From positions 1 through 64,000 of the forward strand of contig CAIKEH010000046.1 in assembly GCA_903826405.1 (NCBI GenBank): a DNA stretch of 64,000 bases, in the 5' to 3' direction. Within the stretch, counting starts at the first letter, position 1; each line of letters starts with the position of its first letter. Position numbers and translations under genes: made by a program. The notes below the pieces were generated by a model, which was not told where the DNA came from, searched no databases, and saw nothing but the letters and a program-made list of their open reading frames with translations. The stretch is from an uncultured bacterium. Lineage in GTDB: Bacteria; Bacteroidota; Bacteroidia; Chitinophagales; Chitinophagaceae. Shown piece after piece: positions 1-64,000 of this stretch.

Positions 1-195
1 ATTGCTTTGATTTCCTGTGCATTATAATTTTAAGGCCCATTAGCCTAACACCCTTCTGTACTATTTGAAGAGAAATACTTCATTTCAATCCTTGGAAGCA
101 CTCCTGTTGTTTTTAGGTATCACTTCAGCCTATCGATAAAATTCATCGATATATGATGATTTATCGTTAACTAAGTGCTTATAAAGGGTAATAAC

Positions 196-294
196 TATTT
201 TAAAATATATCTTATTAAACACCTTATTTGCAATATCGATTCGCAAGAAACGTTATTTTAAAGGGTATTGTTTAGATATATTTTAAAATATATC
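196..294. repeat. duplicated TATTTTAAAATATATC element, possible operator
   Basis: The 16-base string TATTTTAAAATATATC occurs exactly twice, at 196-211 and 279-294. The second copy is extended leftward into a perfect 20-base palindrome covering 275-294. Each copy is preceded a few bases upstream by AAAGGGTA (183-190 and 260-267). The second copy ends 11 bases before the TTTG box of the promoter at 306-335. A palindromic repeat so close to a promoter suggests a dimeric regulator site. This is inference; chance is possible in such AT-rich DNA. Confidence 0.4.
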
Positions 295-305
295 CTTTAG
301 ATCGC

Positions 306-335
306 TTTGATATTGTAGGTTACTTGCTATCTTTG
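306..335 (+). promoter_or_regulatory. Bacteroidota-type promoter, TTTG-N18-TATCTTTG
   Basis: TTTG at 306-309 and TATCTTTG at 328-335, separated by 18 bases, match the consensus of the Bacteroidota primary sigma factor (TTTG near -33, TAnnTTTG near -7). Transcription would start near 339-340 and read toward the repeat protein at 541, leaving a leader of about 200 bases, or would make an independent small RNA. Confidence 0.6.
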
Positions 336-496
336 CATCGCCATCTGAAAGCTCTGCCTGAGCAAGTATTATTCTCCTTTTTTGTAAAGGAGTATGCCAA
401 TGTTTCGATCGTATACCAAAACACATTGCTAGATACCATTAATCATGATAGTTGGCCATTTATAGTAATATGCATAACATAGTAGTTTAAATCCTG

Positions 497-504
497 TACC
501 TTTA
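497..504 (+). promoter_or_regulatory. possible second -7 box, TACCTTTA
   Basis: TACCTTTA is one base off the TAnnTTTG consensus and would start a transcript near 508, about 30 bases before the ATG at 541. No TTTG box is seen at the expected distance upstream, so this is weaker than the promoter at 306-335. Confidence 0.3.
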
Positions 505-540
505 TAAAGAAATCACGAATCCTAACACATACATTTTAAA

Positions 541-1299
541 ATGAAAAAGATCTATCATAAAGTGAACCTGGAAGCCGGGGCACTCAAACAGAAAAAAGCA
601 CCTTACCGTATCATCAACCGGATCCCCATCAAACAAGTTGCGCTCATTATCATCTTGAATTTATCGATCGCAAATTTTGGATATGCTCAGGGAGATGATA
701 CTCTTTTGAACCTGAATGCAGTTGCGGAATCAAATCAAACTTATGACAGGACAGGTGATTGTTGTCATGAAGAGAATACCGCAGATCCTAGCCTGAAAAA
801 GACAATTTGGATTGAAATGCCTTCAACAAAGATGTTGATGCGTTCGGACAGGGAAATAACATTGAATATGATACATTCCCTGCACATGAATCGACTCCTC
901 ACAATGAGCCGGATTTTGAGCCTATCCGATCAGGAAGTACAATCTTCTTTTGTCAGGGAGACCACTTTATCCAGATCTGAAATTGAGGTTTCTCTCAAGG
1001 CTGATGCCGATATCCATGATCTGTTCAATGCTGAAAACATCTCGATGTCCAACGCAAATTCGATTAGAGAAAGTGACAGGCACATACATTCATTATTTCA
1101 TTCTGAAAATTCCGCGGTCCACATTTCCAAGGATCAGGCCCTTGTTTCTGACGCGGAAATCGATATGCTTTTCGTAATGGACAATACGGTGTTGAAGATT
1201 TCTGCGAATGTCATGAAAGCTGGTGATGAAGAGATCATCAGGAACATGGATTTGGAGGGCATTGCCGACATGCGATCGAATTCTGCTCACAGAAATTGA
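541..1299 (+). CDS. exported or membrane-anchored protein with six ~25-residue repeats
   Basis: I do not recognise this family. The 252-residue protein has a basic N-terminus, a hydrophobic stretch at about residues 29-49 ending in GYAQ (signal peptide or anchor), a spacer with a Cys-Cys pair at 74-75, then six tandem repeats from about residue 100 to 244. Each repeat carries D-x-[EDH]-[IV]-x3-[FM]. The Asp falls at residues 103, 130, 155, 179, 204 and 229, a period of 24-27. Repeats 3-5 are best kept and also share Glu/Asp-Asn (E165-N166, E189-N190, D214-N215). The period and hydrophobic spacing suggest stacked helices. The gene stands alone between a regulated-looking upstream region and a strong terminator. 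A function cannot be assigned; a surface or periplasmic location is inferred from the signal only. Confidence 0.7.
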   Translation: MKKIYHKVNLEAGALKQKKAPYRIINRIPIKQVALIIILNLSIANFGYAQGDDTLLNLNAVAESNQTYDRTGDCCHEENTADPSLKKTIWIEMPSTKMLMRSDREITLNMIHSLHMNRLLTMSRILSLSDQEVQSSFVRETTLSRSEIEVSLKADADIHDLFNAENISMSNANSIRESDRHIHSLFHSENSAVHISKDQALVSDAEIDMLFVMDNTVLKISANVMKAGDEEIIRNMDLEGIADMRSNSAHRN

Positions 1300-1334
1300 A
1301 TATATCTCCCATTCCCAAATCATTTCATTCACAA

Positions 1335-1365
1335 GAAAATGGCCGGCTTTACACCGGCCATTTTC
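1335..1365 (+). terminator. rho-independent terminator after the repeat protein
   Basis: A 12-bp perfect stem (GAAAATGGCCGG at 1335-1346 pairing with 1354-1365) with a 7-base loop, followed by a T-rich tail. It lies 36 bases after the stop codon at 1299. The A-run on its other side would let it also stop minus-strand transcripts. Confidence 0.85.
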
Positions 1366-1388
1366 ATTTTCCAAGGATCGGGTCAAAC

Positions 1389-1417
1389 ACAAGGGGCACC
1401 CAACGGATGCCCCTTGT
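1389..1417 (-). terminator. terminator of the RNase P RNA gene
   Basis: A 10-bp perfect stem (ACAAGGGGCA at 1389-1398 with 1408-1417) and 9-base loop lie just past the 3' end of rnpB on the minus strand. The T-run after it is short (GTTTG), so termination strength is uncertain. Confidence 0.7.
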
Positions 1418-1424
1418 AAAAGCT

Positions 1425-1858
1425 TTCATTGCAGGCCTGTAAGCCGGATTCTGTTGCAGGTATTTGATCTCCTGCATGGCTATCATTTATCTGCCTGATC
1501 AGTTACCTGACCAGGTCAATCTGCCTACCCATTCCATTCCCATCTACTTGCGCAAACAGTGGTTTACGGGCAATAAACCTCTCCACCTGAATGGAGAAAA
1601 CGGAACCTACATGGCATTTCAGTACGCAAGGTTTACCCGTCCTGCTCATTACTGAGACGGACCGCAGGCTCTTACCCTGCATTTTCACCCTCACCTGTCT
1701 TCCTGGAGGGAAAGCAGGCAGTTATTTTCTGTGGCACTATCTGTTCCCGGCATTTACATGCGTGGGACCCGGCTATTCACCGGTACGTTGCCCTATACTG
1801 TCCGGACTTTCCTCCGACCCGCACAAAGCGGGTCCGCGATAGCCCAGCCTACAATGAA
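1425..1858 (-). ncRNA. rnpB: RNase P RNA, bacterial type A
   Basis: The catalytic RNA of ribonuclease P, which trims tRNA 5' leaders. On the minus strand the conserved GAGGAAAGTCCGGAC block lies near the 5' end (about 1800-1814). The matching 3' block, with CAGAATCCGGCTTACAGG, lies at about 1437-1454. A long-range helix closes the molecule: CATTGTAGGC at 1847-1856 pairs with GCCTGCAATG at 1427-1436 with one G-U pair, which sets the ends given here to within a few bases. The length of about 434 bases is normal for the A type. Several open frames in this stretch are accidental. Confidence 0.95.
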
Positions 1859-1923
1859 TATGTTGATGTTCATCTCAAATGAGTGATGAACCATCCTAAT
1901 TCATGAATTGAAGGTAACGAAAA

Positions 1924-2934
1924 TCACCTGTACTGGAAGTATATCTCCGTAGCCCCATATCCAAAGGAAGGATGATATTGGTTCACGAAATACCTTACTT
2001 CTTTTCGGTGACGTAGTAATTCGTGAATTTCGTCCCGCAATACTCCTTTGCCAACACCATGTACAACAATAAATTGAGGTAGTTGATGCACCAATGCCAA
2101 TTCATAATATTTGTCGAAGACTTTGAGTTGAAGATCCAATATGGAAAGGCTGTCCATACCTTGCCACTGGTCCGTCAACTTTTCGACATGTAGATCCACC
2201 ACGGTTCTTGCGGTGATGGATTCGCCCTTGATTTGTTTTGAAGTGGGAATCACTTTCAGGCCCTCGAATTCAGCAAAATCATCCACATTCTTGGATGGGT
2301 AATTGTTGTATAACAGGTAGGAAAAATGAGCTTCATTTTTTTGAAGCGTTTCGGAAATCCTCTGAAAAAGATGCTTGGGTTTCAATTTGAGCACAGCTTC
2401 AAAATGGCTTGCCTTTGTATGATCCTTCTCCTTCAGCATGAAATCAAATTCAAATCTCGGTGAATCGTTCAATTGATCCAACGATACATCATGCAGATAA
2501 AATTCATTCCAGGGTCCTATGGCATTCCTGAGATCAAAATCTTTCTCCCCCATGAAACGAAGGTGGTATGTGAATGTCAAATCATCACCTGTCTGATTGG
2601 TCAAATAAAGTTTGAAGTGGTCCACCACTTCATCATCGAATACATCCTTATCAAAAATCGGGAAAAAGAGTAAACTGACCCCATTGGGAACCCCTTGGCG
2701 CGGCTTGTTTTTTTCTTGCCTGATCTCTTCGAGTAAGATTCTGTGTTTCTTATCTGGAAAGACTTTATTTTCCGTGAAACGCTTGAAATAGGGGAAGTCC
2801 ACTTGGTCAGCATAGACAGGGAACTGTACACCATTTACCTCGACCATGAGCATTTTATCATTGATGAAGTCGATTATTTCTCCTTCTTCTTCGGAATGAA
2901 GCAGTATGACTTTATCGCCTATCTGGAATTTCAT
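1924..2934 (-). CDS. DUF2027 and Smr domain protein
   Basis: 336 residues. The N-terminus (about 1-70) is the small beta domain typical of Bacteroidota DUF2027 proteins (IGDKVILLHSEEEGEI), the middle is a beta-rich part, and the last 90 residues form an Smr domain with VVDLHVEKL near 245 and the HGVGKG motif near 293. Smr domains are linked to nucleic-acid nicking or ribosome rescue in MutS2-type proteins, but this protein has no MutS ATPase part, so the exact role is open. It is the last gene of the long minus-strand operon and lies 18 bases after the permease gene. Confidence 0.88.
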   Translation of the reverse strand: MKFQIGDKVILLHSEEEGEIIDFINDKMLMVEVNGVQFPVYADQVDFPYFKRFTENKVFPDKKHRILLEEIRQEKNKPRQGVPNGVSLLFFPIFDKDVFDDEVVDHFKLYLTNQTGDDLTFTYHLRFMGEKDFDLRNAIGPWNEFYLHDVSLDQLNDSPRFEFDFMLKEKDHTKASHFEAVLKLKPKHLFQRISETLQKNEAHFSYLLYNNYPSKNVDDFAEFEGLKVIPTSKQIKGESITARTVVDLHVEKLTDQWQGMDSLSILDLQLKVFDKYYELALVHQLPQFIVVHGVGKGVLRDEIHELLRHRKEVRYFVNQYHPSFGYGATEIYFQYR

Positions 2935-2952
2935 GCGTATTTCTTGATCGTA

Positions 2953-4635
2953 TCATGATCCTTTTCGCGTCGCCAGTTTACTGTTCTTGTAACCAAAAAG
3001 AAAATAGATAGATAAACCGATGGCCATCCAGCCAAAAAATACGATCCAACTTTTAACCGGGATCTCAATGAGCAGGTAAAGGCAACATAATACGCCGATG
3101 ACCGGTATCAAAGAATAATTCCTCAGGAAACTGAATACTGCCATTAAAAAGAAACAGATCATAAAGATCAGAAAAAGGAATTCCTGATGTTCTTCATGTG
3201 CAATTTGTCCGAATGCCGTTGAAATCCTGACTTTGCTGAACCATGCGAATATCAGGAAGACAATCGGAATAATCCATTTCGCATTGATATAAGGCAGACT
3301 GAATTTACCTGGTTCTTTCTTGATCCTCGGAAGAATCAGAACCCCCCCACTGACTAAAACAAAAGCAAAAAGAGTACCGATACTGGTCAAATCGGTCATG
3401 AGTTTATCGTCGACAAAAAGAACGAGACCCCCTACTAGAATGCCCGTCCAGATGGTAGCGATGGCAGGTGTTTTGTATTTAGGGTGTATGCGTCCAAAGG
3501 ATTCAGGAAGCAGTCCATCTCTACTCATGGCCATCCAGATTCTGGGTTGCCCCAGTTGAAACACAAGCAATACACTGGATGCAGCAATCACCGCGCTGAC
3601 TGAAATGATGAAACCGACCTTCTTCATGTTGATTTTATCAAATACATATGCCAGTGGATCAGTAACACCTTCGAATTCTTTGTAATTGACCAGACCGGTG
3701 ATGACCATTGCGGTAACAACATAAATAACAGTGCAGATGATCAGTGAATAGATCATTCCGCGTGGAAGGTCTTTTTGTGGATTAGCACATTCCTCTGCGG
3801 TTGTGGATATGGCGTCGAATCCTATATAGGCGAAAAAAACCGCGGAAACTCCTTTCAGTACCCCTCCTATTCCATTGGGCATGAATGGGGTCCAGTTGGC
3901 GGTGGTTCCTTCTGAGAAAATATACCAGAAACCGATCAAAGCCACCAATGCCAGTATGAACAATTTCATAATTACCATCATATTCGCTGTCTTCTTGCTT
4001 TCCTGGATACCAATGAACACCAGCCAAGTTATGAATACGACGATGAGAAAGGCTGGAAAGTTGATGATGAATGGGATACCTAATATCTTGGGAGCTTGTT
4101 GATATATAAGCCCCGCCGTAGGCTGTCCTTTCGCAATAGCTTCATCATATGCGAAGCCGGCAGTCTGATAACCTGTGGTCAGCCAACCGGGCAGGTTGAT
4201 CCCAAAAGCATGAAGTACATTATTGAAATAAGCACTCCATGAAATAGCCACTACGATATTGCCGATGGCATATTCAAGTATCAACGCCCATCCAATGATC
4301 CAGGCTATGAGTTCTCCAAAGGTCACATATGAATATGTATAAGCACTTCCGGACACAGGAACACGGGAAGCGAATTCAGCATAACATAGTGCGGAGAACC
4401 CACAGGTTACGGCAGTGATCAGAAAAAGAAAAATGACACCCGGTCCACCTGCAAAAGCAGCTGACCCGATTGTGGAAAAAACACCCGCTCCAATCACTGC
4501 AGCTATACCCATGAAGGTGAGATCCTTGACGCCTAGAACCTTGTTCATGTTATGACCATGCGTATCGTTCGATCCGGATTGAGCTTCCCTAAGTATACGA
4601 TCTATGGATTTTCTGCGAAATAGTGAATGGGACAT
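2953..4635 (-). CDS. APC-family amino-acid permease (cationic amino-acid transporter type)
   Basis: 560 residues with 12 or more hydrophobic segments. The first membrane segment has the APC signature (GIAAVIGAGVFSTIG at about 42-56), used for binding the amino-acid backbone. The length and the soluble N-terminus (RRKSIDRILREA) match the YfnA/CAT branch of the APC superfamily, which moves amino acids across the inner membrane. Which amino acid cannot be read from the sequence. The gene lies 64 bases after the polyprenyl synthase gene and may have its own start signal. Confidence 0.88.
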   Translation of the reverse strand: MSHSLFRRKSIDRILREAQSGSNDTHGHNMNKVLGVKDLTFMGIAAVIGAGVFSTIGSAAFAGGPGVIFLFLITAVTCGFSALCYAEFASRVPVSGSAYTYSYVTFGELIAWIIGWALILEYAIGNIVVAISWSAYFNNVLHAFGINLPGWLTTGYQTAGFAYDEAIAKGQPTAGLIYQQAPKILGIPFIINFPAFLIVVFITWLVFIGIQESKKTANMMVIMKLFILALVALIGFWYIFSEGTTANWTPFMPNGIGGVLKGVSAVFFAYIGFDAISTTAEECANPQKDLPRGMIYSLIICTVIYVVTAMVITGLVNYKEFEGVTDPLAYVFDKINMKKVGFIISVSAVIAASSVLLVFQLGQPRIWMAMSRDGLLPESFGRIHPKYKTPAIATIWTGILVGGLVLFVDDKLMTDLTSIGTLFAFVLVSGGVLILPRIKKEPGKFSLPYINAKWIIPIVFLIFAWFSKVRISTAFGQIAHEEHQEFLFLIFMICFFLMAVFSFLRNYSLIPVIGVLCCLYLLIEIPVKSWIVFFGWMAIGLSIYFLFGYKNSKLATRKGS

Positions 4636-4699
4636 GCCATCTTGTTTAATTTGAACAAGTTAATGAATTTTATCTATGCGGAGATGCGGGAAACTGGGT

Positions 4700-5671
4700 C
4701 TACTTCTCCCTATGAACCAGAAGTGAAGAGAGTTGACGTAATGGTTGTTTACGATTGTTGAGCACGGCGACTTCTTCGAGGTGATTTTCCGCCTGATTGA
4801 TATATCTTTCTTTGAGTTCCATGGCCCAGGCATCCACTCCACAGTCTCTGAAGATCGCCACTACTCTTTCAACTTTGTCGGATCCATCAGAATTCAATTG
4901 TCGTAGTAATTCCTCCCTTTGAACGCCTTGCACGGTTTCCAATGCATGTAACAGAAGGAAGGTCTTTTTATTGGCAATAATATCACCACCGATCTGTTTT
5001 CCAAATTTTTCAGGATCGCCGAAAGCATCCAGGTAATCGTCCTGAACTTGAAACGCAAGGCCGAGTTTACGTCCGAACTCATAAAGATGTTTCTGATTGT
5101 CCTCTCCCGCCCCGCCTAAAACTGCCCCCATTTGTAGAGTGGCGGCAAGTAGTACGGAAGTTTTGAGGGATATCATGTTCAGGTATGCATCAAAACTGAC
5201 TTTATCAGATTTCTCAAAATCCATATCCAGTTGTTGTCCTTCACATACCTCACTGGCAGTTCGATTGAATATTTGTATGATCTTTTTAGCATAATGACCA
5301 TCAATTCGATTCAATTGTTCATAGGCAGCAACGAGCATCACATCCCCGCTTAATAATGCGGTTGGTTCTCCATATTTGGCATGAACTGTTGGTTTGCCCC
5401 TGCGCAATGGGGCCTTATCCATGATATCATCATGAATAAGCGTGAAATTATGGAACAACTCTACTGCAGAGGCCAAAGCAAAGGCATCAGGATGAAGATC
5501 ATCAAAAAGTTCATTTCCCATCAGTGCCATCACGGGGCGTACCCTTTTACCACCCAAGGAAAGAAAATACTCCCCTGGATCATATAAAGTAGAAGGATCT
5601 GCCGGAAAATGACGCTGGTTGAAATGCTTTTCGAACCTGATCAATAAATCTTCGAATTGATTCATATTCAT
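4700..5671 (-). CDS. short-chain polyprenyl diphosphate synthase
   Basis: 323 residues, all-helical prenyltransferase family. Both aspartate-rich motifs are present: DDIMD at 81-85 (followed by RRGKPTVH) and DDYLD at 211-215, which bind Mg2+ and the allylic diphosphate. Phe76 sits at the fifth position before the first motif, which in this family usually limits products to C15-C20, so farnesyl or geranylgeranyl diphosphate is more likely than an octaprenyl chain. Either of two nearby ATG codons (5671 or 5665) may start it. It follows rnr by 30 bases in the same operon. Confidence 0.87.
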   Translation of the reverse strand: MNMNQFEDLLIRFEKHFNQRHFPADPSTLYDPGEYFLSLGGKRVRPVMALMGNELFDDLHPDAFALASAVELFHNFTLIHDDIMDKAPLRRGKPTVHAKYGEPTALLSGDVMLVAAYEQLNRIDGHYAKKIIQIFNRTASEVCEGQQLDMDFEKSDKVSFDAYLNMISLKTSVLLAATLQMGAVLGGAGEDNQKHLYEFGRKLGLAFQVQDDYLDAFGDPEKFGKQIGGDIIANKKTFLLLHALETVQGVQREELLRQLNSDGSDKVERVVAIFRDCGVDAWAMELKERYINQAENHLEEVAVLNNRKQPLRQLSSLLVHREK

Positions 5672-5701
5672 TCTTTACCCGGCAGGAGGGTTTCTCCATA
5701 C

Positions 5702-7741
5702 TCAGGATTTCTTCAATTTCGATTTCTTTTTCCTGGACAATTCAGGCAAGTCATCTTGTGTGATACCCAATACCCATTCAAAATCCAGTTGTCGCTTGGT
5801 CAGGTTGGCAGCAATAACCCGGATTCTGACCCGATCTCCCATCCTGAAAGTTCTTCCACTCCTGCGACCTACCAGACAATAATCAGTTTCCACATGTCTG
5901 AATTCGTCATATTCAAGCAGACTGACAGCACTGATAAGACCCTCGCATTTATGTTCGACAGTTTCTGCCCAGAATCCAAAACTGGCAACACCGCTGATGA
6001 TGGCATCAAACTCCTCACCTAGGAAGTTTTTCATGTATTCCACCTGCTTGTATTTATTGGCGGCTCTTTCGGTTTCCATGGCCGCACGCTCACGTTCACT
6101 GCAATGCCTGCACTTTTCTTCCATTTTCTTATCTGGCTTGGGGATACCAGCTAGCACATCCGTCAAAACCCGATGTACAAGTACATCTGGATATCTCCTG
6201 ATCGGTGATGTGAAATGGGTATACTGCTCGAAGGCAAGTCCATAATGGCCAATATTCTCGGTGCTGTAGATCGCTTTTGCCATAGTTCGTATGCCCAACT
6301 GCTCAAGTACATGCTGTTCCGGTTTCCCTTGTACACTTTTCAACATGGTATTAAAGGAATTGGCTATGCCCTCGGGACTCTGGATATCAAAATGGTGCCC
6401 ATATTTGCGGGCAAAATCAATGAATGGGAGTAATTTTTCTTCACCTGGTTGATCATGAATCCGGTATGGGAAAGGAAGATTTTTTTGGTTGACTTTGATC
6501 TTTCCCACCTGTTCAGCTATGGAACGATTAGCAAGGAGCATGAATTCCTCTATGAGCTGATGCGACTCCCTGCTTTCCTTGACTACAATACCTATAGGCG
6601 TGCCTTTGTCATCAAGTTTGAATCGGACCTCCTGAGAACTAAAGTTTATAGCCCCTTCTTTGAATCGGATTTTGCGAAGCTTTTGTGCTAGTCCATTGAG
6701 AAGCAAAATCTCCTCGTCATATAATCCTTTTTCCGATTCGATGATGTCCTGAACATCTTCATATGTGAACCTGTGATTGGAGTGTATAACCGTTCTCCCC
6801 GTCCAATATTGTTTTATTTCGGCTTTTGAATTGACTTGAAAAATACAGGAAAAAGTCAATTTGTCTTCATGCGGACGAAGGGAGCAGAGTTCGTTGGAGA
6901 TCCTTTCCGGCAACATGGGAAGTACTCGATCAGGTAAATAAACTGAAGTTGCTCTCTCGTAGGCGGCATGATCTAGTTCAGTGCCGGGTTCAACGTAATG
7001 ACTCACATCGGCGATGTGAACACCGACCTCCCAGTTTCCATTCTTCAATTTCCTAATACTGATGGCGTCGTCAAAGTCTTTTGCATCTGCAGGATCTATG
7101 GTGAAAGTGAGAATTTCACGCATATCCTTCCTTTTCTGTATTTCATCAGCTCCAATCAAATCCGGGATACGTTCCGTCTCTTCAATGGCTTCTTCTGGGA
7201 ATTCGAGTGGGAACCCGTGAGATACGAGTAGTTCTTTCATCGCATAATCGTTCTCAGATTCGGCTTTGAGGATACTTACCACAGTTCCATGTGGATTTTT
7301 TTCGTTTCTGCTCCATCCGATCATCCGCACTACAACTCGATCACCGTCTTTGGCTTGATTCAAAGCAGATACCGGCACAAAAATATCAGGCATCTTTTTA
7401 TCTGTGTCGGGTATGAAAAAAGCAAAATCTTTTGTTACCTCAATATGACCGATGAATTCAACCTGTTTCCTTTCCAATATATCCATCACCTCACCTTCTG
7501 AACGACCATTTTTGTTCTCCCTGATAACACGAATTTTTACTTTATCACCATGGAATGCCTGATTGAAATGATTCGGTTTTACGATGATGTCTTGATGAAG
7601 TGATTCCACCACTACGAACCCCATTCCTGAACGGGAAACGTCCAATATTCCCGTGAGGCTTTGCCCACCGGTTCTGGATTTTTTTTTCTGACTGTTTTTC
7701 CTGCCCATATGATTATTAACCTTACTGCTAAGCCAGTTCAT
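5702..7741 (-). CDS. rnr: ribonuclease R
   Basis: 679-residue 3'-5' exoribonuclease of the RNB family, which degrades structured RNA in the cytoplasm. In order: N-terminal OB/cold-shock domains (about 30-200), the RNB catalytic domain with TIDPADAKDFDDA (four metal-binding Asp) near 217-229 and HIADVSHYVEPGT near 245, and a C-terminal S1 domain (about 575-660) with a short Lys-rich tail. Length is slightly under the E. coli enzyme, as is common in Bacteroidota. Its ATG overlaps the lpxK stop by four bases (ATGA), so the two are translationally coupled. Confidence 0.95.
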   Translation of the reverse strand: MNWLSSKVNNHMGRKNSQKKKSRTGGQSLTGILDVSRSGMGFVVVESLHQDIIVKPNHFNQAFHGDKVKIRVIRENKNGRSEGEVMDILERKQVEFIGHIEVTKDFAFFIPDTDKKMPDIFVPVSALNQAKDGDRVVVRMIGWSRNEKNPHGTVVSILKAESENDYAMKELLVSHGFPLEFPEEAIEETERIPDLIGADEIQKRKDMREILTFTIDPADAKDFDDAISIRKLKNGNWEVGVHIADVSHYVEPGTELDHAAYERATSVYLPDRVLPMLPERISNELCSLRPHEDKLTFSCIFQVNSKAEIKQYWTGRTVIHSNHRFTYEDVQDIIESEKGLYDEEILLLNGLAQKLRKIRFKEGAINFSSQEVRFKLDDKGTPIGIVVKESRESHQLIEEFMLLANRSIAEQVGKIKVNQKNLPFPYRIHDQPGEEKLLPFIDFARKYGHHFDIQSPEGIANSFNTMLKSVQGKPEQHVLEQLGIRTMAKAIYSTENIGHYGLAFEQYTHFTSPIRRYPDVLVHRVLTDVLAGIPKPDKKMEEKCRHCSERERAAMETERAANKYKQVEYMKNFLGEEFDAIISGVASFGFWAETVEHKCEGLISAVSLLEYDEFRHVETDYCLVGRRSGRTFRMGDRVRIRVIAANLTKRQLDFEWVLGITQDDLPELSRKKKSKLKKS

Positions 7742-8814
7742 TTCCTGGTCTTGAAGTCAGCAATGAAGTTAGTGATTATCGAATTAAATCTTGACCTATC
7801 CTCGTACAGAAAATGAACAGTTATGGGAAGTACATAAACAGGCATCCGAGTCAATTCCTTATTGAATTTGAGGAGTCTGACTGCATCTTTTTCAGTTGTG
7901 ATAATGATCTTGTCCGGGTGTTCGATCCGACTGAAACGGAGTTCGATCTCCCTGAGATCATCAATGGTGAAAATATGGTGATCAGCAAAGAAACAGGCTT
8001 CATAGGTACTGGTTTCTTCATGCAAGTGACGGGTAAGTGGTTCCGGGTTGGCTATTCCGCACACAAGTAGAACTTCGGTGTCCTTGTTGAATCCTCCCGG
8101 TTGGCGGCTGATGATGTGGTAAGGTTGCCCATAACTGATGGAGGTGAAAAACAGGTGTTGATCAGATTTCAAGTCCAAAGCCCGGGTGATTTCTTCCTTT
8201 TCTTTTTGTGAAAGTGTGGGAGGACATTTGGTAACCATGATTATATCCGCCCTTTGTGCACTGGATGGAGAATCCCGAAGGTCGCCGGTAGGCAGAAAGA
8301 AATCATCACAATACAGATTGTTGCAATCGGTCAGCAGGATTTGTAACCCGGGTAGGATTGCCCTGTGTTGGAATGCATCATCCAATAAAATGACTTCTGT
8401 ATCAGGTCGGTCGAACAGCAATTGAGGTATAGCTTCGATCCTTTGTTCACCTACTGCAACAGATATGTCCGGATGTTTGATATGGAACTGCATGGGTTCG
8501 TCACCTATCTCCAATGCAGTTGTGGATTCGTTGGCCAAGATGTACCCTTTTGTCCTTCTTTTGTATCCTCGGCTCAACGTGGCTACCCTGTACGAATGCT
8601 TGAGTAGTGCAACAAGGTATTCGACCATGGGTGATTTGCCCGTTCCACCTACCGCGATATTGCCTATACTGACTATTGGAATGTTAAAAGAAGTAGACTT
8701 CAATATGCCTTTATCGTACAGTAGGTTCCGCAAAAAGATTATCACAGCATATATGAGTGCGAAAGGCAGCAAGAGTGCCCTGAATGAACGAAGGAAGAAT
8801 GCATTAAAATTCAT
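7738..8814 (-). CDS. lpxK: tetraacyldisaccharide 4'-kinase
   Basis: 358 residues. LpxK phosphorylates the lipid A disaccharide at the 4' position on the inner face of the inner membrane. An N-terminal membrane segment (about 11-33) is followed by the P-loop GNIAVGGTGKS (51-61). A conserved DDAFQHR occurs at about 143-149. Start overlaps the end of the cyclo-ligase gene by 11 bases, and its stop overlaps the rnr start. Its presence shows lipid A is made. Confidence 0.94.
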   Translation of the reverse strand: MNFNAFFLRSFRALLLPFALIYAVIIFLRNLLYDKGILKSTSFNIPIVSIGNIAVGGTGKSPMVEYLVALLKHSYRVATLSRGYKRRTKGYILANESTTALEIGDEPMQFHIKHPDISVAVGEQRIEAIPQLLFDRPDTEVILLDDAFQHRAILPGLQILLTDCNNLYCDDFFLPTGDLRDSPSSAQRADIIMVTKCPPTLSQKEKEEITRALDLKSDQHLFFTSISYGQPYHIISRQPGGFNKDTEVLLVCGIANPEPLTRHLHEETSTYEACFFADHHIFTIDDLREIELRFSRIEHPDKIIITTEKDAVRLLKFNKELTRMPVYVLPITVHFLYEDRSRFNSIITNFIADFKTRK

Positions 8815-9373
8815 GAATCCTGTCTGGTGTTACACAATAATGTAAAGGGATGTCATACTCTTCTATATCGTCTATGTGGTCCACGGCATCAAAAAATGAA
8901 AGCCCTAACCGGATAGCATTCTTCCTGCATTCAGGAAGGAATCGATCATAGAACCCTTTTCCATACCCTACCCTGAAACCTCTATGATCGAATGCCAATA
9001 ATGGAACAATGACCAGATCGATTTCTCGAATATCGATCATATTTCCGTTTTGAGGTTCTGGAATGCCATTCAAATCCTCTCGTAAGATGGTATGCTCGTC
9101 AAACTTCCAATGCGTCATGGTGCCATTTATCAGATCAGTCCGAGGTATGGAAAACTGTATTCCGGGGAATCTGAATTCAAGAAATCGCAGCAAGGGTCCC
9201 GGATCCGGTTCCTTTTTTTGCACGATAGGAAGGTATGTGTGGACCATGGACAGGTTTTCAAATGTCATATCCTGGAAACGGATAAGCAATAGATCCTGAG
9301 CAATGGCTTGATCGCGTTCGGATATTGAGGCCCGTTTATCTAGAAAGAGTTTTCTGATATTCTTTTTGGTCAT
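8804..9373 (-). CDS. 5-formyltetrahydrofolate cyclo-ligase
   Basis: 189 residues. The enzyme converts 5-formyl-THF to 5,10-methenyl-THF with ATP, returning a dead-end folate to the one-carbon pool. The C-terminal motif GYGKGFYDRFL (about 136-146), which forms the nucleotide site, is intact, and the N-terminus has the basic K-x3-R pattern (KLFLDKRASIS). It lies 12 bases after rsmD and overlaps lpxK by 11 bases. Confidence 0.92.
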   Translation of the reverse strand: MTKKNIRKLFLDKRASISERDQAIAQDLLLIRFQDMTFENLSMVHTYLPIVQKKEPDPGPLLRFLEFRFPGIQFSIPRTDLINGTMTHWKFDEHTILREDLNGIPEPQNGNMIDIREIDLVIVPLLAFDHRGFRVGYGKGFYDRFLPECRKNAIRLGLSFFDAVDHIDDIEEYDIPLHYCVTPDRIHEF

Positions 9374-9385
9374 TGTTGATCGACT

Positions 9386-9940
9386 TCAGACTGATTCTCT
9401 GATCCTGTTCACAAATATGGAAAATATGGTAGTGCCATATTTCCTTTCCGATCGAAAGTTAGGATGTTCCTTATAGTCATTCCTTGGCGTATGTTCCAGA
9501 ATGAACCACCCATTTTCATTCAACAAACCCTGATCAAACACCAACCGGGGGATATCATCTATTTCTCTAAGGGCATAAGGTGGACCGGCGAAGATAAAGT
9601 CATATCGAACCTCGTTTTTCATCAAAAATTGGAAAACGTCCTGTCGAATTATCTGCGCTCCGGGAAACCCCAAATTTTCAAATGTTTGAACGATGAATTT
9701 GTGCATTTGAGGATCCCTCTCCACGATGGTGAGATCTTTTGCACCACGAGATGCCAATTCATAACTGATACACCCGGTTCCACCGAACAAGTCCAGTGTT
9801 TTCAGATCTGATAAATCGAGATTGTTTGTTATTATGTTGAAAAGGCCTTCTTTCGCGATGTCCGTGGTAGGACGGGTATGGGGCATATTGACTGGAGGTT
9901 GTATGCGTCTCCCCCCCCAGAGTCCACTGATTATTCGCAT
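9386..9940 (-). CDS. rsmD: RsmD-like 16S rRNA (guanine-N2) methyltransferase with altered catalytic motif
   Basis: 184 residues, Rossmann-fold methyltransferase of the RsmD family, which modifies G966 of 16S rRNA. The N-terminus MRIISGLWGGRRI, the RPTTDIAKEGLFNI element and the SAM-binding LDLFGGTGCIS (49-59) are typical. The catalytic motif, normally [DNS]-PP-[FY], reads G119-P-P-Y122, encoded at 9575-9586, so the usual Asp/Asn that contacts the target amine is Gly. Activity is therefore uncertain, although the rest of the fold is well kept. It overlaps the DUF3822 gene by 10 bases. Confidence 0.88.
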   Translation of the reverse strand: MRIISGLWGGRRIQPPVNMPHTRPTTDIAKEGLFNIITNNLDLSDLKTLDLFGGTGCISYELASRGAKDLTIVERDPQMHKFIVQTFENLGFPGAQIIRQDVFQFLMKNEVRYDFIFAGPPYALREIDDIPRLVFDQGLLNENGWFILEHTPRNDYKEHPNFRSERKYGTTIFSIFVNRIRESV

Positions 9941-10776
9941 GTTGCCATCAATGTATAGGGATGGAAGTAATGATCGGGATGTCCCGAAATGACCTCATTT
10001 AGCTGGTAATCTCCTGTGGTGTGCATCCATTCCACTTCCAAGAAATATTTCAAGACTTCCGCGTAAAGGGAAGAATCCGGGTCAACGCCACCTGATATGA
10101 ATACATGAACACTTGCGGGATCGAGTTTGACTTGCTCGCAAATATTGAGCAATTGATAGGAAACATCTTCAGGTAGATCATAAGGATACGATTGGATCAA
10201 GTGAAATCGACCTTTTCTGATCAGGATGACAAGTATACTGTGGGAATAGAAGAATAGACGAAATTGATCTGGGTCGTCCGGGGAAATGACCAAATTCCTG
10301 AGAAGGCAAGAATAGATATGTGCTATCTCTGCATCAGGGAACAACTGCAACAAGTTGGAAAGATAGTTTTGGGGGATGCGATAAACATGATAAAATCCCA
10401 TATCCTGGATCTCCTCCTCCATGATCGATCCGTTCAACAGGTCACCATGAACTATATTGATCAGTTTTTCGTTCTCCGATGTTCGATAAAGTTCATGGGG
10501 CACCAAAACGGAATCAGGCAAATTGAAAAACACACGGATTCGGGAAAAAGTCATCCCGCAGACCGGCAGTTCCTTTGCATCTTTAAGCCATTGAATGATA
10601 CCCCCGGATCGTATATCATGTGCCTGGATTACGAGTATTTTTTTCCCAACCGGGTCAAGAATCGCGTAATTGAAGTGACGGTGGCCAGCATCGATGACAA
10701 GTTCATAATCCTGGGTGTCCATTTGGGGCCAACCGGTGGGTGCTATCTGGAATGCAGGTTGAGGGATGCTTGACAT
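9931..10776 (-). CDS. DUF3822 family protein, ASKHA-like fold
   Basis: 281 residues. It resembles the Bacteroidota DUF3822 family, commonly found next to rsmD. The N-terminal YELVIDAGHRHFNYAILD resembles the first phosphate loop of actin/Hsp70-like ATPases, as do some proteins of cell division and type IV pilus assembly. The role is unknown. The ATG at 10776 is preferred; the longer frame begins with GTG at 10785. A TAATATTG box (10785-10792, minus) sits directly before it. It heads the operon that runs to 1924. Confidence 0.75.
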   Translation of the reverse strand: MSSIPQPAFQIAPTGWPQMDTQDYELVIDAGHRHFNYAILDPVGKKILVIQAHDIRSGGIIQWLKDAKELPVCGMTFSRIRVFFNLPDSVLVPHELYRTSENEKLINIVHGDLLNGSIMEEEIQDMGFYHVYRIPQNYLSNLLQLFPDAEIAHIYSCLLRNLVISPDDPDQFRLFFYSHSILVILIRKGRFHLIQSYPYDLPEDVSYQLLNICEQVKLDPASVHVFISGGVDPDSSLYAEVLKYFLEVEWMHTTGDYQLNEVISGHPDHYFHPYTLMATCE

Positions 10777-10848
10777 TTCAGCCACAATATTACGCCATTT
10801 TTTCGCTGTTCCACCCCCCCATAGATCCTGGTTTAAACACCATTGTCG

Positions 10849-10856
10849 TAAGTTTG
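10849..10856 (+). promoter_or_regulatory. -7 box TAAGTTTG of the MATE gene
   Basis: A perfect TAnnTTTG match ending 8 bases before the ATG at 10865. Transcription would begin about 4-5 bases before the start codon, giving an almost leaderless mRNA. No good TTTG box is seen upstream. Confidence 0.5.
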
Positions 10857-10864
10857 CGGCCTTG

Positions 10865-12220
10865 ATGGGAGAAGATCAACATACCGACCATATACGTCTG
10901 GAAATCACTTACCGGCAGATACTTCAGATCGCTTTACCGATCAGCTTTGCACTGGTGGTGCCTCAATTCAATTTCCTGACCAACAGTTACTTCCTCTCCA
11001 AATTGGGAAAAGGATATCTTGGAGCAGCTGGCATAACGGGGGTTTATTACCTCATTTTTGCCGTCATTGGCTACGGTTTGAATAATGGACTACAATCACT
11101 TATATCACGCCGTGCTGGTCAAGGCAGGGTTCAGGATATTGGAAAATTGTTCGCTCAAAGTATATACCTCAGTCTGATCATTGCGGGTATCGGCATTCTT
11201 TTTACCTGGGTATTTGCCCCATTGCTTTTCCGGAAAACGGTGGAACCTTCGCTTGCAGAACTATCCATCCGTTTCCTGCGAATAAGGATCTGGGGGCTTC
11301 CCTTCCTGTATTTTTACCAGATGCGGAATGCGCTTCTGGTAGGTACGAACCAGAGCAAATTCCTGATCTGGGGCACACTTGCCGAAACCCTTTCCAATAT
11401 ATTTCTGGACTATGCACTCATTTTCGGCAAATTTGGATTTCCACAATTGGGGTTCAATGGTGCTGCATATGCTAGCATAGGTGCTGAAATCATCGGGATG
11501 GCAACGGTATTCCTGATCATCTGGATCAAAAACATGCATACCCGATTCAGGCTTTTCCATGATTTGGGTTTTGACAGAACTGAGATCAAACTGTTGCTTG
11601 ACCAATCGGTCCCGCTGATTTTGCAATACGGAATCAGCATATTCACCTGGGAGATATTTTTCATTATGATCTCGCATCATGGCATCTTGGCTCTGGATAT
11701 CAGTCAATTCATGCGGGTGGTGATCAGTTTTTGTGGCATTTTCGCTTGGTCTTATGCATCTACCGCAAATACCATGGTGGCCAATGTAATTGGCCAGGGC
11801 AAACAGCATCTGGTGATGACACTGATACATCGCATTCAATGGCTGAGCATGGGTATCATGTTCATCTTCTTTTTGGCCCTTCAATTGATGCCGGGAACTT
11901 TTCTGGCCCTGGTTCGGGATGATCCCGATTTCATCAAACTGGGCATTCCAGTTCTCCGTGTTGTTGCCACCGCTCTATTGCTCATGTCCTTCTCCACCGT
12001 CTGGATGAATTCAGTGACCGGCACGGGAAACTCAAAGATCACATTGGGCATTGAGTTGATCACGCTTTCGCTATATCTGATATACATCTATCTGGTACTT
12101 GAGAAATGGGATCTTTCCATTACCTGGGGTTGGGGGTCCGAGATCTTGTACTGGATATCGATGTTCAGTATGTCCTACACATATCTGAAAAGGTTCAATT
12201 GGCAGAAGAAATATCTTTGA
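10865..12220 (+). CDS. MATE-family efflux transporter
   Basis: 451 residues with about 12 membrane segments in two similar halves, as in the multidrug and toxic compound extrusion family, which exports drugs or metabolites with Na+ or H+ exchange. The start at 10865 (MGEDQHTDHIRLEI) is chosen because the next residues lead straight into the first helix (ILQIALPISFALVVPQF), the upstream part of the frame overlaps the divergent DUF3822 gene, and a promoter -7 box lies between. The substrate cannot be inferred. It runs convergently into infC with a terminator between. Confidence 0.87.
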   Translation: MGEDQHTDHIRLEITYRQILQIALPISFALVVPQFNFLTNSYFLSKLGKGYLGAAGITGVYYLIFAVIGYGLNNGLQSLISRRAGQGRVQDIGKLFAQSIYLSLIIAGIGILFTWVFAPLLFRKTVEPSLAELSIRFLRIRIWGLPFLYFYQMRNALLVGTNQSKFLIWGTLAETLSNIFLDYALIFGKFGFPQLGFNGAAYASIGAEIIGMATVFLIIWIKNMHTRFRLFHDLGFDRTEIKLLLDQSVPLILQYGISIFTWEIFFIMISHHGILALDISQFMRVVISFCGIFAWSYASTANTMVANVIGQGKQHLVMTLIHRIQWLSMGIMFIFFLALQLMPGTFLALVRDDPDFIKLGIPVLRVVATALLLMSFSTVWMNSVTGTGNSKITLGIELITLSLYLIYIYLVLEKWDLSITWGWGSEILYWISMFSMSYTYLKRFNWQKKYL

Positions 12221-12237
12221 ACCGGATGCATGGCATG

Positions 12238-12260
12238 AAAAAAGGAGCCTATGGCTCCTT
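12238..12260 (-). terminator. terminator of infC
   Basis: An 8-bp stem (AAGGAGCC at 12242-12249 with 12253-12260) and a 3-base loop are followed on the minus strand by six T. It lies 23 bases past the infC stop and also faces the MATE gene, which ends at 12220. Confidence 0.85.
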
Positions 12261-12283
12261 CGATTTCATTAGGTCTTGTGGTA

Positions 12284-12961
12284 TCAGGAGGCTGAGTCTT
12301 CAGCGGGTTTCTCTGGTTCGTTTGCAACGGGTTTGGGAGCAGATTTTCCGGATTTTTCCCCTGCAGGTTTTGGTGCTTTTTTCTTCTGCCCCTTCGGCGC
12401 AATGACCATAAGCATACGTTTGCCTTCTAGTTTCGGAAGGCCTTCAACCTGTCCGATTTCAGCAAGACGTTCCGCAAACTTGAGCAGTACAAGTTCACCT
12501 CTTTCCTTGAACATGATAGCGCGTCCTTTGAATTGGACGTAGGCTTTGACCTTATGCCCCTCTTTCAGGAAGTTCTCAGCATGCCTTGCCTTGAAATCGA
12601 AATCATGGTCGTCTGTTCCTGGCGTGAAACGTATTTCTTTGAGTTCGGCCGTTTTGCTATTGGCCTTCATCTCTTTTTCCTTCTTTTTCTTATCGTAAAG
12701 GAACTTGTTATAGTCCACGATCTTACACACAGGTGGGTCGGCTTGAGGAGAGATCTCGACCAGATCGAGTCCTTGTTGCTGGGCGATCTTCTGTGCATCC
12801 TGTATCGCATATACACCAACGGTAACGTTGTCTCCTACCAGCCTCACCTCAGGCACACGGATGAAATGATTGATGCGATGTTCGGCTTCCTTTCGCGGGA
12901 TGAAACGGCCCCTGAATCCGGGACCTCCTGGCCTGTTGAATGGCCTGTTAGGTAATGCCAT
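12284..12961 (-). CDS. infC: translation initiation factor IF-3
   Basis: 225 residues. IF-3 binds the 30S subunit and checks start-codon selection. The N-domain begins at about residue 30 (INHFIRVPEVRLVGD), the linker is Lys-rich, and the C-domain contains KEIRFTPGTDDHDFDFKARH near 105-125. A basic Arg/Pro extension precedes the N-domain and a Lys/Pro/Ala-rich tail of about 35 residues follows the C-domain, so the protein is longer than the ~180 residues of E. coli. The ATG at 12961 is used; a start at the ATT for INHF, as in some bacteria, cannot be excluded. It follows thrS by 62 bases, but rpmI and rplT do not follow it. Confidence 0.92.
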   Translation of the reverse strand: MALPNRPFNRPGGPGFRGRFIPRKEAEHRINHFIRVPEVRLVGDNVTVGVYAIQDAQKIAQQQGLDLVEISPQADPPVCKIVDYNKFLYDKKKKEKEMKANSKTAELKEIRFTPGTDDHDFDFKARHAENFLKEGHKVKAYVQFKGRAIMFKERGELVLLKFAERLAEIGQVEGLPKLEGKRMLMVIAPKGQKKKAPKPAGEKSGKSAPKPVANEPEKPAEDSAS

Positions 12962-13023
12962 AATTTTTGGAGTGCCTGTGACCGGCCATCACAGACGTTT
13001 TTTCTTTTTGATGTTAATTAAAA

Positions 13024-14964
13024 CTATTGCCGGTGCTCGATTTCAGTTTTCAAATTAGCGATTATTTCTGATACGTCCTGCGCCCCCAGATCGCCTTTAC
13101 CCTGACGCCTTACCGCTACTTTTCCTTCATTGGCCTCTTTTTCGCCCACTACGAACATATAGGGCACTTTCATCAGTTCCGTATCCCTGATTTTCTTGCC
13201 GATTTTCTCGTTCCGGTCGTCGATATCGACCCTGATTCCCAGTTTCAGCAGTTTGCCCTCCAAGGAACGGGCATAGTCCATGAATTTGTCGCTAATGGGT
13301 AAGATCCGTACTTGCACCGGGGAAAGCCAGGTCGGGAATTTGCCGGCATAATGTTCCAGCAGGAACCCTATGAACCGTTCATGAGTTCCTAAAGGTGCCC
13401 GATGTATGATCAACGGGGTATCCGTACTGTTGTCACGGGTCGTATATTCCAACTTGAATCGCCTGCCCTGGGCGAAATCGACCTGATTGGTAGCCAGGGT
13501 GAATTCACGACCTATGGCACTCCAGATCTGTACGTCGATCTTTGGGCCATAGAAGGCACCTTCATCAGGTACTTCAACGAAAGGCACGCCGGAATTAATC
13601 AGTACCTCGCGGACCAATTGTTCGGTTTCGAGCCAGAGTTCCGGTTCGTTGATGTATTTCTGTCCAAGTTTTGCAGGATCGTGGAGACTAAGCCTCATCA
13701 CATATTTTTCGATGCCGAAAATCTTGAAATATTTGAGGTACATGTCGTTGACCGCTCTGAATTCCTGAGCGAACTGTTCCTTGGTGCAATAAATGTGTGC
13801 ATCGTTCATATGAAGACAACGAACACGCATCAGACCGAACAATTCACCACTTTGCTCATAACGGTAACAAGTGCCATATTCCGCAAGCCGGAGTGGCAGT
13901 TCCCTGTAACTACGTGCTTCTGCCGAATAGATCTTATGGTGATGGGGGCAGTTCATGGCCTTGAGGTAATATTTTACCCCATCCAATTCCATGGGCGGGA
14001 ACATGCTGTCCTGATAATAAGGGAGATGTCCGCTGGTCAGATACATGCTCTCTTTGGCTATATGAGGGGTAACCACACGTTTGTAGCCGGCAGCCGTTTC
14101 AGTCTCTTTGGCGAGCTTTTCCAGTTCTTCGATGATAACCGTTCCGTTAGGCATCCATAATGCCAATCCAGGGCCTACGTCGTCGTCAAAGGTGAATATG
14201 CCGAGTTCTTTACCCAGTTTGCGATGGTCCCGTTTTTTGGCCTCTTCCAGCATCGTCAGATGCTCATCCAATTCCTTCTGACTGGGGAAACTCACGCCGT
14301 AAATCCGGGTGAGTTGTTTGTTCTTTTCATCACCCTTCCAGTACGCTCCGGCCACATTCAGCAGTTTGACGGCTTTGATGAGACCGGTATGGGGTATATG
14401 AGGTCCGCGACACAGGTCGGTGAATCCCCCCTGAGTGTAGAAAGTGATTGCCCCATCCTGCAGATTCTGAAGCAGGTCGAGTTTGTACTCATCTCCTTTC
14501 TGAGTAAAATACTGCAGGGCGTCGGCCTTGGTGATCTCTTTTCGAAGAAACGCATTATTGGTCTTGGACAATTCAGACATCCGATTTTCCAGCTTGCGCA
14601 GGTCATCCTCAGTGATGGTTTGCCCACCCATGTCCATGTCATAATAAAAACCGTTATCCACCGGAGGACCTACCCAGAATTTAACACCCGGGTACATGGA
14701 CTCTACCGCTTCTGCCATGAGGTGGGCGGTGGAATGCCAAAATGTATTCTTCGCGTCCGGATCATCCCAAGTGAGGAGTTTCAGAGACGAATCCTGAAGG
14801 ATGGGTCTGGAAAGGTCCCAAACCTGTCCATCGACCGATGCGGCAAGTACTTTACGAGCAAGCCCTTCCGATATGGACCTTGCGATATCCAGTGAACTTG
14901 AACCCTCTGCATATTCTCGTATCGCACCATCTGGAAAAGTGATCTTCATCATGTTGTTCATCAT
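13024..14964 (-). CDS. thrS: threonyl-tRNA synthetase
   Basis: 646 residues, class II synthetase charging tRNA-Thr. In order: TGS domain (about 5-65), the editing domain with HSTAHLMAEAV near 77 and the Cys-containing DLCRGPHIPHTG near 183, the catalytic core (about 245-540) with MNCPHHHKIY near 338 and motif 3 near 520, and the anticodon-binding domain at the C-terminus. Zinc ligands Cys and His are visible in the core. Several ATG codons lie within the first six residues. It is transcribed with infC; a -7 box lies at 15028-15035. Confidence 0.96.
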   Translation of the reverse strand: MMNNMMKITFPDGAIREYAEGSSSLDIARSISEGLARKVLAASVDGQVWDLSRPILQDSSLKLLTWDDPDAKNTFWHSTAHLMAEAVESMYPGVKFWVGPPVDNGFYYDMDMGGQTITEDDLRKLENRMSELSKTNNAFLRKEITKADALQYFTQKGDEYKLDLLQNLQDGAITFYTQGGFTDLCRGPHIPHTGLIKAVKLLNVAGAYWKGDEKNKQLTRIYGVSFPSQKELDEHLTMLEEAKKRDHRKLGKELGIFTFDDDVGPGLALWMPNGTVIIEELEKLAKETETAAGYKRVVTPHIAKESMYLTSGHLPYYQDSMFPPMELDGVKYYLKAMNCPHHHKIYSAEARSYRELPLRLAEYGTCYRYEQSGELFGLMRVRCLHMNDAHIYCTKEQFAQEFRAVNDMYLKYFKIFGIEKYVMRLSLHDPAKLGQKYINEPELWLETEQLVREVLINSGVPFVEVPDEGAFYGPKIDVQIWSAIGREFTLATNQVDFAQGRRFKLEYTTRDNSTDTPLIIHRAPLGTHERFIGFLLEHYAGKFPTWLSPVQVRILPISDKFMDYARSLEGKLLKLGIRVDIDDRNEKIGKKIRDTELMKVPYMFVVGEKEANEGKVAVRRQGKGDLGAQDVSEIIANLKTEIEHRQ

Positions 14965-15027
14965 ACTTTAGGCAATATCTCCAAGCAGGCCTTTGGCGCC
15001 GGTCTATTGAACTGACTGGGATGACGG

Positions 15028-15035
15028 CAAATTTA
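15028..15035 (-). promoter_or_regulatory. -7 box TAAATTTG upstream of thrS
   Basis: Perfect TAnnTTTG on the minus strand, giving a predicted start near 15024 and a leader of about 60 bases before the thrS ATG. No clear TTTG box is seen upstream. Confidence 0.45.
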
Positions 15036-15153
15036 ACGAATTCTAAGGGACGTGAAGTTTGAAATGGCAATAATTTGCAGGATAGTTCGAAATTGGGCCG
15101 TCTCCCATTATGCGGGGGTTTTCCAATTCATCCAAAAACGACAGAAATTCGAC

Positions 15154-16209
15154 ATGAGGATATTTTTACCCGTTTGCTTCATCCTTGCTTTCAACGTATA
15201 CTCGCAGGCACAGAATCTCAATGGTCAATGGCGGGGAGGATTTCTCAGCAAGGACAATTTTTGGGGAGGTGATACGGAATACGTTTTGGATATTGAAATT
15301 ACCGGAAGTACGGTGGGCGGGCTTTCCTATTCCTATTTCATCATTGGAGGGAAGCGTTGTTATGTTATCTGCAAACTTGAAGGCAAGTATGATAAGGAAA
15401 GCAGGTCGATCTCTGTGACCGAAGTGAACAAGGTGAAGTCCAATACCCCACCCGACTTCAAGGACTGCCTCCAGACCCATTACCTTACTTTCATGAAACA
15501 GGGAGAATCGGAATACTTGAGAGGGCGATGGAAAGGCGCAAGGCCAAATGACAATTGTGGCAGTGGGGAAACTGAGTTGGAGAGGAAGGTTCTGGTCAAG
15601 GTAGCTCCGAAAAAGGAAACCAAAGAACAACCTGTTGTCAAAGCCCCCGCCAAAAGTATTCCAGCACCTTCGACAGCCCAGGTCACGGACAAGAAAAAAA
15701 CAACGCCAGCAAAACAGACTCCACCCTCATCAAATCCCCAAGGTTCCGTCTCCAGATCAACCGAACATACAGCCAAACCCGCCACCATTGATAATGATCT
15801 TCCCCGACCTGAAAAGCAGCAGATCCAGACAACTGTTCAAGCGCCCATTTACAGCAAGTTCGAGGCTAGAAGTAAACAATTGATCAAGACAGTGGATGTG
15901 CCTTTGGCTTCTTTCCGGGTTGACCTGTACGATAATGGTCAAGTTGATGGGGATACCATATCTGTATTTTATAACGGAAAGATGGTTGTGGAAAAGCAGC
16001 GTTTGTCCACCACCCCCATCTCGATCCAGATCGACATCGATCCAACAAGGAAGGACAATGACTTGGTCATGTATGCGGAAAATCTGGGTTCCATACCTCC
16101 AAACACTGCACTCATGGTGGTCACCGTGGGTGATATACGCCATGAGGTCAACATCACTTCGACGGAACAAACAAGTGGAACAGTTCGTTTCCGGCTCAAA
16201 CAAGAATAG
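15154..16209 (+). CDS. exported two-domain beta protein with Pro/Thr-rich linker
   Basis: 351 residues; family not recognised. The start at 15154 gives a clean signal peptide (MRIFLPVCFILAFNVYSQAQ). Residues about 22-150 form a beta-rich domain (LNGQWRGGFL..., with several Cys) that recalls lipocalin-like or immunoglobulin-like exported domains. Residues about 155-250 are a low-complexity linker rich in Lys, Pro, Thr and Ser. The C-terminal 100 residues (ASFRVDLYDNGQVDGDTISV...) form a second beta-sandwich-like domain. A periplasmic or surface position is likely. It stands alone, divergent from thrS and convergent with the TonB receptor gene. Confidence 0.72.
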   Translation: MRIFLPVCFILAFNVYSQAQNLNGQWRGGFLSKDNFWGGDTEYVLDIEITGSTVGGLSYSYFIIGGKRCYVICKLEGKYDKESRSISVTEVNKVKSNTPPDFKDCLQTHYLTFMKQGESEYLRGRWKGARPNDNCGSGETELERKVLVKVAPKKETKEQPVVKAPAKSIPAPSTAQVTDKKKTTPAKQTPPSSNPQGSVSRSTEHTAKPATIDNDLPRPEKQQIQTTVQAPIYSKFEARSKQLIKTVDVPLASFRVDLYDNGQVDGDTISVFYNGKMVVEKQRLSTTPISIQIDIDPTRKDNDLVMYAENLGSIPPNTALMVVTVGDIRHEVNITSTEQTSGTVRFRLKQE

Positions 16210-16263
16210 GATTCAATCCAAAGATGGTTTCAGTAGAAATTTGACTTTAGGTCATTCTCTGCA

Positions 16264-18618
16264 TCAAAACTTGAAATTCCAGGTCACGGATGGAATGATC
16301 GGAAAAAGGGAAACTTGTTTCGCCTGTACTTTTAACGTCCCGTCATATGGGCTTCCCGTCTGATCAAAATAGATGAAGAATGGATTGGCCCGACTATATA
16401 CATTATAAATGCTGAACACCCAGCTTCCTTTGAAATTCTTGGTGCTTTCCGGTTTCGGTGTCCATGTTGCGGAAAGATCCAGCCTATGATAATCGGCGAT
16501 CCGGTATTGATTGATCCGGCTATATTCCTGAGATAGAACGCCCTCTACTATATAAAACCTTTCTGGCAAGGTGGTGGCATTACCGGATGCATAAACAAAG
16601 ACTCCGGAGATCTTCCAATGCTTGTTCAACTCATAGATACCCACCAGGGAAAGGTCATGACGCCGATCATATTTGGCCGGATATTTTTGACCTTCATTCA
16701 AATTTGGGAATTTGCGCCATGTCCAGGAAAGTGTGTATCCTATCCAGCCGGTTAGTTTACCACGAGATTTATTGATGTACAATTCCGATCCATAGCTCCA
16801 GCCTTTGCCGAATACGAATTCCTCCTCGGTATCCCGGATCCCCGGCGTATAACCTTCCCTGTATTCGATCTGATTCTGCATGCTCTTGTAATAGAATTCC
16901 ACAGAAGTTTCGAACATGTTATCCTTCCAGTTCTTGAAAAATCCTACGGCGTATTGCCAACTGATCTGAGGTCTTACCCTGTAGGTGCTGGGGACCCAGA
17001 TATCTGTCGGCAGGGTTGTTCCTGCATTGCTGACAAGATGGATGTATTGCAAATTTCTGGTGACCGCAGCCTTCAGGGAGGCTTCGTCGTTCAATGCATA
17101 TCGAAGGGTAAGGCGTGGTTCAAGTCCGCCATATGATTTTACACCCTGGAAATTGCCATATACGGTGCTGTCCAATTTGTTCCCGTCTGCATCCTGTTTG
17201 TACTTTTTATATGGCCCCAATTGCTGGAACCAACTGCCCCTGAGGCCGACATTCAGTTTGAGGCGATCATTGATTTCCCAATCGTCCTGAATATAGGCGG
17301 CAAGTTCCTGAGCATACTTGATCTGGGAATTATTCGGATTAAAGACCGTGCTGTCCTGTTTCCCGCTGATCACCGACGGGGTGAACCGGTGATAAGTATA
17401 CTGAGCGCCAAATTTAAAACGATGCGCAGGAGTGGCGAAATAATCGAAATCGGTCTTCAAGTTATAATCCCTGATACCACTCTTGAGTTGAAGTTCAAAA
17501 GTCTCCTGTTTGGCACCAAAATCAAATTTATAGTCGTTGTAAACAAGTGTTGTGTTGGCGAAAAGCCTTCTGCTGAACACATGGTTCCACCTGGCCGTCA
17601 TGGTTGCATTACCCCAGGGTATGCTGATATCAAGAGACCGGCCATTGTTCACGAAATCGAAGACATCCCGACCAAAATAGGTACTAAAATACAGCCTGTC
17701 CTTGTCCGAGAATCGGTAGTTGAATTTAGTATTCAGGTCATAGAAAAAATATCCTGAACCATAGAACTGACTGCCTTTCTTGACGAAGGGTTTTGCAAGG
17801 AAATCGATATAGGTACGACGTCCGGATACCATGAAGGAGGCTTTATCCTTCACGATTGGCCCTTGTATGGCAAGTCGGGAGGCAATTGTCCCAATTCCCC
17901 CTTCAACCTCGTATTTTTTCATATTCCCGTCTTTCATGGCTATATCCAACACCGAAGAAAGTCTGCCGCCGTATTGAGCCGGCATCCCACCCTTGATCAG
18001 ACTCGTATTTTTGATGGCATCACCATTGAAAACAGAGAAGAATCCAAAAAGGTGACCAGTATTATAAACAACAGCATCATCCAACAATATCAGATTTTGG
18101 TCAGGACCTCCCCCTCTAACATAAAGACCTATGTTTCCTTCTCCGGCATTTCGTACTCCTGGCAGTAGTTGGATGGTTTTGATCGGGTCAACTTCGCCAA
18201 AAATTACAGGTATGCTTCTTATTTTATTCATGGACAGGTCGATCTGACCCATCTGTGCGTTTTTCACATTGGCATCCCGACGTTTGGAGGAGATCAATAT
18301 CTCTTGTGAAAGGCTGCTTTTTGCTAAAAGCGAAAGGTTCAACTGCAGGTTTTCGGTCAGCTTTATTTCAAATTCCTGAGGTAGATATCCGACAAATGAT
18401 GCAGATATCCGATAAGTGCCGGCAGGTAAAGTCAGGGAATAAAAACCATAGGAATTACTGTTGGCCCCACGGCTCTCTCCTTTTACCGTGATGGAAGCCC
18501 CGATGAGCGTTTCCCTGCTCAGAGAATCACGTACGAACCCATTTAAAGAGAATTTTTCCTGTGAATAACTGGTCAGTAGGATAAAAATGAAAGGGAAAAA
18601 GAGGAATTGTTTTTTCAT
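16264..18618 (-). CDS. TonB-dependent receptor with CarboxypepD_reg-like domain
   Basis: 784 residues. A signal peptide (MKKQFLFFPFIFILLTSYSQ) is followed by a carboxypeptidase-regulatory-like beta domain (about 22-110), the plug domain (about 120-230, with GLYVRGGGPDQNLILLDDA) and a 22-strand-type barrel ending in an aromatic residue (TWNFKF). Such outer-membrane receptors take up metal complexes, vitamins or oligosaccharides using TonB energy. No SusD partner is present, which argues against a glycan system. The start at 18618 is chosen for the signal peptide. The upstream DUF3347 lipoprotein, 62 bases away on the same strand, hints at a metal ligand. Confidence 0.9.
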   Translation of the reverse strand: MKKQFLFFPFIFILLTSYSQEKFSLNGFVRDSLSRETLIGASITVKGESRGANSNSYGFYSLTLPAGTYRISASFVGYLPQEFEIKLTENLQLNLSLLAKSSLSQEILISSKRRDANVKNAQMGQIDLSMNKIRSIPVIFGEVDPIKTIQLLPGVRNAGEGNIGLYVRGGGPDQNLILLDDAVVYNTGHLFGFFSVFNGDAIKNTSLIKGGMPAQYGGRLSSVLDIAMKDGNMKKYEVEGGIGTIASRLAIQGPIVKDKASFMVSGRRTYIDFLAKPFVKKGSQFYGSGYFFYDLNTKFNYRFSDKDRLYFSTYFGRDVFDFVNNGRSLDISIPWGNATMTARWNHVFSRRLFANTTLVYNDYKFDFGAKQETFELQLKSGIRDYNLKTDFDYFATPAHRFKFGAQYTYHRFTPSVISGKQDSTVFNPNNSQIKYAQELAAYIQDDWEINDRLKLNVGLRGSWFQQLGPYKKYKQDADGNKLDSTVYGNFQGVKSYGGLEPRLTLRYALNDEASLKAAVTRNLQYIHLVSNAGTTLPTDIWVPSTYRVRPQISWQYAVGFFKNWKDNMFETSVEFYYKSMQNQIEYREGYTPGIRDTEEEFVFGKGWSYGSELYINKSRGKLTGWIGYTLSWTWRKFPNLNEGQKYPAKYDRRHDLSLVGIYELNKHWKISGVFVYASGNATTLPERFYIVEGVLSQEYSRINQYRIADYHRLDLSATWTPKPESTKNFKGSWVFSIYNVYSRANPFFIYFDQTGSPYDGTLKVQAKQVSLFPIIPSVTWNFKF

Positions 18619-18680
18619 GCCCGATATCTCAAAACAAGAGTAGGAATATTTTGTTCGCCATTGGGTACAGGAAATACATT

Positions 18681-19280
18681 CTAGCGAAAGTAAATGGAGT
18701 CCTTGACTCCTCCGCAATGAAGCATTCCTGCTGCATATTTAGGATGCTTTTTCCCGAGATATGGGTTGATGACCTCCTTAGTTGGACTTAACCAGGACGC
18801 CGCCTCATTTTCGTTAAATGCCATCGGACACTCCACTTCATATACTGTATGGCCTTTGAAGCGGACAGCCTGTAACATAGGGAAAAGATTCTCCGTGATC
18901 ATGCTGAGTGCCCTACGTTGTTCAGAAAGACTTTGTTCACCGGCGAGTCCCTTGGCTTCCGAAGAAATATCATCCCGGAAGTGTTCCAAAGTTGTAGCGG
19001 CAACACTATCTATCCCCAATGACTTAACATCAAGGCTATCCGTCACGGAAACAAGTGACTCGGCAGCAGAGTGCGCCAAAGACGAATCAGCCTCGACCAG
19101 GGCGCCATGTACTTTATAATAAGCCTCGAGAATGCTTGAAATGGCACTATCCAATCTGGTTGAAGGGCCCAAAACGATGGCTGAACTGTTGCCGGAATTA
19201 TGATCAATATTCACTTTCCGATCACCCGATGTGCAGGAAAACACTCCAAGAATCAGAAAGGTTAGGATAATTCGGGGCAT
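18681..19280 (-). CDS. DUF3347 lipoprotein, possible copper-binding protein
   Basis: 199 residues starting at 19280 with a lipoprotein signal (ILTFLILGVFSC, lipid on Cys16). The rest resembles DUF3347, a four-helix domain found alone or in CusB-type copper exporters: ILEAYYKVHGALVEADSSLA near the start, and the C-terminal pattern CPMAFNENEAASWLSPTKEVINPYLG ... MLHCGG, with two Cys and a His that could bind metal. It is probably a periplasm-facing lipoprotein. It precedes the TonB receptor gene and likely shares a transcript with it. Confidence 0.75.
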   Translation of the reverse strand: MPRIILTFLILGVFSCTSGDRKVNIDHNSGNSSAIVLGPSTRLDSAISSILEAYYKVHGALVEADSSLAHSAAESLVSVTDSLDVKSLGIDSVAATTLEHFRDDISSEAKGLAGEQSLSEQRRALSMITENLFPMLQAVRFKGHTVYEVECPMAFNENEAASWLSPTKEVINPYLGKKHPKYAAGMLHCGGVKDSIYFR

Positions 19281-19294
19281 ATTTGATTTTTTAA

Positions 19295-19302
19295 CAAAGG
19301 TA
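19295..19302 (-). promoter_or_regulatory. -7 box TACCTTTG of the DUF3347 gene
   Basis: Perfect TAnnTTTG on the minus strand, placing the start near 19291, 11 bases before the ATG at 19280. The opposite strand carries TAAATTTG at 19334-19341 for the divergent ABC-F gene, so both promoters are packed into under 95 bases. Confidence 0.5.
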
Positions 19303-19333
19303 AACCATATGCGCTCAGACCGTGTCTTTCGTG

Positions 19334-19341
19334 TAAATTTG
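19334..19341 (+). promoter_or_regulatory. -7 box TAAATTTG of the ABC-F gene
   Basis: Perfect TAnnTTTG match; the predicted start near 19345 leaves about 28 bases before the ATG at 19373. No TTTG box at the expected distance. Confidence 0.45.
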
Positions 19342-19372
19342 CGCCTTGAATTAACAAATTCCTGATCCCAAC

Positions 19373-21391
19373 ATGCTAGCAGGCCTTCAGAACGTGACAT
19401 TTGAATTCGGTGCAAGGACGATCCTCCGTGATGCCACTTGGCATATACAACCCAATGAACGTATCGGGTTGATCGGTTTCAATGGCACAGGAAAATCCAC
19501 CCTCCTCAAACTTTTGACCGGTCAGTATGCTCCTAGTTCTGGTACCGTGGAAAAAAGTCGTGGCACCACTATCGGCTACCTGCATCAGGACCTGCTTAGT
19601 TTCGAAACCTCGGAAACTATTCTCGAGGTTGCCATGGGAGCTTTTGAAAAAGTCAGGTCTCTCGAAAAAGAGATCGCGGAACTGGCTGATCAGGCAGAGC
19701 GGACAGGTGACGAAGAACTCCTCAATAAATATGCGGACAAACTCCATGATTTTGAAGTGCTTGGAGGATATACCATTGAACATCGGACCGAGGAGGTTTT
19801 ACATGGCCTTGGATTCACTGAACCCGATATGAAACGCGCTTATCGCGAGTTCAGTGGAGGGTGGCGCATGAGGGTACTCCTGGCCAAAATGATCTTACAG
19901 CAGCCGGATCTCCTTTTGTTGGATGAACCTACCAACCACCTGGACCTTCCCTCCATTGAATGGCTGGAGAAATACCTGCAGCATTATGAAGGTGCGGTGG
20001 TCATTGTGAGCCATGACAAATATTTCTTAGATCGGATGGTCAAGGAGATCGTGGAACTCTACCAACAGGAACTTCATTTTTATAGCGGAAACTACAGTTT
20101 CTATGAGCAGGAGAAGGTCGTACGCATGGAATTACAGCAAAGGGCTTACGAGAATCAACAGGATTACATCCGGCAACAAGAGCGTTTCATAGAAAGATTC
20201 AAGGCCAAGGCTTCCAAAGCAGCACAGGCCCAAAGCATCATGAAACGGTTGGACCGTTTGGAGCGAGTTGAGGAAGCATCCATCGAAAGGCCAAGTATCC
20301 GCATCAATTTCCAGATCGACAAGATACCTGGAAAGATCATCAACACGCTCAAGAACGTATCCAAGTCATTCGACCCTATTCGTATAGTAGAGAATGCTTC
20401 TGCCGAGATCGATCGAGGAGACAAGATCGCACTCATCGGGGCCAATGGGAAGGGAAAATCCACCTTGCTGCGGATCATCGCCGGTACCGAACCCTGTGAA
20501 GGTGAGCGTATAGCGGGCCACAATGTGGTGCAGAGTTTTTATGCTCAACATCAACTGGAGAGTTTACGATTGGATAATAACCTCATCGAGGAACTTCAGG
20601 CGGCTGGCAGCCAAAAAACAGATCTTGAACTGCGAACACTGCTCGGATGTTTCCTCTTCAGTGGAGATGATGCTGACAAAAGGATCAGGGTACTAAGCGG
20701 CGGAGAGAAAGCCAGGGTAGCTCTGGCTAAGACCATCATCAGTAAAGCGAATTTTCTGCTGCTAGATGAACCCACCAACCACCTTGACCTCCACAGTGTG
20801 GAATTGCTTATTGAGGCATTGAACAAGTACGAAGGCAGCCTTATCCTGGTCAGCCATGATCGCTATTTCATCTCCAAGACCGCCAACAAGATCTGGGAGA
20901 TCGAGGATGGTCTGATCAAGGAATTCAAGGGCGGATATGATGAGTATGTCGAGTGGAAGGAAAGAATGGCAAAACAAGCTTCGAAGATCCAGACCACGGA
21001 GGGGAAATTATCTTCCGGCGATAAAAAGCAGAAGTCCCCATCCAATACGCAAAGATCAGACAAGCAGCAACCCTCATCCGGAATACAAAATCCGGCAACT
21101 CCTTCAAAACCAGATAGCCAACCCACACTATCCAAGGCTCCGATCGATAAAGACAAACAAAAAGAAGAGAAACGACTTCGTAAGCAATTCAGTGATTTGG
21201 AAGCATCAATGGCCCAACTTCAACAACAGAGATCTGAAGCGGAGGCTTCACTAGCCTCTCCGGAAGTTTATGCAGATAAATTCAAATTCGCCGCAGCTGA
21301 GAGAAACTACCAGGATTTCAATGCAAGGCTCAAACAAGCTGAGAAAGAATATGAAAAGATATTCGAAGCTTTGATGAAATTCGGGGGATGA
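19373..21391 (+). CDS. ABC-F family ATPase
   Basis: 672 residues with two ABC domains and no membrane segment, the layout of ABC-F proteins that act on the ribosome. Domain 1 has Walker A GFNGTGKST (35-43), signature FSGGWRMR and Walker B LLLLDEPTNHLD; domain 2 has GANGKGKST, LSGGEKARVALAK and LLDEPTNHLD. The interdomain linker is charged (QQDYIRQQERFIERFKAKASKAAQAQ). The C-terminus (about 545-670) has a Ser/Gln/Lys-rich spacer and a coiled-coil, as in Uup-type members. A role in translation, ribosome assembly or recovery from stalling is likely; drug resistance cannot be inferred. Confidence 0.92.
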   Translation: MLAGLQNVTFEFGARTILRDATWHIQPNERIGLIGFNGTGKSTLLKLLTGQYAPSSGTVEKSRGTTIGYLHQDLLSFETSETILEVAMGAFEKVRSLEKEIAELADQAERTGDEELLNKYADKLHDFEVLGGYTIEHRTEEVLHGLGFTEPDMKRAYREFSGGWRMRVLLAKMILQQPDLLLLDEPTNHLDLPSIEWLEKYLQHYEGAVVIVSHDKYFLDRMVKEIVELYQQELHFYSGNYSFYEQEKVVRMELQQRAYENQQDYIRQQERFIERFKAKASKAAQAQSIMKRLDRLERVEEASIERPSIRINFQIDKIPGKIINTLKNVSKSFDPIRIVENASAEIDRGDKIALIGANGKGKSTLLRIIAGTEPCEGERIAGHNVVQSFYAQHQLESLRLDNNLIEELQAAGSQKTDLELRTLLGCFLFSGDDADKRIRVLSGGEKARVALAKTIISKANFLLLDEPTNHLDLHSVELLIEALNKYEGSLILVSHDRYFISKTANKIWEIEDGLIKEFKGGYDEYVEWKERMAKQASKIQTTEGKLSSGDKKQKSPSNTQRSDKQQPSSGIQNPATPSKPDSQPTLSKAPIDKDKQKEEKRLRKQFSDLEASMAQLQQQRSEAEASLASPEVYADKFKFAAAERNYQDFNARLKQAEKEYEKIFEALMKFGG

Positions 21392-21425
21392 CCAAGATGA
21401 GGAATCTCGGGTTCTCCTACCCGGG

Positions 21426-21445
21426 AAGGCCATTACCGCCTTTTC
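21426..21445 (+). terminator. possible weak terminator after the ABC-F gene
   Basis: A 5-bp stem AAGGC/GCCTT (21426-21430 with 21438-21442) followed by TTTTC. Short, so only a candidate. Confidence 0.25.
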
Positions 21446-21512
21446 AGGTTCCATTCAATATCCCTAACTTTCTCTACCCAAAAAAAACCTCTCCTCCAAT
21501 AAATCAAAATAA

Positions 21513-22784
21513 ATGAAAACCTCAAGGGCGAAGGATAATTCTGTTATACATGTGCTTTCCGCGAGCATGATCGGAACCACCATCGAATATTTTGATTTTT
21601 ACATCTACTCCACTGCCGCAGTATTGGTATTTCCCAAACTGTTTTTCCCACATGCAGATCCCGCATCGGCCACATTGGAATCATTGGCCACTTTTGCACT
21701 GGCCTTCTTTGCGCGCCCTTTCGGGGCGGCTTTGTTCGGACATTTTGGGGACAAAATCGGCCGGAAAGCCACATTGGTAGCAGCCCTTCTTACCATGGGA
21801 CCGAGTACAGTGGCGATTGGTCTTCTGCCTTCTTATCAATCCATAGGTGTCGTTGCACCCATTCTTTTGGCCATTTTCAGATTTGGACAAGGTTTGGGAC
21901 TTGGAGGTGAATGGGGCGGCGCTGTTCTGCTTGCCATGGAAAATGCTCCTGAACATAAGAAGGCCCGATATGGGATATTTCCACAGCTGGGGGCTCCTAT
22001 CGGACTTCTTTTTTCCAGTGGGATCTTCCTGATTCTGACCAGGATCATGAGTGAAGCGGAATTCCTTTCCTGGGGATGGAGGATACCTTTCCTATCCAGC
22101 GCCATATTGATTTTGGTAGGAGTTTATGTTCGCTTGAAGATCACGGAGACTCCAGACTTCCAGGAAATTTTACACAAAAATGAAACGGAAAGCGTGCCCA
22201 TCGTAACGATATTCAAAAAATACTCCCGGACCCTTATTCTCGGAACTTTGGCATCCATCACAACATTCCTGATCTTTTATCTCGTTACTGTCTTCGCCTT
22301 GAATTGGGGAACTGCTTCCCTGGGGTATCCGAAATCCAGTCTGCTCACCGCACAATTGATCGCCGATGTTTTCTTCGCCATCGGTATTACGATATCTTCG
22401 ATTTGGGCAGACAAGATCGGACGAGGGAATATGCTGATCATGGCAACACTATTGATCATGGCATATGGGCTGTCGTTCACTAGCTTATTCGTCGCGGGTA
22501 ATTGGAATCTGACCGTTTTCTTCCTTTCATTAGGACTATTCTTTATGGGCTTGACCTATGGTCCTCTGGGAACGGCACTGGCAGAGATCTTTCCCGTTTC
22601 CGTCCGGTATACTGGATCATCCCTCTGCTTCACCTTGGCCGGCATTCTCGGAGCATCCATGGCTCCTTATATTGCCACTAGACTGGCTGAAAGTCATGGT
22701 TTGGCCTATGTCGGGTACTATCTGGCCATTGCAGCTACATTGACATTGGTCGCGCTTTTGCTGGTCAGAAAAAAAATGATCTGA
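21513..22784 (+). CDS. MFS transporter of the metabolite:H+ symporter (MHS) type
   Basis: 423 residues, 12 membrane segments. The motif between helices 2 and 3 (GHFGDKIGRKATL at about 71-83) and the start GTTIEYFDFYIYSTAA match the MHS branch, which includes ProP, KgtP and ShiA and carries dicarboxylates, osmolytes or shikimate with protons. The length of the family is normal. The substrate cannot be told. It stands alone between the ABC-F gene and a convergent peptidase gene. Confidence 0.88.
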   Translation: MKTSRAKDNSVIHVLSASMIGTTIEYFDFYIYSTAAVLVFPKLFFPHADPASATLESLATFALAFFARPFGAALFGHFGDKIGRKATLVAALLTMGPSTVAIGLLPSYQSIGVVAPILLAIFRFGQGLGLGGEWGGAVLLAMENAPEHKKARYGIFPQLGAPIGLLFSSGIFLILTRIMSEAEFLSWGWRIPFLSSAILILVGVYVRLKITETPDFQEILHKNETESVPIVTIFKKYSRTLILGTLASITTFLIFYLVTVFALNWGTASLGYPKSSLLTAQLIADVFFAIGITISSIWADKIGRGNMLIMATLLIMAYGLSFTSLFVAGNWNLTVFFLSLGLFFMGLTYGPLGTALAEIFPVSVRYTGSSLCFTLAGILGASMAPYIATRLAESHGLAYVGYYLAIAATLTLVALLLVRKKMI

Positions 22785-22856
22785 GATACTTTCGAAGTTT
22801 AAAAACAGTATCGTAAGGGTGTATATGTGTGCGTTCGAAATATTTCGTTTATCAAT

Positions 22857-25016
22857 TCATTTTACGACCCGTTCCAGTGCTAAAAGAAAGGCATATTGAA
22901 GTGCAACATCCTTCAGATTATCGAATCTCCCGGACCGTCCACCGTGGCCTGCTTCCATGTTCGTTTTCAATAACAATATCTGATTTCCGGTCTTCATCGT
23001 CCGGAGTTTGGCCACCCATTTGGCTGGTTCGAAATATTGGACCTGAGAATCGTGAAGTCCGGTTGTTACAAGCATGTTGGGATATTCCTTTTTGCCCACA
23101 TTGTCGTAGGGTGAATAGGACTTCATATAGAAATAGGAAGCGGAATCGGCAGGATTACCCCATTCATCATACTCATTCGTGGTGAGGGGGATGCTGGGGT
23201 CGGACATGGTGGTGACTACATCCACAAAAGGTACCGCAGCGATTATGCCATTCCAAAGTTCAGGTGCCTGATTCACCACGGCACCCATCAGTAGTCCGCC
23301 GGCGCTGCCGCCCATTGCATAAAGATGGCCTTGGGAAGTGAATTTTTCACTGATGAGGTATCGCCCACAATCGACAAAATCATTGAACGTGTTCACCTTC
23401 TTTTGGAGCTTCCCATCTTCGTACCATTGGCGTCCCATTTCCTGACCTCCTCGAATGTGAGCGATGGCATATACGAAACCCCGATCAAGCAAACTTAAAC
23501 GATTGCTGCTGAAGCCGGCATCCGTGCTCAATCCGTATGAACCATATGCATATAAGAGCAATGGCGCCTTCCCATCCCGGGCAAGCCCTTTTTTATATAC
23601 TATGGATATCGGGACTTTTACTCCATCCCTAGCCACTGCATAGACCCGTTCGGTGACATATTCCCCTTTTTTGAAGCCCCCGAGTACCGGCTGCTCCTTC
23701 ATCAGTTTTTTTTCCTTTCCATTCATATCATAATCGAAAACGGATGCCGGGGTGGTCATCGAACTGTAATTGTACCTTAATGTTGTGGATCCGAATTCGG
23801 GATTAGTGCCAATGGAAGCGGTATACGTGGGTTCCCCGAAATCAAGATAATGTTCCTGTCCGTTTGAAAGTTCGCGCACCCTGAACTGGATCAGTCCATT
23901 CTTCCTTTCCGTGACCACCCATTTGCTGGCGAAAACCTCCACATCTTCCAGCAACACATCTTCACGGTGTGGAATGATGTCCTTCCAGTTCTCGGCGCCG
24001 GTTTTCTCCAACGGCGTTCCCATCAGTTTGAAATTCTTTGCATCCCAATTGGTCACCACAAGAAATTGATCCCCTGAATGTTCTACAGAGTAGAGTATGT
24101 CCTTTCTTCGAGGCTGGAATACCTGGAATGAGGACAGGGGCTTGTAAGCATCGATGTATCTCCATTCAGAACTCATCGTAGCTTGTGAATAGATGAAAAT
24201 ATAGTTGTCGCTCTTGCTTTTGCCGACACCAATATAATTGCTTTGATCCTTCTCCTCATACACCACTTCATCTTTGGACTCGGCATCTCCCAAAATATGA
24301 CGCTTAATCTTTTCAGATAGCAGCGTAACAGGATTTTTGGCAGTATAGAATAGGGTCCTGTTGTCCGCCGCCCAAACCGGATCTCCCTGCGTATCCTCGA
24401 CCACATCCTTCAGTATGTTGCCGGTCTCCAGATCCTTTATCTGAAGGGTGTATTGTCTTCTTGAAACAACATCCACGCCATATGCCAACATTCTATTATC
24501 TGGACTAATACTGAAACCGGACAAAGCAAAGTATCCATGTCCTTCTGCCATCTTATCTGCATCCAGCAGCACTTCCTCGGGAGCGTCCATATTCCCTTTC
24601 CTGCGACAATATTTATAATATTGCCTGCCCTCTTCGGTACGGGTATAATAATAGTAGCCACGTCTGAGTACGGGAACTGATTCGTCCTTTTCCTGTATCC
24701 GCCCTTTCAATTCTTGAAATAAAGCGGATTGGAAATCCTTCGTTCCGGAAAGCATGGTTTCCATGTACGTATTTTCCTGCTTCAGGTAATCCACGACGGC
24801 ATTACTATCGGGTCCTTTTTTGAAATAATCATTAAGCCAGTAATAGGGATCCGTTCGAATATCACCATGAGCTTCGAGGATGTGGTCCTTGCGAATACAT
24901 ACTGGTGGTTTTATATCCTTCGGCCATGGGTATGATGTAATTGTTTCCACTTTGTTGATGTTTGTGCAGGAAAATATAAGAACACTGATGAACGGCAGAA
25001 TGGTTGGAATTTTCAT
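22857..25016 (-). CDS. prolyl oligopeptidase family lipoprotein (S9A)
   Basis: 719 residues. The start at 25016 gives a lipoprotein signal (PFISVLIFSC), so the enzyme is probably tethered in the periplasm. The N-terminal seven-bladed propeller (about 60-430) gates a C-terminal alpha/beta hydrolase. The catalytic triad is visible: Ser571 in GGSAGG, Asp656 in GLHDSQV and His691 in GHGGRSGR. The overall pattern is closest to oligopeptidase B / PtrB-like members, which cut after basic residues in short peptides, or to prolyl endopeptidase; specificity is not certain. It follows the dehydrogenase gene by about 100 bases on the same strand. Confidence 0.9.
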   Translation of the reverse strand: MKIPTILPFISVLIFSCTNINKVETITSYPWPKDIKPPVCIRKDHILEAHGDIRTDPYYWLNDYFKKGPDSNAVVDYLKQENTYMETMLSGTKDFQSALFQELKGRIQEKDESVPVLRRGYYYYTRTEEGRQYYKYCRRKGNMDAPEEVLLDADKMAEGHGYFALSGFSISPDNRMLAYGVDVVSRRQYTLQIKDLETGNILKDVVEDTQGDPVWAADNRTLFYTAKNPVTLLSEKIKRHILGDAESKDEVVYEEKDQSNYIGVGKSKSDNYIFIYSQATMSSEWRYIDAYKPLSSFQVFQPRRKDILYSVEHSGDQFLVVTNWDAKNFKLMGTPLEKTGAENWKDIIPHREDVLLEDVEVFASKWVVTERKNGLIQFRVRELSNGQEHYLDFGEPTYTASIGTNPEFGSTTLRYNYSSMTTPASVFDYDMNGKEKKLMKEQPVLGGFKKGEYVTERVYAVARDGVKVPISIVYKKGLARDGKAPLLLYAYGSYGLSTDAGFSSNRLSLLDRGFVYAIAHIRGGQEMGRQWYEDGKLQKKVNTFNDFVDCGRYLISEKFTSQGHLYAMGGSAGGLLMGAVVNQAPELWNGIIAAVPFVDVVTTMSDPSIPLTTNEYDEWGNPADSASYFYMKSYSPYDNVGKKEYPNMLVTTGLHDSQVQYFEPAKWVAKLRTMKTGNQILLLKTNMEAGHGGRSGRFDNLKDVALQYAFLLALERVVK

Positions 25017-25117
25017 AAACCAATTTAAAAAAGTTAAAGGCAAAACAGATCCGATTGATTACAATGGATTCAAACTCTTGGTTTTCAAGTTAGAGAAATC
25101 AACAGCTTCCCAGATGT

Positions 25118-26092
25118 TCAAGAACTCATTTTTTTCTTCACCACATCGGCGGGATATTTCAATGCCAAACGTCGGATCTCATAGCTGAATTCGGTGAAAG
25201 TTTCTTCCCAGAGCCGGGCTTCTTCCGGAGTGTACTCATAAAACCCCTTCGCATTGGAGATCCCTCGCCCCCCTTCTCTGACGATCTTATCGATCATTTC
25301 AGGCACTTCAGACCCCGTGGACAAAGTTGGGAAAAGATCCTTCATGACCGTATGGTATGCTGGCACTCCCGTTAGGTCCATCCAACGGAAGACGCCCATC
25401 AGGGTCATCCAATATCCAGCGTTGTTACGACAAGCCCTGTCCACATCTTCAACGGTCGCGTAACCACCTTCCACGAGATACATCGCTTCCCGGTACATGG
25501 AATACATCAGTCTGTTGGTGATGAAACCCCTGATATCCTTCCTGACCAAAGTAGGTTCCTTGCCCCAAAAATGGGATAATTCATATAAATACTCTCCTTT
25601 GATGACATCACTCTTATCTCCACATATGATCTCCAGGAATCGGGTGGTATGGGAGGGTTCTGCCCAATGCAGTCCAAAAAACCTCTCCGGATGCAGTGTA
25701 TGACTTTGCAGTATACTGATCGGGATGGCGGAGGTATTGCTCGTCAGCAGACATTCCCGATCCACCACATCCTCGATCATTTTGTACACGGCTTGTTTGA
25801 TGGGTATATTCTCAATGGTACATTCCACTACAACCCTGCAACCGGTCAGAGCACCATAATTCTCGGTCAACGTCAAATGTTTCAGATAATGGTCGGGATC
25901 TTTATCCACCAGACCTTCTTTCAAGGATCTTTCCAGGTGATGTCTTATCCTGGGTATAGCTGGTTCCATATCCGTGGGGATGGGAGCAACAGCGACCACT
26001 TTGTGACCGGCCATGAGCAGGCAGGTGGTAATGCTGGACCCCATCAATCCCAGGCCTACAACGCCCATTCTAATGTCAGATGCTTGTTGCAT
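25118..26092 (-). CDS. 3-hydroxyacyl-CoA dehydrogenase family protein
   Basis: 324 residues, NAD-dependent. An N-terminal Rossmann domain (VVGLGLMGSS near 11-20, TSNTSAIPIS near 120) is followed by the all-helical dimerisation domain (GFITNRLMYSMYREAMYLVEGG near 190). The catalytic His lies in FGLHWAEPS. The family oxidises 3-hydroxyacyl-CoA in fatty-acid or butyrate metabolism, but stand-alone members of this kind also act on carnitine or gulonate. No other beta-oxidation gene is nearby, so the substrate is open. Confidence 0.85.
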   Translation of the reverse strand: MQQASDIRMGVVGLGLMGSSITTCLLMAGHKVVAVAPIPTDMEPAIPRIRHHLERSLKEGLVDKDPDHYLKHLTLTENYGALTGCRVVVECTIENIPIKQAVYKMIEDVVDRECLLTSNTSAIPISILQSHTLHPERFFGLHWAEPSHTTRFLEIICGDKSDVIKGEYLYELSHFWGKEPTLVRKDIRGFITNRLMYSMYREAMYLVEGGYATVEDVDRACRNNAGYWMTLMGVFRWMDLTGVPAYHTVMKDLFPTLSTGSEVPEMIDKIVREGGRGISNAKGFYEYTPEEARLWEETFTEFSYEIRRLALKYPADVVKKKMSS

Positions 26093-26163
26093 GCTCGAGA
26101 GTTTTGATTTTCGGAAAGAAATGAACCTGATCAGGATGCCCTGTCAGGAATCTCGCAGGAGAG

Positions 26164-26237
<74 letters not shown>

Positions 26238-26268
26238 TAAACCCACAATTCGCGGGAAATGAGTATTA

Positions 26269-26299
26269 CAAATGTAAATGATTTATGTTTGTGACCAAA
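26269..26299 (-). promoter_or_regulatory. promoter of tRNA-Arg, overlapping the ung promoter
   Basis: On the minus strand TTTG (26299-26296) and TACATTTG (26276-26269) are 19 bases apart, a full match to the Bacteroidota consensus, with a predicted start about 28 bases before the tRNA. The plus-strand TATGTTTG box for ung lies inside this span. Confidence 0.65.
26284..26291 (+). promoter_or_regulatory. -7 box TATGTTTG of ung
   Basis: Perfect TAnnTTTG, predicted start near 26295, about 22 bases before the ung ATG at 26317. This also argues against the longer frame that begins at 26278. Confidence 0.5.
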
Positions 26300-26316
26300 C
26301 AACTGCTGAGCTTAAC

Positions 26317-27018
26317 ATGGAGGTCAGGATTGAAGCCAGTTGGCAGGAAGTGCTGAAAGAGGAATTCAAAAAACCCTATTTCCTGCAGGTCGTCAACTTC
26401 CTTCGCATCGAAAAAATGGCGGGGAAGACTATTTATCCACCAGGTACACTCCTGTTCAATGCCTTTAATCGAACTCCTTTTCCCCGGGTAAAAGTGGTCA
26501 TCATTGGTCAGGACCCCTATCATGGACCAGGGCAGGCTCATGGTTTGAGTTTTTCAGTACCTGCTGGGATCAATCCCCCTCCATCACTGATTAATATTTT
26601 CAAGGAGTTACAGACCGATATAGGTGCAGGTATCCCTGCGCGTTATGGGGACCTGTCTACATGGGCTGACCAAGGTGTTTTACTCCTCAATGCATTTCTG
26701 ACCGTCAGGGCAGGTGAACCCCTCAGCCATTCCAAATGCGGATGGATGGAATTCACCGATGCGGTCATAAGCCAACTTTCACTTAGACGGAAAGGTCTTG
26801 TATTCCTTCTTTGGGGTAAATTTGCTCAGGAAAAACAGGTTTTGATCGACGAGACCAGGCACCATGTACTCAAGGCGGCTCACCCTTCTCCTTTCTCTGC
26901 CGACAAAGGATTTTTCGGATGCAGGCATTTTTCCAAAGCAAATGCATTCTTGATCAGAGAAGGCATGGACCCCATAGACTGGAAGATCTCTATTCCCTTT
27001 AAAACCCTACCCTCCTGA
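26317..27018 (+). CDS. ung: uracil-DNA glycosylase, family 1
   Basis: 233 residues. Removes uracil from DNA to start base-excision repair. The catalytic water-activating motif GQDPYHG (Asp66) and the HPSPFS motif near residue 190 are intact. The start at 26317 (MEVRIEASWQEVLKEEF) fits the usual N-terminus of the family; an in-frame upstream codon lies before the promoter box. Its stop overlaps the plsC start by one base. Confidence 0.95.
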   Translation: MEVRIEASWQEVLKEEFKKPYFLQVVNFLRIEKMAGKTIYPPGTLLFNAFNRTPFPRVKVVIIGQDPYHGPGQAHGLSFSVPAGINPPPSLINIFKELQTDIGAGIPARYGDLSTWADQGVLLLNAFLTVRAGEPLSHSKCGWMEFTDAVISQLSLRRKGLVFLLWGKFAQEKQVLIDETRHHVLKAAHPSPFSADKGFFGCRHFSKANAFLIREGMDPIDWKISIPFKTLPS

Positions 27019-27746
27019 TGAAAAGCATATTTGCCAGGATCATGGCTTTTTGGGCAGCGCTCATGTTCATAGGAACCATGTTGATCGCACTGATCCCCAT
27101 CTGGGCTACCGGATTCTGGCGGGAACCCCGCCGGACGGATCTGATGATCAAGATCTCGAGAGTATGGATGGCTGTATTCTTTTTCTTGAGCGGATTACGT
27201 TTGAAAATCTACGGTCGAGAGCATTTCAGGTCTGGCCAGAACTTTATAGTTGTTTGTAACCACCGTTCGATGATGGACGTTCCATTGACCAGCCCGGGCA
27301 TACCTGGTGCCAACAAGACCATTGCCAAATCTGAAATGGCTAAAATCCCGCTCTTTGGGATCATTTACAAGCGTGGTTCCGTATTGGTGAACCGCAAGAG
27401 CGATGCAAGTAGAAAAGAGAGTTATATGAAGATGCGACGGGTGTTGGAGATGGGTATGCATATGTGCATTTACCCGGAGGGGACGCGCAACAAGACGGAT
27501 AAACCCCTGAAGGAGTTTCACGACGGAGCCTTTCGCCTGTCGCTTGAAACCAGAAAATCCATCATGCCCGCAGTCATTTTCGGCACTAACCATGTCTTCC
27601 CGAACAATAAAAAATTCTGGTTCTGGCCATCGGCGATGGAAATGCATTTTCTGGAACCCATTTCTGTCAGTAAAGAGGATACAGCACACACTTTGAAAGA
27701 AAAAGCATTCCGCATGATGTGGGATTACATCGAATCTGTGAGCTGA
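27018..27746 (+). CDS. plsC: 1-acyl-sn-glycerol-3-phosphate acyltransferase
   Basis: 242 residues with a membrane segment at about 7-34. It carries the acyltransferase motifs NHRSMMD (catalytic His82 and Asp87) and YPEGTRN (152-158), which bind the glycerophosphate. The enzyme makes phosphatidic acid on the inner membrane. It starts within the ung stop codon and ends three bases before the stop of the convergent LptD-like gene, leaving no room for a separate terminator. Confidence 0.92.
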   Translation: MKSIFARIMAFWAALMFIGTMLIALIPIWATGFWREPRRTDLMIKISRVWMAVFFFLSGLRLKIYGREHFRSGQNFIVVCNHRSMMDVPLTSPGIPGANKTIAKSEMAKIPLFGIIYKRGSVLVNRKSDASRKESYMKMRRVLEMGMHMCIYPEGTRNKTDKPLKEFHDGAFRLSLETRKSIMPAVIFGTNHVFPNNKKFWFWPSAMEMHFLEPISVSKEDTAHTLKEKAFRMMWDYIESVS

Positions 27747-27749
27747 GAT

Positions 27750-30500
27750 TCAATTGTAGAAATACCTTGTCCTGTTGATCTTCAGGTCTCTCAGGAGACC
27801 TGATTTGGGATTCACTGAAATACTGAAGAATCTGTATAAGCCCACAGGGGTTATATTGATGGCTAGCTGCCAGCAGTGAAGATCGCGTGAAATGAAGGTG
27901 GTCAACGATTGCAATTTATTTTTTGTCAGATCGTAATATCCGGTTGCCCCCACCTTCCATTTTGGAGAGATATTGAAATCACCATTAAAATTGAAACTGG
28001 AAGTGAATTGAGTTTTGAATGTGTAATTCGGCTGTAGTAACCGTGCGAAACTGAGAGACCAGCCAAGATTCACGGACCATGGGATATTGAAATCGGCGAA
28101 TTCAGCGGGATTACGCCTTACATAATCGAGTTGTTGTTGCATCTGGTCCACGGTGAGGTCATCACCCGCTTGCTTGGCCAATTCCTCCATGGATTTCTTT
28201 TTGTTATCCTTCTTCTTGCTGGAAAAATTCGTGCTTACGTTGACACTGCCTGATGTGATGTTCCCCAGGGAGAACTTAGCACCCTGCCAGGCATATTTAT
28301 TGACCCGGAATCCGGTCTTCGGATCGATCTGGTAAGGATCAAGGCTTGCATTGGCGGTAATATTGATCTTTTCAAACAGATAGCTACGGGCATATAAACT
28401 GAATGTGGAAAGCTGAAAGGAATCAGCCAGAAAATTGTACCCTCCACTTACGCCAAAGCCATCCAGAAGTTTTACTTTTTTGGTTCCACCGGTAGCGCTA
28501 TCTGCTAATGACCGGACTTTCATTTCAAGATTGTTGTCCAGACCAAAGCCAATTCCACCTGTCTTTCCAGGGGAGAAAGCCCCGAAAATACTTCCGTCAA
28601 AATCGGAGAATAGCAACTTGTTACCCGCCTTGTTGACCTGGGTCCGATAATAATATGGCTCCATCATATCGGGTTTGTAATTGAACCCGATCGTTGGCCT
28701 CATGACATGTCGGATGGCCTGAACATGGGATTCCTTGTTCTTGGATTGCCAGGTACCGAAAATGGCGGTACTGACACCTATTCCCACTGACATTTCCCTT
28801 CCGGTGTAAAATCCTTTATTGACAGTGGTATCGAGCTTTTGCGTCACCGGATTCCAACTGCGGTGGAACTTTTGTGCATACCATCTTTCCCGATAAGAAA
28901 AACTCGGCCCGATCTGTAAAGGCCCTATTGGAGGCAGGGACAACTGTATGGGGATCTCATGTGAAGCTCCCCATTGGAATGTATCTATTAGTTGCTTGAA
29001 GTTGAAAGAAGTATCATAGAAGGTAACCTGGCCTTTAACGTTCCCGTTGTAGCCTACACCCAATCTTTCATACCACTTTGATGATCCCACCGACTCCTTT
29101 GGCTTGAAAGGATAAACGGTATTCATGATAAAAGCTACGTCAGGAAGGTTAAGATTGACAAGGCGAGTAGACGTATTCTGATTGTGATTGAGGTTGACGG
29201 ATAGATGGAATGGTTTCCCTGCCCAGGAACGCTGATAGGATATCGATGAGCTGAGCTGATTGGTGAAATTAAGTGGCTGAAGATAATTACTGCCTGAAGA
29301 GAGGTTCAGACCACTGTTTCCCGCATTGACGAGATGGCCGTTTTGAACATTGGTGAGATATTTACTGCTGCCGGCCCTTACGTATGCACTGAAATTGACA
29401 CCGGGCCTGGCCTTGCTGTCCATCGTGTGATTCCAGGTGATGAAGAATGTTCGATTCTGTGAATAATCTGGATCTCCCTTGAATGCGTTCTTCGTATTCT
29501 GCACGCTGAGGGTGAAATTGCCATTATAGCGATACCTTTTTCGATAGCTGGGAGCCAAGTTCAATCTCCAACTTCCATAAGAATATATATCAGACCATAT
29601 TTTGGCATCGAAATTATCGTTAATGACCTTATAGTATCCCAGTCCTTCCAAACCTACCCCGAAGTTTTCCGTAACAGTGAATTGCGGCGGTAAAAGGCCT
29701 GAATGTCGGCCTGTTTTCAATGGGAAGATCCCAAATGGCAGGTAAATGGGAATAGGAACACCCTCAAACTCGGGGTGTACAGGTCCGGTCACGGCGAGTT
29801 TGTTGTTTATGAATTTGGCCTTATGGAATCGGAACGCGAAATGCGGAGTATCCAGATTGCAGGTGGTGAAGCGCCCCTTATAGGCGAAGAAAGTTTCGGG
29901 GTCGGCCTTTTTCACTTTTTCCGCATAATTATAGATCTCCTGTTGCTGGAAGAATGAGCTATGGGTCAGGCCCTTCTGTGTTTTGAAATTGAAGAAAATG
30001 CTATCGCTGACCGTCTCGGTCTCTGACTGTACTAATTTTGCCATGCCCAAAACCTGTCCGGAAGTATCTTTAGCCATACGGGCAGTAACCACTGAGCTTT
30101 CCTGGTCGAAAACGATCAGTGGTGCGGACAACTTGATATCGGTGTATTTCACCTCGGTTTTTCCATACAACATGATCTTTTGGGTGGCTACATCCAGAAC
30201 CATGGAATCCTGAGCATGATAATTCACCGGTGCATTCATGGAATCTTTGGAGATCTTAAAATTGAGCGTATCCACCTGCTTACCTAATATGTTTGTGTCT
30301 TTGCCATTGATTGCAAGGGACGCAAACGATGTATCCCCGGTTTTCACAGGAATAGTGTCTAATGACGTTAAACTTTTGTCAATTAAGGGGTTCGAAATGG
30401 GAAGTTCAAGGACGGGAGCCGTAATTGCCTCCAAACTGAGCAACAGCAAAATCACGGGGAAATATGATTTTGGGTTAATTTTGCTTCGTTTGGTTACCAT
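27750..30500 (-). CDS. lptD: LptD-like LPS assembly outer-membrane protein
   Basis: 916 residues. An N-terminal signal/anchor (YFPVILLLLSLEAITA) is followed by an OstA-type beta-jellyroll part (about 85-210, with DSMVLDVATQKIMLYGKTEVKYTDIKLSAPLI) and a large C-terminal barrel of alternating strands, as in LptD, which inserts LPS in the outer membrane. The conserved FTTCNLDTPHF pattern of the Bacteroidota form is present near 212. Only one Cys is visible there, so the disulfides of E. coli LptD are not expected. A -7 box directly before the ATG suggests a very short leader. The neighbours (amidase, MCE, OstA-like) fit an envelope role. Confidence 0.85.
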   Translation of the reverse strand: MVTKRSKINPKSYFPVILLLLSLEAITAPVLELPISNPLIDKSLTSLDTIPVKTGDTSFASLAINGKDTNILGKQVDTLNFKISKDSMNAPVNYHAQDSMVLDVATQKIMLYGKTEVKYTDIKLSAPLIVFDQESSVVTARMAKDTSGQVLGMAKLVQSETETVSDSIFFNFKTQKGLTHSSFFQQQEIYNYAEKVKKADPETFFAYKGRFTTCNLDTPHFAFRFHKAKFINNKLAVTGPVHPEFEGVPIPIYLPFGIFPLKTGRHSGLLPPQFTVTENFGVGLEGLGYYKVINDNFDAKIWSDIYSYGSWRLNLAPSYRKRYRYNGNFTLSVQNTKNAFKGDPDYSQNRTFFITWNHTMDSKARPGVNFSAYVRAGSSKYLTNVQNGHLVNAGNSGLNLSSGSNYLQPLNFTNQLSSSISYQRSWAGKPFHLSVNLNHNQNTSTRLVNLNLPDVAFIMNTVYPFKPKESVGSSKWYERLGVGYNGNVKGQVTFYDTSFNFKQLIDTFQWGASHEIPIQLSLPPIGPLQIGPSFSYRERWYAQKFHRSWNPVTQKLDTTVNKGFYTGREMSVGIGVSTAIFGTWQSKNKESHVQAIRHVMRPTIGFNYKPDMMEPYYYRTQVNKAGNKLLFSDFDGSIFGAFSPGKTGGIGFGLDNNLEMKVRSLADSATGGTKKVKLLDGFGVSGGYNFLADSFQLSTFSLYARSYLFEKINITANASLDPYQIDPKTGFRVNKYAWQGAKFSLGNITSGSVNVSTNFSSKKKDNKKKSMEELAKQAGDDLTVDQMQQQLDYVRRNPAEFADFNIPWSVNLGWSLSFARLLQPNYTFKTQFTSSFNFNGDFNISPKWKVGATGYYDLTKNKLQSLTTFISRDLHCWQLAINITPVGLYRFFSISVNPKSGLLRDLKINRTRYFYN

Positions 30501-30510
30501 AGCAGAGAGG

Positions 30511-30518
30511 CAAAAATA
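30511..30518 (-). promoter_or_regulatory. -7 box TATTTTTG of the LptD-like gene
   Basis: Perfect TAnnTTTG on the minus strand. Transcription would start near 30507, only about 6 bases before the ATG at 30500, which is the only start giving a signal sequence. Confidence 0.5.
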
Positions 30519-30586
30519 GCCAAATTAGTGGTAAGAAATTGTGAAGATTCGCAGTTGACAACCTTGAATTCTAATCCATTAGCCAT

Positions 30587-31603
30587 ATGTCAAGACTTTT
30601 TCCCACCCTGTTTATCCTGTTTTCAGCAGGGCTAGTTTTATCTGGTGGAGTACATGCTCAAACCCGCATCGGGTCTAAGATAAAAACCATTGTCATAGAT
30701 GCGGGCCATGGGGGCTCTGATGCAGGTGCAAGGGGTAATTTCTCCACGGAGGCCCAAATAACGTTAGAATTGGCCCTAAAACTAGAGCCTATCCTCAAGG
30801 CCGAACTTCCCGAAACCAAGATCGTCATGACACGCCGGACCGATATTTTTGACAATGTCCGCGAGAAAGCCAGGATCGCCAATGAAGCACATGGCGACCT
30901 TTTTGTTTGCATACATGTGAATGCAATGCCTCCGATACCCCATAAGGAATTCCTGCGGTATGAAACCGTAACTTATTATACGGGAAAGGGTAAGAAAAAG
31001 AAAAAGCACACCAAAAAAGAGCCTGTTTACAGACATTGGACGACACCCAGCCCTGCTCATGGTACTGGCACCTATGTTTATGCAGCGGATCGTGCCGATG
31101 AAAAAGCAAGTGGCATAGCCGAAGATCAAAGGTTCGAGTCTGAGGCCGAGGTTGAGGACATACCGGATCCCAGCAGTCCCGAAGCTATCATTAAGGCAAG
31201 GCTTTGGTCACAGAAATTCTTCAAGAACAGTGTCAAATTAGGCACGCTCATCGAGAACGAATTTGCCCAGATCGGCAGGAACAGTTGGGGTGTCTTGCAA
31301 AGAAATTACAAAGGCATCTGGGTGCTTCAGGCTACCAACATGCCAGCCGTTTTGATCGAAACTGGTTTCATCACAGATAAAGAAGAAGAGGAATACTTGA
31401 ACAGCGAAAAAGGGCAGGCAGAATTGGTGCGCTCCATCGCCAATGCGGTGATCCAGTATAAGACCCTTTCCGATGCGCCCCATACAACAAGCACGGATAG
31501 TACTTCAACGGGGAAGCCCGATAGCAAAAAACCGGTCGACCCTAATAATGGGAACCCAAAACCTATGGCGAACATGCCCTCAAAAGAACTAAAAGATAAA
31601 TAA
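30587..31603 (+). CDS. N-acetylmuramoyl-L-alanine amidase (Amidase_3)
   Basis: 338 residues with a signal peptide (LFILFSAGLVLSGGVHAQ). The zinc amidase domain cuts the bond between MurNAc and the peptide of peptidoglycan in the periplasm. The zinc ligands are visible: His41 in DAGHGG, Glu55 in STEAQ and His110 in CIHVNAM; the catalytic Glu is in AVLIETGF near 257. A Lys-rich insert (GKGKKKKKHTKKEP) lies near 136-149 and the C-terminus is a low-complexity tail rich in Ser, Thr, Asp and Pro. It leads the mlaD/ostA group. Confidence 0.92.
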   Translation: MSRLFPTLFILFSAGLVLSGGVHAQTRIGSKIKTIVIDAGHGGSDAGARGNFSTEAQITLELALKLEPILKAELPETKIVMTRRTDIFDNVREKARIANEAHGDLFVCIHVNAMPPIPHKEFLRYETVTYYTGKGKKKKKHTKKEPVYRHWTTPSPAHGTGTYVYAADRADEKASGIAEDQRFESEAEVEDIPDPSSPEAIIKARLWSQKFFKNSVKLGTLIENEFAQIGRNSWGVLQRNYKGIWVLQATNMPAVLIETGFITDKEEEEYLNSEKGQAELVRSIANAVIQYKTLSDAPHTTSTDSTSTGKPDSKKPVDPNNGNPKPMANMPSKELKDK

Positions 31604-31634
31604 GGACGGTCCGTCCTCACAGATAAAGAATGGC

Positions 31635-31642
31635 TATTTTTG
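31635..31642 (+). promoter_or_regulatory. -7 box TATTTTTG upstream of mlaD
   Basis: Perfect TAnnTTTG between the amidase gene and the MCE gene, with a predicted start near 31646-31647. This coincides with the ATG of a 24-codon frame and gives about 52 bases before the mlaD ATG. No TTTG box is seen at the normal spacing. Confidence 0.4.
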
Positions 31643-31646
31643 AAAC

Positions 31647-31721
31647 ATGGGTGAACTGAAACACGGCAAGTATGCCGTCATCCCTGTAAATCGAACGCAT
31701 GAAAGTCTCCAACGAAACTAA
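31647..31721 (+). CDS. candidate 24-residue leader ORF overlapping the mlaD start
   Basis: A frame of 24 codons (MGELKHGKYAVIPVNRTHES...) begins at the first base expected from the -7 box at 31635-31642 and ends inside the mlaD coding region, in a different frame. It could be a translated upstream ORF acting on mlaD translation, or a chance frame. No ribosome-binding site could precede it if transcription starts there. Confidence 0.2.
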   Translation: MGELKHGKYAVIPVNRTHESLQRN

Positions 31722-32685
31722 GATCGGTGCTTTGGCTGCTGTTGCCATTACCGTACTGATATTGGGATTCAATTTCCTGAAAGGCAGGAACCTCACAGTA
31801 AGGAAAAACAGGATATACGCTGTTTTCAACAAGGTGGAAGGGCTTAATCCTTCAGACCAAGTACAGATCAACGGACTTCAGGTTGGTAACGTATATGATA
31901 TAGTTGAAAAAGATGAGAACCTTACAGGCATCGTTGTCTCCTTCAATGTTACCCGCCCCATCCAGATACCGGACGATTCCTATGCTACCATTATTTCCAG
32001 TCCTTTGGGAGCCGCATCAGTAAGTATCGTCAAAGGTAGCTCCAGTCGTTTTGTCCATTCCGGGGACACCATAGGAACCTTCGTAAGCAAAGGTATTTTT
32101 GAAGAATTGAGGTCAGGATTGAATCCGGCCATGGACAAGGTCAATGGCACGTTGAAATCATTGGATTCACTCTTAGAGGTCGTCGGTACAGTCTTTGACC
32201 CCAAGACTAAAAATAATATACAATCCATCATTTCCCATCTGGCAAACTCCTCCAGTTCTTTGAGCATCATGCTGGATCCCAAAAATAGTGATCTGGCCCA
32301 CACTCTTTCCAATGTAAGCAGTTTCACTGGCAACCTGCGGAATGAGAAAGACACCATAAACCGGATCCTGGGCAATGTGGACAGACTCACCTCTAAAATG
32401 GCCGGACTTGAATTGGAGACTACTCTCAAAAAACTACAGACTGCCGTGGATAATCTCAATGGTGTCCTGGCTAAAGCGAATAAAGGTGATGGTACGATCG
32501 GCATGCTGGTAAATGATAAAAAGCTTTATAATAATCTGACTTCAACGTCAAATAGCTTGAATATTCTTTTGCAGGACTTACGTATACACCCCAAGCGTTA
32601 TATAAATGTCTCCGTATTTGGGAAAAAAGACAAAACGGAACCGCTTATGCAGCCATTGCCCGATTCGGCAAATAAAGAACCATAA
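31699..32685 (+). CDS. MCE-domain (MlaD-like) lipid transport protein
   Basis: 328 residues. One N-terminal membrane anchor (IGALAAVAITVLILGFNFL) is followed by a single MCE domain (about 36-115, NRIYAVFNKVEGLNPSDQVQINGLQVGNV). The C-terminal two thirds is mostly helical, as in proteins that form hexameric lipid channels in the periplasm. MlaD partners (MlaE permease, MlaF ATPase) are not adjacent. Position next to LptD-like and OstA-like genes supports a role in envelope lipid traffic. It may share an amidase transcript or use the internal promoter candidate at 31635. Confidence 0.88.
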   Translation: MKVSNETKIGALAAVAITVLILGFNFLKGRNLTVRKNRIYAVFNKVEGLNPSDQVQINGLQVGNVYDIVEKDENLTGIVVSFNVTRPIQIPDDSYATIISSPLGAASVSIVKGSSSRFVHSGDTIGTFVSKGIFEELRSGLNPAMDKVNGTLKSLDSLLEVVGTVFDPKTKNNIQSIISHLANSSSSLSIMLDPKNSDLAHTLSNVSSFTGNLRNEKDTINRILGNVDRLTSKMAGLELETTLKKLQTAVDNLNGVLAKANKGDGTIGMLVNDKKLYNNLTSTSNSLNILLQDLRIHPKRYINVSVFGKKDKTEPLMQPLPDSANKEP

Positions 32686-32689
32686 CCTG

Positions 32690-34342
32690 ATGCGGCTTAT
32701 CCCTTACGCGATCTTTCCGTTGATCGCCTTATTTTTCATGGGGCCGGCATCCGGTCAGCAGACTGTATCCCCTTCACCTGTACAAACTGGCTCTCCCACT
32801 GCTTCTGACAGCACCAAATTGATCCATTTGGTCACGGCCGATCTTTTCCGTATGATCAAAAAAGAAAGTGATTCAGGTGAATTGAATATCCTGAGTGGCC
32901 ATGTAGTCATGAAACAGGGAAATACTACTTTCTACTGTGATAGTGCCATACAGGATCCCCGCAGGAATTCCTTTGAAGCTTTTGGAAACATACACATCAA
33001 TGACAGGGATAGCATACATACCTATTCACAATACCTGAAATATACGGGTGATAACAGGACGGCCGTTCTTAAAAAAAAGGTGAAACTGACCGATGGGAAA
33101 GGAGTTTTGACTACTGAAGAACTTCAATACGACCTCGGCGCCAAGATCGGGACATATGTGAACGGTGGCAAAGTGGTGAACAAGACGACAACGCTGACCA
33201 GCCGAGAAGGATATTATTATGCCGACACTCACGAAGTTTACTTCAAAAAGGAGGTGAAGCTTAAAGATCCTGAATACCGAATGGATACGGATACACTTCT
33301 TTATTCATTAGACCAGGAACTGGCCACTTTCGTGGCACCGACCGTGATCCATGATGGAAAGACCACCATTCGTACAAAAAGTGGTTTCTATGATCTGAAA
33401 AATGGCAATGCCAGTTTTGGGGAACGACCTGTAATTGAAGACAGTTCACAGAAGATCATAGCTGAAAACATCATCTATGATAAAAAATCCGGCAAAGGAT
33501 CAGCGACCGGAAATGTATTGTATAGAGATACTGCCCAGGGGGTCACCATTCTTGCGGGCGAGACTTTATTCAATAATAATAGCAATGAAGTATTGGCAAC
33601 AAAAAAACCTGTGATGATCCTTAAGCAGGAGAATGATTCCATTTACATATCAGGAGATACGCTCTACTCAGCAGTTAAAGCGGATACGGTTTGGAAGGAC
33701 ATGGATTCGGCATCTTTCAAGAAGCAATCAACTGATACCCTGAAGATCGTCTCCCCCAAGGTGCCCATCCAGGTGGACAGTATCAGATTCTTTCAGGCTT
33801 ATCATCATGTGAGGATATTTTCGGATTCCCTTCAAGGCGTTTGTGACAGTTTGCAATATTCCTCTCGTGATTCCGTATTCAGGATGTTTCGGGATCCGAT
33901 ACTTTGGTCCAATGCAAACCAGATCTCCGGTGATACGGTTTACCTTTTCACCAAGAACAAACAACCTGATCATGTACAGGTCTTTGAAAACGCTTTTGCC
34001 ATAGGTCGAACCCGGGAAGGATTTTTCAACCAGATCAAGGGCAGCACGATCAATGGATCATTCGTAGATGGGAAAATGGATTTCATACGTGCCAAGGGGA
34101 ATGCAGAAAGTATTTATTACCTGCAGGATCAGGATAGCGCTTATGTTGGCATGAATTATTCTCATGCTGATGCCATAACCCTGTATTTCGGTGAAAATGG
34201 CCTGCGCAGGGTGAGTTGGGTCAACGGTGTAGAAGGAACCAGCTATCCTCTTCGTCAGATCCCTTCGGACAAAAAAGAACTCCGCCATTTCCAGTGGTTG
34301 GATGAAAAGCGCCCCAAAACAAGATTGGATCTTTTTGAGTAA
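32690..34342 (+). CDS. OstA-like (LptA-type) exported protein
   Basis: 550 residues with a signal peptide (IFPLIALFFMGPASGQQ); the start at 32690 is four bases after the mlaD stop. The N-terminal half holds two or more OstA/LptA jellyroll units (SGELNILSGHVVMKQGNTTFYCDSA..., HVYFKKEVKLKDPEYRMDTDTLLY-like repeats), which in LptA form the periplasmic bridge for LPS. The size is about three times E. coli LptA, as is usual for this Bacteroidota family. It is probably periplasmic and works with the LptD-like protein nearby. Confidence 0.85.
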   Translation: MRLIPYAIFPLIALFFMGPASGQQTVSPSPVQTGSPTASDSTKLIHLVTADLFRMIKKESDSGELNILSGHVVMKQGNTTFYCDSAIQDPRRNSFEAFGNIHINDRDSIHTYSQYLKYTGDNRTAVLKKKVKLTDGKGVLTTEELQYDLGAKIGTYVNGGKVVNKTTTLTSREGYYYADTHEVYFKKEVKLKDPEYRMDTDTLLYSLDQELATFVAPTVIHDGKTTIRTKSGFYDLKNGNASFGERPVIEDSSQKIIAENIIYDKKSGKGSATGNVLYRDTAQGVTILAGETLFNNNSNEVLATKKPVMILKQENDSIYISGDTLYSAVKADTVWKDMDSASFKKQSTDTLKIVSPKVPIQVDSIRFFQAYHHVRIFSDSLQGVCDSLQYSSRDSVFRMFRDPILWSNANQISGDTVYLFTKNKQPDHVQVFENAFAIGRTREGFFNQIKGSTINGSFVDGKMDFIRAKGNAESIYYLQDQDSAYVGMNYSHADAITLYFGENGLRRVSWVNGVEGTSYPLRQIPSDKKELRHFQWLDEKRPKTRLDLFE

Positions 34343-34362
34343 GGCACTTTCAAAACAAATAT

Positions 34363-34370
34363 TAAATTTG
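34363..34370 (+). promoter_or_regulatory. -7 box TAAATTTG touching the nhaA start
   Basis: Perfect TAnnTTTG; the predicted first transcribed base is at or beside the ATG at 34374. Confidence 0.4.
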
Positions 34371-34373
34371 GAA

Positions 34374-35534
34374 ATGCCCCGAAAGATTTTCCCTAATAAG
34401 ATCATCAGTCCGCTGCAGGCCATTGTCAATGATAGTCGCTCTGTTGGGATCATCCTATGCCTTTGTACGGTTTTTTCGATGACCTTTTCCAACTGGGGGG
34501 CCACTCGGGAAGGATGGCTCGGATTTTGGGAAACGACATTCCATCTACCGGAAGAGCTCCATCTTCCACATGGATTGTTGCATGTGGTTAACGACGCTTT
34601 CATGGCGGTGTTCTTTTTCCTCGTTGGGATGGAGATCAAACGTGAATTGTTTTTAGGCGAATTACGTGATCTGAGGAAGGCACTCTTGCCCGTATTCGCA
34701 GCAATAGGCGGCATGCTGATCCCTGCCTTGATCTATTCGATGATCAACAAGGGTACCGAATTCAGAGGTGGTTGGGGTATTCCCATGGCGACCGACATAG
34801 CCTTTTCACTGGGAGTAGCTTCATTACTGGGATCCAGGGTACCCGCATCGTTGAAGATATTCCTCACTGCATTGGCCATCATAGACGACCTGGGAGCCAT
34901 AATCACCATCGCTTTTTTCTATGGAGGTAAACTTCAGCAGATCTGGGCCTTGGGCGCCTTGGCCATCATGGTCATACTTTGGTTCTTGGGGAAAACAAAG
35001 CTGAAATTCGGTTTTTGGCATTTCCTGCTGGGCCTGGGTCTTTGGTACTGTATATTCAATTCAGGCATCCATGCCACGGTTGCAGGTGTTATTTTCGCAT
35101 TTTTCGTCCCTACGCGTGCATTGCATACATGGGAACTCAGGTTTCACACGCCAGTGAATTTTTTGATACTACCCATATTTGCACTCGCCAATACAGCGAT
35201 CAGGATCGATGGTGGACTGATACCTTCACTAGACAATACGTTGAATGCAGGTATTATCGCTGGTCTGGTGATCGGGAAACCCTTGGGCATTCTCCTCTTT
35301 TGCTATCTTCTGGTAAGACTTGGCTGGGGACGGTTACCTGAAAAAGTACAATGGTCTCAAATGGCGGGAGTTGGTATGCTGGCCGGAATTGGATTCACCA
35401 TGTCCATCTTCATATCCATGCTTGCATTCCAAGATCCATCAACACAGAATATCGCGAAGATCGGGGTACTAGCTGCTTCCGTTTTATCCGTAATAACCGG
35501 ATGCATAACGTTAATGATATTCCGGGAAGATTGA
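34374..35534 (+). CDS. nhaA: Na+/H+ antiporter NhaA
   Basis: 386 residues, about 12 membrane segments. The conserved core is present: NDAFMAVFFFLVGMEIKRE near 77, the DIAFSLGV element and the paired Asp of IIDDLGAI near 165 that bind Na+ and protons. The start at 34374 (MPRKIFPNKIISPLQAIVND) gives a normal N-terminus; the longer frame would overlap ostA by 41 bases. A TAAATTTG box at 34363-34370 ends four bases before this ATG, so a leaderless transcript is possible. Confidence 0.92.
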   Translation: MPRKIFPNKIISPLQAIVNDSRSVGIILCLCTVFSMTFSNWGATREGWLGFWETTFHLPEELHLPHGLLHVVNDAFMAVFFFLVGMEIKRELFLGELRDLRKALLPVFAAIGGMLIPALIYSMINKGTEFRGGWGIPMATDIAFSLGVASLLGSRVPASLKIFLTALAIIDDLGAIITIAFFYGGKLQQIWALGALAIMVILWFLGKTKLKFGFWHFLLGLGLWYCIFNSGIHATVAGVIFAFFVPTRALHTWELRFHTPVNFLILPIFALANTAIRIDGGLIPSLDNTLNAGIIAGLVIGKPLGILLFCYLLVRLGWGRLPEKVQWSQMAGVGMLAGIGFTMSIFISMLAFQDPSTQNIAKIGVLAASVLSVITGCITLMIFRED

Positions 35535-35657
35535 ATCTTCATGCCAAGAGTTCGAATGCACAGAAGCAATTAAATCATCCATGCAGCTCAAATAGTGCAC
35601 TTAAGGGGTTGCCAAGTACAGGGAAATGCAGCAGAAGACCTGAGTGATGATTGCAAA

Positions 35658-36611
35658 TTAATGTAGACCCTGGGCTCCCAGCCACCTTTCAGCATCGAGT
35701 GCGGCCATGCATCCACTACCGGCAGCGGTAACTGCTTGACGATAATATTTGTCCTGAACATCACCAGCTGCGAATACTCCATCGATATTCGTCCTGGAAG
35801 TGCCGGCGATCGTCTTGATATAACCGGCTTCATCCAAGTCCAGCCAATCTTTGAAGATGCCTGAATTGGGCTCATGGCCTATCGCAACAAAAAAACCACT
35901 AACGGGTATCTCCTTTTTTTCACCTGTTAACCGGTCTTTAATGCGAACTCCCTCCACTTTCTTGTCCCCGAGTATTTCGTCGGTCTCACTGTTCCAGTAG
36001 ATCTTTATGTTTGGGGTGTTCAGTACTCTTTCCTGCATCACTTTCGAAGCGCGCATTTCATCTCTGCGAATCAACATATGGACCGTTGTACAAAGCTTGC
36101 TCAGATAAAGTGCTTCTTCTGCCGCCGTGTCCCCTGCTCCTATAATGGCCACTTCTTTGTTGCGGAAGAAGAATCCATCACAAACGGCACAAGCGCTTAC
36201 CCCATAACCGTTCAGCCTTTGCTCCGATTCCAACCCTAGCCATTTGGCAGATGCGCCCGTTGCGATGATCACGGAATCAGCATGGATCTCTTTTTCCTCA
36301 TCTATCCATACTTTGAAAGGATGGACGGAGAAATCAACTTGGGTGGCCAATCCAAAACGTATGTCTGCACCCATACGGGCAGCCTGTTTTTCGAAATGAA
36401 CCATCATATCGGGACCTTGAACACCATCAGGATAACCGGGATAATTCTCCACTTCAGTGGTAATGGTGAGTTGGCCACCTGGCTGAATACCCTGATAGAG
36501 AATGGGTTTGAGGTTGGCGCGAGAAGTATATATGGCAGCTGTATATCCTGCCGGGCCTGAACCTATGATGAGGCAATGTGCTTTTTCGATTTCCAGTTTG
36601 TCCATAGACAT
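35658..36611 (-). CDS. trxB: thioredoxin-disulfide reductase
   Basis: 317 residues. FAD/NADPH flavoprotein that reduces thioredoxin. The FAD-binding GSGPAGYTAAIYTSRA (18-31), the redox pair Cys141-Ala-Val-Cys144 and the NADPH-binding GAGDTAAEEA are all present, and the C-terminal GVFAAGDVQD closes the FAD site. Either of two close ATG codons may be used. It runs convergently with nhaA. The 120-base gap between them holds no clear terminator. Confidence 0.95.
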   Translation of the reverse strand: MSMDKLEIEKAHCLIIGSGPAGYTAAIYTSRANLKPILYQGIQPGGQLTITTEVENYPGYPDGVQGPDMMVHFEKQAARMGADIRFGLATQVDFSVHPFKVWIDEEKEIHADSVIIATGASAKWLGLESEQRLNGYGVSACAVCDGFFFRNKEVAIIGAGDTAAEEALYLSKLCTTVHMLIRRDEMRASKVMQERVLNTPNIKIYWNSETDEILGDKKVEGVRIKDRLTGEKKEIPVSGFFVAIGHEPNSGIFKDWLDLDEAGYIKTIAGTSRTNIDGVFAAGDVQDKYYRQAVTAAGSGCMAALDAERWLGAQGLH

Positions 36612-36690
36612 TTTAGGTTGGTCTGCGAAATTACGAAGCCAAACCGATTATCCGGAGTTTTGAAACTTTCAGGCTGAAGGATGTGTAAAA

Positions 36691-37572
36691 CTAACGGGGA
36701 GGAATGGTTAAATCCCTGAACTGGGAAGCATACCCGCCAAAATAACCGAGGGCTCCATTCGTGATATTACCAGTCACCTTGGTAGGGCTGGAAAAGGGGT
36801 TGCCAATGCTTTGGAAACTGAATTCGAAGGTTCTCCAAAAATCGTAAGTAGCCTTATCAATATTACAGAGTTTAAGGATCACGTGGTCTCCGCGGTCAAA
36901 AAAGGCATCGGTATCTTTTCTGGGAGTGTTTCGATCTGCACCTTTATCTACCGGAACCGTGTAAGTTGTACCATCAATCACCTGATCATCATAAACTGAA
37001 GTGAAACCAGGCAGGAATGGCCCATCATTAGTCTTGGTGAAATAGCGTATGTAATCCCCGTAACCTTTTTTGTCCGTTGCTCTGACGATCACTTTGACCT
37101 TGTTGCTGTCAGGTATATTTTTGACCGGCTCCCACCAAATTGAATCTATTTGCCGAGTAATGGAAGGGATGGTCGTAGATGACTGGTAGTTTTTCCCTGC
37201 AGTCTGAATGTTCAAGGAATAGTTTGTTTGAAGTTTTCCGATCAACGGGCCGATTGGATCACTTGGGTTGTTGGAATAATAATAGATGACATTACCTGAA
37301 TCATTAGTGTAATTGAACTCCTTAAGTCTATGATTATTAGTCCCATCTGATATATCAACAATTGCATCATGGACAAAAGAATTTTGCAAGACTTCTGGAC
37401 TGATTTTGCCAAAAAAATCAAGTGAATTGCTCAGGAAGACAGTGGGTTGACCTTCATTTTCTATCGTTGCTTCCACGACAAGTCTTTTCCCAGGATCCTT
37501 CAGATCAATGGTAATGTTCTTTTCGCAGGACCAGAACAGGGGAATGACCAAGAGATACAAATATCGTTTCAT
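36691..37572 (-). CDS. DUF4249 lipoprotein
   Basis: 293 residues. The ATG at 37572 follows an in-frame TTG at 37578. A lipoprotein signal (YLYLLVIPLFWSC) is followed by the domain seen in Bacteroidota DUF4249 proteins (KNITIDLKDPGKRLVVEATIENEGQPTVFLSNS...). These are usually encoded beside TonB-dependent receptors; here no receptor adjoins it, which is unusual. Function is unknown; outer-membrane attachment is inferred. Confidence 0.75.
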   Translation of the reverse strand: MKRYLYLLVIPLFWSCEKNITIDLKDPGKRLVVEATIENEGQPTVFLSNSLDFFGKISPEVLQNSFVHDAIVDISDGTNNHRLKEFNYTNDSGNVIYYYSNNPSDPIGPLIGKLQTNYSLNIQTAGKNYQSSTTIPSITRQIDSIWWEPVKNIPDSNKVKVIVRATDKKGYGDYIRYFTKTNDGPFLPGFTSVYDDQVIDGTTYTVPVDKGADRNTPRKDTDAFFDRGDHVILKLCNIDKATYDFWRTFEFSFQSIGNPFSSPTKVTGNITNGALGYFGGYASQFRDLTIPPR

Positions 37573-37613
37573 GTCCAAAAAACAAAAGTAATGGCAAAGG
37601 GTTCAATAGAACA

Positions 37614-37639
37614 AAAAACCCCGCATTTGCGGGGTTTTT
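37614..37639. terminator. bidirectional terminator between rpoD and the DUF4249 gene
   Basis: A 12-bp perfect hairpin (AAAAACCCCGCA at 37614-37625 with 37628-37639, 2-base loop) with A and T runs on both sides. It lies 17 bases after the rpoD stop on the minus strand, upstream of the DUF4249 gene, and would end rpoD transcription. Confidence 0.9.
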
Positions 37640-37656
37640 AACATTTTAAAAGGAGA

Positions 37657-38514
37657 TCATCCTAGATATGCTTTCAGGGCGTTACTATACCTCGCCTTCT
37701 GTAAGCGTTTGATGGCTCTTTCTTTGATCTGACGTATGCGTTCCTTGGTGAGGTCGTATTTTTGGCCAATCTGTTCAATAGTTACACCGTTTTCCCCATC
37801 AAGTCCGAAATAGGCATTGACAATCTCAGCTTCCCTTGGAGAAAGTGATTTGAGGACCCGACGGATCTCTGCCCTTAAACTGTCTTTCATCACATCATCA
37901 TCCGTATCATCCCCACCTTCGAGTAGATCACCCATGGCAACATCTTCTGCTTCGTGGACCGGGGCATCGAGCGAGGTGTGACGGGTATTACTCTGGAAAA
38001 TATTATTGATCTCGGTCTCACTCATTTCAAGGATTTCGGCCAGTTCCTCGGTAGAAGGTTCCCTTTCATGCTCCTGCTCGAAAGCCATGTAAGCCTTGTT
38101 GGCTTTATTGTATGTGCCAATCTTGTTCTGGGGAAGACGCACGAGTCGACCTTGTTCAGCAAGTGCCTGCAAAATGGATTGGCGTATCCACCATACAGCA
38201 TAGGAGATGAATTTGAAGCCCTTGGTTTCGTCGAAACGTTGGGCTGCTTTGATGAGACCCAGATTGCCTTCATTGATCAGATCACTCAGGGAAAGGCCCT
38301 GATGCTGGTACTGTTTAGCAACCGAAACTACGAACCGGAGGTTGGCCTGAACAAGCTTGTCCAAAGCCCTCTGGTCGTTCATTTTGATCCGCTGTGCAAG
38401 TACTGTCTCTTCCTCAGGGGTGATCATGGAGATCTTGGAGATCTCCTGCAGGTATTTCTCAACGGCCTGCGAATCCCGGTTCGTGATCTGTGTTGCTATC
38501 TTTAATTGCCTCAT
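37657..38514 (-). CDS. rpoD: primary sigma factor, short Bacteroidota type
   Basis: 285 residues. Regions 1.2 (DSQAVEKYLQEISKISMITPEEE), 2 (ANLRFVVSVAKQYQHQGLSLSDLINEGNLGLIKAAQRFD and KFISYAVWWIRQSI), 3 and 4 (SPREAEIVNAYFGLDGE, KYDLTKERIRQIKERAIKRLQ) are all present. Region 1.1 and the non-conserved region of E. coli RpoD are lacking, which is typical of Bacteroidota and fits the TTTG/TAnnTTTG promoters seen throughout this window. A TAAATTTG box lies at 38628-38635 (minus), giving a leader of about 110 bases. Confidence 0.97.
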   Translation of the reverse strand: MRQLKIATQITNRDSQAVEKYLQEISKISMITPEEETVLAQRIKMNDQRALDKLVQANLRFVVSVAKQYQHQGLSLSDLINEGNLGLIKAAQRFDETKGFKFISYAVWWIRQSILQALAEQGRLVRLPQNKIGTYNKANKAYMAFEQEHEREPSTEELAEILEMSETEINNIFQSNTRHTSLDAPVHEAEDVAMGDLLEGGDDTDDDVMKDSLRAEIRRVLKSLSPREAEIVNAYFGLDGENGVTIEQIGQKYDLTKERIRQIKERAIKRLQKARYSNALKAYLG

Positions 38515-38627
38515 ATGTTTTAATAATGGTTTAGTCTATCACAAAGCTTTTTGTCTTGGTGAAGACAGGAACGGTCCAATTTGTAAGGGTGCGGAACGTA
38601 TGTCCTGAGTTTTCTGAGGGAAGTATG

Positions 38628-38635
38628 CAAATTTA
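38628..38635 (-). promoter_or_regulatory. -7 box TAAATTTG of rpoD
   Basis: Perfect TAnnTTTG on the minus strand with a predicted start near 38624. The TTTG box is not evident. Confidence 0.45.
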
Positions 38636-38803
38636 AATACCTATTTCCGGTTTTCATAGCGTTTCCGAAAAAAACAAAAAAACAATCGCTGAAAACCCAT
38701 TGAAAACCATTTTTTATAGCTCCAATTCCCAATGGAAATCGCTGAACTTTAATTTATAGCAAATCTTTACCATTGGGAACACGTTACCTCTTAAATTCGC
38801 GGC

Positions 38804-39820
38804 ATGATCATCGATTATCGTTCTGATACCGTGACTCGACCCACTGCGGGCATGCGTGATGCCATGTTCCGTGCCCCGCTCGGGGATGATGTGTTCGGCG
38901 AAGACCCTACAGTAAATGAACTGGAAGAAAAGGCTGCAGCACTTTTTGGCCTGGAAGCCGCCCTTTTCTGCCCTTCTGGTACCATGACCAATCAGATCGC
39001 CATCAGATGCCATACGCAGCCAGGGGACGAGGTAATTTGTGATGTCAATTCCCATATTTACCAATATGAAGGGGGTGGCATAGCCTCCAATTCCGGCGCT
39101 TCTGTGGCTATACTGGAGGGTGACAGGGGCAGGATTACTGCGGAACAGGTCAGCGCCGCCATACAACCAGATGATGTCCACCGTCCTATTTCTCGATTGG
39201 TTAGCTTGGAAAATACCTGCAACCGGGGTGGAGGAAGCTGTTATGATTGGAGCCAGATTCAGAGGATCAAACAGACCTGCCTGGAAAAAGGACTGTCCTT
39301 GCATTTAGACGGGGCCAGATTGTTCAATGCATTGGTATTCAATAAGGAAGACCCAAAAAATTATGGAAAAACATTCGATTCCATATCCATTTGCCTAAGT
39401 AAAGGCCTAGGCGCCCCTGTCGGCAGTCTTTTGATAGGAAATAAACATTTCATCAAGAAATCAAGAAGGATTCGCAAGGTATTCGGCGGAGGCATGCGAC
39501 AGGCCGGAATGCTTGCTGCAGCAGGCCTGTATGCATTGGAACATCATGTCGATAGACTGGAAGAAGACCATAGACATGCCTCAATCATCGCCCATTGCCT
39601 GTCGTTGAAATCTTTTGTCAAGGAGGTTCTTCCCGTCGAAACCAATATCATCGTGGCTGAATTGACCCCAGATATGCCCCCCACGACCTTGGTTGAAAAA
39701 TGGAAAAAGAATGGAATCTTGATCTTTGCCATCTCCCCTACCCGAATCAGGATGGTAACTCATTTGGACATCAGCCCATCCATGGTCGACCACACCTTGC
39801 AAATCATTGAAAATATTTGA
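38804..39820 (+). CDS. ltaE: low-specificity L-threonine aldolase
   Basis: 338 residues, PLP-dependent fold type I. It cleaves L-threonine/allo-threonine to glycine and acetaldehyde. The PLP lysine is Lys200 in [14 protein letters not shown], the aspartate that binds the pyridine is in [10 protein letters not shown] (Asp169), and the N-terminal [10 protein letters not shown] is diagnostic. A TAAATTCG box (38792-38799) ends four bases before the ATG, so the mRNA may be leaderless. The stop lies two bases before the pgi ATG. Confidence 0.92.
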
Positions 39821-39822
39821 AT

Positions 39823-41472
39823 ATGAGTTTCCCGAAGATCGACCCTACTTCCACTGCAACCTGGAAGCGTCTTGCCGCCCACCAGAAGGAATTGTCCTCC
39901 CGTTCACTCGCATCTCTCTTCCGTGATTCACCTGACCGATTCACTCAGTATTCACTGAAGACAGGAGACATTCTATTCGATTATTCCAAGAACCGGATGG
40001 ATGAGCAGACCAAAAACCTGCTGCTTCAACTCGCATCAGATTGCCACTTATCAGAGGCGATTGAAGCGATGTTCAAGGGGGAACATATCAATATGACTGA
40101 AGACAGGGCTGTTCTGCACACGGCATTACGCGATTTTTCAGGTGACCCTGTCCTGGTTGATGGAGAGAATGTGATTCCCTCGATCAGTAAAGTACGTTCC
40201 CGGATGCGTGATTTCTGTTCCTCCATCCATTCAGGAACATGGAAGGGGTATACGGGAAAACCTATTCGACATATCGTGAATATCGGCATTGGTGGAAGCG
40301 ACCTAGGGCCCGTCATGGTGACCGAGGCTCTAAGACCATATTGGATCGAAGGTATGCAGGTTCATTTCGTCTCCAATGTGGATGGGACGCATATTGCAGA
40401 AACATTCAAAAAAATTGATGTGGAGGAGACACTTTTCCTCATCGCATCCAAGACTTTCACTACCCAGGAAACCATGACCAATGCTCATACGGCCAGGGCC
40501 TGGTTCCTGGAGAAGGCGATCGATGAGGATCATATTGCAAAACATTTCGCAGCCTTATCGACCAATGAAAAGGAAGTAGTCAAATTCGGGATTCTCAAGG
40601 ATAACATGTTCGGATTCTGGGACTGGGTCGGTGGAAGATACAGCCTATGGAGCGCCATAGGGATGTCCATAGCCCTGAGTGTGGGGTACGAAAACTTCGA
40701 ATCCCTCTTGAAAGGTGCCCATCATATGGACATCCACTTCCGTAAAACCCCCTGGACAGAGAATATGCCTGTGTTGATGGCCCTCATCGGGATCTGGTAT
40801 ACTAATTTCTGGGGGGCGAGTAGCGAGGCCATTCTTCCTTATGATCAATACATGCACCGGTTCGCTGCTTATTTCCAACAGGGCAATATGGAGAGCAACG
40901 GCAAATATGTTGATAGAAACGGAACTTCCGTTACCTATACCACAGGACCCGTTATTTGGGGTGAGCCCGGAACCAATGGACAACATGCTTTTTATCAGCT
41001 TATCCATCAAGGCACCCTACTCATCCCCTGTGATTTCATCGCCCCGGTCATCAGTCATAATCCGATCGGGGATCATCATGTGAAGTTATTATCCAATTTC
41101 TTCGCTCAAACCGAAGCCCTGATGAACGGGAAATCCAAAGAAATCGTGGATAGGGAATTGTCCGAAACTACCCGTAAAGAATTGGCCCCATTCAAGGTTT
41201 TTGAAGGTAATCGTCCGACCAACAGCATACTCATCAAAAAGATCGATCCTTTCACATTGGGGCAACTGATAGCAGCATACGAACACAAGATCTTTGTGCA
41301 GGGTGTGATCTGGAACATTTATAGTTTTGATCAATGGGGAGTTGAACTGGGAAAACAATTGGCGAATGTCATTTTACCAGAACTCCGCAATGACGTGGAA
41401 ATTTCAGGTCATGATAGTTCAACAAATGGATTGATCAACCATTTCAAGTTACTCAGGGAACAAATCGACTGA
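39823..41472 (+). CDS. pgi: glucose-6-phosphate isomerase
   Basis: 549 residues. Interconverts glucose-6-phosphate and fructose-6-phosphate. Family signatures are intact: [12 protein letters not shown] near 155, [18 protein letters not shown] near 265 and the C-terminal Lys-bearing [21 protein letters not shown] near 500. The ATG at 39823 is used (a TTG in the same frame lies at 39817). It follows ltaE by two bases and is probably co-transcribed with it. Confidence 0.96.
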
Positions 41473-41490
41473 TCGAAAATTTTAAAAAAA

Positions 41491-44109
41491 TCATTCCCTG
41501 ATCAATTCCCTGATCAAAGTCCAATCATCACCTTTCAAATGAAGAATGAAATTCCTAGAACTCCCCAATATATTCCCAACATAAATACGTGTCCATCCAT
41601 CAACAGCTGGCTGCATCTTTTTTGACATCAGCAATCGTCCCGAATTATCGAAAATCCTCAATTGGAAATCTTTATTTATCTGCTTGTTCAATTTCAAGAT
41701 CAATTCATTAGAAACGGGGTTGACGACATACACGACTACAGGTTGTAGTTCAGGTTGTCCTCTTATCGTTACAATATTGCTGAATTCAAAACGTCCATCA
41801 ACATCCACCTGACGTAGTCTGTATTGTTGAACCTTACTGATATAGGACGGGTCGGTAAAGGAATAGCTGCTCTTCTGCAGGGTATTCCCCTTCCCCGAAA
41901 CGAATCCAATTTGCAGAAAATCGTATCCATTCAAGGACCGTTCCACATAAAACCCCTTATTATTGAATTCTGTGGTTGTCTCCCATCCAAGAGCCGCATG
42001 GCCTTCATAGGCTTGAACAGAAAAATTGATCAGGTGTACAGGTAATGTGGATTGAGAAATGGACAGGTCAAATTTTGATTTCGTGTTCTGTAAACCCTCG
42101 AAGACAAACAAATAGTTCGTATTGTTTGATAATCCAGAAATGGGTGGGAGTGCGCCATTGCCCATGATATCCTGACAAAGAATAGCATTAGGCCAAGTTG
42201 ACCCCGGGCAATTGGATACTTGGAATATGGTCATTTTTATACCCATCCCGGAGCAGGAAGAATAATCCACTATAGACGTATAATTGGAAATATTCAGGTT
42301 GATCGTGGAGCTTGAACTTCCGGTTAAATAAGGAAAATAGTAGGAATTATACTTGCCTATTGCCGTCCCTCCACAATTCATCTGTGCAGTTGAAGGATCC
42401 ACATTTTTGTTGGACGTAGAATAATATAGACTGATCGGGTAAGTCCCGGAGGGGGTCGGAATCATGGGCACAGTAACAGTACAATCATCGTTGGCAGGTA
42501 ACTGAGTTATCAATGGTGTCATTTCAGCATTAGGTGCTCCTATACAGCTTCCATAATATTGAGAACTATATGATAGCGCATATTGACCGGCACGTAAAGC
42601 TGAGAAATCGGGCGATCTTCTCAATTTACCCAAGCTTGCAGCAAAATTCATGACCGCAGCCGGATCACCGGATGAATAAGGTTCAATGATATGTCCTAAT
42701 GTCATGGAATGCCCTAATTCATGTAAAGCGATCGTTTCGAAATCAACTTCATTGGAAGATGGTGGACAGGGTCCAGCATTCCAGTTAATGGCCGGGGAAT
42801 TGCCCGAAACTCCTGTATGGTGAAAAACTTGATCGAATCCTACAACATACCAATTTCCATCAGTACATGTAGAGAATGCCACATAAGTCACTCCAAGAAC
42901 ACCGTTACTTAATGGGGCTCTTCCCGTAGCGGTATTGTCCCACATGATGGTATTTACACCGTCAAAACCATCAACTACTTGATTGTTTGTAGTACTACCC
43001 ATGGAAATATTATAACCCGTTGTTTTGGCCCAAGTGTCCAAAGCTCGTTCATAAGTGATCTTTTCCGCGGATGTAGAGAAATCCGCCCCCCCATTAGAGG
43101 TATTACTGGAATAATGTATCGTTGTTCCTCCAGCGCCGTTTGTATTCAGCAATTTTGGCTGAAATACATGGACACTGGGAATACTGTGAGAAAGGCTCAT
43201 GATGTTGAATTCCACAATGAGACTTACTGCAGAACTTGAAGTATTTCCGGTATTATCCATGATGCTGACCACGCCGGTACCAGCTCCAGTTGGTACTTTG
43301 ATTACGATTTGTGAATTTGACCAACTGACAATGTACGGACTATTATATGATATACTGATAGTACCGGAACCTCCATTGTCAGCATTTTTAAAAACCACTG
43401 CAGCTGAACCGGAGGCGGATCACAGATTCGTTCCGTAAATCGTCAACATATTATTAGAAGAATCTAAAATTGCACCAGCTCGAACAGATGATGGTGAAAA
43501 ACCCGTTATGATTGGACTTTGAATGGCCATAGCACTGTTTGGAACCTGAATATCCTGGGTAACAAGATAATTATGACCAGTTTGATGGATGATCTGCCGG
43601 TATAAACCGTTTTGAATATCCCCGTAATTAGTGAACAGATCGGCAGCTGTTTGTGTGATGACATTATAACTGATTAATCCCTGGGCTGAGTAAACAAATT
43701 CATAAGGGTTTTGGACAATACCATTAGGATATTGAAGTGCGATCCGATCTGGATTCAGGAAAAAAACTCCTTTCAAGCCAATTGACAAGTTTGCAATATC
43801 ACTAACCATAATTGCTGAATCGCCCAAAATTCCCCCTTCGTTTACTATGTCGATGACCGAGATATGGGAATTCCCTTTGAACACTTTCAAAATCATGACC
43901 TGGCTAGAGGTGTGTATCATCCTGTGGTTGATGTCCCAAAATGAATGTTGATTTATGACCGCACCCTCAATGATCAGGGAAGAATGCTCAACCCTTTCAT
44001 GAAGAGATATTGGATAAGCAAATTGAGCATGGGAAATTGATGTCCGGAAAACAGACAAAATTATCAAAAAGTAAGCAATCAGGATCTGCCTTGGGGATTC
44101 GTGGAGCAC
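41491..44109 (-). pseudogene. secreted metzincin protease with IPT/TIG domain and T9SS-type tail, interrupted by in-frame TGA
   Basis: Two open frames (44109-43420 and 43398-41491) lie in the same reading frame and are parted by one TGA codon at 43420-43422. Read through it, the product is about 872 codons: a signal peptide (LIILSVFRTSISHAQ), an N-terminal domain (about 30-195), an IPT/TIG domain (about 198-300, split by the stop after IYGTNL), a zinc protease domain with HELGHSMTLGH (three His and Glu) and a Met-turn (AVMNF), a beta domain, and a C-terminal T9SS type A-like sorting domain (FDNSGRLL near the end). The stop sits where TIG domains usually have Gly (GTNFG), so GGA to TGA would explain it. 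The start is GTG at 44109. The gene may be a recent pseudogene, a readthrough case or a sequencing error. Confidence 0.8.
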
Positions 44110-44156
44110 ATCAATATATACGCAAAATCAGTCCTTTTATTTTGATGAAAAAGCAT

Positions 44157-44178
44157 AAAAAAAGCCCTATAAGGGCTT
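44157..44178 (-). terminator. terminator of the DUF3276 gene
   Basis: A 7-bp stem (AAGCCCT at 44162-44168 with 44172-44178), 3-base loop, and seven T on the minus strand; 21 bases after the stop of the DUF3276 gene and upstream of the protease gene. Confidence 0.85.
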
Positions 44179-44198
44179 GAATGAAGTGTTTTGGAATT

Positions 44199-44633
44199 TC
44201 ACCATTTATCCACTTCCTCTGAACTCCCGTTGTCGTCTGTATTTGTTTCAGGGGCACGTAGTTGTACTTGAGAAGGAGGTGTGGCCTCTTCCCCACTGGT
44301 TACAGAAACATTGATATTAGATTCGTCTCTGGAATCCAGATCACCGCCATCCCCTTCAAAATCCTGATCATTCTCATGGTTGAATGCATCGAAATCAAAA
44401 TCGGGCATGAGCTCAGTTTTAACGTGATCCACAGCCTCGTTGAGTGCTTTGATGAATTTGTTGAAATCTTCCTTGTAAAGGAATATTTTATGCCGATCGT
44501 AGCCGTTATCGTTGAATCTTTTTCGACTTTCAGTTATGGTCAGATAATAATCATTGCCACGCGTTGTTCTAACATCAAAAAAATAAGTTCTTCGCTTACC
44601 AGCGCGCAGGCGTTTGCTATAGACGCTATCCAT
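44199..44633 (-). CDS. DUF3276 (PUR-like) protein
   Basis: 144 residues from the ATG at 44633. The core SVYSKRLRAGKRRTYFFDVRTTRGNDYYLTITE... is the PUR-alpha-like fold of DUF3276, a small nucleic-acid-binding domain common in Bacteroidota. The last 50 residues are acidic and disordered (DFDFDAFNHENDQDFEGDGGDLDS). The longer frame up to 44741 is rejected because a complete promoter lies inside it. Likely a cytoplasmic DNA/RNA-binding protein; a specific role is not known to me. Confidence 0.88.
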   Translation of the reverse strand: MDSVYSKRLRAGKRRTYFFDVRTTRGNDYYLTITESRKRFNDNGYDRHKIFLYKEDFNKFIKALNEAVDHVKTELMPDFDFDAFNHENDQDFEGDGGDLDSRDESNINVSVTSGEEATPPSQVQLRAPETNTDDNGSSEEVDKW

Positions 44634-44700
44634 CCTCTTTTCATTGTTGTCGTAAGCCACGATCTTTAGTTTAGGTTTAAAGAGTTCATTACCAATAAGA

Positions 44701-44730
44701 CAAAGATAAATATCCTGACGAATTGTCAAA
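44701..44730 (-). promoter_or_regulatory. promoter of the DUF3276 gene, TTTG-N18-TATCTTTG
   Basis: On the minus strand TTTG (44730-44727) and TATCTTTG (44708-44701) are 18 bases apart, identical in boxes and spacing to the promoter at 306-335. The predicted start near 44697 leaves about 64 bases of leader before the ATG at 44633 and decides that start. Confidence 0.75.
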
Positions 44731-44782
44731 ATTTCGTTCATTTCCCCAAAATATTGGCATTAATCGTTTTGAATGGTAAGAA

Positions 44783-46624
44783 TCAGTCATTCAATAAAGT
44801 CTCTCCGGAACGTTGTTTCTCATACATTTCTCTGTAAAAACCGTCCAGGGACATGAGATCCTCATGATTCCCTTCTTCTACTATTTTCCCATCTTCCATT
44901 ACTATGATTTTATCAAACTGCAGAAGGGTGAAAATCCGATGGGTGATGATCAAAGCGGTACGGCCTGTCAATTCCTTCGTCAAATTACCCAGAATCTGCT
45001 TTTCGGTACGAGAATCCACAGCGCTGAGACAATCATCGAAAAGAATAATGGGACTATTTCGTGAAATTGCTCGTGCAATGGAGATCCTTTGCTTTTGTCC
45101 ACCACTTAAAGTAACACCACGTTCACCAACTGGCGTGTCATATCCTTCAGAAAAGGTTTGAATATCTGAATCTACGGATGCTGCTATAGCTGCGTTTTGG
45201 ATGTCCGAAAAAGGTATTCCGCGATCGCCAAAACCAATATTCCCAGCTATGGTGTCGCTGAAAAGAAAGGTATCCTGTGGCACATAAGATATCTCCCGGC
45301 GCAATTTTTTTAATGACAAGGAACGAATATCTGTTCCGCCTAAAAATATACTTCCACTGTCCACATCATACATGCGGAGGATGAGTTGAGCCAATGTGGA
45401 TTTCCCACTACCGGTTCTGCCGATGATAGCCACTTTAGTGCCTGCGCTAACATTCAAACTGAAATCCTGAAGGGCGGTTATGCCCGTATCAGGATAGGTG
45501 AATGTAACATCCTGAAAGATCAACCCAGACTTACCAGTAGTATCAAATTTTTCCGGGGGTTCTTTGATCGCCGGTTCCGAGGCTAAAAATTCATTGATCC
45601 TTTTTTGAGATGCGGAAGCTCGCTGTATCATACTGGCCACCCAGCCCACTGCGATTACCGGGAAAGTGAGCATATTGATATATACAACGAATTCAGCGAT
45701 CGTTCCACCTGATATCAAATGATCTACTTGATAGCGGCCCCCTATATAAATGGTCATTAAGGTACTGAAACCCATGATCAGTGCGATTACCGGGAAATAC
45801 AGAGCTTCTACTTTAGCCAGACTGATAGCTGATTTCATATACGCTTCACTGTTCGTGTTGAAAAAACCTTGCATCGATTTTTCCTGTACAAAAGATTTGA
45901 TGACCCTGATACCCGAATAGGATTCCTGTGCGTTGGTGGTCAGGTCGCTCAATTTCGCCTGAATGAATTCACTTTTTTTATTGATAATGGTATTCACGGA
46001 ATATATAAGGAAAGCAAGAATCGGGAGCGGTGAAAGTACGTAAAGGGAAAGTGTAAAATCTTTTCTAAACATGTAGAACAAACTCAAAGAAATGAGTGCG
46101 ATAAGATTCACAAAGTACATAATGGCAGGTCCAGTGTACATACGAACTCTACTGACATCTTCGGTCATCCTGCTCATCAAGTCACCCGTGCTATGCATTT
46201 TGAAAAATCGGAGGTCCAATTTCTGGTAATGTTCGTATATGGCATTTTTTTGATCAAATTCAATATGTCTGCTCATGACAATTATGGTTTGTCGCATCAA
46301 GAACATGAAGAAACCTCTCAATAATGCCAAAAAAAGAAGTATCAAACCACATAAAATGATGATAGTCCCGTATGAGAGAGTTGATCGTTCAATAATATCT
46401 ATGACAAAATGTACTAGCGGGTCAAATACTACTTTGCCAGGGGCTTTTTCAGAACCAGAATGGTGGAGTAAGGCTATTTGATGTTGAACTTTATCAACAA
46501 TGAAACCTGTTATCTGCGGAGCAAGGACACCAAAATAATTAGAGATGATTATAAAGAAAATTCCTGCCAGAAAACGCCATCGATATTTCCAGAAATAGAA
46601 ATGGACAGAATTCAGATTTTTCAT
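44783..46624 (-). CDS. ABC exporter, fused membrane and ATPase domains
   Basis: 613 residues, with six membrane helices (about 15-330) and an ATPase domain (about 360-600), the half-transporter layout of MsbA/BmrA-type exporters. Walker A GRTGSGKST, signature LSGGQKQRIS and the switch His in IITHRI are present. At the end of Walker B the catalytic Glu is Asp531 (ILFDDCLSAVD). Such a change is typical of the non-canonical half of heterodimeric exporters (BmrC-like), whose partner supplies the intact site; no partner gene lies nearby. The substrate is unknown; lipid or drug export is usual for the family. Confidence 0.9.
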   Translation of the reverse strand: MKNLNSVHFYFWKYRWRFLAGIFFIIISNYFGVLAPQITGFIVDKVQHQIALLHHSGSEKAPGKVVFDPLVHFVIDIIERSTLSYGTIIILCGLILLFLALLRGFFMFLMRQTIIVMSRHIEFDQKNAIYEHYQKLDLRFFKMHSTGDLMSRMTEDVSRVRMYTGPAIMYFVNLIALISLSLFYMFRKDFTLSLYVLSPLPILAFLIYSVNTIINKKSEFIQAKLSDLTTNAQESYSGIRVIKSFVQEKSMQGFFNTNSEAYMKSAISLAKVEALYFPVIALIMGFSTLMTIYIGGRYQVDHLISGGTIAEFVVYINMLTFPVIAVGWVASMIQRASASQKRINEFLASEPAIKEPPEKFDTTGKSGLIFQDVTFTYPDTGITALQDFSLNVSAGTKVAIIGRTGSGKSTLAQLILRMYDVDSGSIFLGGTDIRSLSLKKLRREISYVPQDTFLFSDTIAGNIGFGDRGIPFSDIQNAAIAASVDSDIQTFSEGYDTPVGERGVTLSGGQKQRISIARAISRNSPIILFDDCLSAVDSRTEKQILGNLTKELTGRTALIITHRIFTLLQFDKIIVMEDGKIVEEGNHEDLMSLDGFYREMYEKQRSGETLLND

Positions 46625-46711
46625 AATATATAAAGGTAAGGCAAAAGCATAATGATTTGCATTGTTGATATTCTAACCCAACCATGTATAAAATCAGGTC
46701 ACAAAGTGGGA

Positions 46712-46743
46712 TTTGTCAGATATGACCTATTTGAGTATTTTTG
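46712..46743 (+). promoter_or_regulatory. promoter abutting tRNA-Ser(TGA)
   Basis: TTTG at 46712-46715 and TATTTTTG at 46736-46743 with a 20-base spacer. The predicted first base (46747-46748) falls on the first base of the tRNA. Confidence 0.6.
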
Positions 46744-46747
46744 TCGT

Positions 46748-46832
46748 GGAGAGATGGCAGAGCGGTCGAATGCGGCGGTCTTGAAAACCGTTGAAGTGAA
46801 AGCTTCCGGGGGTTCGAATCCCTCTCTCTCCG
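46748..46832 (+). tRNA. tRNA-Ser (anticodon TGA)
   Basis: 85 bases. Acceptor GGAGAGA pairs with TCTCTCC; the anticodon loop is CTTGAAA; a long variable arm, as in class II tRNAs, lies between anticodon and T arms; T loop TTCGAAT. CCA is not encoded. Confidence 0.97.
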
Positions 46833-46840
46833 CAGCATTA

Positions 46841-46867
46841 AACCCGCGATTCAACCGCGGGTTTTTT
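46841..46867 (+). terminator. terminator after tRNA-Ser(TGA)
   Basis: An 8-bp stem (AACCCGCG at 46841-46848 with 46856-46863) and a 7-base loop, followed by TTTT. It would separate the two tRNA-Ser transcripts. Confidence 0.8.
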
Positions 46868-46931
46868 ATGTAAGTAGAATCGAATAAAGTGAATGACGAA
46901 ACTTGATGGACAGGGCAAAATGATTTATAAA

Positions 46932-47018
46932 GGAGAGATGCCAGAGCGGTTGAATGGGACGGTCTCGAAAACCGTTGTATGGGCAACTGTACCGAGGGTT
47001 CGAATCCCTCTCTCTCCG
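46932..47018 (+). tRNA. tRNA-Ser (anticodon CGA)
   Basis: 87 bases. The same acceptor stem as its neighbour (GGAGAGA/TCTCTCC), anticodon loop TCTCGAAAA centre CGA, a long variable arm and T loop TTCGAAT. It reads UCG codons. It lies 99 bases after the first tRNA-Ser and is probably an old duplicate of it. CCA is not encoded. Confidence 0.97.
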
Positions 47019-47138
47019 CGTATGATTCCATTTCAATATGGCATCAAACCACTGGAATCAATGTAAAAAACTAATGATTCAAGCTAAAGTCTCTAAAAAC
47101 TATTTATCATTTACATCGAGTTATTTTCATAATAAAAA

Positions 47139-47168
47139 ATGCCGGATACCTACAATAGGTACCGGCAT
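47139..47168 (-). terminator. terminator of the six-helix membrane protein gene
   Basis: A long hairpin (ATGCCGG plus TACCTA pairing with TAGGTA plus CCGGCAT, one bulged A) spans 47139-47168 and is followed on the minus strand by six T. It lies 25 bases after the gene's stop. Confidence 0.85.
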
Positions 47169-47193
47169 GGTCAATTGCTCTAATACATTTATC

Positions 47194-47991
47194 CTAATCA
47201 AATGTACCGGTTCTATAGCTCTGCTTTTCGAGTAGGATTTTTTCGAAATTATTAGCCGAATCGAACTCTTCATGAGAGTCATCGAGATTACGATATTTAG
47301 AAACAGTCAAATTTACCGGTTCATTTATGAAATCGTGGTAATAATTCAATAAAGAATAAAGAAAATAGGCGATGGATAACATTTCAAAACCTTCTTCCAT
47401 AACATTTTCTATGGCAGTAAGGATATTCGGAAAATCACCATAAATGCTCCATAAATATCCGGATATAACATCGCCTCCAATAGCTGATGCGACAAAAACC
47501 AAACCAGAAAGAATAAAGCCATTCCTGGTCCTGATGGGAAGTTGAAGTACAAATCGCAGGAAAAACAACCCGACGATGGCAACTAAAATCCCAACCGGGA
47601 TGATCCAAGAATAATGCAATACACCTGTGAAATGGCCGTACTTGGACATCAATCTCACTAAAATTTCATGTATCTCCAATAATTCATCGATGCCCAAATA
47701 GATGAAAATGATCGACAGAGTTGACCAATAACGAAAACTCTTACTTTTTGCCCTGAATTCCCAGTATGCTATCAATCCCAGAACTATCGCAACCACCCAG
47801 AACTGCAGGAATGAAAATAAAGCGGGTAAATTTTGCTCGTAATCGAGATTGAAAGCAGATGACATTTTCCTAGCAATGGCACCTGGAAAAAAAGCATTCA
47901 TGAAAAATGCGATCGTATGCATGATTGCGAAAAAAACAACAATCCTGAAAGTGTATTTGAGGACCTCTTTGGGTACGATTTTAATATTCAT
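47194..47991 (-). CDS. polytopic membrane protein with conserved acidic/His motifs
   Basis: 265 residues; no function recognised. About six membrane helices are seen (near 14-35, 58-78, 88-108, 125-147, 157-178 and 195-215). Between helices 3 and 4 lies IDELLEIHE, and after helix 5 VMEEGFEML. This pair of motifs (DE-x3-HE and EE-x-E-M) resembles a pattern I associate with uncharacterised bacterial membrane proteins, and the Glu/His residues could form a metal or proton site within the membrane. The C-terminal 50 residues are hydrophilic. It is a single gene with its own terminator. Confidence 0.7.
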   Translation of the reverse strand: MNIKIVPKEVLKYTFRIVVFFAIMHTIAFFMNAFFPGAIARKMSSAFNLDYEQNLPALFSFLQFWVVAIVLGLIAYWEFRAKSKSFRYWSTLSIIFIYLGIDELLEIHEILVRLMSKYGHFTGVLHYSWIIPVGILVAIVGLFFLRFVLQLPIRTRNGFILSGLVFVASAIGGDVISGYLWSIYGDFPNILTAIENVMEEGFEMLSIAYFLYSLLNYYHDFINEPVNLTVSKYRNLDDSHEEFDSANNFEKILLEKQSYRTGTFD

Positions 47992-48386
47992 AAAAGGTAA
48001 GTTGAGGTGTTTATGAAGTCAGACAGATTTAGTTCAAATCTTACAAATATATATATCACAAATTTAGACCGGTTTGATGATTATACTGACGACTAAAAAG
48101 CAAAAGAAAATTTCCATGGTAAAAGCTGTACTCGAATTAAAAGAATAAGAGGTACAGAATTTGGATAGATTGGGAAATCAATAGGAAGAAGATCTAACAG
48201 ACAATAACACTAATGGAGACTCAAAACCATTGTTAACAAATCTATATACTTAATATGAAAATGTCAATAGATTTGAAAGAATCTGATTACAATAAAATTG
48301 ATCAGGTGAAAAGGAGCCCTCAAATACTCACCTGAATTGGATTTATTATAGATTGGTAATCAAACGATTACAACTTACGCAATATA
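47992..48386. other. intergenic stretch, no gene seen
   Basis: 395 AT-rich bases between two minus-strand genes. No frame of note is present. TATATTTG on the minus strand (48051-48044) is a candidate -7 box for the membrane protein gene, 53 bases before its ATG. A stem CAGGTGA/TCACCTG (48303-48309 with 48328-48334) with an 18-base loop may help end the PAS-protein transcript. Nothing else is recognised. Confidence 0.5.
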
Positions 48387-50483
48387 TTATTTCATCACAG
48401 GTAATGAAATTTTTATTTCAACCAAGGTGCCAGTTGAAGTAAAATTCGATTCAACGATCTCATAACCATTTTCATAAGTGATCCTGCTTATTTTGTCGAT
48501 TACACTTCTGCTGGCATCCTGCTCATCCAAAATCGTTGATCCATCATCAGCCATTCGTAATTTGGCTTCTCCCCCGGATATCCAACCGTATATGCTCACA
48601 TGACTGGTACCTGCGGATTTATACAGATGAACTACATATTCTTTAATTATGGGTATCATTTTCTTATAAATCAAATTGGAATCACTGATTCTATCGAATC
48701 CACCAAAAGAGCAGTCGAACTTCACATCCTCCTGGACATAAACTTGTTCAAGCATGTCGATCACTGATTTTTCCATCTGATTTTCTGAACGGATATCCGT
48801 CCATGAAGGTGTGATGATCAATAATTCTTTGTGCCTGGAACCCAATTTTTGTTCCAGTGTTGACAATTTTTCAATTTCTTTTTCAAGTTTGACATCGGAA
48901 TTCGACCTTTCAAATGCAAAATCAATGTTTGGAGTTGCATGTAAGCCCAATGTCTTACGGAAATTCTCCGTTATTCTTAAACTCGAACCAACAATACGGT
49001 ATGCCTGTCCATGATCATCCCTGTGGATCTGCATCCTATTCACCACTTGCATGTGGGTGCCATTTTTTTGTACGAATCTATAAACTTGAATGGTATATTC
49101 AACAGTTTCATCTTTTATAGCCGCACTGAAAGCATTTTCTAGTATCGTTTTATCTTCAGGGTGCACTTTGGCAAAGAAATCAGCAGGACTGAATGTCTTC
49201 CATTCCTGCGCTCTATTTTCTTCATCCACATCACCTATAATCGTGATCAAATCGGCACCTAGATCCCAATCCCAGATGAGATCCCCAGTTGCCTGATTAG
49301 CCAGAAGATACTTCTCATAGGCATTTTTTATACGTTGCTCCAATCGGATTTTCTCTGTCACTTCGAATGCTATGCCCCCTATCATGGTGATCTCTTTCCC
49401 ATTTTTGATCGGAAATTTGTGCACGACATAGGTATGGACATCACCTTCAGGCTTTATCCAATTTTCCAATACATGGATGTGACTTCCTGTCTTGATCACC
49501 ATTTCATTATTCTTGGTATACTGCAGCACGAATCTGGGTGGGATCAGTTGCATGAGATCCTTTCCGATATCATCTGTATCAAGTCCAAAAATATCAGCAT
49601 AGGTCTCGCTCATTGCGATCAATTTCCCTTCATTGTCCACAAGCCATGTTGGCAAGGGACTTTGAACGAGAAATGACCTGAAAACGCTTTCTGTCATGCG
49701 CATTTTTATCTCCATCTGTATGGATGTGGGTACACTCCATTCTTCGATGACGATATGGGAGATCTCCCCTTCCCGATTTTTGACAGGAGTAAGGACCAAA
49801 TTGGAAATCGACCTATCCGGGTCAGCGAACCGGCGACCCTGTTTCAGTATCATCTGTTGCGGGATACCTTCCGATGCGAGTAATAATCGTTTCCGCAGCA
49901 GTTCTTTTTCCTCCTGCAAATTCCTCCATTCCAATGCATCCCAAATCGGCTTCCCAATACGATTTTTCGGTTCATCGCCATTCACTTTATACACATGTTC
50001 ATTGCAATATCTCATTATGCCCGATACATCCGTAATGATCAACGGACGATCCAACGCATTGCACACCACATTCAATCCCATGAAAGCGGGGGAGCCTTCA
50101 ATGACGGATATTTCATGACCGGTGGAAGCGGTGAGTATATACCCAGTTATGCCTGAGGCAGCCGATTTTGATTTGATTATCCGTATATCATGATCACAGT
50201 AATATTCACCATCTTTCCGGTATCTAAGGTGCCCCTTCCATACATCATTCTCTTCAAAATATTCCGAAAACAGAACGGTCATTTCTGAAGTGCCCCATTC
50301 TCCGGACATAGGGCTGTCGTAGGAACTGATCTCGACGCTCAAATACCATTCAAGCGGGCTTCCTTTCCTGGATGAAATACGTACAGGCAACCATTCTTTT
50401 GCGGCTTCATTGGCGTCAAGCAACTGCCATTGGGGATCCAGCCATATGATAGCCATATCTTCGTTATGTTCAGGACTGTTCAT
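48387..50483 (-). CDS. multi-PAS sensor with degenerate histidine-kinase-like C-terminus
   Basis: 698 residues, no membrane segment, so cytoplasmic. At least four PAS/PAC-type sensory units can be traced: about 1-125 (IIWLDPQWQLLDANEAA), 150-260 (NALDRPLIITDVSGIMRYCNE), 270-385 (PLPTWLVDNEGKLIAMSETYADIFG) and 395-515 (ATGDLIWDWDL...). A short helix (about 535-560) joins them to a C-terminal ATPase-like region (570-698) laid out as in LuxR-type (NarX-like) kinases. There MADDGS and STGTLVEIKISLP are kept, but the N-box Asn is absent (IIKEYVVHLYKSAG), no G-box is seen and no phospho-acceptor His motif is evident. It is probably a pseudokinase or signal-binding scaffold. No response regulator lies beside it. 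Confidence 0.8.
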   Translation of the reverse strand: MNSPEHNEDMAIIWLDPQWQLLDANEAAKEWLPVRISSRKGSPLEWYLSVEISSYDSPMSGEWGTSEMTVLFSEYFEENDVWKGHLRYRKDGEYYCDHDIRIIKSKSAASGITGYILTASTGHEISVIEGSPAFMGLNVVCNALDRPLIITDVSGIMRYCNEHVYKVNGDEPKNRIGKPIWDALEWRNLQEEKELLRKRLLLASEGIPQQMILKQGRRFADPDRSISNLVLTPVKNREGEISHIVIEEWSVPTSIQMEIKMRMTESVFRSFLVQSPLPTWLVDNEGKLIAMSETYADIFGLDTDDIGKDLMQLIPPRFVLQYTKNNEMVIKTGSHIHVLENWIKPEGDVHTYVVHKFPIKNGKEITMIGGIAFEVTEKIRLEQRIKNAYEKYLLANQATGDLIWDWDLGADLITIIGDVDEENRAQEWKTFSPADFFAKVHPEDKTILENAFSAAIKDETVEYTIQVYRFVQKNGTHMQVVNRMQIHRDDHGQAYRIVGSSLRITENFRKTLGLHATPNIDFAFERSNSDVKLEKEIEKLSTLEQKLGSRHKELLIITPSWTDIRSENQMEKSVIDMLEQVYVQEDVKFDCSFGGFDRISDSNLIYKKMIPIIKEYVVHLYKSAGTSHVSIYGWISGGEAKLRMADDGSTILDEQDASRSVIDKISRITYENGYEIVESNFTSTGTLVEIKISLPVMK

Positions 50484-50910
50484 GATACATAAATGCTTTG
50501 TGATGTATTGCGTCTATGGTGAAAAGGGGCTGTTGACATTCCACAGCATACTTTCCAGTGTTGGAGACATCCATTGAACGGAATAGAAATACAATGATCA
50601 AAATTCATCTCCAGAAAAAACTGATCTGAAATATTTACGGGATTGCCCATGTCAGTTGAACAGGTAGAATGAATTGTGTATGTATCGAGTCATGGAAAAT
50701 ACTGCGCAACGAATCCTAAATATACGACGAAAGGCCTTTCCATCATGTATAGTTTATATTTTGACATATCATTTTACCCACGGTAAAAATACCATCAAAA
50801 TTTTTCCAAAAACCGTATTTTCTGCAATTTTGGCGTTCGGGTCATCCGAAATTCGGAGTCAGTTTGCAACTTGAAATATCATGACCTTCCAAGGGAGGGA
50901 TTCCATGAAT
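50484..50910. other. intergenic stretch, no gene seen
   Basis: 427 bases between the SGNH hydrolase and PAS-sensor genes, both on the minus strand. A 66-codon plus-strand frame at 50674-50874 has no family resemblance and atypical composition and is taken as chance. The promoter of the PAS gene should lie here, but I find no full consensus match. A CCGAAATTCGG palindrome occurs near 50849-50859. Confidence 0.5.
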
Positions 50911-51636
50911 TCAATGAGTCACGGGATCAAGACATTCATTCAACCGTTTTTTGATCACATTCGACCATAAAAGATATCCATCGTGATTCATATGCAACTG
51001 ATCACTCAGGAAAAATCGCGGGATGGGACGGCCGATTTCATCTAGATATGATTTTTCGGTATTTATAATATATGTGTTTGGGTGTTTGGGACAGAAATCG
51101 ATCAGCCGTTGATTGAAGGACCGTACTCTTGCCAGAACACTTTCCCGGGATGGTGTGGGAGTCGCTGTGATCCAGAAAATCGGCACTTTCTTGAATTTCT
51201 TGCGTACCTGATTTTCGACATTCCCCACCCAATACAGAATGCTATCCTCTTTCATTTCATCACCATTGCCGGTTATGTTGTTCGTTCCCACGAAAAATAC
51301 TATTGCCCTGAAATGAAGTGGATAAATGATGCGTTTAAGATACCAGGCCATATCCTCGATCTTCGCCCCCCCGAATCCGCGTTTGATCACTGGATACGGA
51401 GACATGTCTTCCTTGATGGTGGACCAGAACCTCACGCTCGAACTGCCGGCGAAAAGTATGGCATCATCCCCATTAATTTCTGATCTGTTCAAACTATCGA
51501 ATGCCGCGATCTCCGGTTCAAAATATTTGACTGAAGCAAGGCCCTCCAATTTATTAAGTGGGGAGGAGCAGCTGTCTGTTAAAATGATCAGAAAAAAAAC
51601 TGCCGCCAATGGCCATGATCTGAATGGGAAAGTCAT
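50911..51636 (-). CDS. SGNH/GDSL-family hydrolase, exported
   Basis: 241 residues. A signal with a Cys (FFLIILTDSCSS) suggests a lipoprotein. The SGNH blocks are visible: GSSS near 64-67 (nucleophile Ser), GGAKIED (Gly), FVGTNNITG (Asn) and DQLHMNHDGY (Asp and His near 215). Such enzymes in glycan loci often remove acetyl groups from sugars. It is the last gene of the minus-strand fucosidase operon, 17 bases after the GH29 gene. The substrate is inferred from context only. Confidence 0.85.
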   Translation of the reverse strand: MTFPFRSWPLAAVFFLIILTDSCSSPLNKLEGLASVKYFEPEIAAFDSLNRSEINGDDAILFAGSSSVRFWSTIKEDMSPYPVIKRGFGGAKIEDMAWYLKRIIYPLHFRAIVFFVGTNNITGNGDEMKEDSILYWVGNVENQVRKKFKKVPIFWITATPTPSRESVLARVRSFNQRLIDFCPKHPNTYIINTEKSYLDEIGRPIPRFFLSDQLHMNHDGYLLWSNVIKKRLNECLDPVTH

Positions 51637-51653
51637 ACTTAAATTTATGAAAA

Positions 51654-53138
51654 TCAGGAATTCGTTTTCAGGAATACCCCTACTTCACTCAACAATGGAC
51701 TGGTTTCGGTAGAACTCAGCTTCACCCTGATCCGGCTTGTTTTGACCGCATGGTCAAACATGATCAATCTATTGGCTCCTATACTGGAGACCTTAGCCAC
51801 CTGCTTCCATTTACCTTCTTGCCAAGCTTCCACCGTACAGCCATCCAACCTTTGTCCCAATCGTATATTCTCCCTTAGACGGATGAGGTTGAAGGTGACG
51901 GGTTTACTCCAGTGCAGCGTTATATCTGCACTTCGCGCCGCATCATCCGTTGCCCAGTATGAATACCTATCTCCATCTGTCAGATTTCGGGTGCCGTAGT
52001 TCACCATATCGCCTCCTCTTATTTGGCTCGCATTGATCTTCGCCTCTAATGCCAGATCCCTGGCGAAAGTTGACTTTAGCAGTTCGCCAAAATCTCTCAA
52101 AGTTCGTACATCATTTTCCTGTAATCGCCCCCTTTTGTCAGGAGCGAGGCCAAGATCCAGACAAGCTCCTCTACCAACGGATTTCAAATAAAGCCTGAAG
52201 AGTGACTCAGGTGTTTTTACCTTGGAATCCTGATCCTGATGATAAAACCAGCCATTTCTTAGCGGCACATCGCATTCAGCTGGCATCCAAAGCTCGCCAT
52301 TACGCGTCCCTGAGGGGGATTCCGTATAGTCTATTTCTCCGGGTCCAACATGTTTCTTTCCTTCCACCGGCATTGGAGTGAATGTTTCCCAGGATGTCTC
52401 TGCTGCTGAACCTTCTTCATTTCCCACCCAACGCACATCCCAACCTGCATCGCTGAAAATGGAAGCTCCAGGTTGCAATTTTCTGGTCAAGGTCGACCAC
52501 GTTGTGTCCCACCCATAATATATAGATCGATCAATCGTACGCTTTTCCCGGGTACCTCCATAATACCCATCACCCCCATTCGCGCCATCATGCCAGGACA
52601 TGAACAGATCTCCATAGCGGGTATACAATTCCTTCAATTGTGCCCGGTATATCTGGACATATTCAGGACTCCCATACATTGGATTATTCCTGTCCCATGG
52701 GGAACAATACACACCGAATTTCATGCCCTGTTCCTTGCAGGATCTGGCGAATTCACCTACCATATCCCCCTTCCCACCCTTCCATGGACTTTTGCTGATA
52801 TTGTAAGGTGTCGTTTTTGTTGGCCAAAGACAAAAACCATCGTGGTGTTTGGAAACGAATATGAGTCCTTTGAAACCACCCGACTTTGCCGCGGATACGA
52901 TCTGGTCGGAACTGAAATCAGAAGGGGCGAATACGGAAGGATCCGCATCACCGTATCCCCATTCCTTGTTCTCGAATGTGGTCGGCGTAAAATGAACGAG
53001 TACATACATGTCTGTTTCCTGCCAGGACAACTGACGTTCAGTAGGCACCGCACCATATGGAGCCGGTGGCTTAACCTGCCCATGGGAAAGGTTTACAAAT
53101 GACAACATGAACAGCAGGACCGATGACCGTTTCAACAT
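51654..53138 (-). CDS. exported alpha-L-fucosidase, GH29 with C-terminal F5/8-type domain
   Basis: 494 residues from the ATG at 53138; an ATG at 53159 is also possible but gives a worse signal peptide. Signal MLKRSSVLLFMLSFVNLSHG, then a GH29 barrel (about 25-360) with FVSKHHDGFCLWPT (95-107) and the probable nucleophile Asp184 in SWHDGANG, then a discoidin-like beta-sandwich (about 370-494) that may bind glycan. The motif pattern fits GH29 subfamily B, whose members favour alpha-1,3/1,4-linked fucose. It releases L-fucose for the pathway encoded to its right. Confidence 0.9.
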   Translation of the reverse strand: MLKRSSVLLFMLSFVNLSHGQVKPPAPYGAVPTERQLSWQETDMYVLVHFTPTTFENKEWGYGDADPSVFAPSDFSSDQIVSAAKSGGFKGLIFVSKHHDGFCLWPTKTTPYNISKSPWKGGKGDMVGEFARSCKEQGMKFGVYCSPWDRNNPMYGSPEYVQIYRAQLKELYTRYGDLFMSWHDGANGGDGYYGGTREKRTIDRSIYYGWDTTWSTLTRKLQPGASIFSDAGWDVRWVGNEEGSAAETSWETFTPMPVEGKKHVGPGEIDYTESPSGTRNGELWMPAECDVPLRNGWFYHQDQDSKVKTPESLFRLYLKSVGRGACLDLGLAPDKRGRLQENDVRTLRDFGELLKSTFARDLALEAKINASQIRGGDMVNYGTRNLTDGDRYSYWATDDAARSADITLHWSKPVTFNLIRLRENIRLGQRLDGCTVEAWQEGKWKQVAKVSSIGANRLIMFDHAVKTSRIRVKLSSTETSPLLSEVGVFLKTNS

Positions 53139-53160
53139 GAAGATGGTATAACTGATCATA

Positions 53161-54372
53161 TTATTTGAATGCATTTTTGATCTTTCCCAACGGCAGGTTG
53201 AAAACAGACCTGGTGATCCTGTCCAATTCCTTTTCAGTTGCCACAATATGAGTGGTCATGTGTCTATGGACCAATTTTTGACCGGGAGCAAGGTTTGCCG
53301 CGGGTGATGAGCTTTCCAGTTCATAAAATGGTCCCATCTGGCTTCCGTCAGCCAGGGGTCCATCATTATAACTGTTGATGATATCTCCCGAAAATGGATC
53401 TTCCTGAATTTTCCATTGACTGTTCACATATTTGCCTGTTCCCGGCTGAGAAAACCTGACTATGGTCAAAACTTTAGTGTCGGAATCATAACTTCCGGCC
53501 AATGCCATGGCAGCAAAAGGGGCCAGTCCGATCTTCGAACGGTATTTACCGTCGGCACGGAACATGATCGACCCTTCAGTAATTTTCAATCTCTCCGGAG
53601 GTACTTTGCCGAAATAGTCATCTGTAAGAAATTTGCCGTCCCCCTCTTTTTTGAAGGGAATGAATATGGTACAGTGAGGACCCGGATTGAGCATGCTGAG
53701 TATCCATATCGACGGCATGCCTGATCTTTCCCCCCAGGACTCACTACCCGTATTGGTCACCTCATTTTCAGAGGAAAAACTGACGATGCGGGTGGATTTC
53801 CAGTCTTTCACGCCCAAAGTTTTGAAAGCTTCATCCGTAGGCATCAGTGTGATGGTCCGTTTGACCAACATGCGCAAATTGGTCCCAGAATAGTTGACCA
53901 GATCGATATGCTGCTGGAATTCAGCTTTATCGGCAGATGTATTGATCACTCCGAAAGGTTTGGAATCGATCTCGGAGGGTACCTGCCAGTGTTCATAATC
54001 GAAGGGATCCCCTTTTTTGAAGTAAAGGGAGAATTGCCCACCTTCAGGTCCAAGCCAGAAGCGCTCCTCACCCCCCACCGGAGTAATATGCGTAAGGAAT
54101 CTCCCGGTCTCCAGAAGAGCGTAGTTAAGCCAGCCAAAACTTGCTCCCTTCAATCCATCTGCGGTACTGGTCATGACACGGCCCTGATGCTGAGGGGATA
54201 TCATCACCATCGCTTTCCCATCTTTGGATCGGAGTGTGATCATATCTGGATAATGCTTTTCCAGGAAAGCCTTGTCGTAACCGAAACTTCCTTTTGCGAA
54301 ATCTCCCTGTGCGAGAAGGCCTTCTGCCAATCCTGAAAAAAGTGAAAGCACTAAAATGGATCTCCTGATCAT
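53161..54372 (-). CDS. DUF6786 family exported protein
   Basis: 403 residues with a signal peptide ([17 protein letters not shown]). The sequence ([37 protein letters not shown]...) matches what I recall of DUF6786, proteins found in Bacteroidota glycan-use loci. The beta-rich pattern and motif spacing suggest a fold like aldose epimerases, but the function is unknown. Its ATG overlaps the stop of the FAH-family gene by four bases, so it is part of the fucose operon on this strand. Confidence 0.72.
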
Positions 54373-55214
54373 GGTTTGTATTTGACGGTGTTCCTGAGTT
54401 TGCCGATATGTTCGATGGTGATCTCCACCACATCTCCCTCATCCAAGGTAAAATGATCGGGAGGTACGATACCTGTTCCGGTCATGAGGAATACGCCATG
54501 GGGAAAGCTGCACTCCCGGAATAGGAAACCTGCCAGTTCAGTATGTTGACGCTTCATCTGGTCGATGCTGATACTGTTCGAAAAAACTTCATTCCCATGG
54601 CGGGAAATGCGGATCGAAATAAGGGCATGGGGGTCGATACCTTCGGAGCTGACGTACAGGCAGGGGCCCAATGACGCGCTTTTATCATAACTCTTTGCCT
54701 GTGGAAGATAAAGCGGATTCTCCCCTTCAATGCTTCGCGAACTCATGTCGTTTCCGATGGTATAACCTTCGATGCTGCCTTCGCTGCACATGAATAGCGT
54801 CAATTCCGGTTCAGGGACATTCCAGTTCGAATCTCGCCTGATGCGAACCTCGCCACCATGTCCCGAACAACGATAAGGAACAGCCTTGAAAAAGAGTTCT
54901 GGCCTTTCAGCATGATAAACCTTGTCATAAAAACTCCCTCCTCCTGCGTCCTTGGATTCTTCCATTCTGGCCTCACGACTGCGGAAATAGGTAACTCCCG
55001 CTGCCCAGATTTCCTGACCAGATGCCGGGGCATCCAGATCCTCTGTTTCCGTGAACGGCGATTCAATCAATTTGATTGACTCGGTTAGTTCAGATCTGAT
55101 TGCAGCATGAAGGCCCTTGCGGTTTATCCATCTGTCCCAATCTTCAGGTACAACCCGATACCAATCATTTCCATCTTCAATATATGCTTCCCTTCCTTTG
55201 CGATAAATTTTCAT
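54369..55214 (-). CDS. FAH-family enzyme, 2-keto-3-deoxy-sugar-acid dehydratase-like
   Basis: 281 residues. The fumarylacetoacetase-like C-domain is clear: [10 protein letters not shown] near 107-116, [11 protein letters not shown] near 136 (metal-binding Glu pair) and [28 protein letters not shown] near 155. This last pattern is the one seen in 2-dehydro-3-deoxy-D-arabinonate dehydratases, which give alpha-ketoglutarate semialdehyde, rather than in acylpyruvate hydrolases. D-arabinose shares its C2-C4 configuration with L-fucose, so a role on the C5 or C6 2-keto-3-deoxy acid is plausible. First gene of the minus-strand operon and divergent from the UxaA-family gene. Confidence 0.8.
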
Positions 55215-55326
55215 GCACCCAGAATTTAGTGTTCTTATTAAAGATACTGTCCATTACCTTAGCATCCGCCAAACCCATTATCTTTCCTTTACGGATCCAT
55301 GCCCATAAACCCAAAATCGAAGCTTC

Positions 55327-56964
55327 ATGCTCCCTTTCCTGCAGATCAATCCAGAAGACAATGTGCTCGTTGCGATTTCGGACCTTTCAAAAGGATCAAT
55401 CCTATCCATACAGGGTATCGAGGTCACCCTTCAGGAAGCCTGCCCTGCGAAGCATAAATTTCTGATCTCCCCATTGAAAAAAGATGAGGCGGTGATCATG
55501 TATGGTGTGACGGTTGGCCGTGTCCTGGAGGATCTTCCAGCCGGCGGCGTCATCACCACTGCGAACACCCGTCATGATGCGTCTCCTTATCAGGTCAGGC
55601 CTTCCCATTATACCTGGGCGGCGCCGGATGTTTCCCCCTGGAAAGACAGAACCTTCATGGGCTACCATCGCTCTGATGGGCAGGTGGGCACCCGAAATTT
55701 CTGGCTCGTCGTACCGCTGGTATTTTGTGAGAACCGGAACGTTGACTATATCCGGAATGCTTTCCTGAAAAAACTCGGTTATGCGGTACCCGACGCCTAT
55801 GAAGATCTTGTGGGTCAATTGATGAGCCAATACAAAGAGGGTAATCTGGCATCTTTCCACCCATCCGGACATACTACGCCCATTTCATCGAACCGACTTT
55901 TCCCCCAAGTGGATGGGATCAAATTCCTTAATCATGAAGGTGGATGCGGCGGAACCAGGGAGGATACCAACACCCTTTGCCAATTGATCGCCGGGTACCT
56001 GAACAATCCCAATGTGGCCGGCGCCACTATTCTATCATTAGGCTGCCAGCATATTCAGATCGAAATTCTACAATCAGAGATCAAAAGAAAGAATCCATCT
56101 TTCGACAAACCGGTTTTATACTATGAACAGCAAAAATACCATAGCGAGCCCCAACTGCTGACGGATGCCATCGTGGACACTTTCAAACAACTTGTCAAAG
56201 CAAATGAAGCACGAAGGGCACCGGCGCCATTGAATAAATTATCAGTTGGACTCAAATGCGGCGGTTCAGATGGATTTTCCGGCATAACCGCCAATCCCGC
56301 CATGGGACATCTTTCCGACATACTGACCACATTGGGTGCTCGGACCATTCTTGCCGAGTTCCCTGAATTGTGCGGTGTAGAACAGGAACTTTTGGACCGC
56401 TGTGTGGATACGGCCAAGGCTACAAAATTCGCAGCATTGATGAGTGGATATCAGCAACGTGCCGAAGCCATTGGGAGTGGATTTGACATGAATCCTTCAC
56501 CCGGAAATATCCGCGATGGATTGATCACCGACGCCATCAAATCAGCAGGAGCGGCCAAGAAAGGGGGAACAGCGCCTGTCTCTGATGTACTGGACTATGC
56601 AGAATACCCTGATCGATCTGGACTTCATCTTCTTTGCACACCCGGGAACGATGTTGAAGCCACCACTGGAATGGCTGGAAGTGGGGCTACGCTGATCATT
56701 TTTTCCACTGGATTGGGTACGCCGACCGGCAATCCCGTTGCCCCGGTCATCAAAACGGCAACCAATTCCATCCTCGCGAAAAGAATGAGTGACATTATCG
56801 ATTATGACCATGGCGACATCATTACGGAAGGAAAGGGTATCGATGAATCTGGTGAAGGGCTTCTGGAAGAATTAATTAGAATCGCCAGCGGGGAAAAACT
56901 GACAGCTGCTGAAAAGCTTCAGCAGGACGACTTCATTCCCTGGAAAAGAGGAGTCAGTCTTTGA
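55327..56964 (+). CDS. UxaA-family sugar-acid dehydratase, candidate L-fuconate dehydratase
   Basis: 545 residues. An N-terminal SAF domain (about 1-95) precedes the UxaA/GarD catalytic region with GYHRSDGQVGTRNFWLVVP near 114, HEGGCGGTREDTNTL near 202, LKCGGSDGFSGITANPAMG near 310 and CTPGNDVEATTGMAGSG near 435. Relatives dehydrate altronate, galactarate or related acids using a metal. Here it begins a plus-strand operon whose other genes fit the oxidative L-fucose pathway, and no enolase-superfamily fuconate dehydratase is seen. The assignment to L-fuconate is by context; a hexuronate role remains possible. A TATCTTTC box lies at 55279-55286. Confidence 0.85.
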   Translation: MLPFLQINPEDNVLVAISDLSKGSILSIQGIEVTLQEACPAKHKFLISPLKKDEAVIMYGVTVGRVLEDLPAGGVITTANTRHDASPYQVRPSHYTWAAPDVSPWKDRTFMGYHRSDGQVGTRNFWLVVPLVFCENRNVDYIRNAFLKKLGYAVPDAYEDLVGQLMSQYKEGNLASFHPSGHTTPISSNRLFPQVDGIKFLNHEGGCGGTREDTNTLCQLIAGYLNNPNVAGATILSLGCQHIQIEILQSEIKRKNPSFDKPVLYYEQQKYHSEPQLLTDAIVDTFKQLVKANEARRAPAPLNKLSVGLKCGGSDGFSGITANPAMGHLSDILTTLGARTILAEFPELCGVEQELLDRCVDTAKATKFAALMSGYQQRAEAIGSGFDMNPSPGNIRDGLITDAIKSAGAAKKGGTAPVSDVLDYAEYPDRSGLHLLCTPGNDVEATTGMAGSGATLIIFSTGLGTPTGNPVAPVIKTATNSILAKRMSDIIDYDHGDIITEGKGIDESGEGLLEELIRIASGEKLTAAEKLQQDDFIPWKRGVSL

Positions 56965-56988
56965 TGGAAAATTGAAAAAAAACAATAC

Positions 56989-57762
56989 ATGTTCTCACTT
57001 AAAGGCAAGACGGCGATCATCACGGGTGGAGCAAGCGGTATAGGCCTCGCCATTTCCCGCATTTTCGCAAAGCAGGGAGCTGAGGTTCATATTTTCGAGA
57101 TCAATATGGAACTCGCAAATAAAGAAGCAGACCTGATCAATAATGAAGGTGGTAGGGCTTTCGCACATCAGGTGGATATAACCCATGTTTCACAGGTTGA
57201 TGATGTGATAGCCTCGATCGCTGCATCCGGTAATCTGGACATCCTCATCAATAATGCTGGCATCGCCCATGTGGGTAATGCAGAGACGACTTCACCGGAA
57301 GACATGGATCGAATCCTGAATGTGAATGTAAAAGGAACCTTTAATTGCATACACTCCGTACTGCCATTCATGAAAGAGAAAAAACAAGGCGTTATCCTCA
57401 ATATGGCGTCAGTAGCTGCTACCACAGGGATCCCGGACCGATTTGCTTACAGCACCAGCAAGGGAGCGATCGTGGCCATGACCCTCAGTGTGGCCAAGGA
57501 TTACCTCACCCATGGCATTCGATGCAACTGCATATCTCCAGCCCGGGTCCATACACCATTCGTGGATGGTTTCCTGAAAAAGAATTATGCCGGCCATGAA
57601 GAGGAAATGTTCGCCAAACTGGCCGCTACACAGCCCATTGGCAGGATGGCAAAGCCAGATGAGATCGGAGCACTGGCTTTGTACCTATGCAGTGATGAGG
57701 CATCTTTCATAACCGGCTCTGACTACCCCATCGATGGTGGTTTCCAGAGATTGAACAATTGA
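56989..57762 (+). CDS. SDR dehydrogenase, candidate 2-keto-3-deoxy-L-fuconate dehydrogenase
   Basis: 257 residues, classical short-chain dehydrogenase. Coenzyme motif TGGASGIG (12-19), NNAG (88-91) and the catalytic Ser141, Tyr154 and Lys158 (YSTSK) are present. The C-terminal SPARVHTPFVDGFLKK...GSDYPIDGG resembles enzymes that oxidise the C4 hydroxyl of 2-keto-3-deoxy-L-fuconate. It follows the UxaA-family gene by 24 bases and precedes the FAH hydrolase gene by 11 bases. Confidence in the SDR call is high, in the substrate moderate. Confidence 0.85.
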   Translation: MFSLKGKTAIITGGASGIGLAISRIFAKQGAEVHIFEINMELANKEADLINNEGGRAFAHQVDITHVSQVDDVIASIAASGNLDILINNAGIAHVGNAETTSPEDMDRILNVNVKGTFNCIHSVLPFMKEKKQGVILNMASVAATTGIPDRFAYSTSKGAIVAMTLSVAKDYLTHGIRCNCISPARVHTPFVDGFLKKNYAGHEEEMFAKLAATQPIGRMAKPDEIGALALYLCSDEASFITGSDYPIDGGFQRLNN

Positions 57763-57773
57763 ACAAACAACAT

Positions 57774-58637
57774 ATGAAACTATTTCGTTACGGTGCACCC
57801 GGAAAAGAAAAACCCGCAGTATCGCTTCCCGATGGAAGAGCCATTGATGTTTCCGCTGAAGTTCAAGATTTCAACGAGGCCTTTTTTTCTGGCGATGGTA
57901 TCGACCGTTTGTCCCGATGGCTGGATGCCCATGCCGAGGCCGCACCCGAAGTGCCTGCAGACTCCAGGCTAGGCCCTTGCATCGCCCGTCCGTCAAAAAT
58001 CATCTGCATCGGCCTGAATTATGCTAAACATGCCGCTGAAAGCAAGATGGATCCGCCCAAGGAACCGGTCCTTTTTTTCAAGTCCACCACCGCACTTGTG
58101 GGGCCCAATGACGACCTGATGATTCCCAAAGGTTCAGAAAAAACGGATTGGGAAGTCGAACTGGCCGTGGTGATCGGGAAGAAGGCTTCCTATATAAAAG
58201 AAGAAGACGCCAACTCTCATATCGCTGGATACTGTGTCCATAACGATTACAGTGAACGAGCCTGGCAATTGGAAAGAGGTGGTCAATGGGTAAAAGGAAA
58301 GAGTGCAGACACTTACGCACCGCTTGGCCCCTGGCTGGTAACACCAGATGAAGCCGGAAACACAGCCGACCTTCGACTTTGGCTGACCCTAAATGGACAA
58401 ACCATGCAGGATTCCAGGACATCCGATCTCATTTTCGGCATACCGCATATCGTGAGTTACCTCTCCCAATTCATGACCCTGCTGCCCGGCGACGTCATTT
58501 CCACCGGTACTCCTCAAGGAGTAGGTATGGGGCAAAAACCCCAACGTTATCTCCGTCCGGGTGATGTGGTCAGACTGGGTATAGAAGGTCTTGGAGAACA
58601 AATGCAAACAGCAAAAGCCTACCACCCTGCCTCATGA
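57774..58637 (+). CDS. FAH-family hydrolase, candidate 2,4-diketo-3-deoxy-L-fuconate hydrolase
   Basis: 287 residues from the ATG at 57774; a TTG upstream at 57759 in the same frame overlaps the SDR stop. The FAH domain carries LNYAKHAAES near 82, the Mg-binding Glu of DWEVELAVVIG near 128 and GYCVHNDYSERAWQ near 150, with STGTPQGVGMG near 248, the pattern of acylpyruvase-type members. In the oxidative fucose pathway this step yields pyruvate and L-lactate. The stop overlaps the next ATG by four bases. Confidence 0.86.
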   Translation: MKLFRYGAPGKEKPAVSLPDGRAIDVSAEVQDFNEAFFSGDGIDRLSRWLDAHAEAAPEVPADSRLGPCIARPSKIICIGLNYAKHAAESKMDPPKEPVLFFKSTTALVGPNDDLMIPKGSEKTDWEVELAVVIGKKASYIKEEDANSHIAGYCVHNDYSERAWQLERGGQWVKGKSADTYAPLGPWLVTPDEAGNTADLRLWLTLNGQTMQDSRTSDLIFGIPHIVSYLSQFMTLLPGDVISTGTPQGVGMGQKPQRYLRPGDVVRLGIEGLGEQMQTAKAYHPAS

Positions 58638-59464
58638 TCATTGACGCCCATCATCATTTCTGGAAGTATGATCCGGTCACTTATGCCTGGATAGACGATC
58701 GTATGCAGGCAATCGCCAGAGACTTTAACCCTCATGACCTAGAACCAGTCCTGGAAAAGAATCAGGTGGATGGAGCCATCACCGTTCAGGTTGAAGAAAC
58801 CCTTGTAGAAACCAAGATCCTTATTGAAATAGCGGAAGGAATGGAACAGATCAAGGCCGTGGTAGGTTGGGTCGACCTCAAAGACCCAAAGGTGGAAAAT
58901 GATTTGATCAGTTTTAAGACAGCCCACAAATTGAAAGGCTTCCGGGCCATCATGCAAGGTTCCCCTGATGAACAATACCTCAAAAACAAAGGGTTCATTT
59001 CTGGTGTAAAAAAATTAAAAGATCACGACTTCACATACGACATCCTCATCTATCACGACCAGATCCCTTCGACACTCCGGTTTTTGGAACAATGCCCAGA
59101 TCAACCTTTCATCCTCGATCATATAGCCAAACCCGATATCCGAAATGGGGAGATCCGAAAATGGAAAGAGAACATGAAACAACTCTCTTCCTTCCCCGAT
59201 CTGTACTGTAAGTTGAGCGGCATCATCACAGAAGCTAAATGGGATGGATGGCGGTATGAGGATCTTTCTCCTTATCTTGATGTTGCGGGTGAATATTTCG
59301 GGACGGACAGACTCTGCTATGGCTCAGATTGGCCGGTTTGCCTGCTGGCAGGCCAATACGAAGAAGTGCTAGGTGTCGTGCAACGTTTCCTGCAACAGGT
59401 GACTCCCGTTGAACAGGAAAAGGTTCTTTCCGGGAATGCCATGAAATTTTATAAACTAGCATGA
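58634..59464 (+). CDS. amidohydrolase-family lactonase, candidate L-fuconolactonase
   Basis: 276 residues. The TIM-barrel amidohydrolase of the COG3618 type begins DAHHHFW (His6 and His8 bind metal); further motifs are FILDHIAKP near 157 (His) and CYGSDWPVCLL near 232 (Asp). These enzymes open sugar lactones. Between L-fucose dehydrogenase and the dehydratase, an L-fucono-lactone is the expected substrate. It overlaps the FAH gene by four bases and is one base from the next SDR gene. Confidence 0.86.
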   Translation: MIIDAHHHFWKYDPVTYAWIDDRMQAIARDFNPHDLEPVLEKNQVDGAITVQVEETLVETKILIEIAEGMEQIKAVVGWVDLKDPKVENDLISFKTAHKLKGFRAIMQGSPDEQYLKNKGFISGVKKLKDHDFTYDILIYHDQIPSTLRFLEQCPDQPFILDHIAKPDIRNGEIRKWKENMKQLSSFPDLYCKLSGIITEAKWDGWRYEDLSPYLDVAGEYFGTDRLCYGSDWPVCLLAGQYEEVLGVVQRFLQQVTPVEQEKVLSGNAMKFYKLA

Positions 59465-59465
59465 T

Positions 59466-60236
59466 ATGGAACTCAATCTCAAGGATAAAGTGATCATTGT
59501 AACAGGTGGAGCAAAAGGGATAGGTGAAGGTATAGTCAAAATGCTGGTGGAAGAAGGCGCCATCCCCGTGATCGTGGGTCGCAATCAAGAGGACAATGAA
59601 AAGACGCTGGCCGCCATCAAAGGAAAAGGACTCGCTGTTACGGCCGAACTCACCGACCCAGAACAAAGCAAGGTGGCCGTTGATGCCACCATCAAAGCAT
59701 ACGGGAGGATCGAAGGGCTGGTCAACAATGCTGGCATTAATGACGGAATCAACCTGGAACACGGCAATTACGAACTATTCATGCGATCACTACACAGGAA
59801 TCTGGTACATTATTACATGATGGCTCACCATGCACTGCCTGAGTTGATTCGATCAAAAGGCTCCATCGTGAACATCAGTTCGAAAACAGGAGAAACCGGA
59901 CAAGGGGGAACTTCAGCTTATGCTGCAGCCAATGGTGGAAGGAATGGCTTGACCAGGGAGTGGGCGGTCGAACTATTGAAATATGGCATCAGGGTCAATG
60001 CTGTCGTGGTCGCGGAAAGTTACACGCCACTTTACGAGAAATGGATAAAAACGGTTGCGGACCCTGAAGGGACGCTCAAGAAGATAACGGAACGCATCCC
60101 CCTTGGTCAAAGAATGACCACAACCGAGGAATTGGCCGCTATGGTCGTATTCCTGCTTTCGGAAAGATCAAGTCATACCACAGGACAGTTGATTCATGTG
60201 GACGGAGGCTATGTCCATTTGGACAGAGCGATCTGA
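59466..60236 (+). CDS. SDR protein, candidate L-fucose dehydrogenase with YxxxN
   Basis: 256 residues, SDR fold: TGGAKGIG (13-20), NNAG (87-90), and an active-site segment Y152-A-A-A-N156. The Lys normally four residues after the catalytic Tyr is Asn156 (codon at 59931-59933). The flanking GQGGTSAYAA...GLTREWAVELLKYGIRVNAV still looks like a conserved L-fucose dehydrogenase-like group, so this may be a subfamily trait and not decay. It would oxidise L-fucose (or D-arabinose) to the lactone. It is followed by an 85-base gap and fucP. Confidence 0.8.
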   Translation: MELNLKDKVIIVTGGAKGIGEGIVKMLVEEGAIPVIVGRNQEDNEKTLAAIKGKGLAVTAELTDPEQSKVAVDATIKAYGRIEGLVNNAGINDGINLEHGNYELFMRSLHRNLVHYYMMAHHALPELIRSKGSIVNISSKTGETGQGGTSAYAAANGGRNGLTREWAVELLKYGIRVNAVVVAESYTPLYEKWIKTVADPEGTLKKITERIPLGQRMTTTEELAAMVVFLLSERSSHTTGQLIHVDGGYVHLDRAI

Positions 60237-60321
60237 TGTAGTGGGTACAGGACAACGATCAACCATTCTGCAAAGCATCATATAGTATTCAATTGTCATT
60301 ACGCCATAAATCAAAGACCGC

Positions 60322-61521
60322 ATGAAATCGAAGAACCCTTACCTGATTCCTCTGATCCTCGTGACCAGCCTGTTTCTGCTCTGGGGACTAGCCTATGGCT
60401 TACTGGATGTACTCAATAAGCATTTTCAGGAAACGCTGAACATCACCCGCCAAAGATCCACACTTTTACAGGCGGCTTATTTCGGGGCCTATTTTCTGGC
60501 AGCCATTCCTGCAGGGGTCTTCATGAACAAATACGGTTATAAGAAAGGCATCATTTTAGGGTTGATGCTCTATGCCGCTGGAGCATTGCTCTTTTATCCG
60601 TCTGCACAATATGCAAGCTACCCATTCTTCCTTTCGGCACTCTTCATCCTGGCCTGTGGCCTCACCTTCCTCGAAACCGCTGCCAATCCGTACATCACCG
60701 TTCTAGGCGAGCCAGAGACTTCTGAATTCAGGCTCAACCTGTCGCAAAGTTTCAACGGGGTAGGTTCTTTCATCGGTCCGATCCTGGGTGGATACTTGTT
60801 TTTCGGGGCGGACTCCAATAATCTCGAATCTGTGAAATCCGTTTACATAGTCATTGCGATCATTGTGCTGATCGTGGCATTACTTTTCTTCCGCACTCCC
60901 ATGCCCGAAGTCAAGGAAGAGACGCTCGTAGTCGATCAATCCGTCCACAGTGGCAAGACACTCTTCCAACACAGACATTTTGTTTGGTCGATCGTGACGC
61001 AGTTTTTCTATGTGGCAGCGCAAGTGGGCATAGCGGCCTTGTTCATCAATTACTGTACGGAGAAGAAGAGCCTGGGCATCAGCAATGAAAAAGCTGCATA
61101 CCTGCTTTCTGGAAGCCTGTTGCTGTTCACTATCGGTAGATTCTCTGGTACTGCGATCATGAAATTTATCTCCCCGAACCGTCTACTTGGCATATATGCA
61201 CTGATAAACTCCCTGCTTTGTATCGTAGTTGTTGCAGTTCCAGGAATGATCTCGATATATGCGCTCATGGCCATTTTCTTTTTCGAGTCCATCATGTTCC
61301 CGACCATTTTCGCACTGGGAGTCAAAAATCTGGGAGGCATGACCAAAAGAGGAGCCTCTTTCATCATCATGTCCATCGTAGGAGGAGCTTTGATGCCTGT
61401 TTTGATGGGTGGATTGGCCGATGCCTATTCCACGACCACGGCCTACATCGTGCCCCTTTTCTGCTTCCTCATCGTGGCATATTTCGGGTTTTCAGGATAC
61501 AGGATAAAATCCCATTCATGA
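60322..61521 (+). CDS. fucP: L-fucose:H+ symporter
   Basis: 399 residues, 12 membrane helices, MFS of the FucP family. The N-terminal helix (LIPLILVTSLFLLWGLAYGLLDVLNKHFQ) carries the Asn/Asp-rich pattern of FucP, and FLETAANPYITVLGEPE near 115 with Glu and Asn matches the sugar site. It imports L-fucose across the inner membrane. Its TGA stop overlaps the mutarotase ATG (ATGA). Confidence 0.92.
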   Translation: MKSKNPYLIPLILVTSLFLLWGLAYGLLDVLNKHFQETLNITRQRSTLLQAAYFGAYFLAAIPAGVFMNKYGYKKGIILGLMLYAAGALLFYPSAQYASYPFFLSALFILACGLTFLETAANPYITVLGEPETSEFRLNLSQSFNGVGSFIGPILGGYLFFGADSNNLESVKSVYIVIAIIVLIVALLFFRTPMPEVKEETLVVDQSVHSGKTLFQHRHFVWSIVTQFFYVAAQVGIAALFINYCTEKKSLGISNEKAAYLLSGSLLLFTIGRFSGTAIMKFISPNRLLGIYALINSLLCIVVVAVPGMISIYALMAIFFFESIMFPTIFALGVKNLGGMTKRGASFIIMSIVGGALMPVLMGGLADAYSTTTAYIVPLFCFLIVAYFGFSGYRIKSHS

Positions 61522-61847
61522 AGCAATACTGCCTTGCTGTCGACCTTAAGGACGACGCCAGACTGATCGAAGAATATGAAGGTTATCATCGGGTGATCAG
61601 GCCTGAGATACATGCAAGCATTACGGGCAGCGGAATAACCAGAATGGATATTTTCAGGACGGGGAACCGCCTGTTCATGATCATGGAAACGACGGATGAA
61701 TTCTCATTCGAAGAAAAGGAAGCGGCAGATAAATCAGATCCCAAAGTTCAGGAATGGGAAAACCTGATGTGGGGCTATCAACAACCCCTGCCCTGGGCCA
61801 ATCCCGGGGAGAAGTGGGTCTTGATGAAGCAAATATTCAAATTATGA
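61518..61847 (+). CDS. RhaM-family mutarotase, likely L-fucose mutarotase
   Basis: 109 residues, the size of L-rhamnose mutarotase-type proteins. The motifs YCLAVDLKDDARLIEEYEGYHR (with conserved Tyr/His), RMDIFRTGNRLFMIMET and the C-terminal Trp-rich WGYQQPLPWANPGEKWVLM are typical. It interconverts anomers of the sugar; with fucP directly upstream, L-fucose is the probable substrate. The start at 61518 gives coupling to fucP. Last gene of the plus-strand operon. Confidence 0.9.
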   Translation: MKQYCLAVDLKDDARLIEEYEGYHRVIRPEIHASITGSGITRMDIFRTGNRLFMIMETTDEFSFEEKEAADKSDPKVQEWENLMWGYQQPLPWANPGEKWVLMKQIFKL

Positions 61848-61941
61848 ATATCAAGATGATGTTATCTGGATTCGCATCAATCAAATTGAGTAAACCTTGG
61901 GCACTGGGAATACAGCTATAATTTAATCAACTACTGAATGC

Positions 61942-63261
61942 TTATAACCCGCCTTTCCCTCGATATAGACTGACCGGCCCGTCGAGTTCCAGTTTCAATA
62001 CCGTCATGTATTTGTCCTGTGCAGCGGCTGGAACATCAATGTACAAAAGTCCGGGTACGGCACTCCAGGAGATCTTGCCTACAACTTTGATGGATGGTTT
62101 GAATGAGCTGCCCAATATGCCGATCTGATTGACTTTGTTTTTCAATCCCTTGACCACCACTGTGGAAGGATTACCAGATAGAAAAAGATACAAGGTGGAC
62201 GAATCCTTGCTCAATGTCGTTGGGCCATAAAAATGGCCAGGTGGTATGCCACCCAATGTGCCAAAAACGGCTTCTCCGTTCCGTTTGTTCCATCCACCAA
62301 GCTCTTCAAGGATATTGACCTGTTGCCAGGGAATAGATCCATCTTCACGCGGTCCTATATCCAGCAACAGATTGCCTCCATTGGATACGACATCGGCAAA
62401 AATGGTGATGACCTCATAAGGGGTTTTATAGAGTGTATCCGAGGGGTGATAACCCCAACTGTTGTTCATGGACATGCAAAGCTCCCACCAATTATATATG
62501 GGTCTACTAACCGGGAAATTCTGTTCTGGTGTGTCATAATCACCATATCCCAACAAACGACCATTGATGATGGCTGCAGGATTGCTGATGAGTATATCAC
62601 GTCTAACTTTCTCCACCTCCCATTCCTCGGCACTATGCTCCCAATCCCCATCAAACCACCAGAGGTCAGGATCGACCAATTTGGAAAGTTCTGCGATCTG
62701 ACCTTGATAGAATGTCCTGAATTTAAGCCATCGAACCGGGTCATCAGCCGAGCGGTATCTCGAGGAGTCGTTCAGGAAACCTGGATAATCGGGATGGCTC
62801 CAATCGATCATGGAGAAATACACTCCAGCCTTGATACCCCTTTTACGTATTGCAGCATAAAATGGAGTGAGCAGATCACGTTTAGCGGGGGTGTTTTCTA
62901 CAGTATTAAAATGTTTCATTCGGGTTCCCCATAAAGCCATGCCTTCATGATGCTTGGAAGTGAGCACAGCATACCTTGCACCGCTTTCTTTGATCAGATC
63001 GGCCCATTTTTCCGGGTCCCAGGCAGAAGCGGTGAATCCCTTCATCTGTGCCATGTACTCCGAATAAGGCATCTTCTTGCTGTAGAATGTCCAACTGTCA
63101 TCAACTCCCCTTACGGAAAAAAGCCCCCAATGGATGAAAATCCCCAATTTAGCATCTGCGAACCACTGCATCTTGCCACGAATGAAATCTGGATCGACCT
63201 TTTGCTGGGACTGAGCCACATTGGATATCAGGAGGACTGATATTAAAAGAAATCTGATCAT
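61942..63261 (-). CDS. exported alpha-L-fucosidase, GH29
   Basis: 439 residues with a signal peptide (LLISVLLISNVAQSQQ). GH29 motifs: FADAKLGIFIHWGLFSV (34-50), TSKHHEGMALW (101-111) and DLWWFDGDWEH (199-209), where Asp204 is the probable nucleophile. The pattern fits the broader-specificity GH29-A group, unlike the GH29-B-like enzyme at 51654. It ends convergently with the mutarotase gene. The C-terminal 100 residues form a small beta domain. Confidence 0.92.
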   Translation of the reverse strand: MIRFLLISVLLISNVAQSQQKVDPDFIRGKMQWFADAKLGIFIHWGLFSVRGVDDSWTFYSKKMPYSEYMAQMKGFTASAWDPEKWADLIKESGARYAVLTSKHHEGMALWGTRMKHFNTVENTPAKRDLLTPFYAAIRKRGIKAGVYFSMIDWSHPDYPGFLNDSSRYRSADDPVRWLKFRTFYQGQIAELSKLVDPDLWWFDGDWEHSAEEWEVEKVRRDILISNPAAIINGRLLGYGDYDTPEQNFPVSRPIYNWWELCMSMNNSWGYHPSDTLYKTPYEVITIFADVVSNGGNLLLDIGPREDGSIPWQQVNILEELGGWNKRNGEAVFGTLGGIPPGHFYGPTTLSKDSSTLYLFLSGNPSTVVVKGLKNKVNQIGILGSSFKPSIKVVGKISWSAVPGLLYIDVPAAAQDKYMTVLKLELDGPVSLYRGKGGL

Positions 63262-63494
63262 ACATACAAAATACAGAATTCAAATTAATGCTGCAGGATG
63301 AACCTTTAAGATTTACACACTACAATTTTAAACTTCACGCCTAATGACTGATAATATGAAAGTGTTCAAAAAATATGTTTACTTGTGCAGAAACAAATTT
63401 GAATTTCCAAAATGAGCAACTACTTTATGGTAAAAGGAATTTTATTAAAGATGTCCAGCATATATATGATCGAGTAATCTTTATCTGACGTCAT
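63262..63494. other. intergenic stretch
   Basis: 233 AT-rich bases between the GH29 gene start and the end of the GH95 gene, both on the minus strand. The GH29 promoter should lie here; a TATTTTG near 63267-63273 with TTTG at 63281-63284 is too closely spaced to be convincing. Nothing else is seen. Confidence 0.4.
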
Positions 63495-64000
63495 TTATAG
63501 GACCTTCAGGGTTCTCCCATTTTCAGTAGGATAATTTTTCTCTTTGCCGTTATAAACGAGTTTCAAGGGGCCGCCAGCAGTGGACAGGATATTCGCGGTT
63601 TTAACTTGCCCCTTTTCCCACTCCATATCCACTACGAAACCTCCCCTGGCCTTCATGCCTCTAATGCTTCCAGCGGGCCAAGCCTTAGGAAGTGCCGGCA
63701 ACAAGACAACACGTCCATTGGTGGACTGGATCAGCATTTCCGCAATCCCCGCAGTACCGCCGAAGTTGCCATCGATCTGGAAAGGCGGATGGGTGTCGAA
63801 TAGATTGGTCAACGTGGACTTCCTCAGCAACTGGAGCAGGTTGGCATAGGCTGAATCCCCATTCTGCAGTCGTGCATAGAAATTAATGATCCAGGCGCGG
63901 CTCCAACCGGTGTGGCCGCCGCCATGTGAGAGTCGATGCGCCAATGTTGTAGCTGCGGCATTCTTTAACACACTGTCGCGCGTAAGCGTAGAACCCGGAT
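63495..64000 (-). CDS. GH95-family alpha-L-fucosidase, C-terminal part
   Basis: Partial: about 167 residues, open to the right edge; the frame continues without a stop to base 64000. The visible part has [50 protein letters not shown] and the C-terminal beta domain, a GH95 pattern of inverting alpha-1,2-fucosidases (or alpha-galactosidases). With the two GH29 genes it suggests breakdown of several fucosyl linkages. The N-terminus and any upstream SusC/SusD pair would be outside the window. Confidence 0.9.

Follow-up and report, generated by a model that had tools for sequence, protein, structure and literature searches.

A probable recent nonsense allele of a T9SS-type metzincin-like protease gene in an uncultured member of the Chitinophagaceae

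A gene for a secreted metzincin-like protease was found to be interrupted by a single in-frame TGA in the window, the whole 64,000-nucleotide stretch of DNA that was analysed. With a GTG start assumed, the gene occupies 41491..44109 on the minus strand, as judged by frame reading and by alignment to relatives, and frame reading places the premature TGA at 43420..43422 on the same strand, at codon 230 counted from the GTG at 44109. The stop stands where the relatives are open, as is expected of a nonsense-interrupted gene. From comparison of the sequences, we consider it probable that a dispensable T9SS-type secreted protease gene, on which constraint had probably already loosened, has recently acquired a nonsense mutation.

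The 5' frame comprises 229 codons from the GTG at 44109 to the TGA at 43422-43420 on the minus strand, and is followed immediately, in the same frame, by an open frame of 642 codons that ends at a TGA at 41493-41491. When 41491..44109 is read as one frame it contains exactly two stops, the premature and the terminal TGA, and 871 sense codons, so that the gene carries a single lesion and no frame break. These two stops, together with homology on both sides, bear out the proposal of an earlier note on this DNA that one in-frame TGA separates two frames of one gene, and its coordinates and codon number are correct. The 5' piece (43420..44109, minus strand) encodes a signal-peptide-like N-terminus (by eye), an N-terminal domain common to the relatives and the first part of a TIG-like domain, and ends at the premature TGA. 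The 3' piece (41491..43419, minus strand) encodes the remainder of the TIG-like domain, the metzincin domain and a degenerate T9SS type A tail. The gene begins with GTG and has no ATG there, the start Met of the relatives being aligned to a Pro of the window's copy. A codon-usage score computed across the premature TGA ranks the site 872 of 1726 stops and carries no information on coding on both sides; the continuity of the gene across the stop therefore rests on homology.

Both pieces align in order to uninterrupted relatives with open frames of 793-963 codons. For the same-genus relative L002 (892 aa), residues 8-851 span the window's gene across the stop, with 1 TGA inside. A search with L002 through 294 genomes of the family gave a match at E<=1e-25 in 63 of them, some to the tail only, and among the matches listed the window's gene is the only one with an internal stop. 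The premature stop is private among the genomes searched. Each piece was also compared on its own with 10 stretches at the relatives' loci; both matched and were directly consecutive in 8, and the remaining 2 are surroundings, without the protease, of the neighbouring gene pgi (39817..41472 in the window, plus strand), which we take to encode glucose-6-phosphate isomerase. Thirty-one relatives were aligned (L002 and L039-L068), and alignment A1 holds 30 of these 31, L055, which is cut by a contig end, being omitted. With the window's stop entered as X, the stop column holds Gly in 29 of the 31 aligned relatives and Thr in the other 2, in agreement with the earlier suggestion that Gly is usual at this position. 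The TIG domain had also been described as running through the stop; the TIG-like block is indeed smooth in the alignment of the relatives, but the Pfam TIG model, which at E<=0.01 recognizes 12 of 30 intact relatives, recognizes neither piece of the window's gene alone.

On these alignments, the two pieces are one split gene and not chance same-frame neighbours. Since a GTG lies 7 codons past the premature TGA, one might instead suppose that each piece is a functional gene, the first encoding a short secreted N-terminal protein and the second a protease with its own start. Such an arrangement is extremely improbable: the first ATG of the downstream frame lies only at codon 53, the 3' piece shows no signal peptide by eye and so would not undergo T9SS export, and the split falls inside a block that is continuous in all 31 aligned relatives.

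The relatives are laid out alike: a start that by eye resembles a signal peptide is followed by an N-terminal domain, a TIG-like domain, a metzincin-type zinc site with a conserved Met downstream of it, and a T9SS type A tail. Metzincins are recognized by the motif HExxHxxxxxH with a downstream Met-turn. The sequence of the window's gene carries this motif: as had been noted earlier, a zinc site and a Met-turn are present downstream of the stop, and in the alignment with the 31 relatives the window's copy keeps HELGHSMTLGH (42691..42723, minus strand, by sequence and alignment) and the aligned Met of the Met-turn. The closest counterparts are these 31 same-family T9SS type A metzincin-like proteases, whose layout equals that of the window's gene; the latter differs from them by the premature TGA, the GTG start, the degenerate sorting tail and the reverse orientation.

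More distant resemblances were found in the domain collections. Matrixin (Peptidase_M10, PF00413) gives a weak match at the zinc site, reaching E<=0.01 in 27 of 30 relatives, but the window's piece, with 19.1 bits, falls short of the cut-off of 24. The myxosortase-dependent metalloprotease model NF041905 (MXAN_2677/2678 family) reaches E<=0.01 in 16 of 30 relatives, and its match in L002 and the window sits around the zinc site. Its cut-off of 250, however, is far above the scores of L002 (24.5) and the window (12), the two rows seen, and the relatives and the window's gene carry a T9SS tail at the C-terminus. In scans of Pfam and NCBIfam, no model covered the whole family, that is, the N-terminal domain, the TIG-like domain, the metzincin domain and the T9SS tail. 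Among solved structures, the window's 3' piece found no match with E below 0.66, and a profile of 30 relatives found five chains that are T9SS substrates or tails, a single TIG protein and, as a weak match, a matrix metalloproteinase. The literature search, covering titles and abstract openings among the matches listed, returned nothing on this T9SS metzincin-like protease family. The N-terminal domain, encoded within 43420-44109 and common to the relatives, has no clear Pfam name in them and gives no Pfam or NCBIfam match above cut-off, which makes it a candidate unnamed domain.

An intact frame beyond the stop could also mean that the UGA is read through or recoded, yielding a low level of full-length protease, as the earlier note had allowed. 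The downstream frame is without further lesion, and an excerpt of PMC7918605 describes bacterial genes that contain in-frame stops and yet are under purifying selection. The stop column, however, holds a sense residue in 31 of 31 relatives and Trp or Cys in 0 of 31. Comparison with the codon of relatives, proposed earlier as a check, thus shows that the stop is not conserved across species (no other listed match is interrupted), as it would be in programmed UGA readthrough, and this favours decay or error over recoding. The machinery of selenocysteine insertion was sought in the window's genome. The best SelB match scores 187 bits, below the cut-off of 242.25, and falls on a 405-aa frame that is taken to be EF-Tu by its size; 2 of 14 control genomes exceed this cut-off. 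The best tRNA-Sec candidate scores 43.1, below the gathering score of 47 (150 of 362 candidates scored), which is exceeded in 5 of 14 control genomes, and the nine candidate places all coincide with tRNAs of other anticodons. The fold of the 61 bases from the UGA on is ordinary (z of -1.38, with 20 of 200 shuffles equally good), and a search of 40500-45000 gave no Rfam family at gathering score. Selenocysteine was rejected on the SelB and tRNA-Sec scores and the RNA fold. A UCA anticodon occurs in 0 of 38 tRNAs of the genome, a set that is incomplete in that no Ile tRNA is named, and this is a strong but not absolute argument against a suppressor tRNA or a reassigned code; both were rejected, TGA also being in use as the terminator of the interrupted gene and of other long frames of the genome sample. 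The recoding tests being negative and the stop private, readthrough found no direct support, and we regard it as improbable.

A leaky tRNA-Trp would be one route to such readthrough. According to an excerpt of PMC13092985, variants of the E. coli tRNA-Trp with G24A or G43U read UGA more easily, position 27 there being C. The tRNA-Trp of the window's genome (L087:1500-1571) has U11-A24 and G27-U43 pairs by hand numbering, so that its A24 and G27-U43 resemble these variants; in the structure predicted to have the lowest energy, its anticodon stem is retained but the usual D arm is absent. The same tRNA-Trp, letter for letter, is present in 4 of 39 other genomes searched, all of the same genus, and cannot therefore explain a private stop; its D-stem letters are common to further relatives, though not to the same-genus genome G021. 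If this tRNA read the UGA, Trp would go into a Gly/Thr column. By analogy, the tRNA-Trp of the lineage might read UGA leakily and allow a little full-length protease, the stop then being tolerated as a means of throttling a secreted enzyme that is costly, a notion that we hold to be highly improbable.

If the gene had long been free of constraint, further stops would be expected, and we simulated random substitutions in three intact relatives with 60 trials per gene and rate. With 0.02 changes per site the mean was 1.5-2.1 stops, rising to 7.5-8.9 with 0.1 and to 23.6-27.2 with 0.5. A single stop without a frame break indicates that the gene stayed in frame during almost the whole of its divergence from the relatives, and the absence of a second lesion indicates that the loss is recent. 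The earlier view of a recent event thus agrees with one stop against the 7.5-8.9 expected at 0.1 neutral changes per site. Bacterial in-frame stops are widespread and persist for short times, as far as the excerpted account of Belinky et al. 2021 (PMC7918605) goes, and such short persistence fits a recent nonsense mutation. The genes in that excerpt resemble the window's gene in being otherwise open bacterial genes with one in-frame stop, but the main set described there consists of stops common to at least two species, whereas the window's stop is private.

The same evidence can be turned against the loss reading, since decay rests on one base, with no second lesion, and an assembly error is accordingly possible. 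Under a base-calling or assembly error the gene would be intact in the organism, and a single lesion in 871 sense codons, with zinc site and Met-turn intact, would be seen. We surveyed same-frame pairs separated by a single stop in 463,350 bases, comprising the window and 20 further stretches (~13% of the genome), and found 22 pairs of long frames that share a frame across one stop. In 19 of the 22, the downstream ATG lies within 33 codons, as in separate genes; the three exceptions are the window's protease, a two-ORF transposase and a pair whose first frame is antisense to another frame. No second gene split by one stop was seen among the 22 pairs, as judged by start codons and eye, with Pfam on three pairs. 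Three pairs, picked out by a late ATG or an odd downstream frame, were considered and rejected as split genes of this kind: that in L163 is the two-ORF transposase (Pfam), that in L164 involves a frame antisense to another frame, and that in L161 is a complete-looking enzyme followed by a frame without a family, as far as Pfam shows. Single-stop splits are uncommon in this assembly, which suggests that errors of this kind are infrequent. The window's copy also bears independent signs of weak constraint, in its conserved columns and its sorting tail. An error is unlikely, though more probable than readthrough. The L163 pair itself (L163:5029-6345, same genome) consists of a helix-turn-helix frame, a TAA and an integrase core frame in the same frame.

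The sorting tail had been described as intact, and this did not hold. The C-terminal sorting-domain region (41491..41740, minus strand) has lost its conserved motifs, with VNP instead of PNP and no GxY, that is, the conserved first Pro of the former and the Gly and Tyr of the latter. With PF18962 the window's tail has an E of 0.17 and reaches 12.6 bits where the cut-off is 27, whereas 30 of 30 relatives reach E<=0.01. TIGR04183 gives 15.9 bits against a cut-off of 23; its E of 0.0097 would still satisfy the loose limit of E<=0.01 passed by all 30 relatives. The window's protease thus has no T9SS type A sorting domain above either family cut-off, and its tail is absent from the 29 tails found genome-wide at E<=0.001. 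The secretion system itself is present in the genome, where SprA scores 2496 bits (cut-off 200) in an open frame of 2411 aa and 28 PF18962 tails are over the cut-off. By its residues the sorting tail is degenerate.

Changes are not confined to the tail. Columns were counted as conserved when at least 90% of the other relatives agree there. Upstream of the stop the window's copy departs from 14 of 52 such columns and downstream of it from 24 of 111, and on neither side does any other of the 32 rows deviate as much; the next most deviant row, L066, deviates at 12 of 54 and 14 of 114, respectively. Deviation on both sides is as expected if weak constraint preceded the stop, or if the lineage is merely divergent. 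Trees of the protease and pgi were compared for 23 genomes (25 were searched; G240, with no match, and G189, with a partial match, were dropped). The protease tip branch of the window's genome is the longest of the 23 (1.19), and its pgi is also divergent; the protease/pgi tip ratio of 3.54 ranks 7th of 23 and the mean-distance ratio of 2.94 ranks 4th of 23. Faster evolution of the protease relative to pgi was therefore rejected, the branch being long but within the range of other genomes, and part of the divergence is simply that of a divergent lineage. Stops flagged in the pgi of three relatives proved on checking to lie outside the aligned part.

The orientation of the gene is also altered. 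In the genomes of 23 relatives where pgi and the protease were both located, they are adjacent and in one direction in 8, far apart on one contig in 2 and on different contigs in 13. The window has the protease in the same slot beside pgi but reversed, so that pgi and the protease converge. On the far side of the slot lies a small conserved gene (44199..44741, minus strand), found at the same place in five relatives; it was reached in 5 of 8 fetched stretches (L137, L138, L140, L141 and L142), pointing the other way. The reversal was considered as an invertible switch and this was rejected, since among the best 25 of 39 inverted-repeat pairs (the longest) in 41300-44400 none links one end of the protease gene to the other. 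Because the gene is reversed in its slot, its sorting tail is degraded and many conserved residues are changed, it was probably under weak constraint already before the stop arose.

The distribution of the gene points in the same direction. The protease part has no other copy in the window's genome, the other eight matches being confined to the tail region of the 635-residue query, within residues 424-601, and of 36 other members of the genus only G021 has a match over the protease part among the matches listed. Such patchy presence in the genus counts for the loss of a dispensable gene. In G021, the slot that pgi and the small gene flank is empty (L145:1900-2200), and the protease lies elsewhere, adjoining a gene that we presume to be fumarase-like. 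A second homologue lies inside a 2122-residue frame.

Read as a recent nonsense allele, the gene would be translated only as far as residue 229, and the exported product would be a short fragment that lacks both the protease domain and the sorting tail. Having no signal peptide, the 3' part would not yield a secreted protein. The gene would then be dispensable and probably weakly constrained before the stop, and what is seen is probably ordinary gene loss caught early. The case would serve as an example of early loss, in which one stop has struck a secreted protease gene that was already reversed and had lost its sorting motifs. It also calls for caution, in that an open frame past a stop and an intact active site are alone no argument for readthrough.

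Elsewhere in the window, two tRNA-Ser genes (46748-46833 and 46932-47019) are overlapped in antisense by a 110-aa ORF (46699-47031, minus strand) that probably does not represent a gene.
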